This document shows positions 1 to 64,000 of a stretch of DNA of 64,000 nt, in pieces. Under the pieces are notes generated by a model. That model did not search any database. It had not been told where the DNA came from and saw only the letters and a list, made by a program, of their open reading frames with translations. The number at the start of each line of letters is the position of its first letter. Within the stretch, counting starts at the first letter, position 1. Source of the stretch: Methylocapsa acidiphila B2 (GTDB taxonomy: Bacteria; Pseudomonadota; Alphaproteobacteria; Rhizobiales; Beijerinckiaceae); contig NZ_KE386496.1 of assembly GCF_000427445.1 (NCBI RefSeq), forward strand, positions 2,557,504 through 2,621,503. The letters are read 5' to 3'. Made by a program: the position numbers and the translations under genes.

Positions 1-291
1 AGCAAGCCTATGGTCCCGCACGAACCAGGCGAGGCCTGCAAACAGAGCCGTCAAAGGCCCGATCAGCCAAAGCGAAGGCTCGCGGTCGGCGTAAAAATAG
101 GCGAGCACACCGGCGCCGGCCGCGACCGGCAGCCAAAGGAAAAGCCGGCGAAGCGCGATCTCGGTCTCGGTCTCGAAGTCGCGCGCCAAACGGTCGAGAA
201 GCCCTTCGAGACCCGCGCGCAGCCTCGCGGCGAGGCCGCCCGTCTTGGCCGCGCCGCCGTCGTCGATCGCCGTCCCGGCCGTCTCCGCCAT
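1..291 (-). CDS. comEC: ComEC/Rec2 family DNA-uptake channel, N-terminal part (cut by window edge)
   Basis: Reading leftwards from an ATG at 291, the frame stays open to the window edge and encodes about 97 residues. It begins MAETAG, continues through a charged helix ([18 protein letters not shown]) and then enters hydrophobic segments ending near WFVRDHRL. That pattern, with the phrase [14 protein letters not shown], is typical of the N-terminus of alphaproteobacterial ComEC/Rec2, the inner-membrane channel for DNA uptake. Family knowledge supports the context, since comEC lies divergently next to gltX in many Hyphomicrobiales. A stop codon precedes the ATG in frame, and only a GTG two codons earlier competes as a start. 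The catalytic and channel domains lie outside the window, so the call rests on the N-terminus and position. Confidence 0.72.
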
Positions 292-473
292 CCGCACATC
301 CGAAGCCGCGTCCCCGGCGTCGTCGCGCGGACGCTCCGATCAGCCGAGCCCGCCGCCGAGGTCCCTTTTCTTTCGGCGTTTCCATGTTACACGACCCGAC
401 GCGGCGCGTAAGGCCGAGGAGCCGACCCGCCAATGATTTTCTCCAAGCTTTCAAACGTGCAGGAATTCCGGTC

Positions 474-1895
474 ATGACCGATGCTGTGGTCACGCGCTTC
501 GCCCCGTCGCCAACGGGATTTCTCCATATCGGCGGAGCCCGCACGGCGCTGTTCAACTGGCTCTACGCGCGCCACGCCGGCGGCCGCATGTTGCTGCGCA
601 TCGAGGACACCGATCGCGAGCGATCGACCGAGGCCGCGATCGCGGCGATTCTCGACGGACTTTCCTGGCTCGGCCTCGATTGGGACGGCGAGGCGGTCCA
701 TCAATTCCGCCGCGCCTCGCGCCATCGCGAAGTCGCCGAAAGCCTGCTCGCCTCGGGAGACGCCTATCTTTGCTATGCGACGCCGCAAGAGCTCGAGGAA
801 ATGCGGGAGAAGGCCCGCGCCGAAGGACGCCCGCCGCGTTATGACGGGCGCTGGCGCGAACGGCCCGCTTCGCAAGCCCCGGCCGGCGTCGCCCCCGTCG
901 TGCGCCTCAAGGCGCCGCAAGAGGGCGAGACCGTGCTCGACGACAAGGTTCAAGGTCGGGTGAGCTTCGCCAACAAGGATCTCGACGATTTCATCCTGCT
1001 GCGCTCGGACGGGACGCCGACTTTCATGCTCGCCGTGGTCGTGGACGATCATGACATGGGCGTCACGCAAATCATCCGCGGCGACGACCATTTGACCAAC
1101 GCGGCGCGGCAGATGCAGATCTATGAGGCGCTCGGCTGGACCGCGCCCGGCATGGCCCATATTCCGCTGATCCATGGCGCGGACGGCGCGAAACTCTCGA
1201 AGCGCCACGGCGCGCTCGGGGTCGACGCCTATCGCGCCATGGGCTATTTGCCGGAGGCGTTGCGCAACTACCTCGTCAGGCTCGGCTGGAGCCACGGCGA
1301 TAAGGAATTCTTCTCGACGCAGGAGATGATCGACGCGTTCGATCTCGGCCATGTCGGCCGTTCGCCGGCGCGTTTCGACTTCGTCAAGCTCGAGAGCATG
1401 AACGGCCATTATATTCGGGCGAGCCGCGACGCCGACCTCGTTGCGGCGCTCGAAGCGACCACGCCCTATCTGCCGCCGGGCGGCGGCGACCCGATCGCGT
1501 TCGACGACGAGACGCGGACGAAATTGCGCGCAGCCATGCCGGGCTTGAAGGAGCGCGCGAAGACCTTGGTCGAGCTGCTCGACGGCGCCGCCTATCTCTT
1601 CGCCAAGCGGCCGCTCGTCTTGGACGCCAAGGCGCTGGCCCTTCTCGACGCGGTCGGACGCGCCCATATCGCCAGCCTTTTGCCCCGTTTCGCCTCGCTC
1701 GAGACCTGGTCGGCGAAAGGGGCCGAAGCCGCTGTGCGCGACTATGTCGAAGAAACCAAGGTGAAGCTCGGTCAGGTCGCACAGCCTTTGCGCGCCGCGC
1801 TGACCGGCCGCGCGACGTCGCCAGGCATTTTCGACGTGCTGGAAGTGCTCGGCCGGGAAGAGAGCCTCGCCCGACTCCAGGACCAGGCCCATTGA
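474..1895 (+). CDS. gltX: Glutamyl-tRNA synthetase
   Basis: Class I aminoacyl-tRNA synthetase that charges tRNA-Glu (473 residues, normal length). The nucleotide-binding signature is at the N-terminus ([24 protein letters not shown]-type) and the KMSKS-type loop appears as [11 protein letters not shown] near residue 245. The start chosen gives [13 protein letters not shown], the usual beginning of the family; the frame is open upstream to 384, but those codons do not look like protein. Alphaproteobacteria often carry a second gltX-like gene and use a non-discriminating enzyme that also charges tRNA-Gln; that cannot be decided here. It is transcribed divergently from comEC and is followed by gltA with its own promoter. 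Confidence 0.95.
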
Positions 1896-1956
1896 CCGGG
1901 CGCGGCGATGGACTACGGGGTTCGCAACCGGACAGAAACCGGTTCGTCCCGGCGGC

Positions 1957-1985
1957 TTGAACGGGGACCGCGCATAAGATAGTAT
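1957..1985 (+). promoter_or_regulatory. Likely sigma-70 promoter of gltA
   Basis: TTGAAC at 1957-1962 is separated by exactly 17 bases from TAGTAT at 1980-1985 (four of six matches to the -10 consensus). Transcription would begin near 1990, at the edge of the palindrome listed next. The site sits in the 201-base gap between gltX and gltA, so gltA can be expressed independently. Confidence 0.45.
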
Positions 1986-1987
1986 TT

Positions 1988-2018
1988 TTGCGTCGCATCA
2001 ATCGATGCAGCGACGCAA
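1988..2018 (+). promoter_or_regulatory. Perfect 9-bp inverted repeat at the predicted gltA transcription start
   Basis: TTGCGTCGC (1988-1996) and GCGACGCAA (2010-2018) are exact reverse complements around a 13-base centre that can itself fold (ATC/GAT). A run of T precedes rather than follows it on the plus strand, so it is not a normal terminator for gltX. It is better read as an operator or a structured 5' end of the gltA mRNA. Confidence 0.5.
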
Positions 2019-2096
2019 CTCTCCTCCGTTGACTCCAGCACATCTCAAGCGCGGCCCATTCGGCGCGACACAGATTTTATCAAGAAGGCAGCCTCT

Positions 2097-3386
2097 ATGA
2101 GCGAGACGACCGGCTCCTTTAGCCTCGGCGACCAGACAGTCAGCATGCCGGTCAAGGCCGGAACCATCGGCCCTTCGGTCGTCGACATCGGCAAGCTCTA
2201 CGCCCAAACCGGGATGTTCACCTACGACCCCGGCTTCACGTCGACCGCGAGCTGCGAGTCCGAGATCACCTATATCGACGGCGACGAAGGGATATTGCTC
2301 TATCGCGGCTATCCGATCGAACAGCTCGCCGAGCAGGGCGACTTTCTCGAGACCTGCTATCTGCTTCTCTATGGCGAGCTGCCGACCCCGACGCAAAGCC
2401 GCGACTTCAACTATCGCATCACCCGGCACACGATGGTGCATGAGCAGATGGCCCGGTTCTTCCAGGGCTTCCGCCGCGACGCTCATCCCATGGCCGTGAT
2501 GGTGGCGAGCGTCGGCGCGCTCTCCGCTTTCTACCATGATTCGACCGATATTTCGGATCAGCGGCAGCGGATGGTCGCCTCGATGCGCCTGATCGCCAAG
2601 ATCCCGACGCTCGCCGCAATGGCTTATAAATATTCGATTGGGCAGCCCTTCGTTTACCCCAAGAACGAGCTGGACTACACGTCGAACTTCCTACGCATGT
2701 GCTACGCGGTCCCCTGCGAGGACTATAAGATCAACCCGATCTTCGCGCGCGCGCTCGACCGCATTTTCATTCTGCATGCCGATCACGAGCAGAACGCCTC
2801 GACGTCCACCGTCCGCCTCGCCGGCTCTTCGGGGGCCAATCCGTTCGCCTGCATCGCGGCCGGCGTCGCCTGCCTTTGGGGACCCGCGCATGGCGGCGCC
2901 AATGAAGCCGCCCTCAAGATGCTGACAGAAATCGGCACGGTCGAGAACATTCCGAAATATGTCGCCCGCGCCAAGGACAAGAACGATCCGTTCCGCCTCA
3001 TGGGCTTCGGCCACCGAGTCTATAAGAATTACGACCCGCGCGCCAAGATCATGCAGCAGACCTGCCACGACGTCTTGAACGAGCTCGGCCGCAAGGACGA
3101 CCCCCTGCTCGAGGTCGCCATGGAGCTCGAGAGAATCGCGCTCAGCGACGAATATTTCATCGAGAAGAAGCTTTATCCGAACATCGACTTCTATTCCGGC
3201 ATCACCTTGAAGGCGATGGGCTTCCCGGTCTCCATGTTCACCGTTCTTTTCGCCGTCGCCCGCACTTCGGGCTGGATCGCGCAATGGAAGGAGATGATCG
3301 AGGATCCGGGCCAGAAGATCGGCCGGCCGCGCCAGCTCTACAAAGGCGCGACCCGACGCGACTATGTGCCGGCGGACAAGCGCTAA
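2097..3386 (+). CDS. gltA: Citrate synthase (type II)
   Basis: Condenses acetyl-CoA and oxaloacetate to citrate, the entry step of the TCA cycle. The 429-residue length matches the hexameric, NADH-sensitive bacterial type. Visible family regions are [20 protein letters not shown], the substrate-binding histidine region [29 protein letters not shown], and [13 protein letters not shown] with its catalytic His; the C-terminal PNIDFYSGI carries the catalytic Asp. The start follows a weak AAGG ribosome site. It lies downstream of gltX as in many Hyphomicrobiales, and its upstream gap holds a plausible promoter and a palindrome. A strong hairpin follows it at 3457-3477. Confidence 0.97.
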
Positions 3387-3456
3387 GACGGCGCGCTTCC
3401 CCTCGCCAAACGCGTTCGACCGGGCTAAATAGTTTCGATACGCGCGTATTTCTGGA

Positions 3457-3477
3457 AAGGCGGCCTCAGGCCGCCTT
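3457..3477 (+). terminator. Hairpin terminator after gltA
   Basis: AAGGCGGCC and GGCCGCCTT form a perfect 9-bp stem around a three-base loop, 70 bases after the gltA stop and before the next gene. The following T tract is short (CTTCTC), so termination may be partial. Confidence 0.6.
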
Positions 3478-3501
3478 CTCCGGTTTGGCCTCAAGGCGGT
3501 C

Positions 3502-4758
3502 ATGTCTCTCGCTAGCCCGGACATTAAGACGGATATTCTCGTGGCCGGCGCAGGGGCCGCCGGCCTGTCCGCGGCTCTCGCTCTGGCCCAGGCGGGCTTC
3601 GCAGTCGTTTGCGTCGGCCGCCTCGACCGACGCCCCAATGGCAGGACGGTCGCGCTTTTCGAAGCGTCCCTCCGATTTTACAAATCGCTCGGGCTTTGGG
3701 CGCATTTTCGCGGCAAGACCGCCGCGCTCGAAAAAATCACGATGATTGACGCGACCGAAGCGCGGCTTCCAGTTCCGGCGGTGACCTTTGCGGCGCGCGA
3801 GATCGGCCTCACGGCTTTCGGCGAGAATATCGAGAACAGTATCCTTGTCGACGGTCTCGCGGAGATCGCGGCGCGCGCGCCCGGCCTCGACCTGCACGAG
3901 GGTCTGCTCGAGGACCTGAGCTATGAGCCTGAGATCGTCCGAGCGACGCTGGCCGACGGACGCCGCGTGGAGGCCAAGCTGGTCATCGCCGCCGACGGCC
4001 GCGCATCGCTCGCGCGCAGCAAGGCGGGCATTGGCGCCCGCAACTGGGCCTATCCTCAAGTCGCGCTCACGGCTCTGCTCAGCCATCGAAAGCCGCATCG
4101 CCATGTCTCGACCGAATTTCACACGCGATGGGGACCTTGCACGCTGGTCCCGCTGCGCGCGCTCGAAGGCAGGCCGAATCGTTCAAGCCTCGTCTGGCTG
4201 ATGTCGGCGCAGGACGCCGACAGCCGAGCCGCGCTCGAGCCGGAAGCGCTCGCGCGCGAAATCGAAAAGCAGGTTGATTCATGCGTCGGCCAAATCGAGG
4301 TCGAAGGCGCCTGCGGATTCTTCCCGATGGCTGGGATGAGCGTCGACAGCCTGTTCGGCCACCGCGTCGCACTGATCGGCGAGGCCGCCCATGTTTTTCC
4401 GCCCCTCGCCGCGCAAGGCCTGAACCTCAGCCTGCGCGACATTGCCGCCCTGGTCGAGGCGGTCGAAGACGCGCGGGAAGCAGGAGAGGACATTGGCGGC
4501 GCGAAAGCGCTTTCTGCCTACGCAAAGGCCCGCCGAGGCGATATTTCCCTGCGAACGAACGGGGTCGATATTCTCAACCGCTCGCTCCTCTCCAATCTCT
4601 TCCCGATCGATTTCCTGCGCGGCGCGGGCCTTGTCGCCTTCTCGGTGATCGGACCCTTGCGACGGGCGCTCATGCGCGAGGGCGTTCTGACCCATCGCGC
4701 CCTGCCCCGCCTCATGCAGGCGCGGCCGCCGCGATACGCGCGGCAGGGGCGCGGCTGA
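3502..4758 (+). CDS. FAD-dependent hydroxylase of the UbiH/UbiF/COQ6 type
   Basis: A 418-residue flavoprotein monooxygenase, most likely hydroxylating the benzoquinone ring in ubiquinone synthesis. The N-terminal dinucleotide-binding motif is GAGAAGLSAALALAQAG (about residues 16-32). The DG motif reads IAADGRASLAR, and the second FAD motif is LIGEAAHVFPPLAAQGLNLS, whose family-typical HxxPPxxxQGxN signature is intact. No membrane segment or signal peptide is seen. Alphaproteobacteria use UbiH, UbiF, UbiL and UbiM variants with different ring-position specificities, and these cannot be separated by eye, so no symbol is given. It is followed 100 bases later by a DoxX protein on the same strand. 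Confidence 0.85.
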   Translation: MSLASPDIKTDILVAGAGAAGLSAALALAQAGFAVVCVGRLDRRPNGRTVALFEASLRFYKSLGLWAHFRGKTAALEKITMIDATEARLPVPAVTFAAREIGLTAFGENIENSILVDGLAEIAARAPGLDLHEGLLEDLSYEPEIVRATLADGRRVEAKLVIAADGRASLARSKAGIGARNWAYPQVALTALLSHRKPHRHVSTEFHTRWGPCTLVPLRALEGRPNRSSLVWLMSAQDADSRAALEPEALAREIEKQVDSCVGQIEVEGACGFFPMAGMSVDSLFGHRVALIGEAAHVFPPLAAQGLNLSLRDIAALVEAVEDAREAGEDIGGAKALSAYAKARRGDISLRTNGVDILNRSLLSNLFPIDFLRGAGLVAFSVIGPLRRALMREGVLTHRALPRLMQARPPRYARQGRG

Positions 4759-4858
4759 GAGGATTGTCGCCGAGCCATGCGCCGGCAAAGTCTCAACTCG
4801 GCTTCCCTCGGCGCATCCCGCAAATTACCGTCGCGTTCTTGGAGAAGGACTGTTCCGC

Positions 4859-5263
4859 ATGACCTTGACGCGCATCGCCGAGCTTTCGGCGCCCAGGCTC
4901 CTCAGCGTGCTGAGGATCGTTTCGGCGCTTCTGCTTCTCCAACATGCGACGGCGAAACTGTTCGGCTTTCCCCATGTCGCCAGTTTCGAGGGTCTCAAGC
5001 TTCTGTCGCTGCTGGGCGTTGCGGGAATTCTGGAGCTTGTTGGCGGCGTCTTGCTTTTGCTCGGCGCGTTCACGCGGCCCGTCGCTTTCATCCTGTCCGG
5101 CCAGATGGCCTTCGCCTATTTCCTCGCCCATGCCGGACGCGGCTTCTTCCCTGCGCTCAACCAGGGCGAGCCCGCGGTGCTGTTTTGCTTTATCTTTCTT
5201 TATCTTGCGGCGGCGGGCGGCGGCGCATGGAGCCTGACAGATCGGCGCCCCCACATGGAATAA
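4859..5263 (+). CDS. DoxX family integral membrane protein
   Basis: A 134-residue protein with four hydrophobic segments and the DoxX hallmarks: an N-terminal helix with LRIVSALLLLQHATAKLFGF, a second helix with GILELVGGVLLLLG, then FILSGQMAFAYFLAH and a final helix near the C-terminus. DoxX proteins are small quinone-linked or redox-associated membrane proteins whose exact role is often unknown. A GGAGAAGGA ribosome site precedes the ATG. The neighbouring UbiH-type hydroxylase on the same strand fits a quinone-related context, though that link is inference. Confidence 0.85.
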   Translation: MTLTRIAELSAPRLLSVLRIVSALLLLQHATAKLFGFPHVASFEGLKLLSLLGVAGILELVGGVLLLLGAFTRPVAFILSGQMAFAYFLAHAGRGFFPALNQGEPAVLFCFIFLYLAAAGGGAWSLTDRRPHME

Positions 5264-5356
5264 AAGGACGGAAAGTTCCGAGTCCGATTGATTGAACGGC
5301 GCGGGCTTTCGCCTTTTAGCTTTGGGAGGGCCAAAGCACGGTCGATCGTTGGAGCG

Positions 5357-7228
5357 TCACTTGCCCGACGGCGATGATCCATCCGCGACGTTTGCCGCTT
5401 CGGACGCCTGCTTCGTCGCTTGAGCGGAGAAATGCGCGCTGTCGAGCTCGCTGGCCACCGCGCGGAAGGCCGACACCAAGCCGGCTGTCGGCAGATTGGA
5501 CAAGGCGTCCGGAATGATGCGCGCCGCCTGGCGCAGGCCGGTGAGCGCCTGTCCAAGAAAGGACGGAGTCGGTGCGCTGGCGTTCGCGACGTCGCCTGTG
5601 AGGCTCGGAAGATTGGCGTGATCAGGCCGCGCCGAGACGATTGTCGTGCGCTCCGCTTCGGTGGCGTCCTTGCCGGTCGCTGCGCCGCGAAGCCTTGGCG
5701 TTTGTCCGCCATCCGCGTAGGCGAGAACCTGCGTCGGCAAACCGGCTTGGTCTTTCGGTCCCTGTGTGATGACCACAGGCAGGCTGGCCGCGCGGGCAAG
5801 CTGGGTCGCCCCTCCCGCCGCGACATTCGTCGCAACCGCCGGCTTTGCGCCGGCGTCGCTCCGATCCGACGCCGGCAAGGCCGCGACGCGGTCGAGTCCT
5901 TGCGGCCGAGATGGGGGCAACGGCGCTTCCGCGACGGCGACGAGATCAAGCGGACGCGACGGCGGCAATGGCGCGGCTGCGGCCAGCCATCCCGTCCTCG
6001 TCTTGTCCTTGAGCAAACCGCCGGACGCCGCCTCGGCGTCATTGTCGGCGACGGCTGCGTCAATCGCACTGGTCGCGCCGCCAAGGCTGGCGACGACCGT
6101 CTTGCTCGCGCTCGACGCCTGATCGAGCTCACGCTCCGGCGAGGGCGCGACGGCGATTTTCGGCGTCGAGGCGACCTTCGGCGCGGAAGCGACACGATCG
6201 TCATCCGCTGCGCTTCCTCGCGCCGCCGCTACGCTCGCTTGCTCGACCCCAGAGCGTCCCGGCGCCGCCGCGCCGAGGCCGGCGACCCTCGTGCGGTCGC
6301 GGCGAGAGCCCGCGCTGCGGACGATCTCGGCGTCTTCTTCCTGATCGCGATTTTGATCGTGGTTGCCAAAGAGCCAAGCAAAGAAATTGCCGCCGCTCGA
6401 GGCAGGCGCATCGGTTGTCACGCCGCCGCGCGCGGCGATCTCGGCGCGGGCCTCTTCATAACGCGGGAGCGTTCTGCCATTAGACGCGAGATGGACGGTC
6501 TTCCCGTCAGGGAAGAGGCGGGCGAGCTGATCATAACTCATGCGCGGCCAATGGCGCACATTGCCGACGTCCAGATGGACGAAATTCGCGTTGCCATAAT
6601 AGCCGACGCCGCCTCTCTGCAGGCGCATGCCGAGCTCGCGAATCTTCTCCATGGACATCCCCGGCATAGTCGTGTCCATCGCCTTGCCGAGTATATGTTG
6701 CGAGTGCTCGGCGACCGCGCGCGACCGTCGACGCAACATGGCGTTGGTCTCGGGAGACCGATAAGCGGAAACAACCACAATCGGCTCATTGGCGCCTGCG
6801 GAGCGGTAGGTTTCCCATACAACGTCAAACAAGCGCGGATCCATCTTGGTCCGGTCGTTGTTGCGCCAGTCGCGCAAGAACCAGTTGAGCTTCTCGAGAA
6901 CGGCCGGATCATAAGCGCCATTGACGCGGAAGGTCGCGTCGATCGATTCGCCCGTATGCGAATGGTAGAGACTCAACGTGCGCGTATCGCCATTGGCGAC
7001 GGCGGTTTCGGTTGACGACGGCAGCAAGGAGCCGAGCACGAAGACGCCGAAATAGGCCGCGGCCTGGAAAACGCCGCCCTGTTTGAAATTCGTGATGACG
7101 CGCGGTTGTCGCAAATCAATTCTCACCAGTAGGGCGTTCGTCGCGTGCAACGCCGATCGGTTAACGTCGAAGGCCGCCTTTGTCGTAAGACACCTCTTAA
7201 TGATCGACCGGTTAATGTCCCGTTGCAT
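5357..7228 (-). CDS. DUF882 / YcbK-like (peptidase M15 type) exported protein with long disordered tail
   Basis: The folded part matches the YcbK/DUF882 family of D-Ala-D-Ala carboxypeptidase-like proteins. It contains LYHSHTGESID, LNWFLRDWRNN, VVVSAYRSPETNAMLRR, a zinc-ligand-like HSQHILGKAMD and GGVGYYGNANFVHLDVG. A hydrophobic export segment (FGVFVLGSLLP) lies upstream, so the protein is probably periplasmic. Unlike the compact E. coli protein of about 180 residues, this one carries some 350 extra residues of Ala/Ser/Asp-rich low-complexity sequence, including two PLPPSRP repeats. The N-terminus is uncertain: ATGs at 7291 and 7228 and a GTG nearer the export signal are all possible. A murein-related role is family-based inference. 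Confidence 0.8.
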   Translation of the reverse strand: MQRDINRSIIKRCLTTKAAFDVNRSALHATNALLVRIDLRQPRVITNFKQGGVFQAAAYFGVFVLGSLLPSSTETAVANGDTRTLSLYHSHTGESIDATFRVNGAYDPAVLEKLNWFLRDWRNNDRTKMDPRLFDVVWETYRSAGANEPIVVVSAYRSPETNAMLRRRSRAVAEHSQHILGKAMDTTMPGMSMEKIRELGMRLQRGGVGYYGNANFVHLDVGNVRHWPRMSYDQLARLFPDGKTVHLASNGRTLPRYEEARAEIAARGGVTTDAPASSGGNFFAWLFGNHDQNRDQEEDAEIVRSAGSRRDRTRVAGLGAAAPGRSGVEQASVAAARGSAADDDRVASAPKVASTPKIAVAPSPERELDQASSASKTVVASLGGATSAIDAAVADNDAEAASGGLLKDKTRTGWLAAAAPLPPSRPLDLVAVAEAPLPPSRPQGLDRVAALPASDRSDAGAKPAVATNVAAGGATQLARAASLPVVITQGPKDQAGLPTQVLAYADGGQTPRLRGAATGKDATEAERTTIVSARPDHANLPSLTGDVANASAPTPSFLGQALTGLRQAARIIPDALSNLPTAGLVSAFRAVASELDSAHFSAQATKQASEAANVADGSSPSGK

Positions 7229-7602
7229 GGCAGTCCGCGCCCCCTCAGCGAGATCGCCGCCGATCCGGAATCGTTGCGATTGGTTCAACATAAGTCGCTG
7301 AATGTGGCGACCATGTGTCCGCTGGGCGAAGGGGTTTCATGCGCCGATTTCCTATAGCGCGTCACGCTCGCTCGAGCCTTGCGCGACGGTTCGCCTCACC
7401 CGCATGGGACGCAAGGGATTCAACGCGTTGGAACGACTGGGGCGCCGCATGGAAAGAACGGAACGAGAATTAACGAGTCCGGCGTTTCACCCGAACCCGA
7501 CGTGACAACGCCGCGTCGAGTCAACCCCTGGATCCGGGATCGATTCGAGACGAAATGTTGAAAATGGCGAAAACGCGCCGAACAGAGCGAGACGCCGCGA
7601 CT
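7229..7602. other. Gene-poor gap between the DUF882 gene and hemW
   Basis: About 370 bases hold only short overlapping frames without a ribosome site or recognisable protein. The part next to 7228 probably contains the leftward promoter of the DUF882 gene. No hairpin, RNA gene or repeat stands out. Confidence 0.5.
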
Positions 7603-8793
7603 TCAGGCCGCGAGATCGGCGACGACCGCGTCGAGCACCGGGAAGCCTTCCACGCTCACTCTCAATCTTCCCTGCGGCGCATATTCGACCATGCCCTCGG
7701 CGACCAGAGAAGCGACCCGATCTGGATCGAGGCGCCGTCCCGACATGGCTTCGAAACGATCGGGCTCGATTCCTTCGGCGAGCCTGAGGCCCATCAGAAG
7801 AAATTCATCGCCCTGCTCTTCCTTTGTGAGAAGCTCGTCCTCGACAAGCGCATGGCCGTCGCCCTCGACGACGGTGAGCCACATTTCAGGGTGCCGCTCC
7901 GTCGCCTGGGCGCGTCGTCCGGCAGGAGTTGAGATCCGGCCATGCGCGCCGGGGCCCACGCCGACATATTCGCCATAGCGCCAGTAAATGAGATTATGAC
8001 GGCTCTCGGCTCCGGGCCGCGCATGATTGGAGACTTCATAGGCTGGAAGGCCGGCCCTGCCCATGACCTCCTGGGTCGTGTCCCAGAGGTCGCGCGCGAG
8101 ATCCACATCGGGAACCCTGAGCTTGCCGCCGTCGCGCAGCCGCTCGAACATTGTGTCGGGCTCGATCGTCAATTGATAAAGGGAAAGATGGTCGCGCGCG
8201 CGCTTCAGGGCGGCGTCCAGCTCCCGCCGCCAATCCTGCGGAGTTTGATTTGGCCGCGCATAGATCAGATCGAAGGAATAGCGCTCGAAGATCGATGCGG
8301 CGATCTCCACCGCCGCCAGGGCCTCGGCCGCCGAATGGGCGCGGCCAAGCGCCTTCAAGTCGACGTCGTTCAACGCCTGCACCCCGAGCGAGATTCGATT
8401 GACGCCGGCGGCGCGAAAGCCGCGAAAGCGGCCGGCCTCTACGCTGGTCGGATTGGCCTCCAACGTAATTTCCGCATGCGGGGCGATGGACCAATGATCG
8501 GCGATCGCATCGAGTATCGCCGCGACCGTGCCGGCCTGCATCAAAGACGGCGTGCCGCCGCCGAAGAAAACCGAAGATACGGTGCGGCCCATGGTCAGGC
8601 CGGCGCGATGGCCGAGCTCCGCGCGATAGGCGGCAAGAAAGCGGCCCTCGTCGATCGACTCGGCACGGACATGGCTGTTGAAATCGCAATAGGGACATTT
8701 GGAGAGGCAGAAGGGCCAATGCACGTAGATCCCGAAGCCCGGGTCGACGGCAAGTGGACTCTGACCAACCTTCGTCATCTCGTATCGCGCCAT
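7603..8793 (-). CDS. hemW: HemW-type radical SAM protein (HemN-like, heme chaperone)
   Basis: The radical-SAM iron-sulfur motif CxxxCxxC is present as CLSKCPYCDFNSH after YVHWPF, followed by SSVFFGGGTPSL, the SAM-binding glycine motif. HemW proteins of about 380-400 residues resemble coproporphyrinogen oxidase HemN but lack its extra N-terminal part, and are thought to deliver heme. The YVHWPFC start and the length fit HemW rather than HemN. ATGs at 8808, 8793 and 8778 compete and no strong ribosome site decides; 8793 is used. In many alphaproteobacteria hemW follows rdgB, but that gene is not upstream here. Confidence 0.9.
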   Translation of the reverse strand: MARYEMTKVGQSPLAVDPGFGIYVHWPFCLSKCPYCDFNSHVRAESIDEGRFLAAYRAELGHRAGLTMGRTVSSVFFGGGTPSLMQAGTVAAILDAIADHWSIAPHAEITLEANPTSVEAGRFRGFRAAGVNRISLGVQALNDVDLKALGRAHSAAEALAAVEIAASIFERYSFDLIYARPNQTPQDWRRELDAALKRARDHLSLYQLTIEPDTMFERLRDGGKLRVPDVDLARDLWDTTQEVMGRAGLPAYEVSNHARPGAESRHNLIYWRYGEYVGVGPGAHGRISTPAGRRAQATERHPEMWLTVVEGDGHALVEDELLTKEEQGDEFLLMGLRLAEGIEPDRFEAMSGRRLDPDRVASLVAEGMVEYAPQGRLRVSVEGFPVLDAVVADLAA

Positions 8794-9136
8794 TTTGGAC
8801 TGTCTCATTTTCAGGCGCTCGGGCCGAGATCTCAAACGAACTAAATCGGCGACGCCGCTGCGCCTGCAATGTCGCAAGGTTCAATATAGAGCCCCAAAGA
8901 TCTTCCAACAAGAAATCGCGCGCCCGCGAATTAAGACCCACGAATTAAGAGCGGTCAAAGTCGCGCCATAATTTCCAGCACAGTGCGCATTTGGAGATTT
9001 CAGCTTCGCATAGGCTTTGCCGCTCATGCTCGACGAATCAGATTTCGGGCGGATTGCTTAAGAATGCGTTCACCACGCTTGGATAGCCTCTGCCGTCGGA
9101 GCCGTTGCGTTGGTGAAAGTCGAGAGTAGGTGAACA
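8794..9136. other. Intergenic gap with a short direct repeat
   Basis: No gene is recognised in this divergent gap. It includes CGAATTAAGA twice, at 8927-8936 and 8941-8950 (period 14). The right half should contain the promoter and 5' end of the following unknown gene, yet no signal-peptide coding sequence is found there in any frame. Confidence 0.45.
8927..8950. repeat. Tandem 10-bp direct repeat, CGAATTAAGA twice
   Basis: Two identical 10-base units separated by CCCA in the gap upstream of hemW and of the rightward unknown gene. This may be a binding site or chance. Confidence 0.35.
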
Positions 9137-10051
9137 TTGGGTTATCTCGCTCCGCCGCCGATGCCGGCGCCCGTCGTGGTCACCAAGGATGTCGGCGGCT
9201 ATGTCACGGATTATCAGGCCCAAACCGAGATCTATCGGTCCTCGGATCGCGAAGTCAGGCTCCATGAGTGCCGTTCCGCCTGCACCCTGGCGCTGAGCCT
9301 GCCCAATGTTTGCGTCTATCCGGACAGCATCCTCAAATTCCATCTCGCGTACGATCCGCGCAATCATCAGACCGACGCCAATGTCTCGCAACAGCTTTTC
9401 GATTCCTATCCGCCGGCCGTGCGTGCGCGGCTCGGCGGCCTGACGCGCGAATACAAGGTTTTGCGCGGCAGCGAATTGATCGGGCTCGGCGTCCGAAATT
9501 GCAATGAGGACCGCGTCATGGTCGCCGCCCGCACCCCGCGCAAGACGCCGCCTTCGCTTCGCGGCCCGGTCCAGCAGGCCCCGGCGGAACAAGGATCCAT
9601 TTTCGCCGGCCTGATGCAAAATCTTTTTTCCGGCTTCGGAGACGCCGGATCGCGGGCCGACGCGCCTCGCGACAAGATCGCCATCGCGCGGGCGGGGTCG
9701 CAAGCGAGGCTGGCTTCGGCCGAAGCGCCCGCAACCGAGACGCCTTTGCCGCCGCCTCGGCCGGCGGACGTCGAGCCCGGCGAGATCGCTTTAACGGAGC
9801 ACGCGCCCGAGACGGGCTCGGCATTCCAGGAAAACGCCAAAGCCGTGGCCGCACCGCCGCTTGCGCAAACGGCGATGGTCCAGATTTCGGAGGCTCCGAT
9901 TTCAGAGGCCCCTTTACCGCCGCAGCGGCCCATGGATCTGTCGCATGGCTACGCCTATCGGCTCGCGGCGATCCCCTTGCCGAAAATCATCACCGGAGCC
10001 CAGCCGATCCTGCCGCCTGGTTTCGGCGCTTATGCGCCGCTCTCCCGCTAG
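9137..10051 (+). CDS. Probable exported protein of unknown function with PLPPxRP motifs; 5' end uncertain
   Basis: The first 120 residues (DVGGYVTDYQ, VRLHECRSACTLALSLPNVC, FHLAYD) resemble a periplasmic family seen in Hyphomicrobiales that is distantly ClpP/crotonase-like, with the SAC triplet where such proteins have an active-site region; this is recognised from memory. The rest is low-complexity and contains two copies of a proline motif (PLPPPRPADV and PLPPQRPMDL), similar to those in the DUF882 protein on the other side of hemW. The only start that keeps the whole conserved region is a TTG at 9137 just after an in-frame stop, or an ATG at 9161, and neither gives a signal peptide. The gene may be truncated at its 5' end or use an unusual start. 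Function unknown. Confidence 0.6.
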   Translation: MGYLAPPPMPAPVVVTKDVGGYVTDYQAQTEIYRSSDREVRLHECRSACTLALSLPNVCVYPDSILKFHLAYDPRNHQTDANVSQQLFDSYPPAVRARLGGLTREYKVLRGSELIGLGVRNCNEDRVMVAARTPRKTPPSLRGPVQQAPAEQGSIFAGLMQNLFSGFGDAGSRADAPRDKIAIARAGSQARLASAEAPATETPLPPPRPADVEPGEIALTEHAPETGSAFQENAKAVAAPPLAQTAMVQISEAPISEAPLPPQRPMDLSHGYAYRLAAIPLPKIITGAQPILPPGFGAYAPLSR

Positions 10052-10204
10052 ATCCGGCGCATGCGCTCTTTCAATTCGGATGGCGGCGCCCTCAGTAAGA
10101 ACGGCTAAATATTGCGGCGCCGAAGATGCGCGTGTCCGGCGGCGGCGCAATCGGATATGTAGGCCCCTGCCGGATTCGCCGCGCGACCTGCTGGGACGCC
10201 GATA

Positions 10205-12043
10205 TTGGACGCCATATTCGGAAGCGACAGCCTGCCGTTCGCCATCGCTGCGACGGCGCTCGCCCTTGGACTCTGCCTATTTCTCCTGATCCTCCGCCGC
10301 GCCCTAACGGCTAAGTCTCTCGCGTTGCGGCGCGGAACCCCGAATTCGTCCCGCCTGAGCGTCGGTGAAACCCTAGAGATCGATTCGACGCGGCGGCTCG
10401 TCGTCATTCGCCGCGATAATGCCGAGCATCTCATCATGATCGGCGCGGCCAGCGACCTTCTTTTGGAACACGAGATTTTCGAGCCTCGGCGGAACACTGA
10501 GGGGACTCGCGGAGAAGTCCTCGAGGCGATCCGCGCCAAAATCTTGGCGCAGGACGCAAACGACGTCTCATCTCCCGCACTTCCAGACGCCGAGTCCGAC
10601 GCGTTTCCCGAAGCTCCGCCCGCCCCTCGCGCGGCCAGCGAAGAACCTTCTCGTTCTTTCCGCGAGGACCGCATCAATCCGCGCGCCTCGGCCCGGGCGC
10701 TGGAGAAAGCCTCGGTCCAAGCCAGGAGGGCGGTCGGACGCGGACTTACGATCGGCTCGGGCTTGATCCCTTTGGCGCTGCTTGCAGGCGCCGCCGGGGC
10801 GGGCGCCGGATTAATCGGCGGGCTGTTCCGGCTGGCCTTGCGGCAAGCCTCCCATCTCCGCTCCGCAATGCCCCTTTGGTGGAGCGACGCTCCGCTTCTC
10901 GGCTTCGGCTTGATCGTCGTGGGCGCCGCTGTGGCGACGGCGCTCGCCGTGTGGCTCGTGCGCCGTTTCATGGAGCATGCCGCCGGCAGCGGCATTCCTC
11001 AGATCGAGGCCGTGATCGGCGGCGAGCTGCCGCCGCCTTCCTTGCTGCTACTTCCGATCAAATTCATCGGCGGCGTTCTGGCGATCGGCTCCGGCCTCGC
11101 GCTCGGCCGCGAAGGGCCTTCCGTGCAAATGGGCGCGACCTTGGCTGATGCGCTCGGAAAAGCATTCGGGCGCAACCCGGACGATCGCCGGTCGCTCATC
11201 GCGGCCGGAGCCGGAGCCGGCCTCGCCGCCGCCTTCAATGCGCCCCTCTCGGGTTCAGCCTTCGTGCTGGAGGAACTGATCCGGCGTTTCGACCCTCGCG
11301 ACGCCATCGCCGCGCTGGGCGCAGCGGGCAGCGCGATCGTGATGGCGCAACTCCTAACTGGCCCTGCGCCGGCTTTTACGGTCGCCGACCTTCCTTATCC
11401 AGAGCCGGCCGATAATCTGCTCAGCTTCGCCCTGGGGGCTGTGGCCGGCGCGCTGGGCGTCATCTATAGCCGCGTGCTTCTCGGCGCGCTCGCGGCGGCC
11501 GATAGGCTCACGCGATGGCCGCCGGAGTTGCGCGGCGCCCTGCTCGGCGCGGCTGTCGGCGCGCTGGCCTGGTTCGCGCCCCGCCTCGCCGGCGACGGCG
11601 AGCAACTCATCCAGCAGACCCTCGACGGCGCCTATGCATTGAGTCTGATCCCCTTGCTTTACCTGCTCCGGCTCGGCCTCGGCGCCGCCTCCTATTCCTC
11701 CGGCGCGCCAGGGGGCATATTCGCGCCTCTCCTCGTCCTCGGCGCGCAAATGGGCTATTTTTTTGGCGGCTTGTGGCATCCCGCCGGCGTCGATCCGGCC
11801 GCTCACGCGGTCTCTTTCGCGATCGTCGGCATGGCCGCTTTGTTCAGCGCCGTCGTGCGCGCGCCGCTGACGGGCATCATCCTCGTCACCGAGATGACCC
11901 AAACCTCGAACCTGCTCTTGCCCATGCTCGCCGCCTGCTTCTCCGCCATGGCGACTGCGTCCATCCTCGGCGAGCCGCCGATCTATGATTCCCTCAAGGC
12001 GCGGATCGTGAAGGCCGCGCCAAAGACGCTCAGCCCCATATAA
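10205..12043 (+). CDS. ClC chloride/proton antiporter with FliO-like N-terminal domain
   Basis: Residues about 185-612 form a ClC channel/antiporter. They contain GSGIPQIEAV (261 on), the selectivity and gating motif GREGPSVQMG with Glu303, AAFNAPLSGSAFVLEEL with the acidic pair that serves as proton glutamate in exchangers, and GGIFAPLLVLGA. Residues 1-95 are a separate domain: one membrane helix, then SVGETLEIDSTRRLVVIRRD and EHLIMIGAASDLLLE, closely resembling the cytoplasmic part of flagellar FliO. A charged Ala/Pro-rich linker (96-180) joins them. No Met codon lies between residue 78 and the second ClC helix, so one fused product is likely. The start is TTG at 10205 because an in-frame stop lies at 10160. 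No flagellar genes are nearby. Confidence 0.88.
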   Translation: MDAIFGSDSLPFAIAATALALGLCLFLLILRRALTAKSLALRRGTPNSSRLSVGETLEIDSTRRLVVIRRDNAEHLIMIGAASDLLLEHEIFEPRRNTEGTRGEVLEAIRAKILAQDANDVSSPALPDAESDAFPEAPPAPRAASEEPSRSFREDRINPRASARALEKASVQARRAVGRGLTIGSGLIPLALLAGAAGAGAGLIGGLFRLALRQASHLRSAMPLWWSDAPLLGFGLIVVGAAVATALAVWLVRRFMEHAAGSGIPQIEAVIGGELPPPSLLLLPIKFIGGVLAIGSGLALGREGPSVQMGATLADALGKAFGRNPDDRRSLIAAGAGAGLAAAFNAPLSGSAFVLEELIRRFDPRDAIAALGAAGSAIVMAQLLTGPAPAFTVADLPYPEPADNLLSFALGAVAGALGVIYSRVLLGALAAADRLTRWPPELRGALLGAAVGALAWFAPRLAGDGEQLIQQTLDGAYALSLIPLLYLLRLGLGAASYSSGAPGGIFAPLLVLGAQMGYFFGGLWHPAGVDPAAHAVSFAIVGMAALFSAVVRAPLTGIILVTEMTQTSNLLLPMLAACFSAMATASILGEPPIYDSLKARIVKAAPKTLSPI

Positions 12044-12075
12044 AATCCACCGAAGGCATCAAGCGCCATGCAATT

Positions 12076-12104
12076 GAGGGCCTGCTCGCGTCGAGCAGGC
12101 CCTC
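12076..12104. terminator. Strong bidirectional terminator hairpin
   Basis: GAGGGCCTGCTCG (12076-12088) pairs perfectly over 13 bases with CGAGCAGGCCCTC (12092-12104) around the loop CGT. It lies between two convergent genes, the ClC fusion and the metallo-beta-lactamase protein, and can serve both. Confidence 0.8.
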
Positions 12105-12154
12105 CTAAAAGCGAAGCGATAAATCCGATTTTGGAAACCGAAACGCCGCGACGA

Positions 12155-13618
12155 TCAGTTCGTCGCCTGGCTGATGGCGGCGCGGAGGTCGGCGAGCGTG
12201 ACGACGCCCGGACCATGGAGGGCTGCGATCTGAGCCACGTCGAGCTTGAGCTTTTGGATGTTGTCATAAAGGTTGACGGAATAGGGGTTCGGCGTCGCGG
12301 GGGGATTGCCCGGCGTCGGCGTATAGGCGTCGGCCTCGATCAGGATTTTTTCGGCCGGCAGATAGACCAGCGCCAGGTCGTCGCTATGGCCGTTTCCGGC
12401 GATGCGATGAATTTCAATCGCCCTCGACCCGTCGGTCAGCACATGTCGATCGCTATAGGTCTCGAATTTAGCGGGCTTTTGCGATCGCGACAGAAGGTCC
12501 GGGCGCAGCGTGTGCGGCGCAGCCCATGCCCCTTCGAGATAGGGCTTATCGAGCTCATGCGCCACAATGACCGCATCCGCGTCGACGAAGGTGCGCAGGC
12601 CGCCCGAATGATCGAAATGGACGTGGCTGGCGACGACATATTTGATCGGCTTGTTGGGAGCGAGCTCCTTGATCTTGTCGATCAGGGCGAGCGATCGCTC
12701 CTCATTGAGCGGCGCTTCCACCAGCACGACATGATCGCGCTGTTCGATGGCGACGCTGTGATGGGTTCCCCCGGTCAGATAATAAACGCCATTGGCGAGC
12801 TTGTTGACCGCGACGGGCGCGGGAGCCGGCGCCGCCGCGACATTTTGCGGCGCGGCTATGTCGACGGCGGGATTGAGCTTGACCGCCGCCACATTCAGGT
12901 CGAGCACCGGATGCCCGCCCTGGGTGCGCACGATATGGGCGGGAAATTGCGCGCCGCCGAAATCCTTGTAATCGCTGAAGCTTGTTTCCACCAACGTGTC
13001 GCCGAGCACGGGACTGTCGATCCAAGTGCGGACGCGCTCGAGTTGGTTGCGCGCGTTGATGACCCCGACATAATGATATTTGCCGCCGGCCGTGAAAGAG
13101 ACCTCCAGATTGGCGCCCGCGGGCTCCGATTTGGCGTCATTCGCGAGCGCCGCCTTCAAGAAACCTTGCGGAGTCGCCCATATTTCCGCGAGTCGCTCTT
13201 CGACCGCGCCCGGCTGCGAGGTCGGGACGGGGGCCGTTCCGGGCGGCGAGTTCGGCGGCGGCGCTACGTTCCAAGCCGTTCCCCCGCTCACATAGAGGTC
13301 GGGTTTCTGCTCGACCGGGTCGGGTCTCAGCCGGCCTGGCTCAATCGCCTGCTTGCGCACCTGCTGCACACGAGCGCTCGGAACGTCGTAATTAATGTCG
13401 GCGACATAGCTCGTCACGTCGAATTGCGGCCAAGGGGCGTTGGGGATCGGCGCCTGGCCGAATTGGAACCAGCGCCCCGAGCCTGAAAATTCGATGGATT
13501 TGACATTGGCGGCGCCAAGGGCGGTGGCGGCGTCCCGCAGCGAAGCGGCTTGCGCCGCGCCGAAAGCCATGGTCAAGGCGAAGGTCAGGCCGGGAAGGGT
13601 ATTGAGCGCTTTTCGCAT
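12155..13618 (-). CDS. Exported metallo-beta-lactamase-fold hydrolase
   Basis: A 487-residue protein with a clear signal peptide (MRKALNTLPGLTFALTMAFG, cut near AQA). The C-terminal half has the zinc-binding motif HVHFDHSGG, preceded by VVLVEAPLNEERS and followed by the further metal ligand region RIAGNGHSDDLALVYLP and ILIEADAY. Residues before about 270 form an extra N-terminal domain (sugar- or sterol-carrier-like shape not recognised). Substrate unknown; similar long secreted proteins are annotated only as MBL-fold hydrolases. The start at 13618 gives the signal peptide and follows AGAGAGG. Immediately upstream is a perfect AT-rich inverted repeat, so expression is probably regulated. Confidence 0.85.
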   Translation of the reverse strand: MRKALNTLPGLTFALTMAFGAAQAASLRDAATALGAANVKSIEFSGSGRWFQFGQAPIPNAPWPQFDVTSYVADINYDVPSARVQQVRKQAIEPGRLRPDPVEQKPDLYVSGGTAWNVAPPPNSPPGTAPVPTSQPGAVEERLAEIWATPQGFLKAALANDAKSEPAGANLEVSFTAGGKYHYVGVINARNQLERVRTWIDSPVLGDTLVETSFSDYKDFGGAQFPAHIVRTQGGHPVLDLNVAAVKLNPAVDIAAPQNVAAAPAPAPVAVNKLANGVYYLTGGTHHSVAIEQRDHVVLVEAPLNEERSLALIDKIKELAPNKPIKYVVASHVHFDHSGGLRTFVDADAVIVAHELDKPYLEGAWAAPHTLRPDLLSRSQKPAKFETYSDRHVLTDGSRAIEIHRIAGNGHSDDLALVYLPAEKILIEADAYTPTPGNPPATPNPYSVNLYDNIQKLKLDVAQIAALHGPGVVTLADLRAAISQATN

Positions 13619-13634
13619 GAGGCCTCTCTTTGAG

Positions 13635-13664
13635 TCTATATAGTCTATAAAACTACTATATAGA
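13635..13664 (-). promoter_or_regulatory. Perfect 10-bp inverted repeat, likely operator/promoter
   Basis: TCTATATAGT (13635-13644) and ACTATATAGA (13655-13664) are exact reverse complements with a 10-base spacer; the inner octamer CTATATAG is itself palindromic. It begins 17 bases upstream of the metallo-beta-lactamase-fold gene and contains -10-like TATA elements, in a sharply AT-rich patch. Binding by a dimeric repressor is the simplest reading; no regulator gene is adjacent. Confidence 0.6.
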
Positions 13665-13809
13665 AGCACGCAGCACACCCATCGTCAAGCCGCGTCGAAA
13701 CCTCCCGCTTGCTTTAGACGCCCGGCTCTCCAGCCCGAACCAAGGCACGGCGAAATCCCGCAAAAGCGAGCGAATTCCTCGGAAGATGGCGCCAGCGAAG
13801 CGCGCAACT

Positions 13810-14445
13810 TTAGAGAATGTCGGCCGTCGCGAAGCGATCGACGCCGATCTCGCGGAAGCTGTTCCAGGCCGAGGTCGAGCCCGCGAGACCGAGGGCGCGG
13901 CAAGCGTCCTCGACGACAGCGACGGAAAAACCGAGTCTCTTCGCGTCTTCCGCCGTCCAACGGACGCAGACGTCGAGGGCGAGCCCGGTCAGAACGACGC
14001 GGGCAAAGCCGCGTTCGCGCAAATAGCCGCAAAGGCCGGTCGGCGTCCGCCGATCGTTCTCGAAGAAAGCGGAATAGGAATCAATGTCTCGGCGATGGCC
14101 CTTGCGCAGCACCAGCGCGGCATGAGGAATGTCCAAAGCGGGGTGAAAATCGGCGCCTCCCGCACCCTGAACGCAATGGTCCGGCCAAAGAATTTGCCGG
14201 CCGTAAGGCAAGTCGATTTCCTCGAAAGGCTTCCGCCCCGGATGAGAGGACGCGAAGGAGGCATGGTCCGGCGGATGCCAATCCTGCGTCATGACGACAT
14301 GATCGAAAGCCTGCGCGAGCCTGCTGATCAGCGGCGCGACCTCGTCGCCGCCCGGGACGGGTAGACTCCCGCCGGGACAAAAATCTCTCTGCACGTCGAT
14401 GACGAGCAGAACGTCGGCATCCGATCGCCCGATCAGCTTGCTCAA
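13810..14445 (-). CDS. pncA: Nicotinamidase
   Basis: Hydrolyses nicotinamide to nicotinate in NAD salvage. The isochorismatase-like fold shows the catalytic Asp in LLVIDVQRDFCPGG, the metal ligands in TQDWHPPDHASF, the lysine in RKGHRRDIDSYSAF and the nucleophilic Cys in GLALDVCVRWTA. Its 211 residues match bacterial PncA. The first four bases of its reading frame overlap the end of pncB, which makes the next enzyme of the same pathway, so the two form one transcription unit with translational coupling. Confidence 0.95.
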   Translation of the reverse strand: MSKLIGRSDADVLLVIDVQRDFCPGGSLPVPGGDEVAPLISRLAQAFDHVVMTQDWHPPDHASFASSHPGRKPFEEIDLPYGRQILWPDHCVQGAGGADFHPALDIPHAALVLRKGHRRDIDSYSAFFENDRRTPTGLCGYLRERGFARVVLTGLALDVCVRWTAEDAKRLGFSVAVVEDACRALGLAGSTSAWNSFREIGVDRFATADIL

Positions 14446-15797
14446 ACTGGCTCCTCAGCGAGGCCGAGCCGACGCTCGACGTCTTTGGCGAGACGGCGCA
14501 AGGGCGCAGCGACCACAAGAGGATAGGTCGCGCCCGACTCCAGCTTTTGCAAGGGAGCCGGCAAGCGCGCCAATTCCGCGCGGGCGCGCGCACGGATTTC
14601 TTCCAGAGTCGGCGGCGGAGAGAGACGACGTCCCTCGCGCATCACAGGCGCGAGCAGCGGCTCGCCCGACTGCGCGTCATCGCTTTCGAGCGAGAGCGCA
14701 TCGCCCGTCATCCGGCCTTCGGCGAAGCTGCGCCAGACCTGCTTGCGGCCGGGCCAAGTCGCTTTGCCGGGGGCGCGTTTGAGCCGCGCAAGCCCGGCAT
14801 ATTCCTCGAGCTTGTAGACGCAATCGAGCGAGGCTGCGTCGGAAGATGTGGTGAGGCACGTGCCGAGGCCATAGCCGTCGATCGGCGCGTCCTGATGCGT
14901 GAACGAGACGAGATCATCCTCGTCCAGGCCGCCGCTGGCGAAGATCGTCGTCTCAGCGAGCCCGCCCTCGTCGAGTATGCGCCGGATCTTTCGCGCCAGG
15001 ACGACCAGATCGCCGCTATCGATGCGGACCCCGGCGACGCGGATTCCCGCCGCGCCGAGCTTGGGCGCGAGGGCGACGATTTTGTGGGCAGCGGCCTCCG
15101 CGTCATAAGTGTCGATCAAGAGGATAAGCCCATCGGGCCGGGCGTGGGCGAAAGCCGCGAAGGCGGCAGATTCGTCGTCAAAGGTCTCGATGAAGGAATG
15201 CGCCATGGTCCCATAGAGGGGAATGCCAAAAAGCGCGCCGGCGAGCACGGTCGCCGTCCCGTCGAACCCCACGATATAGCTCGCGCGCGCCGCCATCAGC
15301 CCCGCCTCGGCGCCATGCGCGCGGCGAAAGCCGAAATCGACGAGAGTCTTGCCCGGCGCTGCGAGGCGCATGCGCGCCGCCTTGGAGGCGACCAGCGTCT
15401 GATAATGCAGAATGTTCATCAGCCGCGTCTCGACGAGTTGCGCCTCGGCCAAGGGCGCGGTGACGCGCAGGACAGGCTCGTTGGCGAAAAAAACGCCGCC
15501 CTCGGGCATGGCCTCGACCGAGCCGGTGAAGCGCATGGTCTCGAGCTTTTGCAGAAACGCGCCACTAAATCGGCCGCTCGCGGCGAGCCATGCGATCTCG
15601 TCTGGCGCGAAACGGAAATCTTGAAGATAGTCGAGCGCCTGCTCGAGCCCGGCCGCGACCAGAAAACCGCGCCGCGGCGGCAATCGGCGCACGAAAAACT
15701 CGAACACGGCCTCCCGCGTCTCGCCGCTATCCTGATAGGCCTGCAGCATGTTGAGTTGATAGAGATCCGTGAGCAAAGCGCTCCTAGTGAGATCCAT
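14442..15797 (-). CDS. pncB: Nicotinate phosphoribosyltransferase
   Basis: Converts nicotinate and PRPP to nicotinate mononucleotide. Visible features are LLTDLYQLNML at the N-terminus, the NAPRTase core region KTLVDFGFRRAHGAEAG, FGIPLYGTMAHSFIETF, IDSGDL, FASGGLDEDD and PIDGYGLGT. The start MDLTRSALLTDLYQLN at 15797 is preferred over an ATG 13 codons earlier because it matches the family. About 451 residues is normal for the longer bacterial form. It is the upstream partner of pncA with a four-base overlap. Confidence 0.94.
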   Translation of the reverse strand: MDLTRSALLTDLYQLNMLQAYQDSGETREAVFEFFVRRLPPRRGFLVAAGLEQALDYLQDFRFAPDEIAWLAASGRFSGAFLQKLETMRFTGSVEAMPEGGVFFANEPVLRVTAPLAEAQLVETRLMNILHYQTLVASKAARMRLAAPGKTLVDFGFRRAHGAEAGLMAARASYIVGFDGTATVLAGALFGIPLYGTMAHSFIETFDDESAAFAAFAHARPDGLILLIDTYDAEAAAHKIVALAPKLGAAGIRVAGVRIDSGDLVVLARKIRRILDEGGLAETTIFASGGLDEDDLVSFTHQDAPIDGYGLGTCLTTSSDAASLDCVYKLEEYAGLARLKRAPGKATWPGRKQVWRSFAEGRMTGDALSLESDDAQSGEPLLAPVMREGRRLSPPPTLEEIRARARAELARLPAPLQKLESGATYPLVVAAPLRRLAKDVERRLGLAEEPV

Positions 15798-16021
15798 ACG
15801 CCGATTTCCCTTCGCGCCGCGCGCAGCGTCCGTCATTGCTTTGACCGAAGCTTAGCAGGGCCGGCCCAGAGTTTCGACAAGCTATCGAATCCCGCCGGCC
15901 GCGCGAATGCGGCTTCCGCCCTTCTGTCATGCGACGTGAGATCGCTCGTTCATCCGTCTTAAGAGCACGCAAAGCTCGATGGCCATTCGCCAATCGAACG
16001 CTCCATTTGGGAGAAAGGCAC

Positions 16022-16651
16022 ATGACGACCAAGCCGTTGCTGCTCCTCGCACTCGCGATCGCCGCTCTTTTTGCTTCTCCCGCGCGGGCCTTCGAGACCG
16101 CGACCGTGGTGCGGGACCACTGCTCTATTCGGATCGGTCCCTATTTGCTCAATTACAGCGGCTTTCAGCCGGAGGTCCAATCGAAAGAAGCATTCTGCGC
16201 CGATCTCCCGGCTTCGGGCAGAACGCTGATCGTTCTCGACGTTGAGCAAAACTCCGGCGGAATGGGCTTGGCCTCGGACCATTACAATGAACTGCGAGAC
16301 ATGCAGATCGACTTTCGAATCGTGCGCAATGTCGGACAGGACGAAGAGGATCCGGAGGAGCAGACCGAAGTCTACCTTCCGCCAGAGAAATATCCCGCCG
16401 GCACGCTGACCTTGCAGCATGATTTCAAGAATGGCAGTTACATCGGCGTTGTCACGGCGCGGGACTACCACGGTCGAATCTTCGTCTCGCGTTTTCCCTT
16501 CCGGGTTGGGCCGTCGGCCAGCGCATTGCCTTACGCGGTCGGCAGCTTCGTCTTAGGCGCGGCGGCCGTCGGATTTTTGATCGCGCGGCGCCGGTCGCCG
16601 GCCTTGTCGCGAGCCGTGCAGCGTTTCCGCGCCACGACGACAATTAGCTGA
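16022..16651 (+). CDS. Secreted, C-terminally anchored protein of unknown function
   Basis: A 209-residue protein with a cleavable signal peptide (KPLLLLALAIAALFASPARA), a beta-rich periplasmic body and a C-terminal membrane helix (about residues 175-195) ending in a basic tail (RRRSPALSR). Conserved-looking features are two cysteines (DHCSIRIGPYLLNYSGF and EAFCADLP) that could form a disulfide, and an acidic stretch DEEDPEEQTEVYLPP. I associate similar one-anchor periplasmic proteins with methane and ammonia oxidisers, but only from memory and cannot confirm it. The ATG at 16022 follows GGGAGAAAGGC. It stands alone between pncB (divergent) and the aromatic leader. No function is assigned. 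Confidence 0.7.
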   Translation: MTTKPLLLLALAIAALFASPARAFETATVVRDHCSIRIGPYLLNYSGFQPEVQSKEAFCADLPASGRTLIVLDVEQNSGGMGLASDHYNELRDMQIDFRIVRNVGQDEEDPEEQTEVYLPPEKYPAGTLTLQHDFKNGSYIGVVTARDYHGRIFVSRFPFRVGPSASALPYAVGSFVLGAAAVGFLIARRRSPALSRAVQRFRATTTIS

Positions 16652-16752
16652 CCAGCGAACGCCACTCGCGGCCGGGATCGCTTGCCCGCCCGCGGCGGCA
16701 TCGGCGCAAAAACCATATGACAAGGGTTTTCGTCTGCGCTACGGTGACGGCC

Positions 16753-16830
16753 ATGTTGCTCGTCTCCAGCCGCGCCTATTTCTGGTTTTATTGGTTTTCC
16801 TCGCCAGCGGCTGAGGCTCGATGCGCATGA
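16753..16830 (+). CDS. Aromatic leader peptide of the DAHP synthase gene
   Basis: A 25-codon reading frame encodes MLLVSSRAYFWFYWFSSP and ends AAEARCA. It contains seven consecutive aromatic codons (Tyr-Phe-Trp-Phe-Tyr-Trp-Phe at 16777-16797), far beyond chance, directly upstream of the first enzyme of aromatic amino acid synthesis. In-frame GTG at 16744 and ATG at 16717 could extend it to 37 residues. The stop codon at 16828 lies 28 bases before the terminator stem. Such a peptide works as a sensor: low charged Phe, Tyr or Trp tRNA stalls the ribosome on these codons. Its existence as a translated peptide is inference from this arrangement. Confidence 0.85.
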   Translation: MLLVSSRAYFWFYWFSSPAAEARCA

Positions 16831-16886
16831 TCTGACGACATCGCAAAAGTCCTTCACCAGCCGCCCGGTTCGCCTGGCGGCTTTTT
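16802..16886 (+). promoter_or_regulatory. Transcription attenuator (antiterminator/terminator) of the DAHP synthase gene
   Basis: The terminator stem AGCCGCC/GGCGGCT (16859-16865 with 16876-16882) has an inner GG/CC pair, a TTCG tetraloop and a run of five T ending at 16886. Two upstream segments can pair with it in competition: GCGGCT at 16807-16812 with AGCCGC at 16859-16864, and CGCCAG at 16802-16807 with CTGGCG at 16874-16879. A ribosome stalled on the aromatic codons leaves these segments free to form the antiterminator; one reaching the stop codon masks them, so the terminator forms. All pairings are seen in the sequence; the regulation follows from the classical attenuation model. Confidence 0.85.
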
Positions 16887-16923
16887 CATGCCGCGGGCCC
16901 CGGCAAAATTCGGAGCCGAAGCC

Positions 16924-17982
16924 GTGTTGAGCACTGACGACCTTCGCATTTGCGAGATCAAGGAACTCGCGACCCCCGCCGAAATCATTCGCGAATGCCC
17001 TCGCACCGAGACCGCGACCAAGACCGTCATCAACGCGCGCGACGCTTTGCGCCGCATTCTCCGCGGCGAGGACGATCGCCTCGCCGTCGTGATCGGTCCC
17101 TGCTCCATCCACGATCCAGTCGCCGCGCGCGACTACGCCGCACGGCTCGCCGAGGCGCGCAAGCGGCTCGCGGGCGAGCTTGAGATCTTCATGCGGGTCT
17201 ATTTCGAGAAGCCGCGCACGACGGTCGGCTGGAAGGGACTGATCAACGATCCGCATCTCGACGGCAGCTTCGCGATCGACCAGGGCTTGCGCATCGCGCG
17301 CGGGCTACTCCTCGACGTCAATGATCTCGGCTTGCCGGCGGGCTGCGAGTTCCTCGACATGATCACGCCGCAATATATCGCCGATCTCGTGAGTTGGGGC
17401 GCGATCGGCGCCCGCACAACCGAGAGCCAGGTCCATCGCGAGCTCGCCTCCGGCCTCTCCTGCCCGATCGGCTTCAAGAACGGCACCGACGGCAATGTGC
17501 GGATCGCCGTCGACGCGGTGAAGGCGGCCTCCTGCCCGCATCATTTCCTCGCCGTGACCAAGACCGGCCAGAGCGCCATCGCCTCCACGGCCGGCAACGA
17601 GGACTGCCATATCATTCTGCGCGGCGGCAACGCGCCCAATTACGACGCCGCCAGCGTCGCCTCGGCCTGCGCCGAGGCGGTGAAGTCCGGGGTGACGCCG
17701 CTTCTGATGATCGACGCCAGCCATGCCAACAGCCGCAAGAAGCCGGAAAATCAGGGACAAGTGATCGAGGATGTCGCGGCGCAAATCGCCGCCGGCGAGC
17801 AAAGAATCATCGGGGTCATGATCGAAAGCCATTTGCGCGCCGGCCGCCAGGATCTCGTTCCTGGCCAGCCGCTGGTCTATGGCCAGAGCATCACCGACGG
17901 CTGCATCGACTGGGAAAGCTCCGTCGCGCTTTTGGAGCGTCTCGCCCAGGCTGTCGCCGCACGGCGCGCCTTGGGTCGATAG
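16924..17982 (+). CDS. aroG: 3-deoxy-7-phosphoheptulonate (DAHP) synthase, class I alpha
   Basis: Joins phosphoenolpyruvate and erythrose 4-phosphate, the first step of the shikimate pathway. Class I marks are VVIGPCSIHDPVAARDYA, MRVYFEKPRTTVGWKGL, GCEFLDMITPQYIADLVSWG, GARTTESQVHRELASG and LMIDASHANSRKK. The isozyme (Phe-, Tyr- or Trp-sensitive) cannot be told by eye; the symbol aroG is used in the general sense. The start is taken as GTG 16924, which gives VLSTDDLRICEIKEL and has GGAG eight bases before it. The in-frame ATG at 16888 abuts the attenuator T run and has no usable ribosome site. Expression is controlled by the upstream leader peptide. Confidence 0.95.
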   Translation: MLSTDDLRICEIKELATPAEIIRECPRTETATKTVINARDALRRILRGEDDRLAVVIGPCSIHDPVAARDYAARLAEARKRLAGELEIFMRVYFEKPRTTVGWKGLINDPHLDGSFAIDQGLRIARGLLLDVNDLGLPAGCEFLDMITPQYIADLVSWGAIGARTTESQVHRELASGLSCPIGFKNGTDGNVRIAVDAVKAASCPHHFLAVTKTGQSAIASTAGNEDCHIILRGGNAPNYDAASVASACAEAVKSGVTPLLMIDASHANSRKKPENQGQVIEDVAAQIAAGEQRIIGVMIESHLRAGRQDLVPGQPLVYGQSITDGCIDWESSVALLERLAQAVAARRALGR

Positions 17983-18001
17983 CGGACCGGAACGGCCGAG
18001 T

Positions 18002-18796
18002 TCAGATGGAGAGCTTGGCCCCGACCGCGGCCAGCGTGCTGGCGAGGACCGGCCGTAAAAACTTGTCGGGGATCCTGGCGGCGAGATAGGAGCCGATGGC
18101 GATTCCAGGGAGCGACCCGATCAAGAGCGAAACGAGCAGGACCCAATCCACCGAGCCCATGAGCCAATGGCCGGCTCCGGCGACGAATGTCAGCGGAACG
18201 GCATGCGCGATGTCGGAGCCGATCAAGCGGACGGTCGGCAATCTCGGATAGAGGGCCAAAAGGACCGTGATGCCGATGGCCCCAGCCCCGACCGAGGAGA
18301 TGGACACGAGCGCGCCGAGAAAGGCGCCAAGAAGATGGGTCAGAAGCCGAGTCTGGCGATCGGTCAGCCGATCCGTATGCGCGGCGATGTATCGGAGCAG
18401 CCAACCGCGAAACAGGATGACGACCGCGGTCAAGATCAAGGCGAAGCCCAGAACCGAGGTGATGACGCCATTGGCGACATGGCCGCCTGATTTTCCGAGC
18501 AGAGAAAGCGCGACGAGCGCCGCGATCGTCGCCGGAACGCTGCCGGCCGCGAGCCGCCCGGCGATGCGCCAGTCGACCGTGCCGTTCAGCGAATGAACGA
18601 GCGTGCCATTGCTCTTGGTGATGGCGGCGTAGAGGAGATCCGTGCCGACGGCGGTCGTCGGCGCGATGCCGAAGGCCAGAACCAGCAATGGCGTCATCAA
18701 GGAACCGCCGCCGACGCCGGTGAACCCGACGAGCCCGCCCACGAAGAACCCGGAAATCGAATAAAGCGGATGAAACGCATGCAGAAACTCGACCAA
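18002..18796 (-). CDS. TauE/SafE family sulfite/organosulfur exporter-like membrane protein
   Basis: A 264-residue integral membrane protein with about eight hydrophobic segments. The N-terminal half carries the family repeat FFVGGLVGFTGVGGGSLMTP and the second half its counterpart LLGAFLGALVSISSVGAGAIG. TauE/SafE proteins export sulfite, sulfoacetate or related anions, but substrates are rarely known. Its stop lies 20 bases from the convergent DAHP synthase end. No sulfur metabolism genes are adjacent, so the substrate is open. Confidence 0.88.
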   Translation of the reverse strand: MVEFLHAFHPLYSISGFFVGGLVGFTGVGGGSLMTPLLVLAFGIAPTTAVGTDLLYAAITKSNGTLVHSLNGTVDWRIAGRLAAGSVPATIAALVALSLLGKSGGHVANGVITSVLGFALILTAVVILFRGWLLRYIAAHTDRLTDRQTRLLTHLLGAFLGALVSISSVGAGAIGITVLLALYPRLPTVRLIGSDIAHAVPLTFVAGAGHWLMGSVDWVLLVSLLIGSLPGIAIGSYLAARIPDKFLRPVLASTLAAVGAKLSI

Positions 18797-18868
18797 GTGA
18801 CGCCCGCACTCCGGTTAATCTGAATGTCATCCTGCATACATTTCGCGCGCCAGCAAGGCGGGCCCAGC

Positions 18869-19789
18869 CTATCTCGCGATGAGAACCCTTTGGCAGTCTG
18901 TGGGCAATTGCGCCATGGTCAGCGGCGGCTTCGGTTTCCATGGCCCTGGCTTCGGATGCAGGATCTGATCGGAAAACCACCAAGCGAGCGAGGCGTCGCA
19001 GCCTTGGCCCGGAGGCGTCGGATCCTGATCCTTGCATGCGTCCTCGCCGGCCGGACAGGCGAGCCGGACATGGAAATGATAGTCATGTCCGTAATAGGGA
19101 CGCACCTTGCCGAGCCACGAGCGGTCGCCCGTCGCGTCTCGGCAGATCGCCTTCTTGATCGCGGCGTTGACGAAGATGCGCTGAACCTCCGGGTCCTGCG
19201 CCGCCGCCTTGATCACGGCGAGATGATCCGGCGTCCATTTCGTCGCGTCGACGTCGAGCCGGTCGGCGCGCACGACATTCACCGCCGACATTTCCTCGCG
19301 CTCAGCTCGCGACAGATCGCGATTTGGCATAGGCGTCAGCCAAATGTCGGCGTCCAGACCGATCTGGTGCGAGGCGTGACCGGTGAGCATCGGGCCGCCG
19401 CGCGGCTGTGACATGTCGCCGACGAGAATGCCGGGCCAATGGCTCACGCCCGGCACCTTGCGCGCGAAACGCTCGAGAAAGGCGATCAGCGCCGGATGAC
19501 CCCAATTCCGGTTGCGCGAAAGCCGCATTACCTCCCATGCCGGCCCGTTGACCGGAAGAGGCTGGCCGCCAGCGAGGCATCCACGCGAATAGAAGCCGAT
19601 CGTCCGTGCCGCCAGGGGCGCGGGCTCGGCCTGGCGGCCGAATAATTCCTTAGCGGGCGTCGCGGGATCCTCTGGATGCGCGAGCGGCGGCAAAGGCTTC
19701 GGCTCGAGCGTCCCCTTGTCCTGGGCCAAGGCCGCGCCGAACGCCCCCAAGCCGAACGCGACTGACGCCGCGAAAAAGCGCAATCGCAT
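18869..19789 (-). CDS. mepA: Penicillin-insensitive murein DD-endopeptidase
   Basis: A 306-residue exported zinc peptidase of the LAS type that cuts DD- and LD-crosslinks in peptidoglycan. It has a signal peptide (MRLRFFAASVAFGLGAFGAA, cut after ALA). The zinc ligands are visible in LTGHASHQIGLDADIWL and YYGHDYHFHVRLACP. C-terminal Cys pairs (CPAGEDAC and QGCDASLAWW) match MepA disulfides. The length is slightly above the E. coli enzyme because of the proline-rich linker after the signal. It is monocistronic. Confidence 0.95.
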   Translation of the reverse strand: MRLRFFAASVAFGLGAFGAALAQDKGTLEPKPLPPLAHPEDPATPAKELFGRQAEPAPLAARTIGFYSRGCLAGGQPLPVNGPAWEVMRLSRNRNWGHPALIAFLERFARKVPGVSHWPGILVGDMSQPRGGPMLTGHASHQIGLDADIWLTPMPNRDLSRAEREEMSAVNVVRADRLDVDATKWTPDHLAVIKAAAQDPEVQRIFVNAAIKKAICRDATGDRSWLGKVRPYYGHDYHFHVRLACPAGEDACKDQDPTPPGQGCDASLAWWFSDQILHPKPGPWKPKPPLTMAQLPTDCQRVLIAR

Positions 19790-20023
19790 CGTTTCCTCCC
19801 TCTCCGGTCGCGCCGCGCGATTGCTGCGCAGCCCAGAGGCTAATAGGAAAATGCCAAGAAGTTAACGCTTTCAAACCTAGGCCTCGGTCCGCCGCATTTC
19901 GTGTCGGCCTTGCTCGCGATGCATCTGGAATGGAAAATGCTCCGAAGCGCGGATCACGCCGCGTGCGGAGCAGAGCTCGGCGCGGCGATTCTTCGCCCGC
20001 CCAGATCCGAGAGAAACGATTCC

Positions 20024-20755
20024 ATGTCCGAGGTGATGCAGCGAAAGGAGCGAATCAATTCGGCGATCCGCGAGCGCGGTGCGGCCGCTTTCGCCGGGGC
20101 GTTGATGGGATGGCTGGAGGCGACCGCCTATTTGCGCGTGCTTCCGACGCTCGAGAAGCTCGCGCTTCCCCGCGGCGTCGTTCCGACCCTGTCCAATGTC
20201 GATCTGCGCGAGGAAAGCGTCCGTGAAGTCGCCGATGACGCGGTCATGGCCTTTTGCATCTCCGCCGGCCTGGGCGACAATCGCGAAGCCGTCATCGAGC
20301 TGCATGGCCTTTTGACCAAGCAGATGGGCCCAATCTATCCGGGCTCCTCAGCGATCGCGCACTGCATGCAGACCATCGATCCGATCGTCACGCTCGACGA
20401 CGCGGTCGGCCAAGCGCTCAAGGCCATGCTCGACGGCAAGGCGCTGGACGCAAAGGACATATGGAATTCCGGGCTGCGCCTGCTGCAGCGGCTCCGTTCG
20501 TCAAATTTCATGCAGGAGCTTGCGCCGCTTCTCGCCCAATGGATGCGGCGGAAATGGTCCTCCGTGATCCGTGAGCAGCGCTTCAATCTGACTCGGCCGC
20601 GCCTCAGCGTGCCGCCGATCGAAACAGCCCTCGCCGACCCCGCCGACGATCAGAGCTTCATCGCAGCGCTGCTGCTCGCCGGCGCAGACGCCGCCGACAT
20701 CGAGATCGAAGCCGATTACCGGCGCCAGCTCGAAGCGATCGCGCGACGCCCCTGA
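20024..20755 (+). CDS. Unknown protein, predicted all-alpha
   Basis: A 243-residue product starting MSEVMQRKERINSAIRERG (start chosen because upstream in-frame codons look non-coding; a GTG at 19901 is possible). No signal peptide or membrane helix is visible. The sequence is rich in Ala, Leu, Arg and Glu with a moderately hydrophobic pattern consistent with helices, and contains MGWLEATAYLRVLPTLEKLA and ELAPLLAQWMRRKWSSVIREQ. Codon use matches the neighbours, so it is probably a real gene. I do not recognise a family. Confidence 0.6.
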   Translation: MSEVMQRKERINSAIRERGAAAFAGALMGWLEATAYLRVLPTLEKLALPRGVVPTLSNVDLREESVREVADDAVMAFCISAGLGDNREAVIELHGLLTKQMGPIYPGSSAIAHCMQTIDPIVTLDDAVGQALKAMLDGKALDAKDIWNSGLRLLQRLRSSNFMQELAPLLAQWMRRKWSSVIREQRFNLTRPRLSVPPIETALADPADDQSFIAALLLAGADAADIEIEADYRRQLEAIARRP

Positions 20756-21081
20756 GCCGCTTTGGCCGCGACGCCAGCTCCGGCATGTCGACCAGCGCCC
20801 GCGGCCAATCTTGAAATGGACAAGATCCCCCAACAATAATCCAACGTTCATGGTGGAGAAATCGAAACGGCTGGTCGGCGCCGCGCGAATTTCGCCGCCC
20901 TCGTCTAGCCCGAGCCGCGAATCTCGGACTGCGCAGCCTATTGAGCGAGCGCAATGACGCGATCCGGAGCCTTGTCATCCTGTCATGGACATTCATTCGT
21001 CGGGGCCCTATCGCGGGAGCTGCGAACCGTCGGGAGTTCCGCTTGGCGCGAACCGGCTCAGCAAGGGAGCAATCTCAGGCA
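20756..21081. other. Gap without recognised features
   Basis: Between the unknown helical protein and the DUF423 gene. Several short open frames overlap but none has a ribosome site or recognisable product; no hairpin with a T run is seen. The right end should contain the DUF423 promoter. Confidence 0.45.
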
Positions 21082-21495
21082 ATGCGCATGTCGGCGTTCA
21101 TCGCAATCGGCTTGGCGGGATTGGCCGGCGGCGCCGGCGTCATCTTATCCGCCGTCGCGGCCCATGGGACGGCCGATGCGCCGCTCCTCACGACATCGGC
21201 CAACTTCCTCATGCTGCACGCCGCCGCAACCATCGCCGCCGCATCAGTCGCTCTTGCCGCCCCACAAAGCGGCCGGCCATTCCTGATCGCCGCAGCGCTC
21301 TTCTTGTTGGGCGGCCTATTGTTCAGCGGCGACCTCGCCACCCGCGCGCTCGCTGGAGCGCGGCTCTTTCCCATGGCCGCGCCGATCGGCGGCTCGAGCC
21401 TTATTCTTGGCTGGGCGGCGGTGGCGATCGCTGCAATCGTCGCGCTACGCGCGGAGCGAGCCAAAACTCTAGGACGAGTGGCGGAAGGCAAATAA
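21082..21495 (+). CDS. DUF423 family membrane protein
   Basis: A 137-residue protein with four hydrophobic segments. The N-terminal IGLAGLAGGAGVILSAVAAHG, the helix with NFLMLHAAATIAA, then LFLLGGLLFSGDLATRAL and APIGGSSLILGW match the DUF423/YwdK family of small membrane proteins of unknown function. ATG 21082 is preferred because GGGAG lies 12 bases upstream; an ATG at 21088 is the alternative. Confidence 0.85.
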   Translation: MRMSAFIAIGLAGLAGGAGVILSAVAAHGTADAPLLTTSANFLMLHAAATIAAASVALAAPQSGRPFLIAAALFLLGGLLFSGDLATRALAGARLFPMAAPIGGSSLILGWAAVAIAAIVALRAERAKTLGRVAEGK

Positions 21496-21572
21496 TCGAA
21501 TGATGGCCACGGCGCCGGTCCATTTCCTGGACATTATGAAATCTACAAGGCAAAGTCGTCGATATTGAAACA

Positions 21573-21974
21573 ATGGTTCGTCAAATGGCGCTCGTCCGCT
21601 CAGCGGCTAACAGCTCGAGACCTCGGATCTTGATCGTCGAGGACGAACCGTTCATCGCGCTCAGCTTGGCCGATGCGTTGTTCGATCTCGGCTTCAACAT
21701 CGCGGGCAGCTTCGCCGACGTCGCTTCAGCGCTCGAGTTCATTGGCCGGGAGCAGATCGACGGCGCCTTGCTCGACGTGAACCTCGGCTCGCATAGGATC
21801 GACCCAGTCGCCGATCTCCTCGCAAAAAGAGCCTGCCCGTTCATCTTCACCACAGGATATGGCCGATCGGGAATACCACCTGCCTACGCCGATCGCGCCG
21901 TGCTGCAGAAGCCGTTCGGCCTCAACGACCTCGCCGGCGTGCTGCAAGCCGAGTTCGGCGTCGTCGGCATCTAG
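21573..21974 (+). CDS. Single-domain response regulator (CheY-like receiver)
   Basis: A 133-residue protein with only a receiver domain. The acidic pocket is in RILIVEDEPFIALSLADAL, the phosphorylatable Asp in GALLDVNLGS, and the conserved Lys in AVLQKPFGLNDLA. There is no output domain. The GALLDVNLG sequence is typical of single-domain regulators in Hyphomicrobiales that act with HWE-type histidine kinases, but no kinase gene is adjacent, so its partner is unknown. Confidence 0.88.
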   Translation: MVRQMALVRSAANSSRPRILIVEDEPFIALSLADALFDLGFNIAGSFADVASALEFIGREQIDGALLDVNLGSHRIDPVADLLAKRACPFIFTTGYGRSGIPPAYADRAVLQKPFGLNDLAGVLQAEFGVVGI

Positions 21975-22244
21975 ATCCGACGCCAGTCAGATCAAAGTCG
22001 CCGCCGCCGGCCGCGCAACTTTCTAAGACAGCCTCGGGTTCGATCGCGCTACGATCTCGCCTTATCGAGCGCATGTGACTCTCGCGACCGCGCCGCCGCT
22101 CTTGACAAGATCCGACTGATCAAAGCTCTATCGCCATGTTGGCGACAAAGTCGAGGGTCAGACTAAGGGGGGTTCGACGGCGCTTAGCCGCTTCGAGCCA
22201 CAAGGCCGCCAACGCACGACGCCTACTAGGGCAATTTGAGAGCC

Positions 22245-24161
22245 ATGGTCGAAATGGCGCCACTCGCTCCCCTGTCTTCGCGGCCGTCGCGAAAGCGCGC
22301 GGCTCGCGCGATCGGAGCTATCGCCGTCATTTTTGTCCTCGTCGGCTTTGTCGCGGCCATGGTCCCCTGGGCTTTCTCGACCGAGGCCTTGCGCGGCGAG
22401 ATCATGTCGCAGATTCGGCAGATGACTGGCCTCGCGCCGATCTCTCAAGGACCCGCCGTCTTCGTCGTTCTGCCTCAGCCGCATATCAGCATCGAGGACG
22501 TCAGCCTCTCCGATCCATCCGGCGCGCTTCGAATCCAAGCCCGCGCGCTCAAGGGCTATTTTCGCGTGACGTCGCTTCTGCGCGGACAATTGGAGATCGG
22601 CTGGGCGAGCCTGACGCAGCCCGAACTGGCCATCGATCTCGATGGAACGCCGATGCCTTCCGATAGCGCCATCGGGCGCGCGGCGGCCGCGAAATCGGCG
22701 AGCCCACAAGCCGCGACGGCGGACCAAGCCCGGCTCGCCGCCGTCACGCTCATCGATGGCCGCGCCCGTCTCAAAAGCAGGTTCTCGGCCTCCGAGATCG
22801 TCATCGACGGCGTCAACGTCGCAATCGACTGGCGAAAGCTCGGAGGTCCCGCCCGCGTGACCGGGCAGGCCCGCTTTCAAGACGAAACCACAGGGATCGC
22901 GGCCCGGATCGAGAGTCCCGTCGACCTCTTGCGCGGCGGGCGATCGGCGGTTTCGCTCGGCGTCATGAGCAACTCGCTCAACCTTTCCGCCGACGGCGTT
23001 CTCGCGAGCGAGCCGGGCGCATCCTTCAGCGGACACATCGTCGCTTCGTCGCCGTCCTTGCGCAAGCTGCTGCAATGGGGCGGCTTCTTCATCCCCTTCC
23101 CTGATCTTCTCACGGATTTCGCCCTCGCCTGCGAGGCGAGGCTGGACGAGACGGGCGCCGCCTGCTCCGAGCTCAAGCTCCGCCTGGACGACAATGAATT
23201 CGAAGGCGCGCTTGCGCTTCAAGCGCGCGACAAAACGCCGGCCCTCTTGGGCACGTTGGCGACGAACCGCCTGTCCGCGCGGCCTTTTATCGTGGACCTC
23301 CCGCGCGCGGTCGGGCCCGACGGAGAGTGGAGCCGGGAGAGTTTTGATCTCGACGACCTCCGCCGGTTGGACCTAGACCTGCGCGTCTCCGCGGCTCGGA
23401 TCCTCTTGCCGAACGCGCAGATCGAGGATGCCGCCTTCGCTGTGCTGAATCGAGACGGTCGGCTGGAATTCAGCTTGGCCGAGGCGAAGGCCTATCAGGG
23501 CGTTCTCAAAGGTCGGGCGTCCCTCTCCGCCGGGCCGGACGGCGTCTCCCTCCGCGCGCGCGGCTCTCTCTCTGATCTCGACATGGCGGCTTTGCCGTTC
23601 AGCGCCTTCGCCGGCGGAAAAATAATCGGCGCGTTGACCGCCCACACCAGCATCGAAAGCTCAGGCTCCGACATGCGTGAGCTGATGCGCAATATCGACG
23701 GCGACGCGCAAATATCGGTTGAGAAGGGCGGGCTCGTCGGCATTGATCTCGGACAGGCTTTGCGGAGAATCGACAAGATGCCGCTCGCGCTCCCGAGCGA
23801 CATCCGTCGTGGGGGCACCGCCTTCGATCGCGCCGCCTTTGGATTGCGCATCGCCAAAGGCGTCGCGGAAATCGAGGCCGGCGCGTTGAACGGCCCCGGC
23901 GTCGATCTCCAGTTCGGCGGGGCGGCCGATATCGGCGGGCGGGCGCTCGAGCTTAGCGCCGTCGCCATGCCGTCGGACGCCGAGGGCGGCGCCTCACGGC
24001 AAGGTCCGCAGTTTCGCTTCCAAGTTGCGGGCTCGTGGGACGATTTGACTTTCCTGCCCGACGTGCGCGGCCTGATTAGCCACTCGGACGCCGCCGCGCC
24101 GCTGCTCGCGCCGCGCGCCGCCGCCAAGCCCGCGCGAAACGCCCCGCCGAGCGCGGATTAA
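22245..24161 (+). CDS. AsmA family protein (inner-membrane anchored, periplasmic)
   Basis: A 638-residue protein with one N-terminal membrane helix (RAIGAIAVIFVLVGFVAAMV) followed by AsmA-like sequence: FSTEALRGEIMSQIRQMTGL, FVVLPQPHISIEDVSLSD and, near the C-terminus, LMRNIDGDAQISVEKGGLVG with AFDRAAFGLRIAKGVAEIEAG, the C-terminal hallmark of the family. AsmA proteins are bridge-like lipid-transport proteins that influence outer-membrane composition. The ATG at 22245 is used; a TTG three codons earlier is in frame. Its end lies four bases from the convergent potI-type gene. Confidence 0.88.
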   Translation: MVEMAPLAPLSSRPSRKRAARAIGAIAVIFVLVGFVAAMVPWAFSTEALRGEIMSQIRQMTGLAPISQGPAVFVVLPQPHISIEDVSLSDPSGALRIQARALKGYFRVTSLLRGQLEIGWASLTQPELAIDLDGTPMPSDSAIGRAAAAKSASPQAATADQARLAAVTLIDGRARLKSRFSASEIVIDGVNVAIDWRKLGGPARVTGQARFQDETTGIAARIESPVDLLRGGRSAVSLGVMSNSLNLSADGVLASEPGASFSGHIVASSPSLRKLLQWGGFFIPFPDLLTDFALACEARLDETGAACSELKLRLDDNEFEGALALQARDKTPALLGTLATNRLSARPFIVDLPRAVGPDGEWSRESFDLDDLRRLDLDLRVSAARILLPNAQIEDAAFAVLNRDGRLEFSLAEAKAYQGVLKGRASLSAGPDGVSLRARGSLSDLDMAALPFSAFAGGKIIGALTAHTSIESSGSDMRELMRNIDGDAQISVEKGGLVGIDLGQALRRIDKMPLALPSDIRRGGTAFDRAAFGLRIAKGVAEIEAGALNGPGVDLQFGGAADIGGRALELSAVAMPSDAEGGASRQGPQFRFQVAGSWDDLTFLPDVRGLISHSDAAAPLLAPRAAAKPARNAPPSAD

Positions 24162-24164
24162 AAC

Positions 24165-24983
24165 TCAGTCCCGCGCGCCCCTGCCAGCGGACCCCTCCAG
24201 CTGGCCGCGAGGACTCCTGCCGATCAAGGCGGCAAGGAGCAGGCTCGTTCCGACGAAGCCGATCAACAACGTGGACATGGCGTTGATCTGCGGCGTCACG
24301 CCAAGCCGAACTTCGCTATAAATGCGCATGGGCAACGTGGTTGAGCCCGGCCCCGTGTTGAAGCTGGCGAGAATAAGATCATCAAGCGAGAGGGTCACGG
24401 CGAGGAGGAAGCCGGTGGCGACGGCCGGCGCGATAAGCGGCAAAGTGACCCGCATGAAGGCCGTCGCTGGCCCAGCGCCCAAATCCGAAGCCGCTTCTTC
24501 CAAAGATCGGTCGAACCCGGCGAGCCGCGCCCGGACGAGTATCGCCACGAAGCCCAGGCTCAAAGTCGCATGGGCGACGACCAGCGTGACGAAGCCGCGC
24601 TCGACCCCCGAGGCCACGAAGAAGAGCAACAAGGCGAGGCCCATGACGACCTCCGGCAGGACCAGCGGCGCATAGATCGCCCCGGCGAAAAGCCCGCGCG
24701 AGCGGAACCTGCCGAAACGATCGAGCGCCAGGGCCGCGAGCGTCCCGAGAATGGTCGCGATGGCGCCTGAAGCTATGGCCGCCTCGAGGCTCGTAGCGGC
24801 GCTCGCCATCAACTGCCTGTTGGCGAAAAGCGCACCGTACCAACGAGTCGACCAGCCGCCCCAGACCGTCACCAAGCGAGACCCGTTGAAGCTGTAGATC
24901 ACCACGAGCACGATCGGCCCATAGAGAAAGGCGAAGCCGGCGCAAAGGACCGCGAGCCGCGCCACCGTCCAGTCCCGCTTCAC
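24165..24983 (-). CDS. potI: ABC transporter permease, PotI type (spermidine/putrescine)
   Basis: Inner-membrane permease of 272 residues with six hydrophobic segments and the EAA loop EEAASDLGAGPATAFMRVTLP. The signatures YGPIVLVVIYSFNGSR, LPEVVMGLALLLFF, TLSLDDLILASFNTGPGS and YSEVRLGVTPQINA are close to E. coli PotI. It overlaps the upstream potH frame by four bases, so both are translated together. A binding protein (potF) is not encoded nearby, so the substrate (putrescine or another polyamine) is inferred from permease similarity. Confidence 0.88.
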   Translation of the reverse strand: MKRDWTVARLAVLCAGFAFLYGPIVLVVIYSFNGSRLVTVWGGWSTRWYGALFANRQLMASAATSLEAAIASGAIATILGTLAALALDRFGRFRSRGLFAGAIYAPLVLPEVVMGLALLLFFVASGVERGFVTLVVAHATLSLGFVAILVRARLAGFDRSLEEAASDLGAGPATAFMRVTLPLIAPAVATGFLLAVTLSLDDLILASFNTGPGSTTLPMRIYSEVRLGVTPQINAMSTLLIGFVGTSLLLAALIGRSPRGQLEGSAGRGARD

Positions 24984-25897
24984 CGCTGCTCCTCCCCGGC
25001 TTTTATCTGTAGCCGTTCATAAAGGACCAGCGGGCCGACCAACAAAGCAAGCAGAGCGACCGCTGCGGCGGAGGCCGCTGGCCAGTCACGATTGGCGAAG
25101 AAGTCGTTCCATAGAGTCGCGCCGATCATCAAAGTGTCGGACCCGCCGAGAAGATCTGGAATGACAAATTCGCCGACCGCCGGAATGAAGACCATGAGCG
25201 CGCCGGCGAGCACGCCCGGCAGCGACAGCGGAAAGGTGATTCTCCAAAAAACGCCTGTTGGCGAGGCGCCAAGATCGGCCGCCGCCTCCGCCAAAGCCCT
25301 GTCCTGATTCTCGATCGCCGCGTAGAGCGGCAACAGCATGAAGGGCAGATAGGAATAGACGATGCCGATGAGCACGGCCCAATTGGTCGCGAAGATGTGC
25401 AATGGCTCCGCGATGAGGCCAATCCCCATCAACGCATGATTGATGAGGCCTTCGTCCTTCAGGATCATGATCCAGGCGTAGACGCGCACCAAAGCGCTCG
25501 TCCAGAAGGGCGCGATCGCGAGCAACAGGAGCAGCGGCCGCCGGTTCGGTTCGGACCGAGCGATGGCGAGCGCGAGCGGATAGGCGACGAGCAAGGCGAT
25601 CATTGTCGCCGCCGCCGCGATCAGAACCGAATTGACGTAGGATTGGAGATAGAGGCTGTCGCCAACGAGCCCTGCATAGGCGTCGAGCGAGAGCGCGCCG
25701 AGCTTGTCTCGGATGTCCGCGAGGTCGAAGGAATTGAAGATGGGCGCGTAGGGGGGCTGACCGAGTTCCGAGCTCGACAGCGAGACCTTCAGTACGAGAG
25801 CGAAAGGCGCGAGGAAAAATAGGATCAGCCAGCCATAGGGCAAAGCGAGGACGAGACGGGCCGCCAGGCTCATGCGCGCGCGCGCCGCCTTGGTCAT
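24980..25897 (-). CDS. potH: ABC transporter permease, PotH type
   Basis: A 305-residue permease with six hydrophobic segments and the EAA loop LAEAAADLGASPTGVFWRITFP. Features shared with PotH are PYGWLILFFLAPFALVLKVS, RVYAWIMILKDEGLIN, YSYLPFMLLPLYAAIE and FIPAVGEFVIPDLLGG. Four-base overlaps join it to potG upstream and potI downstream, showing one operon in the order G-H-I. Confidence 0.9.
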   Translation of the reverse strand: MTKAARARMSLAARLVLALPYGWLILFFLAPFALVLKVSLSSSELGQPPYAPIFNSFDLADIRDKLGALSLDAYAGLVGDSLYLQSYVNSVLIAAAATMIALLVAYPLALAIARSEPNRRPLLLLLAIAPFWTSALVRVYAWIMILKDEGLINHALMGIGLIAEPLHIFATNWAVLIGIVYSYLPFMLLPLYAAIENQDRALAEAAADLGASPTGVFWRITFPLSLPGVLAGALMVFIPAVGEFVIPDLLGGSDTLMIGATLWNDFFANRDWPAASAAAVALLALLVGPLVLYERLQIKAGEEQR

Positions 25898-27003
25898 GAC
25901 GGGAGAATGATCGCGGCGTCCGGCGTAAATCCGGCGGCGACCTTGTCGCCCGGCTCGAAGGCGCTTGCGCCGGGCTCGTGGTTTTGCCGCGCGGCGCGCA
26001 AGGCGAGGCCGCCGGAAAGGCCGATGCGATAAAGCGTGACCTCGCCGAGATAGGCTTTTTCCTCGATCACGCCATGAAGGAGATTAAGGCCGGGCGCATC
26101 CGGCGCCGCCTCCGATGGGCAGACGAGAATGCGCTCGGGGCGAAGGGCGACGGCGACCGGCCACCCCGGCGCGTAGGCCGCGGCGCAGGCGATCTCGACG
26201 GCGCCCGCCGCGGTCGCAACCGAGACGCGACCTCCGGTCGTCGTCGCGACCTTTCCGTCTAGGAGATTGATCTCCCCGACGAAGCGGGCGACATAGCGCG
26301 AGCTCGGCGTCTCGTAGATTTGCTCCGGCGTCCCGATCTGCTCGATCCGGCCCTCGCGCATGACGGCGATGCGGCCAGCCATCGCCATCGCCTCCCGCTG
26401 ATCATGGGTCACGACGAGGAAGGTGACGCCGAAAGTCTTTTGCAGACGCATGAGCTCGAACTGGGTCTCCTCGCGCAGACGCCGATCGAGCGCCGCGAGA
26501 GGTTCGTCGAGGAGCAGAAGCTTCGGCCTTTTGGCGAGCGCCCTGGCGAGAGCGACGCGTTGCTTCTGCCCGCCCGACAATTGATCCGGGCGGCGCTCGC
26601 CCAATCCCTCGAGCTGGACGAAACGCAGCATCTCTTCGACGCGGGTCTTGATCTTGGCCTTCGGCATTCCCTCCTGGACCAGGCCGAAGCCGATGTTGCA
26701 CGCGACATTCAGATGCGGAAAGAGCGCATAGGTCTGGAACATCATATTGACCGGACGCCGATGCGGCGGCGTCTCGGTCACGTCGACGCCGTCGATGAAG
26801 ATCCGGCCCGAGTCCGGCGCCTCGAAGCCCCCGATGAGGCGCAGAAGGCTCGTCTTGCCGCATCCGGACGGCCCGAGCAGCGCGAAAAACTCGCCGCGCC
26901 GGAGCGAGAGGGAAAGATTATCGACGGCCGTCAGCCGGCCATGCCGCTTCGTCACGCCCTCCAGGCGAACGACGGGGGCCGCGGATTCCGATGGTGCGGA
27001 CAC
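25894..27003 (-). CDS. potG: ABC transporter ATP-binding protein, PotG type
   Basis: The ATPase has Walker A GPSGCGKTSLLRLIGG, Q-loop MFQTYALFPHLNV, signature LSGGQKQRVALARALAK, Walker B LLLLDEPLAALD and the H-loop VTHDQREAMAMA, followed by a TOBE-like C-terminal domain (RPERILVCPSE). The GTG at 27003 (VSAPSES) is chosen because GGGGGAGG lies 10 bases upstream; a longer frame would start with an ATG at 27066 inside the end of pyrE. About 369 residues is normal. It follows pyrE by 28 bases, so the genes may share transcripts. No substrate-binding protein gene accompanies it. Confidence 0.92.
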   Translation of the reverse strand: MSAPSESAAPVVRLEGVTKRHGRLTAVDNLSLSLRRGEFFALLGPSGCGKTSLLRLIGGFEAPDSGRIFIDGVDVTETPPHRRPVNMMFQTYALFPHLNVACNIGFGLVQEGMPKAKIKTRVEEMLRFVQLEGLGERRPDQLSGGQKQRVALARALAKRPKLLLLDEPLAALDRRLREETQFELMRLQKTFGVTFLVVTHDQREAMAMAGRIAVMREGRIEQIGTPEQIYETPSSRYVARFVGEINLLDGKVATTTGGRVSVATAAGAVEIACAAAYAPGWPVAVALRPERILVCPSEAAPDAPGLNLLHGVIEEKAYLGEVTLYRIGLSGGLALRAARQNHEPGASAFEPGDKVAAGFTPDAAIILPS

Positions 27004-27031
27004 TGCGTTCGAACCTCCCCCGCGCCGCGCT

Positions 27032-27730
27032 TCACCCCGCCGGCTTGAATTCTGAAACGCCGCCATGCGCCGCCGACCAAGCCGCAGGCGCGGCGAGGAA
27101 TTTCTCGACCTCGTCGAGCGTCGCCGAATCGAAAGCCGCGCTTTCCCGCGCGACCGCCAAAACGTCATGCCAAGTCGTCAGATAATGCAGGGCGACGCCG
27201 AGCTCGTCCATGAGCGCCTGAGTTTGCGGAAATATGCCGTAAAAGAAAAACACGAAAGCATGGTCGCAGCGCTGGCCGGCCTCGCGCAGGGCGTTGCAAA
27301 AATTGACCTTGCTGCGTCCGTCGGTGGCGAGATCCTCGACGAGCAAGGCGCGGCCGCCGTCATGGAGATCCCCCTCTATTTGGGCGTTGCGGCCAAAGCC
27401 CTTGGGCTTCTTTCGAATATATTGCATCGGCAGCATCAGCCGGTCGGCGAGCCAGGCCGCGAAAGGAATGCCGGCGGTCTCGCCGCCGGCGATGACGTCG
27501 AGGCTCTCGTAGCCGATCTCGCGCTCGATCGTCGTCGCGGCGAAATCGACGAGCCGCGCGCGCAGGCGCGGATAGGAGATGATCTTGCGCATGTCGGTAT
27601 AGACCGGGCTCGCCCAGCCGGACGTGAAGATGAAGGGCGTCTCGGCGTTGAAGAGGATCGCCTTCACCTCGATCAACGCCTTGGCCGTCTCGCGGGCGAT
27701 CACTTGCTTTTCTGACGACAATTGGGACAT
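27032..27730 (-). CDS. pyrE: Orotate phosphoribosyltransferase
   Basis: Pyrimidine biosynthesis: orotate plus PRPP gives OMP. The PRPP-binding motif is [15 protein letters not shown] near the middle, with the N-terminal [19 protein letters not shown] and the region [18 protein letters not shown] typical of the alphaproteobacterial enzyme. The start [16 protein letters not shown] at 27730 is preferred over an ATG 20 codons earlier with an Arg/Ser-rich, non-coding-like extension. The 232-residue length is normal for this subfamily. Confidence 0.95.
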
Positions 27731-27860
27731 GGGCACACTCGGGGCGCAACTTTCGGAGCTTCTCCTCGCCCGGCTATGGCCGCGGGTCAAGCCGGGTTCG
27801 CCGGGCCGCGCGCCGATTCATCCCCTGTCGCACAGGGGCTGTCAGGGCACGGCCTGCTTG

Positions 27861-29237
27861 TCAGGAGGCGGCCGACCCGGTCGCGCCCGACGCAGAGGGT
27901 GGCTGCGGCTCGCGCTCCCCCTCGCGGCGCAAAAAATCGCGCCGCTTGTCGATGGCGTGGCGAGCATGCGCGATGGCGACCGAGAAGCCGGTGGAATCGA
28001 GCCCTCCCCTGGCCTGGCCCTTGACGAACCAGGAGATGACCAGGTTCAGCTCCGCCTCGAGGCGCTCGAGCTCAGCGTGGTCGGCGCCGAGAGCGCGATC
28101 GGCGAGCGCGATCAGCCGATCGACCTGGCGGAGATCGTCCTCGGACTTTCGGCGCGCCATGCGGCTCGCGATAAAGGCGGCCATCGAGCCGAGGGCGGTC
28201 AATCCCATCCCGACAATATAAAAATACTGCTGGAACTCGTCGAAAAAGCTCTGCTCGCCATTGGTGAGATAGGCGGCGACGCCTGGATGAACCGGCAGGA
28301 TCGGGTTCTTTTCGTCGGTGTCCGGCGCCTCGATCTGATTGGCGAGCGGCGTCACCGCCATCAATTTGGCCTTGGCCGTGAAAATGGACCGCGCGATCGC
28401 TCCGGCGACGATATTGAGCATCTTGCCGGGCGCGACGAAGCGGTAGGTGACGGCGACGCTCGTCACAGTGTCGTCGGGCGTCGGCGGCTGGCCTCTGAAC
28501 GCTCCGACGGGAATGTCGATCGACTCGAATCCGGGATCGCGCTTGGCGATCGCCTCCGCTTCGTCGATGGCGAGGATTTGCGGCCGGCCCCTGGTCGCGG
28601 CCCGCACCGCGGAAACGACGTCCACCGGCTCTCCGGGGCCGATAGGGCCAACGGCGAGGATCGCCGCGACGCGCTTGTCGCGCACGGCCTTGCCGATCTC
28701 GGCGAGCGGCAGGACAAGCCGCTTCACCGCCTTCGGCTGAATGTCATAATAGCGCAGGATCGCATCAAAAGCCTGCTCGTTATAGGCCTGCAAAGGACTT
28801 TCGGGTATGGCGATCGTCTTGCCGTTGAGGTCCGCGACCTTGTCGATCGACGATTTAGGCGGCAGGACGATCGCCACTGCGTCGCGGCGGAGAATGGCGA
28901 TGGTTTGGCCGTTCGTCGGCGGCGCGACGTCGGTCCGCACAATGGCGAGATCGGTCGCTCCGTCCTCCAGCGCCTTCGCGCTCGCAACAAGATCGGCGAC
29001 CGGAACGAATTTAATGTGGACGCGTGGATGATCGCTCTGCATCACTGACGCGAAAGCGCCGACGAACCGTTGCGCCGCACTGGCTTGCGTGCTCGTCGTC
29101 ACACGCAGGTTCGCATGCGGCGACCAGAAATACACGGCCGCGATGAGCGCCGCGACTATGACCAGGATCCCCCCTATCAGGAGCAACATGCGGCGCAAAG
29201 AACGGCTCCCGGCGTATTGTTTCGGGATCGCGGACAT
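27861..29237 (-). CDS. TAXI-family solute-binding protein with N- and C-terminal membrane anchors
   Basis: A 458-residue protein. The N-terminus has a membrane helix (MLLLIGGILVIVAALIAAVY), then a TAXI-type binding domain (RVTTSTQASAAQRFVGAFAS, DLAIVRTDVAP, AIPESPLQAYNEQAFDAIL, DVVSAVRAATRGRP). A second membrane helix (YIVGMGLTALGSMAAFIA) follows, with a cytoplasmic helical tail containing RRKSEDDLRQVDRLIALADRA. Classic TAXI proteins are free periplasmic partners of TRAP permeases; this one is anchored twice and no TRAP permease is adjacent. A sensory rather than transport role is possible. The start at 29237 is used; an ATG 11 codons earlier is in frame. Confidence 0.8.
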   Translation of the reverse strand: MSAIPKQYAGSRSLRRMLLLIGGILVIVAALIAAVYFWSPHANLRVTTSTQASAAQRFVGAFASVMQSDHPRVHIKFVPVADLVASAKALEDGATDLAIVRTDVAPPTNGQTIAILRRDAVAIVLPPKSSIDKVADLNGKTIAIPESPLQAYNEQAFDAILRYYDIQPKAVKRLVLPLAEIGKAVRDKRVAAILAVGPIGPGEPVDVVSAVRAATRGRPQILAIDEAEAIAKRDPGFESIDIPVGAFRGQPPTPDDTVTSVAVTYRFVAPGKMLNIVAGAIARSIFTAKAKLMAVTPLANQIEAPDTDEKNPILPVHPGVAAYLTNGEQSFFDEFQQYFYIVGMGLTALGSMAAFIASRMARRKSEDDLRQVDRLIALADRALGADHAELERLEAELNLVISWFVKGQARGGLDSTGFSVAIAHARHAIDKRRDFLRREGEREPQPPSASGATGSAAS

Positions 29238-29429
29238 CCACCTTGGCGCTAAAGCATTTTCGCGGCGCACGCAAATGCCGCGGCGGGCTTCCGGTTCGGC
29301 GGGCAGGTTGTTTGTCGCGCGTCATTCGCGGTACAAGGCTAGAGCTTGCGCGGCGTCACCGATTCCGTTGACGCCAGCGCGAGCGCCGGGCGCGCGCTAC
29401 CGGCCTAATAGTCAAGCAGGAGGAAAAGA

Positions 29430-29786
29430 ATGCGACACGCACTACTCGCCGCCGCAACCATCACAGCGTGCCTCGTCTCCAGCGCAAAGGCGCAAACGCC
29501 GCTCAGCGCCTATGCTGACCCGGAAGGCTATATCAACGTCCAGGCTTTGACCTGCGCGGAGCTCGCGGGCACCTTCCAGGAGGACGCCGATCTTCTGACC
29601 ACCTGGTACAGCGGCTGGTATAACGGGCTGGCGAAAAAGCATTTCATCAATGTGAAGCGCTCCAAGGAAGCCGAGCATGAAACGATTGTTTATTGCAAGG
29701 CGCATCCCGAGAAGAAGGTGATCGAGGCGATCGGGACCGTCATCGATGAGATGCGGGCCAAATCCGGGATCGAACTCTCGAAATAA
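29430..29786 (+). CDS. HdeA/HdeB family periplasmic acid-stress chaperone-like protein
   Basis: A 118-residue exported protein with signal peptide (MRHALLAAATITACLVSSAK, cut after AKA). The mature part has the two-cysteine HdeA/HdeB pattern: NVQALTCAELAGTFQED, WYSGWYNGLAKK and ETIVYCKAHPEKKVIEAI. HdeA-type proteins prevent aggregation of periplasmic proteins at low pH. AGGAGGAAAAGA precedes the ATG, a very strong ribosome site suggesting high expression. It stands alone. Confidence 0.88.
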   Translation: MRHALLAAATITACLVSSAKAQTPLSAYADPEGYINVQALTCAELAGTFQEDADLLTTWYSGWYNGLAKKHFINVKRSKEAEHETIVYCKAHPEKKVIEAIGTVIDEMRAKSGIELSK

Positions 29787-30087
29787 ACAAAGGCCTGCCT
29801 CGAAAAAGGACGCGCCGGAGGCTTGGACTTCGGCGCATTCCGCGGGGCCCGTGGTCGCCGCCCCCTGATCGCCCTCGCTTCGGAAGGGCGGGAGACCTCG
29901 TCGCTGTGTTAAAATTATTACTGTTGGAAGGAATCGCGCGCTGAACCGATGAAGCCACTCCTATTTGCTTGAGCGCTCCTGCATTAGTGCAATTATAGTA
30001 GCGAACTAAGGAATCCTCTCTTTCAATAGAATTTGGTTGGAAAGATCCGTCGGGCAGTCATTCCATGCCGAGAGAAGAATAAGAGCC
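29787..30087. other. Gap upstream of the outer-membrane channel gene
   Basis: About 300 bases with no recognisable gene. The right half is noticeably AT-rich (for example TTAAAATTATTACTG near 29910 and TTTCAATAGAATTTGG near 30022), consistent with a promoter for the outer-membrane protein. No terminator with a clear T run is seen after the HdeA-like gene. Confidence 0.45.
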
Positions 30088-31041
30088 ATGGAAAAAGGGT
30101 GCGCGAGGCGAACCGCATATGGCGCGCTCTGTTTCGGCTGGCTCTTTTCAGCCAGCCAGCCTGCGCAGGCTACGGAATATGGCCTCAGCGACTACATCCT
30201 CGGCTTGTCGATGCCGATGTCCGGCTATACGCCGCCGCCAGGCGCCTATTTCTGGGACACGTTTTACCTCTACAGCGGCAGCGGGACGCTCTATCGGGAC
30301 CCGGCCGCCAACAGAAGCACCAAAATCGCCTACAGCTATCTCGCCGACGTCGCGACAGTGGCTTGGTATGGCGATTTCAAAATTCTCGGCGGCACGCCCG
30401 GGCTTTCGGCGGTTACGGCCCTGGTCGGATTTCGCAATACCGCCTTGACCACGTCGACGAATTCATACGGCGTGCGAAACCTCTCCAGCGCCACCGGCGA
30501 GGTCACTAGCCTCTCGGACAGCTATTTCAGCGCCTTGCTGGGTTGGGAGGCCGGAGAGCACCATTGGAACCTGGTCGTGACAGGATTCGCGCCGACCGGC
30601 AACTACAATCCCGACCGTCTGGCGCAAACAGGCCTCAACCGGCCAGGCATCGACGTTCGAGGCGCCTATACCTTCCTAAGCCAGTCGGGGACGGAAGTCT
30701 CCGGCGCGCTAGGCGTCACGTTCAACGCGCTCAACACGACGACGAACTATCAAAGCGGCGATGAACTTCATTTCGAATGGGCGCTGAACCAGCATCTGCC
30801 CTTCGGCCTCGCCGCCGGCGTCGGCGGCTATTATTACCAACAAATCACCAATGATCATGGCGCCAGCGACGCCTATGGCGCGTTCAGAGGGCGCGTCGCG
30901 GCGGTGGGGCCTTTGCTCGCCTATACGTTCGTGGCGGGCGCGCAGCAGGTCAGCCTCAGCGCACGTTGGTTTCATGAATTCGACGTTGTGAATCGCGTGC
31001 GAGGCGATTCGGTCTTCACGACATTGAGCTTCCCGCTTTAG
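30088..31041 (+). CDS. Outer-membrane protein of the phenol-degradation MetA/SphA type
   Basis: A 317-residue exported beta-barrel candidate. The start at 30088 gives a basic N-terminus (MEKGCARRTAYGALCFGWLF) and cut near AQA. The mature sequence begins TEYGLSDYILGLSMPMSGYTPPPGAYF, the standard beginning of the MetA-pathway outer-membrane family, and contains SYLADVATVAWYGDF and GWEAGEHHWNLVVTGFAPTGNYN. The C-terminus ends in Phe-Pro-Leu after alternating hydrophobic strands. These proteins are thought to help hydrophobic compounds cross the outer membrane. No aromatic-degradation enzymes are adjacent, so the substrate is unknown. Confidence 0.82.
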   Translation: MEKGCARRTAYGALCFGWLFSASQPAQATEYGLSDYILGLSMPMSGYTPPPGAYFWDTFYLYSGSGTLYRDPAANRSTKIAYSYLADVATVAWYGDFKILGGTPGLSAVTALVGFRNTALTTSTNSYGVRNLSSATGEVTSLSDSYFSALLGWEAGEHHWNLVVTGFAPTGNYNPDRLAQTGLNRPGIDVRGAYTFLSQSGTEVSGALGVTFNALNTTTNYQSGDELHFEWALNQHLPFGLAAGVGGYYYQQITNDHGASDAYGAFRGRVAAVGPLLAYTFVAGAQQVSLSARWFHEFDVVNRVRGDSVFTTLSFPL

Positions 31042-31400
31042 AGCCGAGAGCGTTCCAATCGATCGTCTTTCCGAACATGCTTTGGCGATCCAACTTCGAC
31101 GCCCCGCTCCGAAGGCCATGACGACCCGCACTTCGACGATTGCCGGCGGAGCGATAATCGGTTGCGCATCAAAGAGGCCTATGGTTTCTCAAGGCGGCGC
31201 TTTCGGCCGCGCGCGGAACTCGTCTACCGCGTTTCCAATGGGCTCGCCGCGCCGCACATGCAGGAGGTGCGGAAACGCCGGACGCGCAGGCGACAAAGCC
31301 GACCAAGATGACCGGGAGATGACACGAGCAGATGACAATAAGAGAGACGACACTTGTGGATCGAAACGCGCGATTTGCGAGCGCATGGCTGGAGTATGCG
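31042..31400. other. Gap upstream of the DUF1254 gene
   Basis: No gene is supported. Open frames on both strands have skewed compositions without family resemblance. The frame of the following gene is open from 31332, but the 23 extra residues would bury its signal peptide. Promoter position not clear. Confidence 0.45.
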
Positions 31401-33005
31401 ATGAACAATAAAGCTCTTGCATTGACGGTGAGCCTTCTCCTCGCTCAGGCGCTCGCGCCGGCGGCCTTCGCCGAGACGTCGACCAAGGAACCCGCCAAAG
31501 AAGCGGCTATCTCTGAAGAAGAAGCGCATGCGATCGGGGTCGACGCCTATCTCTATCTGTACCCCCTCGTCACCATGGACCTGACCCGCAAGCAGCTGAC
31601 CAATGTCGAGCCGGGCAAGGAATGGGGCCGCGGCCCCATGAACACGTTTGCGAATGTTCCTGAATTTCCGCCGGCCGATTTCAAGGCCGTCGTACGGCCC
31701 AATTTCGACACGCTTTATTCCATCGCCTGGCTTGATCTCATCAAGGAGCCGGTCGTCGTTTCCGTTCCCGACACAGGCGGCCGCTATTATCTCTTGCCGA
31801 TGCTCGACATGTGGTCGGACGCCTTCGCGTCGCCGGGGTGGCGCACGACCGGAACGCAGGCCGGCACTTTCGTCGTCGCCCCGCCGAATTGGCGCCCGGA
31901 GCTCCAGGGCGACAAGCTGACCGGGAAATTCAAGCTTCCGAAGGACGCTCAGCGCGTCGACGCGCCGACACCTTATGTCTGGATCATCGGCCGCACCAAG
32001 ACCGACGGACCGGCAGATTATGACGCCGTCCACAAGATCCAGGCCGGATTTAAGGCGACGCCTCTCTCGCATTGGGGCAAGCCGCCCGCTGCCGTCGCTT
32101 TCAAAGCCGATCCCAATATCGACATGAAGACGCCGCCGAAGCTGCAAATCGATGGGATGCCGGCGAGCCAATTCTACGCCTTTGCCGCCGAGATTCTAAA
32201 ACTCCAACCGCCGCATCTCACCGACCAGCCGATCCTCGCGCGCTTGCGGCGGATCGGGTTCGAGCCCGGCAAGAGCTTCGACATCGACAAGGTCTCCCCA
32301 GCCGTCAGAAGCGGCCTTCTGCATGCGCCTGAAGACGCGCAAAAATTGATGAAATGGAAGACCCAGTCGATCGCGCAGGTTGTGAACGGCTGGTCGATGA
32401 ACACGAACACAATGGGCGTTTATGGCGATTACTATCTGAAGCGCGCGATCGTCGCTCAACTCGGCCTCGGCGCCAACGTCCCGGAAGATGCGATCTATCC
32501 GCTCAATCTCGCCGACGAAACGGGCAAGCCCCTCGACGGCGTCAATTCCTACAAGCTGCATTTCGACAAGAACGCGCTGCCGCCCGTCGAGGCGTTTTGG
32601 TCCGTGACCCTCTACGACCAGGATGGTTTCCAAGTCGGAAACCCGCTCAATCGCTTCGCCCTCAGCAGTTGGATGCCGTTCAAATATAATTCGGACGGGT
32701 CGCTGGACCTTTATGTCCAAAACGAGAGCCCCGACGCAGACAAAGAGACGAATTGGCTCCCCGCGCCGAAAGGTCCGTTCAACCTCACAATGCGCCTTTA
32801 TGCGCCGAAGCAAGACGCCTTGACCGGGGTATGGAATCCGCCTCCGGTCACCGAGTTAGTGAAGGCGCCTCTCAATCTACTTCCTCCGGCCAAGACCGAG
32901 CCGCCGGCCAAAGCGGAGGAGCCCGCCACGGAGCCGCCCGCCAAGGCTGACGAGGCTCCCGCCGAGCCTAAGGACGACAACTCGGACGACGCCGAAAAAG
33001 AATAA
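31401..33005 (+). CDS. Exported DUF1254/DUF1214 protein
   Basis: A 534-residue protein with signal peptide (MNNKALALTVSLLLAQALAP, cut after AFA). The DUF1254 domain is seen in VDAYLYLYPLVTMDLTRKQL, FPPADFKAVVRPNFDTLYSIAW and GRYYLLPMLDMWSDAFASPG. The DUF1214 domain follows with YGDYYLKRAIVAQLGLGAN, WSVTLYDQDGFQVGNPLNRF and SLDLYVQNESP. The tail (last 45 residues) is a Pro/Ala/Glu/Lys repeat with PPAK units. Function is unknown for this widespread family. The start is the internal ATG that gives the signal peptide. Confidence 0.9.
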   Translation: MNNKALALTVSLLLAQALAPAAFAETSTKEPAKEAAISEEEAHAIGVDAYLYLYPLVTMDLTRKQLTNVEPGKEWGRGPMNTFANVPEFPPADFKAVVRPNFDTLYSIAWLDLIKEPVVVSVPDTGGRYYLLPMLDMWSDAFASPGWRTTGTQAGTFVVAPPNWRPELQGDKLTGKFKLPKDAQRVDAPTPYVWIIGRTKTDGPADYDAVHKIQAGFKATPLSHWGKPPAAVAFKADPNIDMKTPPKLQIDGMPASQFYAFAAEILKLQPPHLTDQPILARLRRIGFEPGKSFDIDKVSPAVRSGLLHAPEDAQKLMKWKTQSIAQVVNGWSMNTNTMGVYGDYYLKRAIVAQLGLGANVPEDAIYPLNLADETGKPLDGVNSYKLHFDKNALPPVEAFWSVTLYDQDGFQVGNPLNRFALSSWMPFKYNSDGSLDLYVQNESPDADKETNWLPAPKGPFNLTMRLYAPKQDALTGVWNPPPVTELVKAPLNLLPPAKTEPPAKAEEPATEPPAKADEAPAEPKDDNSDDAEKE

Positions 33006-33029
33006 GGCGCCGAAGGTCCCGCGGCGCGT

Positions 33030-33563
33030 CTACCGGTCCCACCGGTCGAGCGCCGCGGCGAGACGATCCGCTTCTGCGGCGATCGCGGCGGAGCGACGCC
33101 GCAAGAGCCCGAGCATGTCGCTCAAGAGCGCTGGAGCGTCCTCGAGATCCCGCTCCCCCGCCAGCCAACCGGCGAGGGCCGACTCGTCACGGTCGAGGGC
33201 GCGGGCGGCGTCGCGCTGCCAATCGCCGCCGAAGGCAAGCCGCGCCGCTCGGCGAAACAGATCGGGCGCCGAGAGATTCGCCTCGGCTGCGGCGGCGCCC
33301 TCCGCGAGCTTCGGCTGCGTCAGCTCGGCTAGGCGCAAGATCTCGGGAAGCGCCGCGCGGACCGCATTGGCGCCCGCCAGGGATACGGTCCAATGGCGTT
33401 TCTCCGGTCGCCATTGGACATGCGGCGCCCAGCGCAGAAGCGCAAGCAACTGCTCGCTGAATCCCGACCGGATGACGATGACGTCGCCCACGACCTCAAC
33501 AAAGGGATTCGGTGGAAACGGATTTGCCGCAAGGGAAGCGCGAGCTTTTTCGATGGCGGACAT
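33030..33563 (-). CDS. Unknown protein with an N-terminal HARP-like segment
   Basis: A 177-residue protein. The first third (VVGDVIVIRSGFSEQLLALL and PEKRHWTVSL) resembles the HARP-type fold found beside some helicases, where a strand-turn pattern ends in a W-x-V motif; this is a weak comparison from memory. The rest is helical and Arg/Ala-rich with LDRDESALAGWLAGERDLED, reminiscent of a helix-turn-helix style segment that would decide on non-binding. No signal peptide. It is followed upstream by another small unknown gene on the same strand (54-base gap). Confidence 0.6.
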   Translation of the reverse strand: MSAIEKARASLAANPFPPNPFVEVVGDVIVIRSGFSEQLLALLRWAPHVQWRPEKRHWTVSLAGANAVRAALPEILRLAELTQPKLAEGAAAAEANLSAPDLFRRAARLAFGGDWQRDAARALDRDESALAGWLAGERDLEDAPALLSDMLGLLRRRSAAIAAEADRLAAALDRWDR

Positions 33564-33616
33564 TTCGGTTCAACCGCGCCCGTGCAGTCGGGGAAAAGAA
33601 AAGCAGCGCGGCCCCA

Positions 33617-34003
33617 TCACAAACCGCCGCTCATCACGCCGTCCCAATTTGGCCGCCCGGTGGTCAGGAAATTGAGGATCGCTCGGGCGGCCGCAGCGCC
33701 GTTGGCGCGCCAACCCGGATGACGCCGATCAACCGTCAGATCCGGGAAAAACAGCGCGGCGAGCGAGCCGCCGGCCTGGGCCTGTCCTTGCACGTAGCGC
33801 CGGGCGCCGAGGACCGAGATTCCATGCGCCAACGCAATATGGCCGCCGATGCAGCCGACCGAGCCGCAGTCGGAAGCCGCCTGATTCATGTCGAGGGCGG
33901 CGGCTTCGGCCATGAGCTTGGAACACAGCGCGATGAGCTCCTCGCGTTCCCAATCCTCGACTCCGAGCGCTTCGGCCGGCAGATAGGGCTCATGATGTTT
34001 CAT
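33617..34003 (-). CDS. Unknown small protein with CGSVGCIGGH motif
   Basis: A 128-residue protein without signal peptide. Its clearest motif is SDCGSVGCIGGHIAL (about residues 44-58), reminiscent of small uncharacterised proteins with a Cys-x4-Cys-x-x-Gly core that occur next to phage or regulatory genes; I do not know a function. The C-terminal part contains RRYVQGQAQAGGSLAALFFPD and RPNWDGVM. Codon use fits the genome, and a GGAGGCGG ribosome site precedes the ATG, so it is a real gene. Confidence 0.65.
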   Translation of the reverse strand: MKHHEPYLPAEALGVEDWEREELIALCSKLMAEAAALDMNQAASDCGSVGCIGGHIALAHGISVLGARRYVQGQAQAGGSLAALFFPDLTVDRRHPGWRANGAAAARAILNFLTTGRPNWDGVMSGGL

Positions 34004-34082
34004 TTCCGCCTCCTTGGATAGACAAGCTGAATTTAGGCCGATTTCGCGAGACGTCGACTCCCTCGCGAGAAAAGAAGGCGGC

Positions 34083-35327
34083 TCATGTGATCATCCCGAC
34101 CACGGCGCCGCTCATGCTGGTCGCCAAAGTCCCCGAGACGATCGAACGCAAGCCGAGTTGCGCGATCTCGCGCTTGCGCTCCGGCGCCATCACGCTCATG
34201 CCGCCGATCATGATCCCGAGACTGCCGAAATTGGCGAAGCCACAAAGGGCGAAAGTCATGATCAGCCGCGAGCGCGGGCTCAAAGCCTCCTGCGGCAGGC
34301 GCGCCAGCTCGACATAGGCCACGAACTCGTTGAGCGCCGTCTTGACGCCCATGAGCCGCGCGGCGGCCTCCGTCTCGGCGGCGGGGATTCCGATCAGCCA
34401 TACGATGGGACGAAAGCCGAAGCCAAACAGGCGCTGCAGCGTCAAAGGATCGTCGGCGTGAGGAATGAAAGCGAGAGTCATGTTGATGAGCGCGACGAGC
34501 GCGACAAGCACGATCAGCATCGCGATAATATTGGCGAGAAAACCGATCCCCTCATTCGCGCCGCGCACGATCGCCTCCATCATGCTGGATGGCGGATCGG
34601 CGATGTCGAGACGGCCGGCCTCTTTGAGATTTGGCGCAAAGGGAACCATGATCGCCGCAACGGCGAGGGCCGCTGGCGTCGATATGATCGAAGCGATGAG
34701 AATCATGCCGAGCGCGTCGGGAATGACCGGTCCGAGCAGGCTCGCGTAGATCACCATGACGGTCCCCGCGATCCCCGCCATTCCGCAGCTCATCAGGGCG
34801 AAAAGCTCGCCCCGCGCCATCGACCTGAGATACGGCCGCACCAGCAAGGGCGCCTCGACCATCCCAACGAAAATATGCACGCATGCGCCGAGGCCGAGCG
34901 CGCCGCCGATCCCAAGTGTGCGCCGGAGCGTCCAAGCGAGGACCCAAACGATCTTTTGAAGAATGCCTAGGTAAAATAAGAGCGAGGCCAGCGCGCTGAT
35001 CACGAGGACCAGCGGAAAAGCGCGAAATCCAAGGATGAAGCTCGCCTCCGGACGAGTCTCGGCGAAGGGGAGCGGTCCGCCGCCAAGATAGCCGAAGACG
35101 AATGAGGTTCCGGCGTCGGTGGCGGCTTGCAGCGCCGCGACAGCCCGATTCAGGAGGAGAAAGACCCATGTCGCGGGCGGAAATTTGAGCAGCGCCAGAG
35201 CCAGGCCGAGCTGAAGCGCGACGCCGCCGAAAACAACGCGCAACGCCGGCCCGCGCCGGTTTTCGCTAAGAAGCCAAGCCAAGAGAAGGAGCGCGAGGAT
35301 GCCAACCGCGCCGCGGAAAACTGTCAT
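34083..35327 (-). CDS. Concentrative nucleoside transporter, NupC type
   Basis: A 414-residue membrane protein of the CNT family that takes up nucleosides with protons or sodium. Family segments are LQLGLALALLKFPPATWVFL, FVFGYLGG, the helical hairpin with EASFILGFRAFPLVLVISAL, GMVEAPLLVRPYL, CGMAGIAGTVMVIYASLLG, KTALNEFVAYVEL and ALCGFANFGSLGIMIGG. Start at 35327, with GAGG upstream; a longer in-frame ATG at 35384 adds a basic stretch unlike the family. No nucleoside-metabolism genes are adjacent. Confidence 0.9.
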   Translation of the reverse strand: MTVFRGAVGILALLLLAWLLSENRRGPALRVVFGGVALQLGLALALLKFPPATWVFLLLNRAVAALQAATDAGTSFVFGYLGGGPLPFAETRPEASFILGFRAFPLVLVISALASLLFYLGILQKIVWVLAWTLRRTLGIGGALGLGACVHIFVGMVEAPLLVRPYLRSMARGELFALMSCGMAGIAGTVMVIYASLLGPVIPDALGMILIASIISTPAALAVAAIMVPFAPNLKEAGRLDIADPPSSMMEAIVRGANEGIGFLANIIAMLIVLVALVALINMTLAFIPHADDPLTLQRLFGFGFRPIVWLIGIPAAETEAAARLMGVKTALNEFVAYVELARLPQEALSPRSRLIMTFALCGFANFGSLGIMIGGMSVMAPERKREIAQLGLRSIVSGTLATSMSGAVVGMIT

Positions 35328-35818
35328 GCCGGCCTCATTGAACCGATATTTTCTTGAACGAATGATTGAGCGGACGGACCGCATCCAATCGACGCGGGAA
35401 CTTCTTGCGAACTATCGAGTTCGCAAATGCAAGAATCGCGCGGATCGGCCCAGCGAGGCGCGCAGAAAGCGAAGCGAGAGAATTCATTTCTCACGCAGGG
35501 GTTGTTTTGCGGTGGGAAAAGCGCGCGAAAGCTAAACTCAAATCCAGACTTTCCCCGTTGGTTGCGAGGCGTGAGTAGAATTGGTCCGTAAACCTTAAAT
35601 AAACTTAGTCATTTACTTTGAATTGTCGCAGCGACAGCATAGCGATCGGGGCAGAGAGGGTGGCGCCCGCAAAGCGGCAAGGCGCGGAAGAGTCGGTTTG
35701 CATCTTTTGATTTGATTCCGTCGAGAACGGCTTTCCGTACGCTCGTCACGGTCGAATTGCTTAACGAGCGCGCGGAAAGCCGTTGCGGCGGCCATAATAA
35801 ATTTTGGGGGAGGCTCAA
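35328..35818. other. Long gap with AT-rich patch and a large hairpin
   Basis: No gene is recognised in about 490 bases between the divergent NupC and L,D-transpeptidase genes. It contains an AT-rich patch (around 35585-35625) suited to a promoter and, near its right end, the long inverted repeat described separately. Confidence 0.5.
35726..35784 (+). promoter_or_regulatory. 59-base imperfect hairpin in the 5' region of an L,D-transpeptidase gene
   Basis: AACGGCTTTCCG (35726-35737) is an exact reverse complement of CGGAAAGCCGTT (35773-35784). After a two-base mismatch the stem continues with CGCTCGT (35740-35746) and ACGAGCG (35764-35770), around a 17-base loop. It ends 34 bases before the ATG at 35819. 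There is no T run after it, so a structured mRNA leader or a protein-binding palindrome is more likely than a terminator. Confidence 0.6.
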
Positions 35819-36421
35819 ATGAGAATCGCGAGCGGCGCTTGCGCGTTGTTCCTCGGCTTGTTCAATTTGACGGCGGCGCATGCGACAGTCGTCATCGACA
35901 TCAATCTCAGCACGCAGACCATGCATGTGCGCGGCAATAGCGGAAACTATGACTGGCGGGTCTCGACCGCGCGTTCAGGCTTTGTGACGCCACGCGGACA
36001 TTATCGGCCGATTTCCCTGCAGCGCATGCACTATTCGCGCAAATATGACATGACGCCGATGCCCTATTCGATTTTCTTCCGCGGCGGCTATGCGATTCAC
36101 GGCACCTCTTCCACGGGGCAACTCGGCCGGCCGGTGTCGCATGGCTGCGTTCGTCTCGCGCCCGGCAATGCCGCGCGCCTCTTCGAGATGGTGCGCTCTG
36201 AAGGCGGGTCGATCAGCATCAGCGGCTCGCCGCCACACAGCCTTTATGCGCGAAAAAGGCATTCGGCGACTTACGCGGGCTGGCGCGGACGGCCGGAGGG
36301 TGCAATGTCCTACGCGCCGGCGCGCCGCACCACGCCCATCGGCGCGAGAGCCTTGCAGCTCACAAATCCCGTATTTCGCGCGCCGCCGTCTGGATCGGAC
36401 TGGCCTTATTACTACCAGTAG
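35819..36421 (+). CDS. Exported L,D-transpeptidase (YkuD domain)
   Basis: A 200-residue exported protein with signal peptide (MRIASGACALFLGLFNLTAA, cut near AHA). The YkuD domain begins VVIDINLSTQTMHV and reaches the active site in PYSIFFRGGYAIHGTSS and RPVSHGCVRLAPGNA, with the catalytic Cys in SHGCVR. These enzymes form 3-3 crosslinks in peptidoglycan or attach proteins to it. GGGGGAGG precedes the ATG. The C-terminal 60 residues are basic and Pro-rich. Its leader contains the hairpin at 35726-35784. Confidence 0.92.
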   Translation: MRIASGACALFLGLFNLTAAHATVVIDINLSTQTMHVRGNSGNYDWRVSTARSGFVTPRGHYRPISLQRMHYSRKYDMTPMPYSIFFRGGYAIHGTSSTGQLGRPVSHGCVRLAPGNAARLFEMVRSEGGSISISGSPPHSLYARKRHSATYAGWRGRPEGAMSYAPARRTTPIGARALQLTNPVFRAPPSGSDWPYYYQ

Positions 36422-36534
36422 AACGAGCGCGGAAAGTTCTCCGCTTTCCCAGAAAAGCGATCGCCCGGCTGTGTCCTCGCGCTTCGAGACGGCCTAGCTT
36501 GGGCTTTTGAAGGATTCGCGCAGTCTCGACGATT

Positions 36535-37383
36535 CTAAATGTCGCGCCCTTCGATTTGCAGCCTGAGCTTCTCGGCGTTCTTCTGAAGGTCGGGCTGGGA
36601 CGGGTAGATCGCGAGGGCCTTGTCGAACACTTGCAAGGCCCTTTCAGCGAAACCGGCGCGCTCGAGGATCAGGCCCATCCCCGCGAGAGCGCCGAAATGG
36701 CGCGGCTCGAGCTTCAGGACATGATCGATATCCGCCATCGCGCCGTCCAAGTCATCCGCGAGAAAGCGGGCGGTCGCGCGTTGGTTCCAAGCCTCGGCCC
36801 ATTCCGGCTCCAGCGCCAGGACCTTGTCGAGAAGCGACAGCGCCAGCTGAAAATCCTGGGCCTGCAGAGAAACCAAGGCCCGCTGCATCAGCAGTTCGGC
36901 GGAGTCTGACGGCGACTGCAGCCAGACACGCTCGATGGAGGCCGCAACCTTTTGCGACTCCTCGGGATCGGACGAGGCCTGCAGGCGCTTGAACAGATCT
37001 TCGAGGGCGCGCCCACGTCGCGCGGCGGCCGGCTCATGCGGCGCCAGCGCCTCCTTCAATTTCTCGGCGCGCGCGGCTTTTTGTTTCGCCGCCCGCGCGG
37101 CGGCGGCGTCTTGCGCGCGATCCGAAGCCGTCGCGCCGCCGCTCATGGCGTCCGGCCGATCGGCTCGGCCTCGCGGGGAAGGAATTCCCGGCCGTGCACG
37201 AAAACCATCCAGGCCGAAATCGAATTTTGGCCGCGCGCGCTCCTCGCCGAAATCGCGCCAACCATCCGGCAGTCCGCCGGGAACGCCCGGAAAATGTTGC
37301 GTGTCGGCGGCGTAGCCCGTCGATGCGGCCTCCCCGCCGAGCAGTGCCGCCACGCCCGCCAATAGGAAGAGCCGTTTGCGCAT
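36535..37383 (-). CDS. Exported tetratricopeptide-repeat protein
   Basis: A 282-residue protein with signal peptide (MRKRLFLLAGVAALLGGEAA, cut near GYA). The middle is Ala/Arg/Lys-rich and may form a coiled coil (DAAAARAAKQKAARAEKLKE). The C-terminal 130 residues hold at least three TPR units: ALVSLQAQDFQLALSLLDKV, WAEAWNQRATARFLADDLDG and HFGALAGMGLILERAGFAER. TPR proteins mediate protein contacts; the partner is unknown. Start chosen for the signal peptide; upstream in-frame codons are hydrophobic without order. Confidence 0.85.
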   Translation of the reverse strand: MRKRLFLLAGVAALLGGEAASTGYAADTQHFPGVPGGLPDGWRDFGEERARPKFDFGLDGFRARPGIPSPRGRADRPDAMSGGATASDRAQDAAAARAAKQKAARAEKLKEALAPHEPAAARRGRALEDLFKRLQASSDPEESQKVAASIERVWLQSPSDSAELLMQRALVSLQAQDFQLALSLLDKVLALEPEWAEAWNQRATARFLADDLDGAMADIDHVLKLEPRHFGALAGMGLILERAGFAERALQVFDKALAIYPSQPDLQKNAEKLRLQIEGRDI

Positions 37384-37432
37384 AGCCGATAAGGTAGACA
37401 AATCGACGCTGAAAATCAAAACCGGCGAGGCG

Positions 37433-38071
37433 TCAGGAAAGGAAAAGATCAACGGGCCGATCAATCAAGATGAGCAGGCCGACGCCGATCAGGAGAATGG
37501 GCAAAGCCCATCGGATCACACTTTCGAGACGATCTTTCACGGCGGGATGACCGGCGAGAGCCGCGGCGAGCGAACTCATGAAAACGGCCGCGGCGACAGC
37601 GGCGGCGAGGCTTGCGAGAACGAAAGCGGGCTTGAGATCGGCCAAAAGCGGCGTCATGACGCCCAGCGTGTCGCCGCTATTCGCCAGCAAGACGAGGGCG
37701 AAGCTGAAATAGGCCGACGAAGCCATCGCGCTCGCCGGCGCCTTAGGAGAATTCGCTTCGCCGCCTCTGCGGCCAAGGACCAGATTGATCAGATGATATG
37801 CGCCCAAGCCGAGAGGGATCACGCCGAGGTAGCGGATCGCGTTGGTCGGCAAGCCGTCGGCGGCCCGCGCCAGCGCAAGGCTCGCGAGGAGGACAGTGAG
37901 GCAAACGCAGAGAAACGTCAGGCTGATGAAGAGAGGCCGGTATCCCGGCCGCGCGCCATAGGCCGAAAGAACCGCGAGATTGTCGAAATTCGTTGAGGCG
38001 TAGGAAGTCGCCGCCACCATCGCGACGCCTAAACCTTCGATCAAGTCCGCCGATGTGACGAAAGCGCCCAA
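37433..38071 (-). CDS. CadD-like cadmium-resistance/threonine-exporter family membrane protein
   Basis: A 212-residue membrane protein with six hydrophobic segments. The features match the CadD family: SYASTNFDNLAVLSAYGA near the N-terminus, LGVIPLGLGAYHLINLVLG and VLLANSGDTLGVMTPLLAD, each repeat carrying the Asn/Asp pair (NFDN and NSGD). CadD members export cadmium in Gram-positives and other cations elsewhere; the substrate here is inferred only from family. It ends upstream of the TPR gene, which it precedes on the same strand by 50 bases. Confidence 0.8.
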   Translation of the reverse strand: MGAFVTSADLIEGLGVAMVAATSYASTNFDNLAVLSAYGARPGYRPLFISLTFLCVCLTVLLASLALARAADGLPTNAIRYLGVIPLGLGAYHLINLVLGRRGGEANSPKAPASAMASSAYFSFALVLLANSGDTLGVMTPLLADLKPAFVLASLAAAVAAAVFMSSLAAALAGHPAVKDRLESVIRWALPILLIGVGLLILIDRPVDLFLS

Positions 38072-38145
38072 GGAAGGCCCCGCGTCGCTATGCGACCGCT
38101 CCGCGCCGAGTCAGCGCGTCGCGCCTGTCAAGCGCCGACTGATCT

Positions 38146-38271
38146 TCAGCCCTGGCGCGCCTTATAGCGCTTTTGCGTCTTGTTGATAATATAGACGCGC
38201 CCCTTGCGCCGCACGAGCTGATTGTCGCGATGGCGGCCGCGCAGGGATTTGAGGGAATTACGGACTTTCAT
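38146..38271 (-). CDS. rpmJ: Ribosomal protein L36 (Cys-free form)
   Basis: A 41-residue frame read leftwards begins [16 protein letters not shown] and ends [11 protein letters not shown]. This is the L36 sequence of alphaproteobacteria that has lost the zinc-ribbon cysteines (no Cys or the usual His ligand set), here with VYIINK near the middle. It belongs to the large ribosomal subunit. The gene is short and lies between the CadD-like gene and a divergent globin, with a short hairpin 25 bases upstream of its start. Confidence 0.95.
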
Positions 38272-38295
38272 CGGACATGTCCCATAAACGAAGCG

Positions 38296-38315
38296 ACCGG
38301 CCGTCGCCGGCCGGT
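38296..38315 (-). promoter_or_regulatory. Hairpin upstream of rpmJ
   Basis: ACCGGCCG (38296-38303) and CGGCCGGT (38308-38315) form a perfect 8-bp stem with the loop TCGC. No T run follows on either strand. It may be a structure in the rpmJ leader or an unrelated palindrome. Confidence 0.35.
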
Positions 38316-38529
38316 TCAAAAGCTAGGCCATCCTATGCCCGATCGCGCGCGTCCGATCAACCCCTAAACCGATCGCCGAAGGAAGCGTTCGGCTGGCGCA
38401 ACCCTGGATAGAGTGAGGACGACAGGCATATAATGTGCTTGGCGCATTCCAGAGATGGCGCGACTCGCCGATTCACGCGATGAAGCGGCGCACAGGCGTC
38501 TGCGACAGGCCGCGCAGGGAGACGGATGA

Positions 38530-39060
38530 ATGACGAACGAGCAAGTCGAAATCGTAAAACGCACGATCGTGAGAATTTTCCCGCCGCGTCCCGAAGGCAG
38601 CAGCGAGATGATTCTCCAGCGTTACGAAAAAGCGAAATTCGAGGCGTCGAAAGCATTTGGAGAAGTATTCTTCGCCCGCCTCTTCGAGACCGCTCCTGAA
38701 ATGAAGGAGCTTTTCAAAGAGCCGGAGAAAACAGTCCATAAGTTCGGCGAAATGCTGCCAATGCTGTTTCGCTCGATGAACCGGCTCCACGACACTTTGA
38801 ATACGATGCAGGAACTCGGCGTCACCCACATGAAGGCCGGCGTCAAGCTGGAGCATTACCAGCCGTTTCTCTCGGCGCTCTTATGGACGTTCCGCACGCA
38901 GATGGGCGAGGAGATCTTCAACGAAGACGTCGCCAAGGCCTATGTCGCCGTGCTCTCCCGCATCTGTGGCATCATGTGCAACGCCGCCTATCCCGATGCG
39001 CGGCGCATCGCCGAGGCCGAAGCGGCTGCGGCCGAGGCCGCGGCCTCGAAGGCCGGCTGA
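38530..39060 (+). CDS. Single-domain bacterial globin
   Basis: A 176-residue heme protein with only a globin domain. The B/C region FFARLFETAPEMKELFKEPE, the E-helix area EMLPMLFRSMNRLHDTL and the proximal His in THMKAGVKLEHYQPFL (residue 100) follow the flavohemoglobin-type pattern. The reductase domain of flavohemoglobin is absent. Possible roles are NO detoxification or oxygen binding with a separate reductase. The last 20 residues are a run of Ala/Glu (AEAEAAAAEAAAS). It stands alone, with a DUF1007 gene 188 bases downstream. Confidence 0.82.
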   Translation: MTNEQVEIVKRTIVRIFPPRPEGSSEMILQRYEKAKFEASKAFGEVFFARLFETAPEMKELFKEPEKTVHKFGEMLPMLFRSMNRLHDTLNTMQELGVTHMKAGVKLEHYQPFLSALLWTFRTQMGEEIFNEDVAKAYVAVLSRICGIMCNAAYPDARRIAEAEAAAAEAAASKAG

Positions 39061-39248
39061 GCCTCGGAGCGACCGCGAGAAATTCTCGGCGCCGCTCCGC
39101 CGCCCAATCCTTAATGCCGGCGCCTCTCTTTGGCCGGGTTTTCGAGCTTATTGACGTCAGCAAAGCTTTACAGCACCGCTTGCCTGCGGCGATCGTTTCT
39201 GCGCAATCGAGCCGCAGCGCACCGCACGACGTTCATAGATTTCGGCGC

Positions 39249-39974
39249 ATGACAGAAGCCAGAGGATCCATCGCCGCCAGCGTCCGCGCAGGCGGGGGCG
39301 CAACGAGACGACTGAGCTCCCGGCGGGCGCGCCGGCGCTTTTTGTGGGCCTTCGCCCTCGCGGCTGTAGGCGCCGCGGCCCTTTCAGCCCCTGTCTCCGC
39401 GCATCCGCATGTCTGGGTTTCGGCTCAAGAAGAGGTGATCTTCGGCGCGAAAGGACAGATCGAAGCGATCCGACACGCTTGGGTCTTCGATGAAGCCTAT
39501 TCGGCTTTCGTGACCCAAGGGCAGGCCAAGGACGGCGGGCTCATGACCAAGGAACAGCTCGCGCCTCTCGCCAAGTCCAATGTCGAGGACCTAGCCGAGT
39601 TCGAATATTTCACCCACGCCAAGGCCTCCAATGCAAAGGTCGAGTTCGGCGCGCCTATCGACTATTCATTGGAAGAACGCGACGACAAGCTCATCGTGCT
39701 GCGTTTCACTCTTCCGTTGAAGACCCCGGCGAGCGCCAAGATCTTCTCGTTGCAGGTGTATGATCCGACCTATTTCGTCGCCTATGAGCTCGCCAAGGAC
39801 GAGCCCATCCGCTTCGTCGGAGCGCCTAAGGGCTGCTCGGCCAATGTCCTTGGCGCGAAGCCCTTGGCGGCTGACGAATCCAAGAAGCTCACCGAATCCT
39901 TTTTCAGCGGGCTTTCGCCGGGAACCGATTTCGGCGTCAAGCTCGCGACGCCAATCATCATCGCCTGCCCATGA
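39249..39974 (+). CDS. DUF1007 periplasmic protein, probable partner of a metal exporter
   Basis: A 241-residue protein with a basic N-terminus and export signal (RRFLWAFALAAVGAAALSAP). The mature start SAHPHVWVSAQEEVIFGAKG is the DUF1007 hallmark (HPHVW, potential metal ligands), followed by IRHAWVFDEAYSAFVTQG and the later KIFSLQVYDPTYFVAYELAK. Its stop lies seven bases before the NicO-type gene, and DUF1007 genes regularly sit beside that family; a role in nickel/cobalt (or zinc) handling is inferred from that. Start taken at 39249 since upstream codons do not look like protein. Confidence 0.85.
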   Translation: MTEARGSIAASVRAGGGATRRLSSRRARRRFLWAFALAAVGAAALSAPVSAHPHVWVSAQEEVIFGAKGQIEAIRHAWVFDEAYSAFVTQGQAKDGGLMTKEQLAPLAKSNVEDLAEFEYFTHAKASNAKVEFGAPIDYSLEERDDKLIVLRFTLPLKTPASAKIFSLQVYDPTYFVAYELAKDEPIRFVGAPKGCSANVLGAKPLAADESKKLTESFFSGLSPGTDFGVKLATPIIIACP

Positions 39975-39981
39975 GGCCGCG

Positions 39982-41082
39982 GTGAGACGCGCTGCGCCAG
40001 CTCTTCGCCAAGGGCGAGCCATCGGCGTCTTGGCCGGGCGTACCGCCGCGATCGCCTTTTGGCTCTCGCTCGCCGCTCTGATTCTTTCGTCGGCATCCCT
40101 TGCCCAAGGCGCGCATCACCCTTTCGCGGTCGGCGCCAACGAGGGCGCGGCCGGCGGACCCGGCGGGTTGAGCGGCTGGCTCCTCTCCATGGAGAGCGGA
40201 TTTTATCGCTTGCTGACCGGCGCCGTTCGAGCCGCCAAGCAAAACAGCGCTTCGGCCTGGAGCCTGGCAGGGCTCAGCCTCGCCTATGGCGTGTTCCATG
40301 CCGCCGGCCCTGGACACGGCAAGTCCGTGGTCGCCTCCTATATGCTCGCCAATGAGAACGTCTTGCGTCGCGGCCTCGTCATCGCCCTGGCGGCGGCGCT
40401 CTTGCAAGGATTTGTCGCGATCGCGATCGTCGGCGTCGCCGCGATGATCATCGGCGCGACGGCGAAGCATATGACCGCCGCCGCGAATGTGGTCGAGATC
40501 GCCGGTTATGGCGGCATTGTCCTTCTCGGCGCCGCGCTCACATTCACGAAAGGCGCGGCGCTTCTCTCCGCCTGGCGGACGGCGCCGATTGCTTCGCCGA
40601 AATTCGCATCCGTCGATTTCGCTCCCGCGGCCAGCAGAGACGGCGTTTCCGGGCGGTTCGTCGCCGACGACCCGGCGACAAGCCATGCCCACGATCAAAA
40701 TTGCGGCCATTTTCATGCGCCTGACCCGCGCGGGCTCGGGTCAGGCTTCGCCTGGAAAGCGGCCCTGCTCACGGTGCTCGCCGCCGGCTCGCGGCCCTGC
40801 TCCGGCGCTATCCTGGTTCTGGTCTTCGCAGCGGCGCAAGGCATATTTCTCGCTGGCGTCGGCGCGGTGATGGCCATGTCGCTCGGCTCGGCGGCGACAA
40901 CGGGTGCGCTCGCGGCCTTGGCCGTCTTCGCTAAGAAAGCTGCGGCCAAATATGCCGGGGCGGCCTCATGGAGAGGCTTGATCGTCGGCCGCCTGTTCGA
41001 GTTCGGCGCGGCTCTCGCGGTGCTGCTTTTTGGGCTCGCGCTTCTCGCCGCCGCCTTCTCCGGCGCATTGCGGCCAAGCTAG
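39982..41082 (+). CDS. NicO-type nickel/cobalt exporter-like membrane protein
   Basis: A 366-residue membrane protein of the NicO/RcnA family. Features are an N-terminal helix ([20 protein letters not shown]), the motif [20 protein letters not shown] with the His and Gly-His pattern of the family, a middle cytoplasmic His-rich loop ([13 protein letters not shown]) and [20 protein letters not shown]. The start is GTG at 39982, with GAGG five bases upstream, eight bases after the DUF1007 stop, so the pair is one operon. The last four bases overlap the convergent trmD end. Substrate (Ni, Co or another metal) not proven. Confidence 0.88.
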
Positions 41083-41798
41083 AGCGAGCGCGGGGCGTCG
41101 TCGACTTCGCGCGCTTCGTCGACGGACAATAGGTCCGGGCGACGCTCTCTCGTAAGCCGCAAAGCCTCCGCCTGGCGCCAGGCCTTGATCTTCGCGTGGT
41201 CGCCCGAGAGCAGGACCGCCGGAATTTCCCGGCCTTCCCATTCGCGCGGCCGCGTGAATTGCGGATATTCGAGCAGGCCTGTCTCGAAACTCTCCTCCGC
41301 GCCGGAGGCTTCCTTGCCCATCACTCCGGGGAGTAGCCTCACGCAAGCGTCAAAGACGACCATGGCGGCGATTTCGCCGCCGGACAGCACATAGTCGCCG
41401 ATCGAAATCTCTTCGAGGCCGCGCGCGTCGATCACCCGCTCGTCGACCCCCTCGAAGCGCCCGCAGATCAAGATCGCGCCGGCGCCGGCGGCAAGGGCGC
41501 GCGCGCGCGCCTGCGTCAAGGGCGCTCCGCGCGGGCTCATGAGCAGACGCGGCCGGGTGTCGCCCTCCAGCAATCCCGCGTCGAGGCTCGCCGCAAGCAC
41601 ATCGGCGCGGATCACCATTCCGGGACCGCCGCCGGCCGGGGTATCGTCGACGGCGCGATGGCGGCCGAGCCCCTGGGCGCGAATGTCGCGCGTCTCCAGC
41701 GACCAAATCCCCTTGGCGAGAGCCTCGCCCGCAAGAGATACGCCGAGAGGACCGGGGAACATGTCCGGAAAAAGCGTGAAGACCGTCGCGCGCCACAT
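41079..41798 (-). CDS. trmD: tRNA (guanine-37-N1)-methyltransferase
   Basis: A SPOUT-class enzyme that methylates G37 of certain tRNAs to prevent frameshifting. Key features are [53 protein letters not shown] and the knot [20 protein letters not shown]. The 239 residues match the family. It is often followed by rplS in bacteria, but here the end abuts the convergent NicO gene and rplS is not adjacent. The start follows weakly. Confidence 0.95.
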
Positions 41799-41899
41799 TG
41801 GCCTAATCTATGGGCCTAATTTACGGGCCTTTTCCAGGGGCCTTGTTCTGGTCGACGCCTTCGCCGCGGAGAACGCCTGAGCGAACTCAGGGCGGCGGG

Positions 41900-43780
41900 C
41901 TAGCTCTCAAGCCCGAGCGCCGCCTTCACGCGGTGCGAATAGCCGTAAATATCGTCGCGCGATTGGAGACGGCCCGAGTCGTCGACATAGGTCGTGAAAT
42001 ATTCGATGTGAACGGGCAGCGGCTTCGGCAAATAGACATAGCGCTCGCGTCCGCCGATCAGGCCCTTGATGCGCTGTTCGCTCCAGCCATTGGCGCGGCC
42101 GAGCACGGATTCTGCGAAGCTGAACGGGTCGTCGACCCGGACGCAGCCATGGCTGAACGCCCGCCGGGCTTCGCTGAACAAGGCGCGCGACGGCGTGTCG
42201 TGCAGATAGACGGAATAGTCGTTGGGGAACATGAATTTGATCCGCCCCAGCGCATTCCGCTCGCCGGGCGGCTGGCGCACGGTGAGGCGGCCGCCGACAT
42301 AGGCGACCTGATAGCCGAGCCGCCGCAAATAGCCCGGATCGGACGCAAGACGCGGCATCATTTCCTTGCGGATGATCGACGGCGGCACGTTCCAAGCCGG
42401 ATTGACGATCAGGAATTTCATCTGGTTCGAAAAAATCGGGGTCGGCGTCTGCTCTTTGCCGACGACGACGCGATTGCGATGAACCACGCGCCCGTTCTCG
42501 ATGACGGTGACCTCGAAATCCGGAATATTCACCTCGATCCGCGAGTCGCCCAAATCGCGCGGCATCCAGCGCCAACGCTCCATATTGGCGATAATCTCAG
42601 CCTCAAGCCGCGGCGGCGGAGCCGCTGCCGTCCGCCCGGACTGAAGCCGCGAACCGGACCGGCCGCCGCTGGGACCGGAATCGATCGTCCCCGTTTCATA
42701 TGCGATATCTTCGAACGCCCCGGATTGACGCGCCTCCGGGCTCAAACGCGCGCGCTCCAGCGCGGCCCGCGGCTCGCGGCCGCCGATCTTGATCGCTGGC
42801 GCCGGACCGCGCGGCGCCCGCGCGGCGGAGGGGACCCGCTCATGGCGCAATTCGGCGAGCTTGTCCCGAAGCGCTTCATAACCTTTTTGCGCGGGGTTGA
42901 ACCCTCGGAGCGCCGCCCCGGCCTGATCGCCCGCCGTGGCGACGATCGCCAGGATGACCGAGACGTCGGCGACTTCCGGCTTGGCGCCGATCAAAGGCGA
43001 GATGGAATGCGGATCGATGCGCGAGCCGCTGGCCTGTCGCCCATAGGCGACGACCGCGTCGGTGAGCGCAATATCGGCTGCGACAAGCGCCTCTTCCGAA
43101 TTCGCCTGCGCCGGATTCGTCGGCGTGCTGCGAATATCCAGTCCATCCTCGGCCGCGCGCGCAAGCCGCTCCATCACCGGCTCAACCTCGATATTAGGCT
43201 TGCCGTCGCTCGACCAGAGCGGCGCGAAACCTCGCGCCGCGTAGAAAGCCGCGACGGCCTCGCGCTCGCGCCGATTGAGCGGCCCGAGCGACCCTTTAAA
43301 TCCCGCAACCGAACGCGTCTCCAAAGCCGCTTTCAAGGCTGCGTTAGGTCTCGGCAGAAGCTGCTCCGCTGAGGCCTCCTGGCCCGTCGCGGAGGGTGGC
43401 GCGGAAACCTCTGGCGCAACGGCCGCATCCGGCTCTGCATCCAGCTCAGGGGGCGGAACGGTCACCACGGGGTCGAGATCCGTCCCGGCGTCGTCGTCAT
43501 CGGGACCATCCGCCGCCTCGTCCTTCAGGCGCGCGGCGCCTGAAGCCGTCCCGGCCAAGGCGACGCGCATATCGGCCCGAGCGCCAATCTCTGAAACCGC
43601 GGCGCGATCGCGCGTCGGATGGGCCCGATCGAGCCGTTCCATCAGCGCCGCCCGCAACGAAGATGGGGCTTGTTGGGCGCGCGCCGGCGTCAATCCCAAA
43701 GCCAGGGCAAGAGCTAGGGTTGACGCGCACAGGGTCGATGCGTTTCGAAAATTCGCCCATTCCGCCGCCGCGCGCATCAT
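41900..43780 (-). CDS. Large exported L,D-transpeptidase (YcbB/LdtD type)
   Basis: A 626-residue exported enzyme. The signal peptide follows the start MMRAAAEWANFRNASTLCAS and contains LALALALGLTPARA. The N-terminal half is Asp/Ala-rich with a peptidoglycan-binding-like region (REREAVAAFYAARGFAPLW). The C-terminal YkuD domain shows MKFLIVNPAWNVPPSIIRKE, LHDTPSRALFSEARRAFSHG and the catalytic SHGCVRVDDPFSFAESVLG. YcbB-type enzymes make 3-3 crosslinks and give resistance to stress on the wall. The upstream in-frame ATG at 43927 was not used because it would bury the signal. Confidence 0.9.
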   Translation of the reverse strand: MMRAAAEWANFRNASTLCASTLALALALGLTPARAQQAPSSLRAALMERLDRAHPTRDRAAVSEIGARADMRVALAGTASGAARLKDEAADGPDDDDAGTDLDPVVTVPPPELDAEPDAAVAPEVSAPPSATGQEASAEQLLPRPNAALKAALETRSVAGFKGSLGPLNRREREAVAAFYAARGFAPLWSSDGKPNIEVEPVMERLARAAEDGLDIRSTPTNPAQANSEEALVAADIALTDAVVAYGRQASGSRIDPHSISPLIGAKPEVADVSVILAIVATAGDQAGAALRGFNPAQKGYEALRDKLAELRHERVPSAARAPRGPAPAIKIGGREPRAALERARLSPEARQSGAFEDIAYETGTIDSGPSGGRSGSRLQSGRTAAAPPPRLEAEIIANMERWRWMPRDLGDSRIEVNIPDFEVTVIENGRVVHRNRVVVGKEQTPTPIFSNQMKFLIVNPAWNVPPSIIRKEMMPRLASDPGYLRRLGYQVAYVGGRLTVRQPPGERNALGRIKFMFPNDYSVYLHDTPSRALFSEARRAFSHGCVRVDDPFSFAESVLGRANGWSEQRIKGLIGGRERYVYLPKPLPVHIEYFTTYVDDSGRLQSRDDIYGYSHRVKAALGLES

Positions 43781-44010
43781 ATCTTCCTTACATTCGCCAA
43801 TTTCAGACATGTGCCGGATCGACACAGGGCTCGCCGTGCTTCGCAGCACAAACGGCGCGGGAGCTCGCCAATTCGCTCCGACTGCCGCCTGGAGAGGGCC
43901 TCCACGGTAAAGCTCGTTGCGTTGCAACGCTTTCGCATCCCCGTGGTTCCATAGAGGCTCGATCTCAGGAAATTTTTTTCTTTAATCAATCCTTTCAAAA
44001 GCAGCTCGCA

Positions 44011-45501
44011 TCAGGCCGCCGCGCCATCGGAGCCGACTTCCTCGATACCGGCGAGGCCATAATCCTTCAGCTTACGATAAAGCGTCGATCGGCCGATCCC
44101 GAGCTTGCGCGCGGCGGCGGACATGCGCCCGCGACAATGCGCCAGAGCGAACCGAATCGCCTCGGACTCGATCTCATCGAGCCGCCGCAAGCCGCCCGCC
44201 CCGTCGAGAAGCGCCAAAACATTGGGATCACGGATCTCCACCCGGAAGATTTCTGCGGCCAGCGGCGGCTCCGCCATCGCCGGAGCGGCGATCGGCGGAA
44301 TGCGCACGTCGAAGCCCCGGACCCTCGTCGCGATTTGGGGAAATTCGGCGACCGTCAATTCATCGCCCTCGGCGAGGATCACTGCCCGATAAAGCGCATT
44401 CTCCAATTGGCGAATGTTGCCCGGCCAATCATAGGCGGCGAGCAAGGCGAGCGCCTCGGCGCCGATCCCGCGCAGCTTGCGGCCTTCCTCGGCGGCGAAA
44501 CGCGCGCAAAATCCGCGCGCGAGATCGGGGATGTCGTCGCGGCGCTGGCGCAGCGGCGGAACCCCAATCGGAAAGACATTCAGGCGGAAATAGAGATCCT
44601 CGCGAAAGCGGCCCTGCTTGACGCGCTCGATCAGGTTCCGGCTGGTCGCCGCGATGACGCGCACATCGACCTTGATCGGACGCCGGCCACCGAGCGAATC
44701 GATCTCCCCGTCTTCCAGCGCGCGCAGCAGCCTCGCCTGCGCGCCCAAGGGCAATTCGCCGACCTCGTCGAGAAAGAGCGCGCCGCCCTGCGCCTCGACG
44801 AATTTGCCGACGGATTTTTCCTCGACGCCGGCGACCGCGCCTTTCTCATGTCCAAACAGGACCGGTTCAATGAGATCGTCCGCCCGCGCGCCGCAATCGA
44901 CGCAGACAAAGGGCCGGCCGCGGCGATCGGAGCCGGCCAGAATGGCGCGGGCGACGGCTTCCTTGCCGACGCCCCGCTCGCCTTCGAGAAGCACGGGCAT
45001 GTTCAATTTGGCGGCCCGCTCGCCAAGCCGCAGGACCCGCTCCATGTCGGCGCTCTTGGTCGCGAGGTCCTTGAAGGCGAAAGCGCCCGAGGCCCGGCGG
45101 TCGAGGCGCCTCACCTCGCCTTCAAGCGCGGCGAGGCGAAGCGCGTTCTTGATCGAGACCTGGAGCCGTTCGGCCCCGACTGGCTTCACGACGAAATCGA
45201 CAGCGCCGGCGCGCATCGCCGAAAGGACGGCCTCGATCGAGCCGGCGGCGGTCTGCACGATGGTCGGAAGCTCGAGCCGCTTCTCGCGCAGCCGGCCGAG
45301 AACGGCCATTCCGTCGAGGTCGGGCATCACAAGGTCGAGGATCATGAGATCGATCGCCGGCGCGCTCGCAACCTCAAGGCGCGTGAGCGCGGCCTCGCCG
45401 CTTTCGGCAAGTTCCGCCGGATAGCCGAAGCGATGAACCATGGCTTCGAGCAGGCGGCGCTGCACGGGGTCGTCGTCGACGATCAGAATTCTAGGGGACA
45501 T
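44011..45501 (-). CDS. NtrC-family response regulator with a degenerate GAFTGA loop
   Basis: A 496-residue regulator: receiver (phospho-acceptor Asp56 in DLMILDLVMPD, Lys106 in VVKPVG), AAA+ domain with Walker A GERGVGKE (174-181) and Walker B ALFLDEVGEL (Asp245, Glu246), then a Fis-type helix-turn-helix (RMSAAARKLGIGRSTLYRKL). The sigma-54 contact loop that normally reads GAFTGA is here GAVAGV (221-226; bases 44824-44841), losing the critical Phe-Thr pair. So it may not activate sigma-54 in the usual way, as known for some alphaproteobacterial NtrC proteins that work with sigma-70. No sensor kinase is adjacent. Start at 45501 gives the family start MSPRILIVDDD. Confidence 0.88.
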   Translation of the reverse strand: MSPRILIVDDDPVQRRLLEAMVHRFGYPAELAESGEAALTRLEVASAPAIDLMILDLVMPDLDGMAVLGRLREKRLELPTIVQTAAGSIEAVLSAMRAGAVDFVVKPVGAERLQVSIKNALRLAALEGEVRRLDRRASGAFAFKDLATKSADMERVLRLGERAAKLNMPVLLEGERGVGKEAVARAILAGSDRRGRPFVCVDCGARADDLIEPVLFGHEKGAVAGVEEKSVGKFVEAQGGALFLDEVGELPLGAQARLLRALEDGEIDSLGGRRPIKVDVRVIAATSRNLIERVKQGRFREDLYFRLNVFPIGVPPLRQRRDDIPDLARGFCARFAAEEGRKLRGIGAEALALLAAYDWPGNIRQLENALYRAVILAEGDELTVAEFPQIATRVRGFDVRIPPIAAPAMAEPPLAAEIFRVEIRDPNVLALLDGAGGLRRLDEIESEAIRFALAHCRGRMSAAARKLGIGRSTLYRKLKDYGLAGIEEVGSDGAAA

Positions 45502-45697
45502 GCGGCCTCGCGAGGGGCGCGTCCTCGCCCCGATGGCCGCATCCTCGGAGATCAAGGTAAACGCGGCGTTAAGGACGAGCTGTCGCCGGGGTCATGCGAG
45601 GGTCGAGACCGATCCAATTGACATTGGTCGTCGGCGCCGGACCCATGTATAAAATTCCGACTCCATCCGCGCATTCAGCGCAAATGACGAGGGAAGC

Positions 45698-46507
45698 TTG
45701 CGACGCCTGCTTTTCATTCTTGCGCTTCTCCTCGCCTCGCCCGCGCTGGCGGAAGAGTTCATCACGCTCGCCTCGACGACCTCCACCGAGCAATCGGGGC
45801 TTTTCTCCGCGATCCTTCCCGCTTTCAAGCAGCAGAGCGGCCTGGACGTGCATGTCGTCGCCGTGGGCACCGGGCAGGCGCTGGCCATCGGCGCGCGGGG
45901 CGACGCCGACGCGCTTCTGGTTCACGACCGCCAGGGCGAGGACAAATTCGTCGGCGACGGCCATGGGATCGACCGGCGCGACGTGATGTTCAATGATTTC
46001 GTGCTGATCGGCCCCACATCCGATCCGGCCGGCGTCAAAGGCCTGAAGGACGCCAAGGAGGCGATGCGGAAAATCGCCGCGGCCAAGGCGCCCTTCGCCT
46101 CGCGCGGCGACGACAGCGGCACGCATCGCATGGAGCTTCGGCTCTGGAAGGCCGCCGGCGTCGAGGTCGCGCAGGGCGCGGCCCCTTGGCGGCGGGAGAC
46201 CGGCTCCGGCATGGGGCCGACGCTCAATCTCGCGGCGGGCCTCGACGCCTATGTTCTCGCCGATCGAGCGACCTGGGCCAATTTCAAGAATCGCGGAACG
46301 CTCGAAATTTTGAGCGAAGGCGATCCGGTCCTGTTCAATCCCTATGGGTCGATCCTGGTCAATCCGAAGCTGCATTCGCATGTGAAGGCGGAGGCCGCGC
46401 GGCGCTGGCACGAATGGCTGACCTCACCGGCCGGGCGCGCCGCGATCGCTTCCTACAAGATCAATGGCGAGCAGGTGTTTTTTCTGCCCGAGGCCATGGC
46501 CCGCTAA
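45698..46507 (+). CDS. tupA: Tungstate ABC transporter substrate-binding protein
   Basis: A 269-residue exported binding protein. The signal peptide is RRLLFILALLLASPALA, after a TTG start with GAGGGAAG upstream. The mature part contains the TupA hallmarks TLASTTSTEQSGLFSAILPA (TTTST-type ligand loop), AVGTGQALAIGARGDADALLVH and RRDVMFNDFVLIGP. TupA binds tungstate (and molybdate) with very high affinity. A GC-poor stretch upstream (TATAAAA at 45648) may be its promoter. The permease tupB follows by 24 bases; the ATPase gene is not present. Confidence 0.93.
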   Translation: MRRLLFILALLLASPALAEEFITLASTTSTEQSGLFSAILPAFKQQSGLDVHVVAVGTGQALAIGARGDADALLVHDRQGEDKFVGDGHGIDRRDVMFNDFVLIGPTSDPAGVKGLKDAKEAMRKIAAAKAPFASRGDDSGTHRMELRLWKAAGVEVAQGAAPWRRETGSGMGPTLNLAAGLDAYVLADRATWANFKNRGTLEILSEGDPVLFNPYGSILVNPKLHSHVKAEAARRWHEWLTSPAGRAAIASYKINGEQVFFLPEAMAR

Positions 46508-46531
46508 GCGCGGCTCGGCTATTTCAGGGCT

Positions 46532-47230
46532 ATGGATGACATTGGCCAAGCTTTCGTCATCGCCGTAAAGCTCATCGCTGAGGCGGACGCCGAGCTCTTC
46601 GCGACCGTCCGGCTGTCGCTCGCGGTTAGCCTTTCCGCAACGTCGATCGCATTCCTTCTCGGCGCGCCGGCCGGCGCCTTTCTCGTGGTTCAGACGTTCC
46701 AGGCGCGGCCCGCCTTGCTCGTGCTCCTCAATGCGCTTCTCGGCCTTCCCTCGGTCGTCGTCGGGCTCATCGCCTATCTCCTGCTCTCGCGCTCAGGTCC
46801 TTTGGGCTTTCTCGGCCTTCTGTTCACGCCGCAAGCCATGGCGCTGGCGCAGGTGATCTTGACCCTGCCGATCGTCCTTGTCCTGACCTATCGCGCGACC
46901 GAGACCTATTGGCGGGCCTATCGCGACATTTTCCTGGTTTTCGGCGCGAGCCGGCTGCGCATGATCGGGATGTTGCTCGATTCGGCGCGGGCCGCGCTCG
47001 TCACGGTCTTTCTCGCAGCTTTCGGACGCGCCATCGCCGAGGTCGGCGCGATCATGATCGTCGGCGGCAATATCAGGGGCTTCACGCGAACCATGACGAC
47101 GGCGATCGTCCTGGAGACGAGCCGGGGCGATCTCGCCTTGGCGCTCGGCATTGGGATCATATTGATCGGCTTGACGGTTCTTGTCAGCGGCGGCGCGTTT
47201 TGGCTCAATCAGCGCATGTCGGACGAGTAA
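46532..47230 (+). CDS. tupB: Tungstate ABC transporter permease
   Basis: A 232-residue permease with five or six hydrophobic segments and the EAA loop RAYRDIFLVFGASRLRMIGM. Shared features with TupB are LSLAVSLSATSIAFLLGAPA, ALLGLPSVVVGLIAYLLLSR, AEVGAIMIVGGNIRGFTRTM and TTAIVLETSRGDLALALGIG. It should work with TupA and an ATPase TupC, which is not found here and must be encoded elsewhere. The next gene (a peptidase) is 77 bases away and not related. Confidence 0.9.
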   Translation: MDDIGQAFVIAVKLIAEADAELFATVRLSLAVSLSATSIAFLLGAPAGAFLVVQTFQARPALLVLLNALLGLPSVVVGLIAYLLLSRSGPLGFLGLLFTPQAMALAQVILTLPIVLVLTYRATETYWRAYRDIFLVFGASRLRMIGMLLDSARAALVTVFLAAFGRAIAEVGAIMIVGGNIRGFTRTMTTAIVLETSRGDLALALGIGIILIGLTVLVSGGAFWLNQRMSDE

Positions 47231-47307
47231 GCAGCCGGCGCAGGTTGATCCCGAAGCCCTCGATCCGATATGAATCCCGCCACGCTCAGTTAGAATTGCT
47301 CCAATAG

Positions 47308-49182
47308 ATGGATGTGCACATGTTCCCGTCGCGCGCTCCCGGATTCCCACTCGTCTCTCACGCGGCGCCGGCCGCCGCCGGACGCGCGCCGGCCGTCGAT
47401 CTCGGCGCCTTGCCGGAATGGAACCTCGCCGATCTTTATCCGGCGATGGATTCGCCAGCCTTCGCCGCCGATCTCGCCAAGGCCGAGGCCGAATGTCTGG
47501 CCTTCAACGAGGCCTATAGGGGCAAGCTCGAAACGCTCGCCCAAGACCTCTCCGGCGCCGCACTCGCCGAGGCCCTGAAGCGTTACGAGGCGCTGGAAGA
47601 GCTTTTGGGGCGCATCATGTCCTATGCCGGGCTCGTCTATGCGGGCGACACGTCGGATCCGGCGCGCGCCAAATTCTATGGCGACGCGCAAGAGAAGATC
47701 ACTTCGGCCTCCACCAATCTTCTCTTCTTCGAGCTCGAATTGAACCGGCTCGACGACGAGGCGATCGGCAAGCTCACGGCCTCGGGGCCGCTCGCACATT
47801 ACCGCCCCTGGATCGAGGACATTCGCAAGGGCAAGCCCTATCAGCTCGAGGACAAGATCGAGCAATTGTTCCACGAGAAATCCGTCACGGCCTACGGGGC
47901 CTGGAATCGTCTCTTCGACGAGACGATCGCGGCCTTGCGCTTCAATGTCGATGGCCAGCCCCTGACGCTCGAGCCCGTGCTGAACCTGATGCTCGACCCG
48001 AGCGAGGCGGTTCGCGAGAAAGCCGCCAACGCCTTCGGCCTCGGGCTCAAGGAGAATTTGCGGATCTTCACGCTCATCTCCAACACTTTGGCCAAGGACA
48101 AGGAGATCTCGGACCGCTGGCGCGGCTTCAAGGACGTCGCCGACGCCCGCCATCTCGCCAATCGGGTCGAGCGCGAGGTGGTCGACGCGCTGGTCGCCGC
48201 CGTCCGCGACGCCTATCCGCGCCTGTCGCATCGCTATTACAAGCTGAAGGCCAAATGGTTCGGCAAGCCGGCGCTGAAACATTGGGACCGCAACGCGCCG
48301 CTGCCCAATGTCGCCGCCAAGACCTTCGCCTGGATCGAGGCGCGCGAGACGGTGCTCAACGCCTATGACGCCTTCTCGCCGCGCATGGCGGGCATCGCCA
48401 AGCGCTTCTTCGACGAGCGTTGGATCGACGCGCCGGTCCGGGACGGAAAGCAGCCGGGCGCCTTCGCCCATCCGACCGTCCCTTCGGCGCATCCCTATGT
48501 GCTCTTGAATTATCAAGGCAAGCCGCGCGACGTGATGACGCTCGCGCATGAGCTCGGCCATGGCGTGCATCAAGTCCTCGCCGGGCCGAATGGCGCGCTG
48601 ATGGCGCCGACGCCGCTGACCCTGGCCGAGACCGCCTCCGTCTTCGGCGAGATGCTCACCTTCCGCGCGTTGCTCGCCCGCACCGCCAATATCGCGGAAC
48701 GCCGCGCCATGCTCGCCTCCAAGGTGGAGGACATGCTGAACACGGTGGTGCGCCAGATCGCTTTCTATTCGTTCGAGCGCAAGCTCCATCTCGAGCGCCG
48801 CAACGGCGAGCTAACCGCTGATCAGATCTGCGCTCTATGGATGTCGGAGCAGACGGATAGCCTCGGGCCGTCGATCGAGCTCGGCGCCAATTACGACGCC
48901 TATTGGGCCTATATCCCGCATTTCATCCATTCGCCCTTCTATGTCTATGCCTACGCCTTCGGCGATTGCCTCGTGAATTCGCTCTACGGCGTCTATGAGC
49001 GGGCGCAAGAGGGCTTCGCCGAGCGCTATCTCGCCATGCTCTCCGCTGGCGGCACCAAGCATCATTCCGAGCTTCTCGCGCCTTTCGGCCTCGACGCGCG
49101 CGACCCCGCCTTCTGGCAGATCGGCCTGTCGATGATCGAGGGCATGATCGCGGAGCTCGAAAGCTTGGAAGGCAAGGTTTGA
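47308..49182 (+). CDS. M3 family oligoendopeptidase (PepF type)
   Basis: A 624-residue metallopeptidase. The zinc motif is visible in MTLAHELGHGVHQVLAGPNG (HELGH), with the third ligand region TLAETASVFGEMLTF. The N-terminal half is helical, with SYAGLVYAGDTSDPARAKFY and SEAVREKAANAFGLGLKENL typical of M3B enzymes. They cut short peptides in the cytosol. The stop overlaps by four bases a possible TTG of the SMR gene, so the two are co-transcribed. Confidence 0.93.
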   Translation: MDVHMFPSRAPGFPLVSHAAPAAAGRAPAVDLGALPEWNLADLYPAMDSPAFAADLAKAEAECLAFNEAYRGKLETLAQDLSGAALAEALKRYEALEELLGRIMSYAGLVYAGDTSDPARAKFYGDAQEKITSASTNLLFFELELNRLDDEAIGKLTASGPLAHYRPWIEDIRKGKPYQLEDKIEQLFHEKSVTAYGAWNRLFDETIAALRFNVDGQPLTLEPVLNLMLDPSEAVREKAANAFGLGLKENLRIFTLISNTLAKDKEISDRWRGFKDVADARHLANRVEREVVDALVAAVRDAYPRLSHRYYKLKAKWFGKPALKHWDRNAPLPNVAAKTFAWIEARETVLNAYDAFSPRMAGIAKRFFDERWIDAPVRDGKQPGAFAHPTVPSAHPYVLLNYQGKPRDVMTLAHELGHGVHQVLAGPNGALMAPTPLTLAETASVFGEMLTFRALLARTANIAERRAMLASKVEDMLNTVVRQIAFYSFERKLHLERRNGELTADQICALWMSEQTDSLGPSIELGANYDAYWAYIPHFIHSPFYVYAYAFGDCLVNSLYGVYERAQEGFAERYLAMLSAGGTKHHSELLAPFGLDARDPAFWQIGLSMIEGMIAELESLEGKV

Positions 49183-49199
49183 CGCGGAGCCTGGCGCAC

Positions 49200-49526
49200 A
49201 TGCCCTGGCTCTTTCTCGCTGTCGCCATCCTGTCCGAGGTCGTCGCGACCTCAGCGCTGAAATCGGCCGAAGGCTTCACCCGCCTCGGCCCGTCTCTTTT
49301 GGTCGTCGCCGGCTATGCGCTCGCCTTTTACTTGCTCTCATTGACCTTGGACGCGATTCCGGTCGGCGTCGCCTACGCCGTGTGGTCGGGGGCCGGAATC
49401 GCGCTCGTGTCCGTGATCGGCTGGATCGTCTATAAGCAGGCTTTGGGCGTCGGCGAATTGGCCGGCATGGGCTTCATCGTCTTCGGCGTCATTCTGCTCA
49501 ATATGTTTTCCAAGACGCCGCATTGA
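49200..49526 (+). CDS. Small multidrug resistance (SMR) family pump
   Basis: A 108-residue membrane protein with four helices. The essential Glu lies in the first helix (LFLAVAILSEVVATSALKSA). Then follow LLVVAGYALAFYLLSLTLD, VGVAYAVWSGAGIALVSVIG and GMGFIVFGVILLNMF. This is the EmrE/QacE pattern of drug-proton exchange. The ATG at 49200 (GGAG ten bases upstream) is used rather than the TTG at 49179 that overlaps the pepF stop. Confidence 0.93.
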   Translation: MPWLFLAVAILSEVVATSALKSAEGFTRLGPSLLVVAGYALAFYLLSLTLDAIPVGVAYAVWSGAGIALVSVIGWIVYKQALGVGELAGMGFIVFGVILLNMFSKTPH

Positions 49527-49536
49527 GGCGCGCCGC

Positions 49537-51207
49537 TCATGATGTTTCAGTCTCAGTCGCTTGCCGCAGAAAAGGTTGCGCCGAAACGCATCCTTCGTGA
49601 ATGTGGATGATGCGATCGGCGACCTCGAAATAACGATCGTCATGTGAGACGACGATCAACATCTTGCCCTGACGTTTCAGCTCCGGCAGAATCTCCATGT
49701 AGAATATGCGGCGAAACGTCGGATCTTGCTCCGCCGCCCATTCGTCGAACACGATGATCGGGCGCCGCTCCAGATAGGTTCCAATGAGCGCGAGGCGCTT
49801 GCGTTGGCCGGCGGAGAGATCCGTCGTCGAGAAAGCTCCCGCCTCGACGCGCACCTTATGCGCGATGTCGAGACGCTCGAGATAGAAGCGCACGGCCTGC
49901 GACGCTTGCTCGTCCGCGACGATCAAATCGTCGAAAAGATAGAAGTCGAAAAATATCGCCGAAAAATTCTGGCGATAATCGTCTCGGCCGATGTCCGTCA
50001 CAGCTTCGCCATTGAGCAAGATCTCGCCCGCCCTGGGCGGATAAAGGCCAAGGATCAACTTGATCAGCGTCGTCTTGCCGCTGCCGTTTTCTCCCATGAT
50101 GAAAGCGATCTCGCCCGCGCTGAAAACGAGATCGACGGGGCCGAGCGTGAAGGATTCGCCGCCCGCCGCGTGGGGAAAAGCGTAGGCGGCCCCGCGCAGC
50201 TCGAGGCTTTCGATTTTACCGCCTGGCGTCGCAAGCGCATCTTGCAAGAGATTCGATTCGGGGCTCGCGAATTTGTCGGACAATTCCGCGACGGCCGCGA
50301 AGGCCACGAACATCCGATTGAGAGCCGGCAAAACGGCGACGATATGGCTGACCGGCCCTTTCATGAACATCAACACGAGCACGAAGCCGGACAGAGTCGC
50401 TGAGCTTTCGCTGATGAAAGGCGCAAGCGCGATCAGCATCCCGGCGATGAGAAAAAACGACGCATCATCGATCGCGCTGCCCGTCGCAAACCTGAGAAAG
50501 GAGCGATTGCTCGCATCGCGCATTTGGTCGATTGTCGCGAGAAGCTTTGCGTCAAGGAAGCGGCGGCGCCGCTCGCGGTTGACGCGCAGCTCCTTGGCGC
50601 CGTCGACCAGCGCGTTGTAGTGTTTTTGCAGCTGTTCGGAGATCTGTCGCTCGAGAGATAGATTCGCATGAGCGCTTTTCAGAAGGTGGCGAATGACCAA
50701 CCATGCGCCGCCGCCCACCGCGGCGCAGACGAGGAACATCGGCAAAGACAAGGTGATCAGATAGGCCGCGGCGCCCACGGTCTCGCAAACCGAAACCACG
50801 AGGAAGGCGAACCCGCGCGAAAAATCGCTGAGGCTGTTCACGTCCTGATTGAGCGCGGTGATGATGCGATGCGATTGAAAACGTTCGATTTCGGCGATCG
50901 GGGCTGATAGAATTTTTTGCACGAGATCCTTGCGCATCGCGGCAATGGCGTCTTGCCCGACAAAGCTATTAGCGACCCCTGAAGCGATCTCGCTCGCCAG
51001 CAGGACGAAAAAGAGTCCGGCGAAAGACGCGACCAGGACCATCGAGGCGGGAGCCTCGGCATGGAGTTCGCTTTGGATGATGGAGAGAAGCGCGACCGCC
51101 GCGAGACTGTTCGCCGCGCCCATGAAAGTGGCGAAAACAGCCATTTTCCAGAAAGGCCGCAACAGGCGAACCGCATATGCGATCTGCGAGCTCGCATTGT
51201 CGTCCAT
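49537..51207 (-). CDS. ABC exporter of the cyclic peptide/siderophore type (SyrD/PvdE-like)
   Basis: A 556-residue half-transporter: membrane domain in the first 330 residues (six helices, with VNREERRRRFLDAK-like coupling region), then an ATPase with Walker A MGENGSGKTTLIKLILGLYP, signature LSAGQRKRLALIGTYLERRP and Walker B IIVFDEWAAEQDP. The DEWAAEQDP variant and the FFDFYLFD region are characteristic of the SyrD/PvdE family that exports cyclic peptides and pyoverdine precursors. No peptide-synthetase or siderophore genes are adjacent, so the cargo is unknown. It is convergent with the SMR gene. Confidence 0.85.
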   Translation of the reverse strand: MDDNASSQIAYAVRLLRPFWKMAVFATFMGAANSLAAVALLSIIQSELHAEAPASMVLVASFAGLFFVLLASEIASGVANSFVGQDAIAAMRKDLVQKILSAPIAEIERFQSHRIITALNQDVNSLSDFSRGFAFLVVSVCETVGAAAYLITLSLPMFLVCAAVGGGAWLVIRHLLKSAHANLSLERQISEQLQKHYNALVDGAKELRVNRERRRRFLDAKLLATIDQMRDASNRSFLRFATGSAIDDASFFLIAGMLIALAPFISESSATLSGFVLVLMFMKGPVSHIVAVLPALNRMFVAFAAVAELSDKFASPESNLLQDALATPGGKIESLELRGAAYAFPHAAGGESFTLGPVDLVFSAGEIAFIMGENGSGKTTLIKLILGLYPPRAGEILLNGEAVTDIGRDDYRQNFSAIFFDFYLFDDLIVADEQASQAVRFYLERLDIAHKVRVEAGAFSTTDLSAGQRKRLALIGTYLERRPIIVFDEWAAEQDPTFRRIFYMEILPELKRQGKMLIVVSHDDRYFEVADRIIHIHEGCVSAQPFLRQATETETS

Positions 51208-51351
51208 GATCTCGCCGCCTCGCCGAGTTTAGCGCGACGCCTCGCGCCGACAATCGCAGTATAACGCTGCGTTTAAGCCCAGGTTGCGACGGAGCTGAGC
51301 TTCTGGCAAGCCGCTGCTCTGCATTATGTCGCCGACGCCGAGGACCAAAAG

Positions 51352-52419
51352 ATGAACCAAGCACGCTATCAGCATCTCTGGCCCGGCGTTCCTTTTGCGC
51401 TTGCGTCCGCCCTGCTGTTTGGCGCCTCGACCCCTTTGTCGAAGCTCTTGCTTGGATCGGTCGAGCCGCAAATGCTCGCGGGCGCGCTTTATCTCGGCGC
51501 GGGCTTCGGGCTCGCTCTATTGCGCAAGGCCTCCGCTCTGGGCGGCCGACTCGCGCAGGAGGCGCCGCTGCGCAAAGGCGATCTCCCCTGGCTCGGCGCC
51601 GCCGTCTTCTTCGGCGGCGTGCTCGGCCCGCTGTTCCTGATGCTCGGCCTCGCGCGGACGGACGCGGCCTCGGGCTCATTGTTGCTCAATCTGGAATCGC
51701 TCGCGACCATGAGCATCGCCTGGATCGTCTTCAAGGAAAACGTCGACCGGCGCTTGCTCCTGGGGGCTTTCGCCATCCTCCTCGGCGCGATGCTCTTGTC
51801 CTGGACCGGCCAGGGCGTCTCGCTCGATCTCGGCGCCGGCCTGATCGCCGCGGCCTGCCTCGCCTGGGGCATAGACAATAATCTCACCCGCAAGCTCTCG
51901 GCCGCCGACCCGACCCAGATCGCCATGATCAAGGGGCTCGTCGCGGGAGCGGCAAATGTGGGCCTCGCGCTTTGGCGCGGCGTGGCGCTCCCAGAGCCTT
52001 GGCCGTTCCTCGCCGCCAGCTTCGTCGGCTTTCTCGGCATCGGCCTGAGCCTCGCCGCCTTCATCCTGGCCTTGCGCCATCTCGGCGCGGCGCGCACCGG
52101 CGCTTATTTTTCCCTGGCGCCCTTCATCGGGGCCATTCTCTCGCTCGTACTCCTGCCGGAGCCTTTCAAGGCGAGGCTTTTCGTCTCAGGCCTCTTGATG
52201 GGCCTCGGCCTTTGGCTCCATCTTAGCGAGGATCATGGCCATGATCATGAGCATGAAACGCTCGAGCATGAGCATAGCCATGTGCATGACGCCCATCATC
52301 AGCATGCGCATGCGCCCGCCGACGAGGCGCGCGCGCCGCATTCGCATCGGCATCGCCACGCGCCGCTGCGCCATACGCATCCGCATTATCCCGATCTGCA
52401 TCATCAGCACCGCCACTGA
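51352..52419 (+). CDS. EamA/DMT family transporter with a histidine-rich tail
   Basis: A 355-residue membrane protein with ten hydrophobic segments in two EamA repeats (ALASALLFGASTPLSKLLLG; FIGAILSLVLLPEPFKARLF). The last 65 residues form an unusual tail with about two dozen His, in runs such as EDHGHDHEHE, SHVHDAHHQHAHA and SHRHRHAPLRHTHPH, separated by Asp/Glu/Ala/Pro. Such tails bind divalent metals and suggest metal (for example Ni, Co, Zn) handling or sensing by this transporter. It ends six bases before the convergent trpS. Confidence 0.85.
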   Translation: MNQARYQHLWPGVPFALASALLFGASTPLSKLLLGSVEPQMLAGALYLGAGFGLALLRKASALGGRLAQEAPLRKGDLPWLGAAVFFGGVLGPLFLMLGLARTDAASGSLLLNLESLATMSIAWIVFKENVDRRLLLGAFAILLGAMLLSWTGQGVSLDLGAGLIAAACLAWGIDNNLTRKLSAADPTQIAMIKGLVAGAANVGLALWRGVALPEPWPFLAASFVGFLGIGLSLAAFILALRHLGAARTGAYFSLAPFIGAILSLVLLPEPFKARLFVSGLLMGLGLWLHLSEDHGHDHEHETLEHEHSHVHDAHHQHAHAPADEARAPHSHRHRHAPLRHTHPHYPDLHHQHRH

Positions 52420-52424
52420 CGACG

Positions 52425-53459
52425 TCAGCGGACAAAGCCCAGAATATCCTTCACCGCGCGCATATTGTCCTGCGCCAGAGCGCGGGCGCGATCGGCGCCG
52501 TCGACAAGAACCTGATCGATAAAAGCCGCGTCATTGGTCAGCCGCTTCATTTCCGCTCCGATCGGCCCGAGCTTCGTCACCGCAAGATCGACGAGCGCCT
52601 GCTTGAACGCCGAGAACGTGCCGCCGCCGAAGGTCTTCAGAACATCCTGCTTCAACTCGCCGTTCAGGGCCGCGAATATGCCGACGAGATTCTCCGCCTC
52701 GGGGCGCCGCGCAAGGCCCTCGACCTCCGACGGCAGCGGCTCTGGGTCCGTCTTCGCCTTGCGGACCTTTTGCGCGATGGCGTCGGCGTCGTCGGTGAGA
52801 TTGATGCGCGAATAATCGGACGGGTCCGATTTTGACATTTTCTTGGCGCCGTCGCGAAGGCTCATCACGCGGGTCGCCGGCCCCTGGATCAAGGGAGCGG
52901 GCAAGGGGAAAAAACCGTCGCCATAGCCGCGCGCGGCGATCGACTCGGCGAAATCCAGATTGAACTTTTGCGCAATGTCGCGCGCGAGCTCGAGATGCTG
53001 CTTCTGGTCCTCGCCGACCGGAACATGGGTGGCGCGGTAGAGCAGAATGTCGGCGGCCATGAGACAGGGATACGCATAGAGCCCGACCGACGCGTTCTCG
53101 CGATCCTTGCCGGCCTTTTCCTTGAATTGCGTCATGCGGTTCAGCCAGCCGATGCGGGCCACGCAATTGAAGACCCAGGCGAGCTCGGCATGCTCGGCGA
53201 CCTGACTCTGGTTGAAGACGATATGCTGCCTCGGATCGACCCCGGAGGCGATGAAGGCGGCCGTCACCTCCCTGATATTCGCTTTCAGCTGAGCAGGCTC
53301 TTGGGGAAGAGTGATCGCATGGAGATCGACGACGCAATAAATGCAGTCATGCGTGCGCTGCAGCTCGACGAATTTGACGATGGCGCCGAGATAATTGCCG
53401 AGATGCAGATTTCCCGTCGGCTGGACGCCGGAGAAGACGCGTTCAACGAATTTTGCCAT
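52425..53459 (-). CDS. trpS: Tryptophanyl-tRNA synthetase
   Basis: Class I synthetase of 344 residues. The HIGH-type motif is in [20 protein letters not shown] and the KMSKS loop in [38 protein letters not shown] and [20 protein letters not shown] are family regions. Convergent with the His-rich EamA gene, and followed on its other side by a rightward AT-rich orphan gene. Confidence 0.96.
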
Positions 53460-53568
53460 GCGGGCAACGATTCCTAGTGTTTGGCTCTAGCGGTCGGCAC
53501 GTCTTATTACGCGTGCATGAGGGGGTGACAAGGACAATAAACGGATCGCAATAGCGCGTCAGATTTGA

Positions 53569-54210
53569 ATGGAGGGAGACTTGAACGGACAGAATCTGAT
53601 TCGTGGCGGCACCGCTTTTGTGCAGGACGTGCTGGCGGGATTGAGTTTGCCTGGCTCCGCCGTATTTGGCCTAGCGGTCGCTAACGCGTTGGAACGACGA
53701 AAACAAGAGGCAATTGGCGTATTGATTGACGAGATCAAAAAAGAAGGGATACAAAATATCAAATTCTCAAATAACGATGCGGACGAATTTGTACAAATGC
53801 TTCTACGCTTTTCAAGCGCCGTCGACGCTGGAGCTGTGCGACAAAATCTACGTTTGTTGGCGCAAGTCATAGTCGGATTAAAGCGGCACAAGACATTTGA
53901 ATTCAAATTCGATCGTTTCTCAAAATGGGCAAATGTGCTTCAATCGCTCACAAGAAATGAGATTCTCTTTCTTGGTGCTTGTTACAAAAATGTCAGCGAT
54001 AGGGACCCTAACGAGTTTTGGAAAAATATTTCAGCGTCCTTATCAAACACCTTCACACCCTTAGAAATATCTGAGTTAGCTGCCGCGTTGACTCGAACGG
54101 GGTTATTGCTGCCGATAGCTGCCTGGGGCGGTCAAACGTATAAACCGAGCCCTTCCCTTGAAGAGTTGGGTCAATTAGCCGAAATTGAACTCGCTTCATT
54201 AGACCGTTAA
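53569..54210 (+). CDS. AT-rich orphan gene of unknown function
   Basis: A 213-residue protein without signal peptide; the base composition (many A/T-ending codons, Asn/Lys/Phe-rich) contrasts sharply with all neighbours and marks it as transferred. Features are a glycine-rich start (GGTAFVQDVLAGLSLPGSAV), ALERRKQEAIGVLIDEIKKE and a mid-part with FKFDRFSKWANVLQSLTRNE. It resembles a widespread but uncharacterised family that often occurs in mobile contexts; a defence role is only a guess. Start may be ATG 53569 or, better placed after GGAGGGAG, the TTG at 53581. It interrupts the space between trpS and hslU. Confidence 0.6.
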   Translation: MEGDLNGQNLIRGGTAFVQDVLAGLSLPGSAVFGLAVANALERRKQEAIGVLIDEIKKEGIQNIKFSNNDADEFVQMLLRFSSAVDAGAVRQNLRLLAQVIVGLKRHKTFEFKFDRFSKWANVLQSLTRNEILFLGACYKNVSDRDPNEFWKNISASLSNTFTPLEISELAAALTRTGLLLPIAAWGGQTYKPSPSLEELGQLAEIELASLDR

Positions 54211-54233
54211 TTCGATTCACGTGGAGATCAGCA

Positions 54234-55538
54234 TTAAAGAATAAACCGGCTCAGATCCGCGTTCTTGGCGAGGTCGCCGATGTTTCGCTCGACGAAAGCC
54301 GCGTCGATCTCGATCCTTTCGCCAGAGCGGTCAGAAGCCGTGAAGCTCACGTCGTCGAGAACGCGCTCCATCACCGTCTGCAAGCGCCGCGCGCCAATAT
54401 TCTCGACCGTCGAATTGACCTGCGCCGCGATCCGCGCGAGCGCATTGACGGCATCCGGCGTGAAGGAAAGCTCGACGCCCTCTGTGCCTAAAAGCGCCTC
54501 ATACTGCTTGATGAGGCTCGCCTCTGTCTCCGTGAGAATGCGGCGGAAGTCGTCCTCGGTCAAAGGCGCGAGCTCGACCCGGATCGGCAGGCGCCCCTGA
54601 AGCTCGGGCAACAGATCCGAAGGCTTGGAAATATGGAAGGCGCCCGAGGCGATGAACAGAATATGGTCGGTCTTCACGACCCCATGCTTGGTCGCCACGC
54701 TCGTGCCTTCGATGAGCGGCAAAAGATCGCGCTGCACGCCTTCGCGCGAGACATCCGCGCCACGGCCTTCCCGCGCGCAAATCTTATCGATCTCGTCGAG
54801 AAACACGATTCCATTGTTCTCGACGTCGCGAATGGCGTCGCGAACGATCTCGTCCTGGTTGATCAGCTTATCGCTTTCCTCCAGAATCAAGGGATCGGTC
54901 GCGTCCTTGACCGTGGTGCGGCGCGGCTTGGCGGACTTGCCCATCGCCTTGCCGAATATATCGCCGATCGAGATCGCGCCGATGGAGGCGCCCGGCATGT
55001 TGGGGAGATCGAACATCGGCAGCGACGAGGCGGCCTGCGCCACCTCGATCTCGATTTCCTTGTCGTCGAGCTCGCCGGCCCGCAGCTTTTTGCGGAAACT
55101 ATCCCGAGTCGTGGCCGAGGCGTTGACGCCGACAAGCGCGTCGAGAATGCGCTCTTCCGCCGCAAGCTCGGCGCGGGCGTGGACGAGCTTGCGCTTCTCG
55201 TCGCGCGCCATGGAGATCGCGGTCTCGACGAGATCGCGCACGATCTGCTCGACGTCGCGGCCGACATAGCCGACCTCGGTGAATTTGGTGGCCTCGACCT
55301 TCAGAAAGGGCGCGCCCGCGAGCTTGGCGAGGCGGCGCGAGATTTCGGTCTTGCCGCAGCCGGTCGGCCCGATCATCAAAATGTTTTTAGGCAGGACTTC
55401 GTCGCGCATGGCCCCTTCGAGCCGCAGGCGGCGCCAGCGGTTGCGCAGCGCGATCGCCACGGCGCGCTTCGCCTCGTTTTGCCCGACGATATAGCGATCG
55501 AGTTCGGACACGATCTCGCGCGGAGAAAAATCAGTCAT
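54234..55538 (-). CDS. hslU: ATP-dependent protease ATPase subunit HslU
   Basis: AAA+ unfoldase (434 residues) that feeds proteins to HslV. Walker A is [20 protein letters not shown], Walker [12 protein letters not shown], and the pore and sensor regions [18 protein letters not shown] and [17 protein letters not shown] are present. The C-terminus ends in the family tail DLSRFIL used to activate HslV. It lies 85 bases downstream of hslV, in the usual hslV-hslU order. Confidence 0.97.
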
Positions 55539-55623
55539 CTCAATCGCTTTCCGTCTTGTTCAGTCGAAGCGCGCCGGCGAAGATTCGGTCGGCTCGCCTC
55601 ATTCATCCATCGACCGCGGCGCT

Positions 55624-56199
55624 TCATCTAGACGCAATCGATTCGATGACGAAATTGCCGTTGGTGTAAACGCAGATCTCGGAGGCGATCTGCAGCGCGC
55701 GACGGGCGATGGCCTCGGCGTCGAGATCGGTCGCGAGCAGCGCCCGCCCCGCGGCCAGCGCATAATTGCCGCCGGACCCTATGCCCATGACGCTCGCGCC
55801 GCCCTCAGCGGCCTCGGGCTCGAGCACGTCGCCCGTGCCGGTCAGGACGAGACTCGCCTCCTTGTCCGCGACAAGCATCATCGCCTCAAGCCGACGAAGG
55901 TAGCGGTCGGTGCGCCAATCCTTGGCGAGTTCGACGCAGGCGCGCATGAGCTGTCCCGGATATTGCTCGAGCTTGGATTCGAGCCGCTCGAACAAGGTGA
56001 AAGCGTCGGCCGTCGCGCCGGCGAAACCGCCGATGACTTCGCCCTTGGCGAGCCGGCGGACCTTTCGCGCATTGCCCTTGACGATCGTCTGCCCGATCGA
56101 AACCTGGCCGTCGCCGCCGATGACCGTCCGGCCGTCCTTTCGGACCATAACGATTGTCGTCGCGTGCCAGCCGTCACGACCCGCCGGATGATCTTGCAT
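55624..56199 (-). CDS. hslV: ATP-dependent protease peptidase subunit HslV
   Basis: A 191-residue threonine peptidase. The active-site Thr would be exposed by removal of the 13-residue N-terminal propeptide before [12 protein letters not shown], as in other alphaproteobacteria. [36 protein letters not shown] and [18 protein letters not shown] are HslV signatures. It forms the HslVU protease with the downstream HslU; together they are heat-shock proteins. Confidence 0.96.
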
Positions 56200-56720
56200 C
56201 GAGGCTCCAAGAAAATGCAGGCCGCAGACCGGCGGCTTTCAGAAAAAGGATCGTCACCCGTCTATGGTCTTGTCAAACGCGATGCAAGCGCGGCGAAGGC
56301 GGCGACTCCCGCCGGCCAATGTCATGCCGGCAGGGAAAGATGCGGCTTGCCTTTCGTCGAGTCTTGAAACGCGCTCGAAGCAAACCTTGCATCAAATGGC
56401 CCGCGAACGGCTGCGCCACACCTCATGACAAAGCGAGGCGCGCGTTGACACACTAATCACAACCCCCTATTTTTTAATGGTAGTATGCCTACATTGAGTA
56501 TTGAATGTTGATTATTGTATTTTGATTTTAGATGGGGCGGTTTGGAATTTCGTTCCTCATCAAACGCTCGAACCTGAATGCTGCATTCGCGAGCGCGGAC
56601 GGCTGTTATATAAATTCGACCGGTAGAGTCCGGGCTCATGCAACGCCTTCGGGCCGCCCTGATCTAGCGCGTTCCGCGCTGGAGTTCCTTTGCTATCGTA
56701 AGCTTGAGTCGAACCCACCG
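56200..56720. other. Long gap with AT-rich promoter region
   Basis: Contains no recognised gene. Left part (56200-56440) is GC-rich and should hold the leftward hslVU promoter, which I could not define. From 56450 to about 56600 the sequence becomes sharply AT-rich, with a good rightward promoter at 56445-56473. An in-frame ATG at 56532 could extend the following methyltransferase, but the extension has no family resemblance. Confidence 0.5.
56445..56473 (+). promoter_or_regulatory. Strong sigma-70-type promoter candidate for the methyltransferase gene
   Basis: Exact -35 box TTGACA (56445-56450), 17-base spacer, and TATTTT (56468-56473, four of six) as -10. The transcript would begin near 56480, giving a leader of about 240 bases before ATG 56721. 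AT-rich surroundings contrast with the genome average. Confidence 0.5.
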
Positions 56721-57563
56721 ATGATGAGTGTAATCAACAAACCCGAAACGGCGGCCACGGCGCGGCTGAAGCCGGACCTCGCCGGCATTCCGGAAACCAT
56801 GCTGTGGACGCTCTACGATCGCGCGATCGAGTCGAAGCGGCCGGATCGGATGTTTTCCGATCCCGAAGCCGAGCGCATTTTCAATTCCATCGATTACGAC
56901 TTCGAGAAAAATTACGGCGCGCCGACGCGGCTATTTTCCGTTCGCGCCATGCTGATCGATGCGGCGTTGAAAAAATGGCTCGCTCGCCACCCGAACGGCT
57001 TGGTCGTATCCCTCGGCGAGGGCCTGGAGACCCAGGCCCTGCGCGTCGACAATGGCCGGATGCGTTGGCTCTCGATCGATCTTCCCGAGGCTATACGCAC
57101 GCGCGAGCTCTTCATCGCTCCGACGCAACGCTTCCGTCACTTGGCGGCCAACGCGCTCGATCCCAGCTGGATGGAGGACGTCGATCCGCGATCAGGTCTC
57201 TTCATCGTGGCCCAGGGACTTTTCATGTATTTGCAGCCCTCGGAGGTCCAAGGTCTTTTCGTCGAAATTGCGCGGCGCTTTCCTGGAGCGGACCTCATAT
57301 TCGACGTCGTGCCGCGCGCGATGTCCGAGCTTACCCTGGCGGGGCATCGGCAGACGCCGCACTACGTAATCCCATCCATGCCATGGGGGCTCGACCGCAA
57401 CGAGATCGAATCCACGCTCCGACAATGGCATCCCGGACTGAAAAGAATTGATTTTTTGCCTTACCGCCATCCAAGCCGGCGTCCGGCCCTGTTCGAAAAA
57501 CTTCTCGACAAACTGTCCTGGCGCAGAAACAAGCTACAAAGCCTGGTGCATGTATCGGTTTGA
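56721..57563 (+). CDS. SAM-dependent methyltransferase of the leucine carboxyl methyltransferase (LCMT/PPM) family
   Basis: A 280-residue class I methyltransferase. SAM motif I is GLVVSLGEGLETQALRVD and motif II region MRWLSIDLPEAIRTRELF; the later FIVAQGLFMYLQPSEVQGLF is typical of the PF04072-type family, whose members in bacteria often methylate polyketide or small carboxylic acids. The target is unknown. The start MMSVINKPET is used because the upstream part is not protein-like. It opens a block of enzymes that may work on amino acid-derived acids, starting after a strong promoter. Confidence 0.82.
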   Translation: MMSVINKPETAATARLKPDLAGIPETMLWTLYDRAIESKRPDRMFSDPEAERIFNSIDYDFEKNYGAPTRLFSVRAMLIDAALKKWLARHPNGLVVSLGEGLETQALRVDNGRMRWLSIDLPEAIRTRELFIAPTQRFRHLAANALDPSWMEDVDPRSGLFIVAQGLFMYLQPSEVQGLFVEIARRFPGADLIFDVVPRAMSELTLAGHRQTPHYVIPSMPWGLDRNEIESTLRQWHPGLKRIDFLPYRHPSRRPALFEKLLDKLSWRRNKLQSLVHVSV

Positions 57564-57589
57564 TCTGTGGCGCGGACGGGACGGGACAG

Positions 57590-57754
57590 ATGCGGCGGCT
57601 CGTCGACACCGTCTATTTCGAAGGCTCCACTTGCGGATGCGCTTATATGGCGTTCGACATGGCGGGCTGCGCGCGCTGCGAAGTCACCTATTGGCGCGAA
57701 ATCTGGCTTCGCCGCGTCGAAGCGCCCAACGAGCTTGCCGCCGAGCGCCGTTGA
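57590..57754 (+). CDS. Small Cys-rich unknown protein
   Basis: A 54-residue frame with high GC at third positions: after MRRLVDTVYFEG it has STCGCAYMAFDMAGCARCEV, four cysteines arranged as C-x-C and C-x-x-C that could bind zinc or iron, and a Trp-rich end YWREIWLRRVEAP. It follows the methyltransferase by 27 bases and precedes the aminotransferase on the same strand. Ribosome site weak (GGGAC). A real gene is plausible, but overlapping frames exist and the length leaves doubt. Confidence 0.45.
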   Translation: MRRLVDTVYFEGSTCGCAYMAFDMAGCARCEVTYWREIWLRRVEAPNELAAERR

Positions 57755-57868
57755 GCTCGTCCCTCATGGGAAGGGCCGTCGGCCCGAGCTCTATCCGGTC
57801 GGCCGACGATCATAATTAGCGACGGCCAACGGATTCGCGCGATAATAGCGCAGAATGTGGAGAAGACG

Positions 57869-58732
57869 ATGGGCGACGTCGCGGGGTGGACGAAGACTTG
57901 GACCTTTTTCGAAGGGAATTGGCATGAGGGCAATGTCCCGATCATGGGGCCGCGAACTCATGCGGTTTGGCTCGGCTCCTCGGTTTTCGACGGTGCGCGC
58001 GCCTTCGAAGGCGTGACGCCCGACCTCGACCTACATTGCGCCCGCGTCAACCAATCCGCCGGGAAAATGCATCTTAAGCCGAGCGTTTCAACCGAGACCT
58101 GGGTCGGATTGACCAAGGAGGGCCTAAAGCGCTTCGATAGATCGGCGGAGCTCTACATACGCCCCATGTATTGGGCAGAGAGGAACGGATGGCTCGCTGT
58201 TGCGCCCGATCCGGATTCGACGCGCTGGTGCCTGACGCTTTACGAAGTGCCGATGCCGAAGCCTGACGGCTTTTCGATCACCCTGTCGCCGTATCGCCGT
58301 CCCACGAACGAGACCATGCCGGTCGAGGCCAAGGCCGGCTGCCTCTACCCCAACAACGCGCGAGCCATATTCGAGACGCGGGCGCGTGGATTCGATAATT
58401 GCTTGCTCTGCGACATGCTCGGCAATGTCGCAGAGCTCGCCACCGCCAACATCTTCATGGCGCGAGACGGCGTCTTGATGACCCCGAGCCCGAACGGCAC
58501 TTTCCTCGATGGGATCACCCGCCGCCGGGTCATCGGCCTGTTGCGCGCCGCCGGAATTGAGGTCGTCGAAACAACCCTACGTTATGCCGATTTTCAGGCC
58601 GCCGACGAGATATTCTCGACTGGCAACTACACCAAAGTGAATCCCGTCAATCGGATCGACGACCGCAAGATTGAGCCGGGCCCATTTTATCGCAAGGCCA
58701 GAGAGCTATATTGGGCCTTCGCCCATTCTTGA
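57869..58732 (+). CDS. Branched-chain amino acid aminotransferase-like PLP enzyme (class IV)
   Basis: A 287-residue enzyme of the IlvE/DAT class. The N-terminal THAVWLGSSVFDGARAFEG, the PLP-lysine region VEAKAGCLYPNNARAIFETR, the phosphate-contact region NVAELATANIFMARDGVLMT and FLDGITRRRVIGLL are clear. It converts amino acids and 2-oxo acids; such enzymes act on branched-chain or aromatic-like substrates. Start ATG 57869 has GGAG six bases upstream. It is shorter than E. coli IlvE (309), so a specialised substrate is possible. Confidence 0.87.
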   Translation: MGDVAGWTKTWTFFEGNWHEGNVPIMGPRTHAVWLGSSVFDGARAFEGVTPDLDLHCARVNQSAGKMHLKPSVSTETWVGLTKEGLKRFDRSAELYIRPMYWAERNGWLAVAPDPDSTRWCLTLYEVPMPKPDGFSITLSPYRRPTNETMPVEAKAGCLYPNNARAIFETRARGFDNCLLCDMLGNVAELATANIFMARDGVLMTPSPNGTFLDGITRRRVIGLLRAAGIEVVETTLRYADFQAADEIFSTGNYTKVNPVNRIDDRKIEPGPFYRKARELYWAFAHS

Positions 58733-58750
58733 CGACAATCGCCAGCGCTT

Positions 58751-60331
58751 TCAATTTTTGGCGGCGATCATCGATTCGGCGAGAGGCGCGAGCTGGCTTT
58801 TCAAAATCTTGCCGGTCGGCCCCGCAGGAAACACGTCCAGCGCAAACACCCGCGACGGCCGCTTATAAGGGGCCAAGCTCTGCGTCGCGTAATCGGAGAG
58901 ATCGTCAACCGTGGCGGCCGCGCCTGGAACGAGCCGCACAAAGGCGATGACTTCTTCCTCTCCATTGGCGGTCCGGCCGATGACCGCCGACTGTGCGACG
59001 GCCGGATGCGCGTTCAACACGGCCTCGATTTCCGCTGGATAAACATTGAAGCCGTAGCGGATGATCAATTCCTTGGTGCGGCCCACGATGAACAGATTGT
59101 CCTGCTCGAATCTCGCGAGGTCGCGCGTATTGAACCATCCATCCTTATCGATCACGGCGGCGGTTTCCTCCGGGGCGCGATAATAGCCTTTCATGATGTT
59201 GGGACCTCGCACCCATAATTCGCCGACCTCCCCCGCCGGCGCCTCCCCGCCATCGAGCCCAACGAGTCTTGCCTCAACCCCCGGCAGCAAGGGACCGACG
59301 GAGCAGTCGGCGCGTGGCCTGTCGACTCTGATCTGCGCGACGGTCGGCGAACATTCGCTGATCCCATAGCCATTATGCAGCGGCAGGCCGAAGAGGCGCT
59401 CGGCCGCCGCCTTGACCGCGGAATCGAGCGGCGCGCCCGAAGCCGAGATGATGCGCAATGCGGGCGCCGCCAATTGCGTCATGCCTTTCTGCTTTGCGTA
59501 TTCAGCAATGAGCGAATACATGGCGGGCGTTCCAAGCATAATCGTCAGTCGGTCGCGGTCGAGGGCCGCGATTGCGGCGACCGGATTGAACCGCGACTCG
59601 ATGTAGAGCGCGGCGCCATGCATCAAGGCGCCGAGGACCAGCACGGACAGGCCGACGATATGCGCGATCGGCAGGAGGCAATAAACGCGGTCCTGCGGTC
59701 CGAGCGAGCGGATCTCTCCTGAAACGCGCGCAATGAAAAGCAGGTTGCTATGCCTGAGCATCACTCCTTTGGGGCGACCGGTCGTGCCGGACGTGTAGAT
59801 GAGCGCGGCGACCCTGCTCGCAGCCTCGACCTCCGTCGGCTCCGGCTGCGTCGCGTCGTTCAGGGAGCCGAGGCCGGCGCGGCCGAGCAAGCTCAGTTCA
59901 TGTTCAACGGCGCCGTGGCGCGCCGCATGCGCTTTGGCGGCTGAGGAGGTCGCGGAGGTGTAGATGATGCGGCGCGGCTCGCAATGGTCGCGGATTTCGT
60001 CGATTTCGCGATCCGACAGACGAGCGCTCACGATCACCGGCCATGCATCGAGTTCCGAGGTCGCAAGCCATAGGGCGACCAAGGCGCGGCAATTTTCATT
60101 GACGATCATCACACGGTCGCCGGCGCGCACGCCCTGATCCGACAGCCAGGACCGCGCCTCGGCCACGGCGTCGGCGAGCTGCCCAAAGGTCCAGGCGCCG
60201 CTGCTTTCCACCAAAGCGATCCGGTCCGGAGCTCGCTCCGTCCATGGCGCCACCACTTGAGAAATGCGTTGTGGGATTTGCGAAAGAGGGCCCTTCTCTG
60301 GGTCCTTCTCCACACTCATGGCGTTCGCCAT
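58751..60331 (-). CDS. AMP-dependent acyl-CoA synthetase/ligase
   Basis: A 526-residue ANL-superfamily enzyme that activates a carboxylic acid to acyl-AMP and then acyl-CoA. The P-loop is in LIYTSGTTGRPKGVMLRHSN. Further motifs are GYGISECSPTVAQ, the GW-x-T-x-D-type element GWFNTRDLARFEQDNLFIVG, KELIIRYGFNVYPAEIEAVL and the C-terminal catalytic Lys in FPAGPTGKILK. Substrate not predictable by eye. GAGGCGG precedes the ATG. Convergent to the aminotransferase, 18 bases from its end. Confidence 0.9.
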   Translation of the reverse strand: MANAMSVEKDPEKGPLSQIPQRISQVVAPWTERAPDRIALVESSGAWTFGQLADAVAEARSWLSDQGVRAGDRVMIVNENCRALVALWLATSELDAWPVIVSARLSDREIDEIRDHCEPRRIIYTSATSSAAKAHAARHGAVEHELSLLGRAGLGSLNDATQPEPTEVEAASRVAALIYTSGTTGRPKGVMLRHSNLLFIARVSGEIRSLGPQDRVYCLLPIAHIVGLSVLVLGALMHGAALYIESRFNPVAAIAALDRDRLTIMLGTPAMYSLIAEYAKQKGMTQLAAPALRIISASGAPLDSAVKAAAERLFGLPLHNGYGISECSPTVAQIRVDRPRADCSVGPLLPGVEARLVGLDGGEAPAGEVGELWVRGPNIMKGYYRAPEETAAVIDKDGWFNTRDLARFEQDNLFIVGRTKELIIRYGFNVYPAEIEAVLNAHPAVAQSAVIGRTANGEEEVIAFVRLVPGAAATVDDLSDYATQSLAPYKRPSRVFALDVFPAGPTGKILKSQLAPLAESMIAAKN

Positions 60332-60619
60332 TTCATCCGCCTCTTCAAATTATTGAATCGAAAATCAACACGTATGGACGCCTACAGAGAACCCGGCGTC
60401 GCTTCAAACCGGCAAATCGATATACTTCGCTACGCCGGAGCTGTCACCCGATCCGCCGAGCCCGCGCTCTACCTAATTTGGACGATAAGGCCCTAAATGA
60501 CTTAGGAAGAGTGATCTGTGCCTTTCGATGATCATGCGCTAGCTTGTCTCCTCAATCCCCACGTCTTTTGAGCCCGCGCGGCTCGGAGCCGGATCCATTC
60601 GATCGGAGAGTGAAATAAA

Positions 60620-62164
60620 ATGAACGGAGCCGAAAGCCTCGTCCGCACCTTGACCGCGGGCGGCGTCGAGGTCTGCTTCGCGAATCCGGGGACATCCGAA
60701 ATGCATTTCGTCGCCGCGCTCGACCGTGTGGCGGGGATGCGCTGCATTCTCGGCCTTTTTGAGGGCGTCGTCACGGGAGCCGCGGACGGCTATGGGCGCA
60801 TGGCCCGCAAGCCCGCGTGCAGCCTGCTGCATCTCGGTCCTGGACTCGCCAATGGCCTCGCCAATCTTCACAACGCGCGCCGGGCGCGCGCGCCACTCAT
60901 CAACATCGTCGGCGAGCACGCGACCCGGCACAAGCGCTATGACGCTCCGCTCACGACCGACATCGAGGCGATCGCGCGGCCCTATTCGGACTGGCTGCGC
61001 ATATCGGCTCACGCGGCGGATCTCGGAAGCGACGCCGCCGACGCCATCGTCGCGGCGCGTTCGGAGCCGGGCCGCATCGCCACCCTTATCCTGCCCGCCG
61101 ATGTCGCCTGGACGGAAGGCGGAGCCGTTGCCGCGCTCCCGCCGATCCCTTCGCCGCCGATGCCGGCGTCCGCGACCATCGACCGCGCGGCCGCTATGCT
61201 GCGCGCGGATCTTCCGACAGCCATCCTTCTCGCCGGCAATGCGCTTCTCGAACCGGCCCTAACCGCGGCCGGACGCGTCGCAGAGGCAAGCGGGGCGCGG
61301 CTTCTTGCGGCCTATTCCATGGCTCGAATCGAAAGAGGCGCCGGACGGCCGATCGTCACGCGGGTTCCTTATGTGCTGGAGCAGGCGGCCGCCCTTCTTC
61401 GAGAGTTTCGACAACTCATCCTGGTCGGCGCGGGGCCGCCGGTCGCCTTTTTCGCCTACCCAGATAAGTCGAGCGCGTTGACGCCCGAAGGCTGCGAGAC
61501 GCATGTCTTGGCGCGGCCAGGGGAAGATTGCGCCGCCGCGCTCGATGCGCTGGCGACGATTTTGGGCGCGAGCCCAATATTGCGGCGCGTCCAGGACTTC
61601 GATCGGCCGGCGGCGCCGAGCGGCGAGATCACCTTGCCGGGGCTCGCCGCCGTCGTCGCCGCGCTGCTTCCCGAGAATTGCGTCGTCGTCGACGAATCGA
61701 TGACCTCGGGCCGCGGCATGCTGGCGGCCACGAAGGGGGCTCCCCCGCATGATTGGCTGTGCAACACGGGCGGCTCCATCGGCATCGCCATGCCTATGGC
61801 CGTCGGCGCGGCGGTCGCGCGCCCCGACCGCTCGGTTCTCTGCCTCTCGGCCGATGGCAGCGGCATGTTCACTTTGCAAGCGCTCTGGACCATGGCGCGC
61901 GAAAATCTTGCGATCACGACAGTCGTCTTCGCAAACCGCGCTTACGCCATCTTGAAGGGCGAGTACGCCAATCTGGGCGGAGGTCCTCTTGGACCCTCGG
62001 CCACCAGCATGCTCGAGATCGGCCGCCCCGAACTCGACTGGACGGCGCTTGCGAAAGGCATGGGCGTGCCGGGCGTTCGGGTCGAATCGCTCGAAGCCTT
62101 CGCAAAGGCCCTCGATGCGGGATTGCGAAGCCAAGGGCCGTACCTGATCGAGGTTCCTCTATAA
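60620..62164 (+). CDS. Thiamine-pyrophosphate-dependent enzyme, benzoylformate decarboxylase/acetolactate synthase-like
   Basis: A 514-residue TPP enzyme. The cofactor-activating Glu is in GLFEGVVTGAADGYGRMA, and the TPP motif is LSADGSGMFTLQALWTM followed about 30 residues later by FANRAYAILKGEY. N-terminal VEVCFANPGTSEMHFVAALD and LHLGPGLANGLANLHNARRA are shared with the MdlC/IlvX-like group. These enzymes decarboxylate 2-oxo acids such as benzoylformate or form acetolactate-type products. GGAGAG precedes the ATG. Neighbours (aminotransferase, CoA ligase, aldehyde dehydrogenase) suggest 2-oxo acid to aldehyde conversion, as inference. Confidence 0.85.
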   Translation: MNGAESLVRTLTAGGVEVCFANPGTSEMHFVAALDRVAGMRCILGLFEGVVTGAADGYGRMARKPACSLLHLGPGLANGLANLHNARRARAPLINIVGEHATRHKRYDAPLTTDIEAIARPYSDWLRISAHAADLGSDAADAIVAARSEPGRIATLILPADVAWTEGGAVAALPPIPSPPMPASATIDRAAAMLRADLPTAILLAGNALLEPALTAAGRVAEASGARLLAAYSMARIERGAGRPIVTRVPYVLEQAAALLREFRQLILVGAGPPVAFFAYPDKSSALTPEGCETHVLARPGEDCAAALDALATILGASPILRRVQDFDRPAAPSGEITLPGLAAVVAALLPENCVVVDESMTSGRGMLAATKGAPPHDWLCNTGGSIGIAMPMAVGAAVARPDRSVLCLSADGSGMFTLQALWTMARENLAITTVVFANRAYAILKGEYANLGGGPLGPSATSMLEIGRPELDWTALAKGMGVPGVRVESLEAFAKALDAGLRSQGPYLIEVPL

Positions 62165-62179
62165 GCGGCGCGGAGCGCG

Positions 62180-63607
62180 CTACGGGCTCCAACCCATCAC
62201 CGCCTTGACCTCGAGGAATTCGTTGAAGGCGAGCGCGCCCCACTCGCGCCCATTGCCCGATTGCTTGTAGCCTCCAAAGGGCGCAGCGAAGTCGAAGGGC
62301 ACGCCATTCAACACGACCTGGCCCGCCCGCAATTCCGCCGCGACGGCCCGCGCGTGCGCGAGCTCGCCGTAAACATAAGCCGCAAGCCCGTAGACCGTGT
62401 CATTGGCGATCTCGATCGCTTGGCTCTCCGTCTCATAAGAGAGGATCGCAAGAACAGGCCCGAAGATTTCCTCGCGCGCGATTGTCATGTCATTGGTCAC
62501 ATCGGCGAAGATCGTCGGCCGCACGTAATAGCCGCGCTCGAGCCCTTCCGGCTTGCCGGGGCCCCCGAGCACGAGAGTCGCACCCTCCTCGACGCCCTTA
62601 TGAATCAGCGCCTGCACCTTGCGCCATTGAGCGTCGGAAACCACGGGTCCGAGCTTCGCATTGCTGTTGGGATCGCCGGGCGCCTGCGCTTCGCCGGCCG
62701 CGCGCGCGAGCCGAACGACCTCCTCCATGCGCGACGCCGGCGCCAATAGGCGCGTCGGCGCGTTGCAGGATTGGCCGGAATTGCGCATGATCGCAGCGAC
62801 CGCCCAGGGCACGGCTTCGGCGAAATCCGCATCCTCGAGCAAAATAAACGGGCTCTTTCCGCCAAGTTCCTGGCAGACGCGCTTGACCGTCGGCGCGGCG
62901 TTCCGCGCAACCTCTACCCCCGCCCGAGTCGAGCCGGTGAAGGAAACCATATCGACAAGCGGATGCCCGCTGAGCGCCGCCCCGGCGACTGGCCCATCGC
63001 CATTCACCATGTTGAAGACGCCCGCGGGCGCTCCGGCGGCCTGCAAGATCTCCGCGACGAGATAGGCCGAGAAGGGAGCGAGTTCTGACGGTTTCAACAC
63101 GACGGCGCAGCCGGTTGCAAGAGCGGGGGCGAGCTTGCAACAGATCTGATTCAGCGGCCAATTCCAGGGCGTGATGAGGCCGCATACGCCGATGGGCTCC
63201 TTGAGCAGGCGCGTGGTCGCATCGAGCGGCTCCTCGAAACTGTAGCGTTGCAGGATCTCGCGGGCGATTTTCAAATGCGCGAGGCCCGCCCCGAATTGAG
63301 CCTGCCGGGCAAGCCAGGCCGGCGCGCCCATCTCTTCCGTCATCGCCTCGGCGAGATCGCTCGCCCGCCGCTCGAATTCGGCGACGACGCGATCGAGAAG
63401 AGAGATCCGCTCGTCCCGGCTCGAGCGCGAGAACGTCTTGAACGCCCGTCGCGCGGCGACCACGGCGCGATCGACATCGACGGCCGACGCGAGGCTGATG
63501 CGCCCAACCGGCGCCTCGGTCGCCGGATTGACGACATCCAACACCCGCGGGTCTATAGGATCAACCCAGGCGCCGTCGATAAAAAATTTCAGATAGTCAC
63601 GCATCAT
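62180..63607 (-). CDS. Aldehyde dehydrogenase (NAD(P)-dependent)
   Basis: A 475-residue enzyme that oxidises an aldehyde to an acid. The active-site Cys is in RNSGQSCNAPTRLL and the catalytic Glu in QELGGKSPF. The cofactor region is GLITPWNWPLNQICCKLAPA and GSTRAGVEVARNAAPTV. C-terminal GGYKQSGNGREWG is the family end. AGGAG precedes the ATG at 63607. It is convergent with the TPP enzyme (16 bases between stops). Aldehyde substrate unknown; the decarboxylase product of the neighbour is an attractive candidate. Confidence 0.93.
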   Translation of the reverse strand: MMRDYLKFFIDGAWVDPIDPRVLDVVNPATEAPVGRISLASAVDVDRAVVAARRAFKTFSRSSRDERISLLDRVVAEFERRASDLAEAMTEEMGAPAWLARQAQFGAGLAHLKIAREILQRYSFEEPLDATTRLLKEPIGVCGLITPWNWPLNQICCKLAPALATGCAVVLKPSELAPFSAYLVAEILQAAGAPAGVFNMVNGDGPVAGAALSGHPLVDMVSFTGSTRAGVEVARNAAPTVKRVCQELGGKSPFILLEDADFAEAVPWAVAAIMRNSGQSCNAPTRLLAPASRMEEVVRLARAAGEAQAPGDPNSNAKLGPVVSDAQWRKVQALIHKGVEEGATLVLGGPGKPEGLERGYYVRPTIFADVTNDMTIAREEIFGPVLAILSYETESQAIEIANDTVYGLAAYVYGELAHARAVAAELRAGQVVLNGVPFDFAAPFGGYKQSGNGREWGALAFNEFLEVKAVMGWSP

Positions 63608-64000
63608 TGGCTCCTGAACTCAACGCGGATGTTGCGGCGGCGCAGTGCTCGCCCTTCGCAGTGCGGCGCCGCCTAACGAACGCGGTCATGCGACGACGTG
63701 CTTCGACAACGCACTTGCCACAGCAAAGGGACTTGCCTCAACGAGAGACATGTTGCAACAAAGAGAAGCGAGGCCTCGGCCTGCACGGAAGATTGCATGG
63801 GAACGGCGACGCGGGCCGAGGCGGCCTATGCGCGGCCCTCTCCGGTCGGTGAAGGAAGGCGCGTCAATTCAGCGCAAGTCTTTCGGATGATTCATGTTGA
63901 TAAGGCTTTGATCGAAAGTTCGGACAGATTCCCTGTTACGTTACTTGAACCTACCTAAATTAGCTTAGGTCCACTGAACAGTTTACGGCGCGCCCAAATG
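63608..64000. other. Gap at the right edge
   Basis: About 390 bases with no recognised gene. The left part should hold the leftward aldehyde dehydrogenase promoter. Base composition falls toward AT at the right end (after 63880), where another promoter or gene start may lie outside the window. Confidence 0.45.

Follow-up and report, generated by a model that had tools for sequence, protein, structure and literature searches.

Background

DAHP synthase is the first enzyme of aromatic amino acid synthesis and the point at which carbon is committed to all of these amino acids; in E. coli, its control relies on three allosteric isoenzymes and on repressors. In Methylocapsa acidiphila B2, a gene for this enzyme is preceded by a short open reading frame (ORF) rich in aromatic codons and by a terminator-like hairpin, which raises the question of whether it is controlled by ribosome-mediated attenuation, a textbook mechanism, and which amino acids such a leader would sense. 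The locus was analysed within a stretch of 64,000 nt, hereafter the window, to which all positions refer. The data presented below make it very probable that this region constitutes a ribosome-mediated transcription attenuator of the class I DAHP synthase gene, translation of the leader, ribosome stalling and termination in the cell being deduced from sequence comparison.

Organization of the locus

The elements of the proposed attenuator and of the gene that it precedes are, in order:

16717..16722, + strand: -35-like hexamer ATGACA (5/6 of TTGACA), with a 17-nt spacer to the -10
16740..16745, + strand: -10-like hexamer TACGGT, 7 nt before the leader ATG
16753..16830, + strand: putative leader peptide ORF of 25 codons plus stop, from ATG 16753 to TGA 16830, predicted product MLLVSSRAYFWFYWFSSPAAEARCA
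16762..16773, + strand: segment 1, which according to folding pairs with the tail of the leader ORF (protector hairpin 1:2)
16777..16797, + strand: proposed regulatory codons (codons 9-15), TAT TTC TGG TTT TAT TGG TTT, or YFWFYWF
16806..16816, + strand: segment 2, AGCGGCTGAGG, which competes with the terminator 3' arm for segment 3
16858..16868, + strand: segment 3, the terminator 5' arm and partner of segment 2
16873..16886, + strand: segment 4 (3' arm) and T run of the intrinsic terminator
16912..16915, + strand: Shine-Dalgarno-like GGAG of the DAHP synthase gene
16924..17982, + strand: class I DAHP synthase of AroG type, start GTG 16924

The gene product matches PF00793 (8.2e-94) and TIGR00034 (534 bits for a cut-off of 173), while its score with the AroG model NF006723 (561.9 bits) is slightly below the cut-off of 568. 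It is the sole PF00793 match of its genome, which also encodes a class II DAHP synthase (L002). Inspection by eye of ca. 490 bases upstream of the latter revealed no evident aromatic leader, and no trpE leader stood out by eye upstream of two chorismate-binding genes of the same genome. In the window, the class I gene has as neighbours a same-strand ORF (15929-16651) that matches no Pfam family and an opposite-strand gene for a TauE-type exporter.

The seven consecutive aromatic codons that the original prediction had placed in 16753-16830 are confirmed and form the only run of 5, 6 or 7 such codons when both strands of the 64-kb window are read; among 200 dinucleotide-shuffled versions of it there were five runs of 5 in total and none of 6 or 7. 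The UUCG-capped terminator expected after the leader frame is also present, as a hairpin GCCGCC-c-GG-UUCG-CC-u-GGCGGC at 16860-16881 that is followed by TTTTT at 16882-16886. Likewise, the two upstream segments that were thought able to pair alternatively could be located, with 16762-16773 facing the leader tail and GCGGCTG (16807-16813) facing CAGCCGC (16858-16864), the latter pairing using bases just 5' of the usual 5' arm. Segment 2 of the window is devoid of an exact GGCGG and carries the sole A-C mismatch at alignment column 69, its pairing being shifted. Folding of the leader region, which had been proposed as a check, was unremarkable for 16720-16900 (z of -0.69, with 49 of 200 shuffles as good); single-sequence folding alone would thus not reveal the element, and the evidence for an attenuator is comparative.

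The layout had further been taken to place the start of the DAHP synthase gene at GTG 16924. This start is indeed favoured, because of GGAG at 16912-16915 and of the gtg-[ct]tg-agc gene start found in many relatives, but the argument from layout does not stand: ATG 16888 also lies 3' of the terminator, so that the layout leaves the choice between the two codons undecided.

Occurrence of the leader and terminator in relatives

Two sets of loci were compared. The first (88 loci) comprised the best 80 named relatives listed and 8 loci of the family, one of which is the own gene; the second comprised loci of the class and phylum (at most 30 per search) and 40 more distant stretches hand-picked to spread over families. 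Anchoring on the gene start was achieved for 169 loci, namely the 88 of the first set and 81 of the 83 later ones, the two unanchored being weak matches; some loci are duplicates from one genome (L073 and L086). An aromatic-rich short ORF (at least 4 aromatic residues in 8) and a CCGCC...GGCGG-T terminator occur together in 127 of the 169 anchored loci and are both missing in 32, and one part occurs without the other in only 10 (the aromatic ORF alone in 7 distant loci, the terminator alone in 3). Within the first 88, the best short ORF has at least 5 aromatic residues in 8 in 71 loci, compared with the reverse strand, on which 5 is reached in one locus and never exceeded.

The leader rule recognized a leader in 79 of the 88 first-set loci and none in nine. 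One of these nine, L074 of Candidatus Burkholderia humilis, possesses the component parts of the leader as well as the terminator, and its aromatic frame overruns the usual stop, an alteration that perhaps reflects decay. Loci lacking the element are mostly distant (51-63% identity), to which are added eight betaproteobacterial metagenome assemblies from the first set (L028, L029, L047, L048, L051, L055, L056 and L071). The element was found in named Bradyrhizobium, Rhizobium, Devosia, Kaistia, Methylosinus, Bordetella, Achromobacter, Collimonas, Massilia, Dyella and Rhodanobacter, genera that represent the Alpha-, Beta- and Gammaproteobacteria. Aromatic codons and pairings, whose lack of conservation in close relatives had been named as an outcome that would refute the attenuator, are thus conserved. 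Side observations concern L098, whose match was reported with one in-frame TGA while none occurs in the stretch later aligned, and L114, the flank of which carries a tandem glycine riboswitch (417-610).

New loci were admitted to the leader set on condition that GGCGG[CT]TTTT was present as well; L149, L163 and L171 were set aside by hand, and L035 was dropped (its terminator reads GGCGGCC). The set then consisted of 125 of 126 leader loci, with 117 distinct sequences, in several of which the leader start was shifted by hand to an inner start codon. All 117 have both Phe and Tyr in the run, together with Trp in 83 and without it in 34. The longest unbroken aromatic stretch counts at least 7 codons in 10 of the 117, the window's included, and 4 or 5 in 68. 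Phe is mostly encoded by UUU in the leaders (272 of 339 codons) as opposed to 63 of 663 in 115 distinct DAHP synthase genes, related sequences being counted apart. This preference fits a model, presented in PMC1183508, in which the sensitivity of an attenuator depends on the synonymous codon used; alternatively, it may keep the run free of pairing.

Finally, 8 of the 99 family genomes, the own one among them, have a class I DAHP synthase, as do 16 of 385 in the class sample (own included, two weak) and 225 of 398 in the phylum sample, a patchy distribution that suggests gene transfer or loss. Given its absence from both sampled congeners (G040 and G076) and its presence in those 8 family genomes out of 99, the gene was probably acquired or lost as a unit with its attenuator.

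Putative promoter and probable start of the leader RNA

Many relatives have GTGACA at roughly the position of the -35-like hexamer, and in 91 of the 117 elements the distance from the end of the best -10 to the leader ATG is 6-9 nt (in shuffles, 11.6% are at 5-10 nt). Complementarity to the anti-Shine-Dalgarno is limited to 3 nt or less before the leader ATG in 109 of 117, whereas it reaches at least 4 nt before the DAHP synthase gene in 109 of 117. The -10 spacing and this weak complement suggest that the leader is probably read from a leaderless mRNA beginning at its AUG. In some Massilia and Duganella loci (L060, L062, L064 and L080) the -10 is located 22-26 nt upstream instead. The leader frame has a further ATG upstream, at 16717, which shares bases with the -35-like hexamer and would lengthen the leader to 37 codons; ATG 16753 is preferred because of the promoter spacing in relatives.

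Predicted competing RNA structures

The alignment was examined in 57 representatives below 86% similarity as well as in the 117 distinct sequences. Since the arms were located by [AG]CCGC[CT] and GGCGG[CT], part of the invariance of their core columns is a product of the search itself. This selection affects neither the agreement between A/G and T/C in the outer pair nor the occurrence of GGCGG within the leader ORF. No filter having been applied, GGCGG follows the run in 104 of the 117 leader ORFs, most commonly at a distance of 11 nt (70 leaders). This motif is a copy of the terminator 3' arm and can pair with the 5' arm to form an antiterminator. Because it is kept in another, uncommon frame in 7 leaders, the RNA rather than the peptide appears to be maintained. 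In many leaders, GGCGG is followed by a purine-rich, Shine-Dalgarno-like stretch similar to GGAGGNAGGGG (alignment columns 69-90, approximately 16806-16824 of the window), which could act by pairing with a CCC on the 5' side of segment 3 or by delaying the ribosome.

Among the representatives, 94.5% of the cells of the terminator helix are paired, and the outer pair is GC in 31, AU in 23, GU in 3 and AC in none (GC 81, AU 31, GU 4 and AC 1 among the 117). The antiterminator helix has 81.8% of its cells paired, versus 17-51% in controls slid by 1-3 columns. Covariation, suggested as a check of the attenuator, was borne out by the helix scores: that of the terminator was 0.199 versus 0.100 in shuffles, with 0 of 500 shuffles as high, and the antiterminator displayed both-sided changes in 15 cells, with 1 of 500 as high. 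In two Rhizobium-type rows (L053 and L081), for instance, G-C is replaced by A-U jointly in segments 2 and 3. It was not borne out by counting pairs, since the number of pairs with both-sided changes was unremarkable (equalled or exceeded in 99 of 500 shuffles of the terminator and in 116 of 500 of the antiterminator), as were further pair types in the antiterminator (76 of 500), and the tree-based test was underpowered. The outer terminator pair underwent 8 or more changes on a tree of 50 DAHP synthases, but well-supported branches offer only 3 independent pairs for comparison, too few for significance, in which the partner was concordant in 2.8 on average and never opposite.

When partners were exchanged between elements, the own partner surpassed the average of the exchanged ones in 91 of 117 for pairing 3:4, 75 for 2:3 and 85 for 1:2. 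When compared to 50 shuffles, the own duplex ranked among the best two in 114 of 117 for 3:4, 85 for 2:3 and only 57 for 1:2.

Pairing states were then predicted for the 57 representatives, a pairing being counted when at least 4 pairs were expected. In the free RNA, 3:4 is predicted in 52, 1:2 in 39 and 2:3 in 4. If the run is masked before segment 4 has been made, the prediction is 2:3 in 51. Once segment 4 exists, the equilibrium under the same masking favours 3:4 in 39 and 2:3 in 14, the window member being balanced (3.5 vs 3.9 expected pairs). Because the terminator is favoured at equilibrium once segment 4 exists, antitermination would have to be kinetic, relying on the order of synthesis. 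A ribosome at the stop codon gives 3:4 in 56 of 57, a result of little weight since this state excludes segment 2 along with all other sequence as far as 10 nt beyond the stop.

These predictions can be arranged into the following scheme. RNA polymerase would start at or beside the leader AUG (16753) and a ribosome would translate the leader. With ample charged tRNA-Phe, -Tyr and -Trp, the ribosome would reach the stop codon and leave, upon which 1:2 would pair, 3:4 would form the terminator and the transcript would end near 16886. If an aromatic aminoacyl-tRNA were scarce, the ribosome would stall in 16777-16797 and hold segment 1, so that 2:3 would pair before segment 4 is made and the polymerase would continue into the DAHP synthase gene.

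A covariance model of the element

A covariance model of the element (R1) gave one strong match in the own genome (3.0e-17), the next being at 0.05. In 398 proteobacterial genomes, 53 matches fell below 1e-6, of which 49 are directly upstream of a DAHP synthase gene and 4 are Phe leaders, two before pheA and two before pheS, all recognized as Phe_leader by Rfam. Most of the former (48 of the 53) lie 32-143 nt upstream, on the same strand, of a DAHP synthase match from the phylum-sample search, and the one in G494 precedes another DAHP synthase of that genome. Twelve of the 49 are rows of the training alignment and many others are close relatives; in the family coded f193, only G674 is a training row among eleven matches.

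The 14 R1 regions inspected individually correspond to DAHP synthase (3, including L226 and L227), pheA (3), pheS (3), trpE(G) (1) and ilvC (1), along with L220, L222 and L224, which are ambiguous or chance. The Phe-type leaders are L217, L218 and L219 before pheS, L219 being slightly above 1e-6, and L215, L216 and L223 before pheA. Five Phe leaders found by R1 are confirmed by Rfam (E from 2e-8 to 3e-6), and at gathering score Rfam did not recognize L223, which has a Phe-rich frame and precedes a pheA-type gene. The weak match at L221 (4.9e-6) covers a short frame MTISMNIGNWWWARFARP with Trp-Trp-Trp, evidently the trp leader of the trpE(G)-type gene that follows. Another weak match, L225 upstream of ilvC, contains a Leu/Ile/Val-rich frame LRSILVLVLITQPTGAGRASV and a terminator, with no usual start codon at the match edge, and is possibly a branched-chain leader.

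Searching 16400-17200 of the window with Rfam gave nothing even at E 10 except two matches on the other strand (E 7.6 and 9); for Phe_leader (RF01859) in particular, the window yielded no hit at the gathering threshold or even at E 10. No leader family was found at gathering score in 20 related DAHP synthase loci.

Alternative explanations and amino acids sensed

An aromatic leader peptide with an attenuator before the DAHP synthase gene, as proposed in the original prediction, is supported by the conserved run, terminator and competitor, by paired changes, by the co-occurrence of the parts and by the R1 matches. It could be objected that the hairpin is a mere terminator of the upstream gene (15929-16651), whose ORF has the same orientation and stops at 16651, and that the aromatic ORF has arisen by chance. 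This is extremely improbable and is refuted by the comparative data, both parts being present in 127 of 169 loci and runs of 6 or more being absent from all 200 shuffles; moreover, in named Alpha-, Beta- and Gammaproteobacteria the leader and the terminator remain associated with DAHP synthase, and the interval that separates the upstream ORF from the leader contains a promoter-like pair. An effect in trans of the released leader RNA or peptide, besides or instead of attenuation, would be analogous to rnTrpL/peTrpL of Sinorhizobium meliloti. The design is that of trpL, with a probably leaderless small mRNA ending at the terminator, and PMC7298713 provides an alphaproteobacterial precedent; yet peptides of different lineages have little in common beyond the aromatic run and a short tail, and the retention of GGCGG in other frames in 7 of 104 leaders favours an RNA function in cis, which makes a trans role improbable here.

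With attenuation as the preferred reading, the question of which amino acids are sensed is less settled. On balance, a graded OR response is slightly favoured, in which a shortage of any of Phe, Tyr or Trp would be sensed with a weight that is unequal by codon position. That one gene responds to all three is a plausible hypothesis, tempered by the 34 of 117 runs that have no Trp and by AroR of Corynebacterium glutamicum, which is reported to answer Phe and not Tyr. Somewhat less probable is a leader that senses mainly one aromatic amino acid, most likely Phe, the Tyr and Trp codons adding little. Codons for Phe outnumber the others and show the strongest codon bias (UUU in 272 of 339), R1 also finds Phe leaders, and the Phe-Tyr-Phe leader AroR is described in the review PMC11802643 as answering Phe and not Tyr. 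Against this, Tyr occurs in 117 of 117 runs and Trp in 83 of 117. Trp is an otherwise rare residue, which also counts against a Phe-only leader. Its presence in the run is labile, with at least 9 changes on the tree of 50 DAHP synthase genes, which fits tuning or drift. A broader and more tentative proposal, to which we give not quite even chances, is that of a portable, mostly leaderless module travelling with class I DAHP synthase across Proteobacteria as one OR gate, whose weights would be set by the slow UUU and by codon order and in which Trp would be gained or lost to match the enzyme set.

Relation to known systems

Candidate attenuators of DAHP synthase genes extend to Acholeplasma, which belongs to another phylum than Proteobacteria. 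The uORFC-13-1 motif before aroF of Acholeplasma is a candidate uORF attenuator (PMC8632094) with 24 examples and at least one Phe codon; it resembles the present element in its position before a DAHP synthase gene and has a consensus unlike that of the proteobacterial element. Closer in design is the leader AroR of C. glutamicum aroF (Phe-Tyr-Phe), for which ribosome-mediated attenuation is described (PMC4046766 and PMC11802643). Both are aromatic leader peptides before a DAHP synthase gene, the RNAs being compared by description only, but AroR is actinobacterial, is devoid of Trp and, according to the review PMC11802643, responds to Phe limitation and not to Tyr. The trpL leader of trpE(G) in Alphaproteobacteria shares with the present element an RNA that, in S. 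meliloti, starts at the leader AUG (PMC7298713 and PMC10117765), and R1 matches L221; it differs by having Trp codons only, by preceding another gene and by the trans functions known for the S. meliloti RNA and peptide. Other predictions include regulatory 5' regions of Shewanella aroF and aroH (PMC2659441) and, in two Vibrio species, putative attenuators before DAHP synthase-tyrA operons that PMC1173090 lists from Merino's site.

The Phe_leader family (RF01859) of pheA and pheST likewise combines a short Phe-rich leader, competing segments of GGAGG type and a terminator, whereas the leaders of DAHP synthase genes combine Phe with Tyr and, in most cases, Trp, and their core is CCGCC/GGCGG. Leaders of the ilvGMEDA type provide the case of one leader with codons for several end products, branched-chain instead of aromatic amino acids. 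The ilvGMEDA operon is named among attenuators in PMC1183508. No earlier report of the present element in Proteobacteria was found in searches of the open-licence PMC literature. It is best read as a variant of the ribosome-mediated attenuator, without Rfam match in the 21 loci scanned and new as far as that literature shows.

Significance

R1 provides a covariance model for this element, and the element supports the choice of the start codon for the DAHP synthase gene. The natural variation of the run, with or without Trp and in differing order, makes possible a direct test of how an attenuator weighs several amino acids. If attenuation holds, one leader reading the charging of tRNA-Phe, tRNA-Tyr and often tRNA-Trp would represent a simpler control of DAHP synthase in many Proteobacteria.
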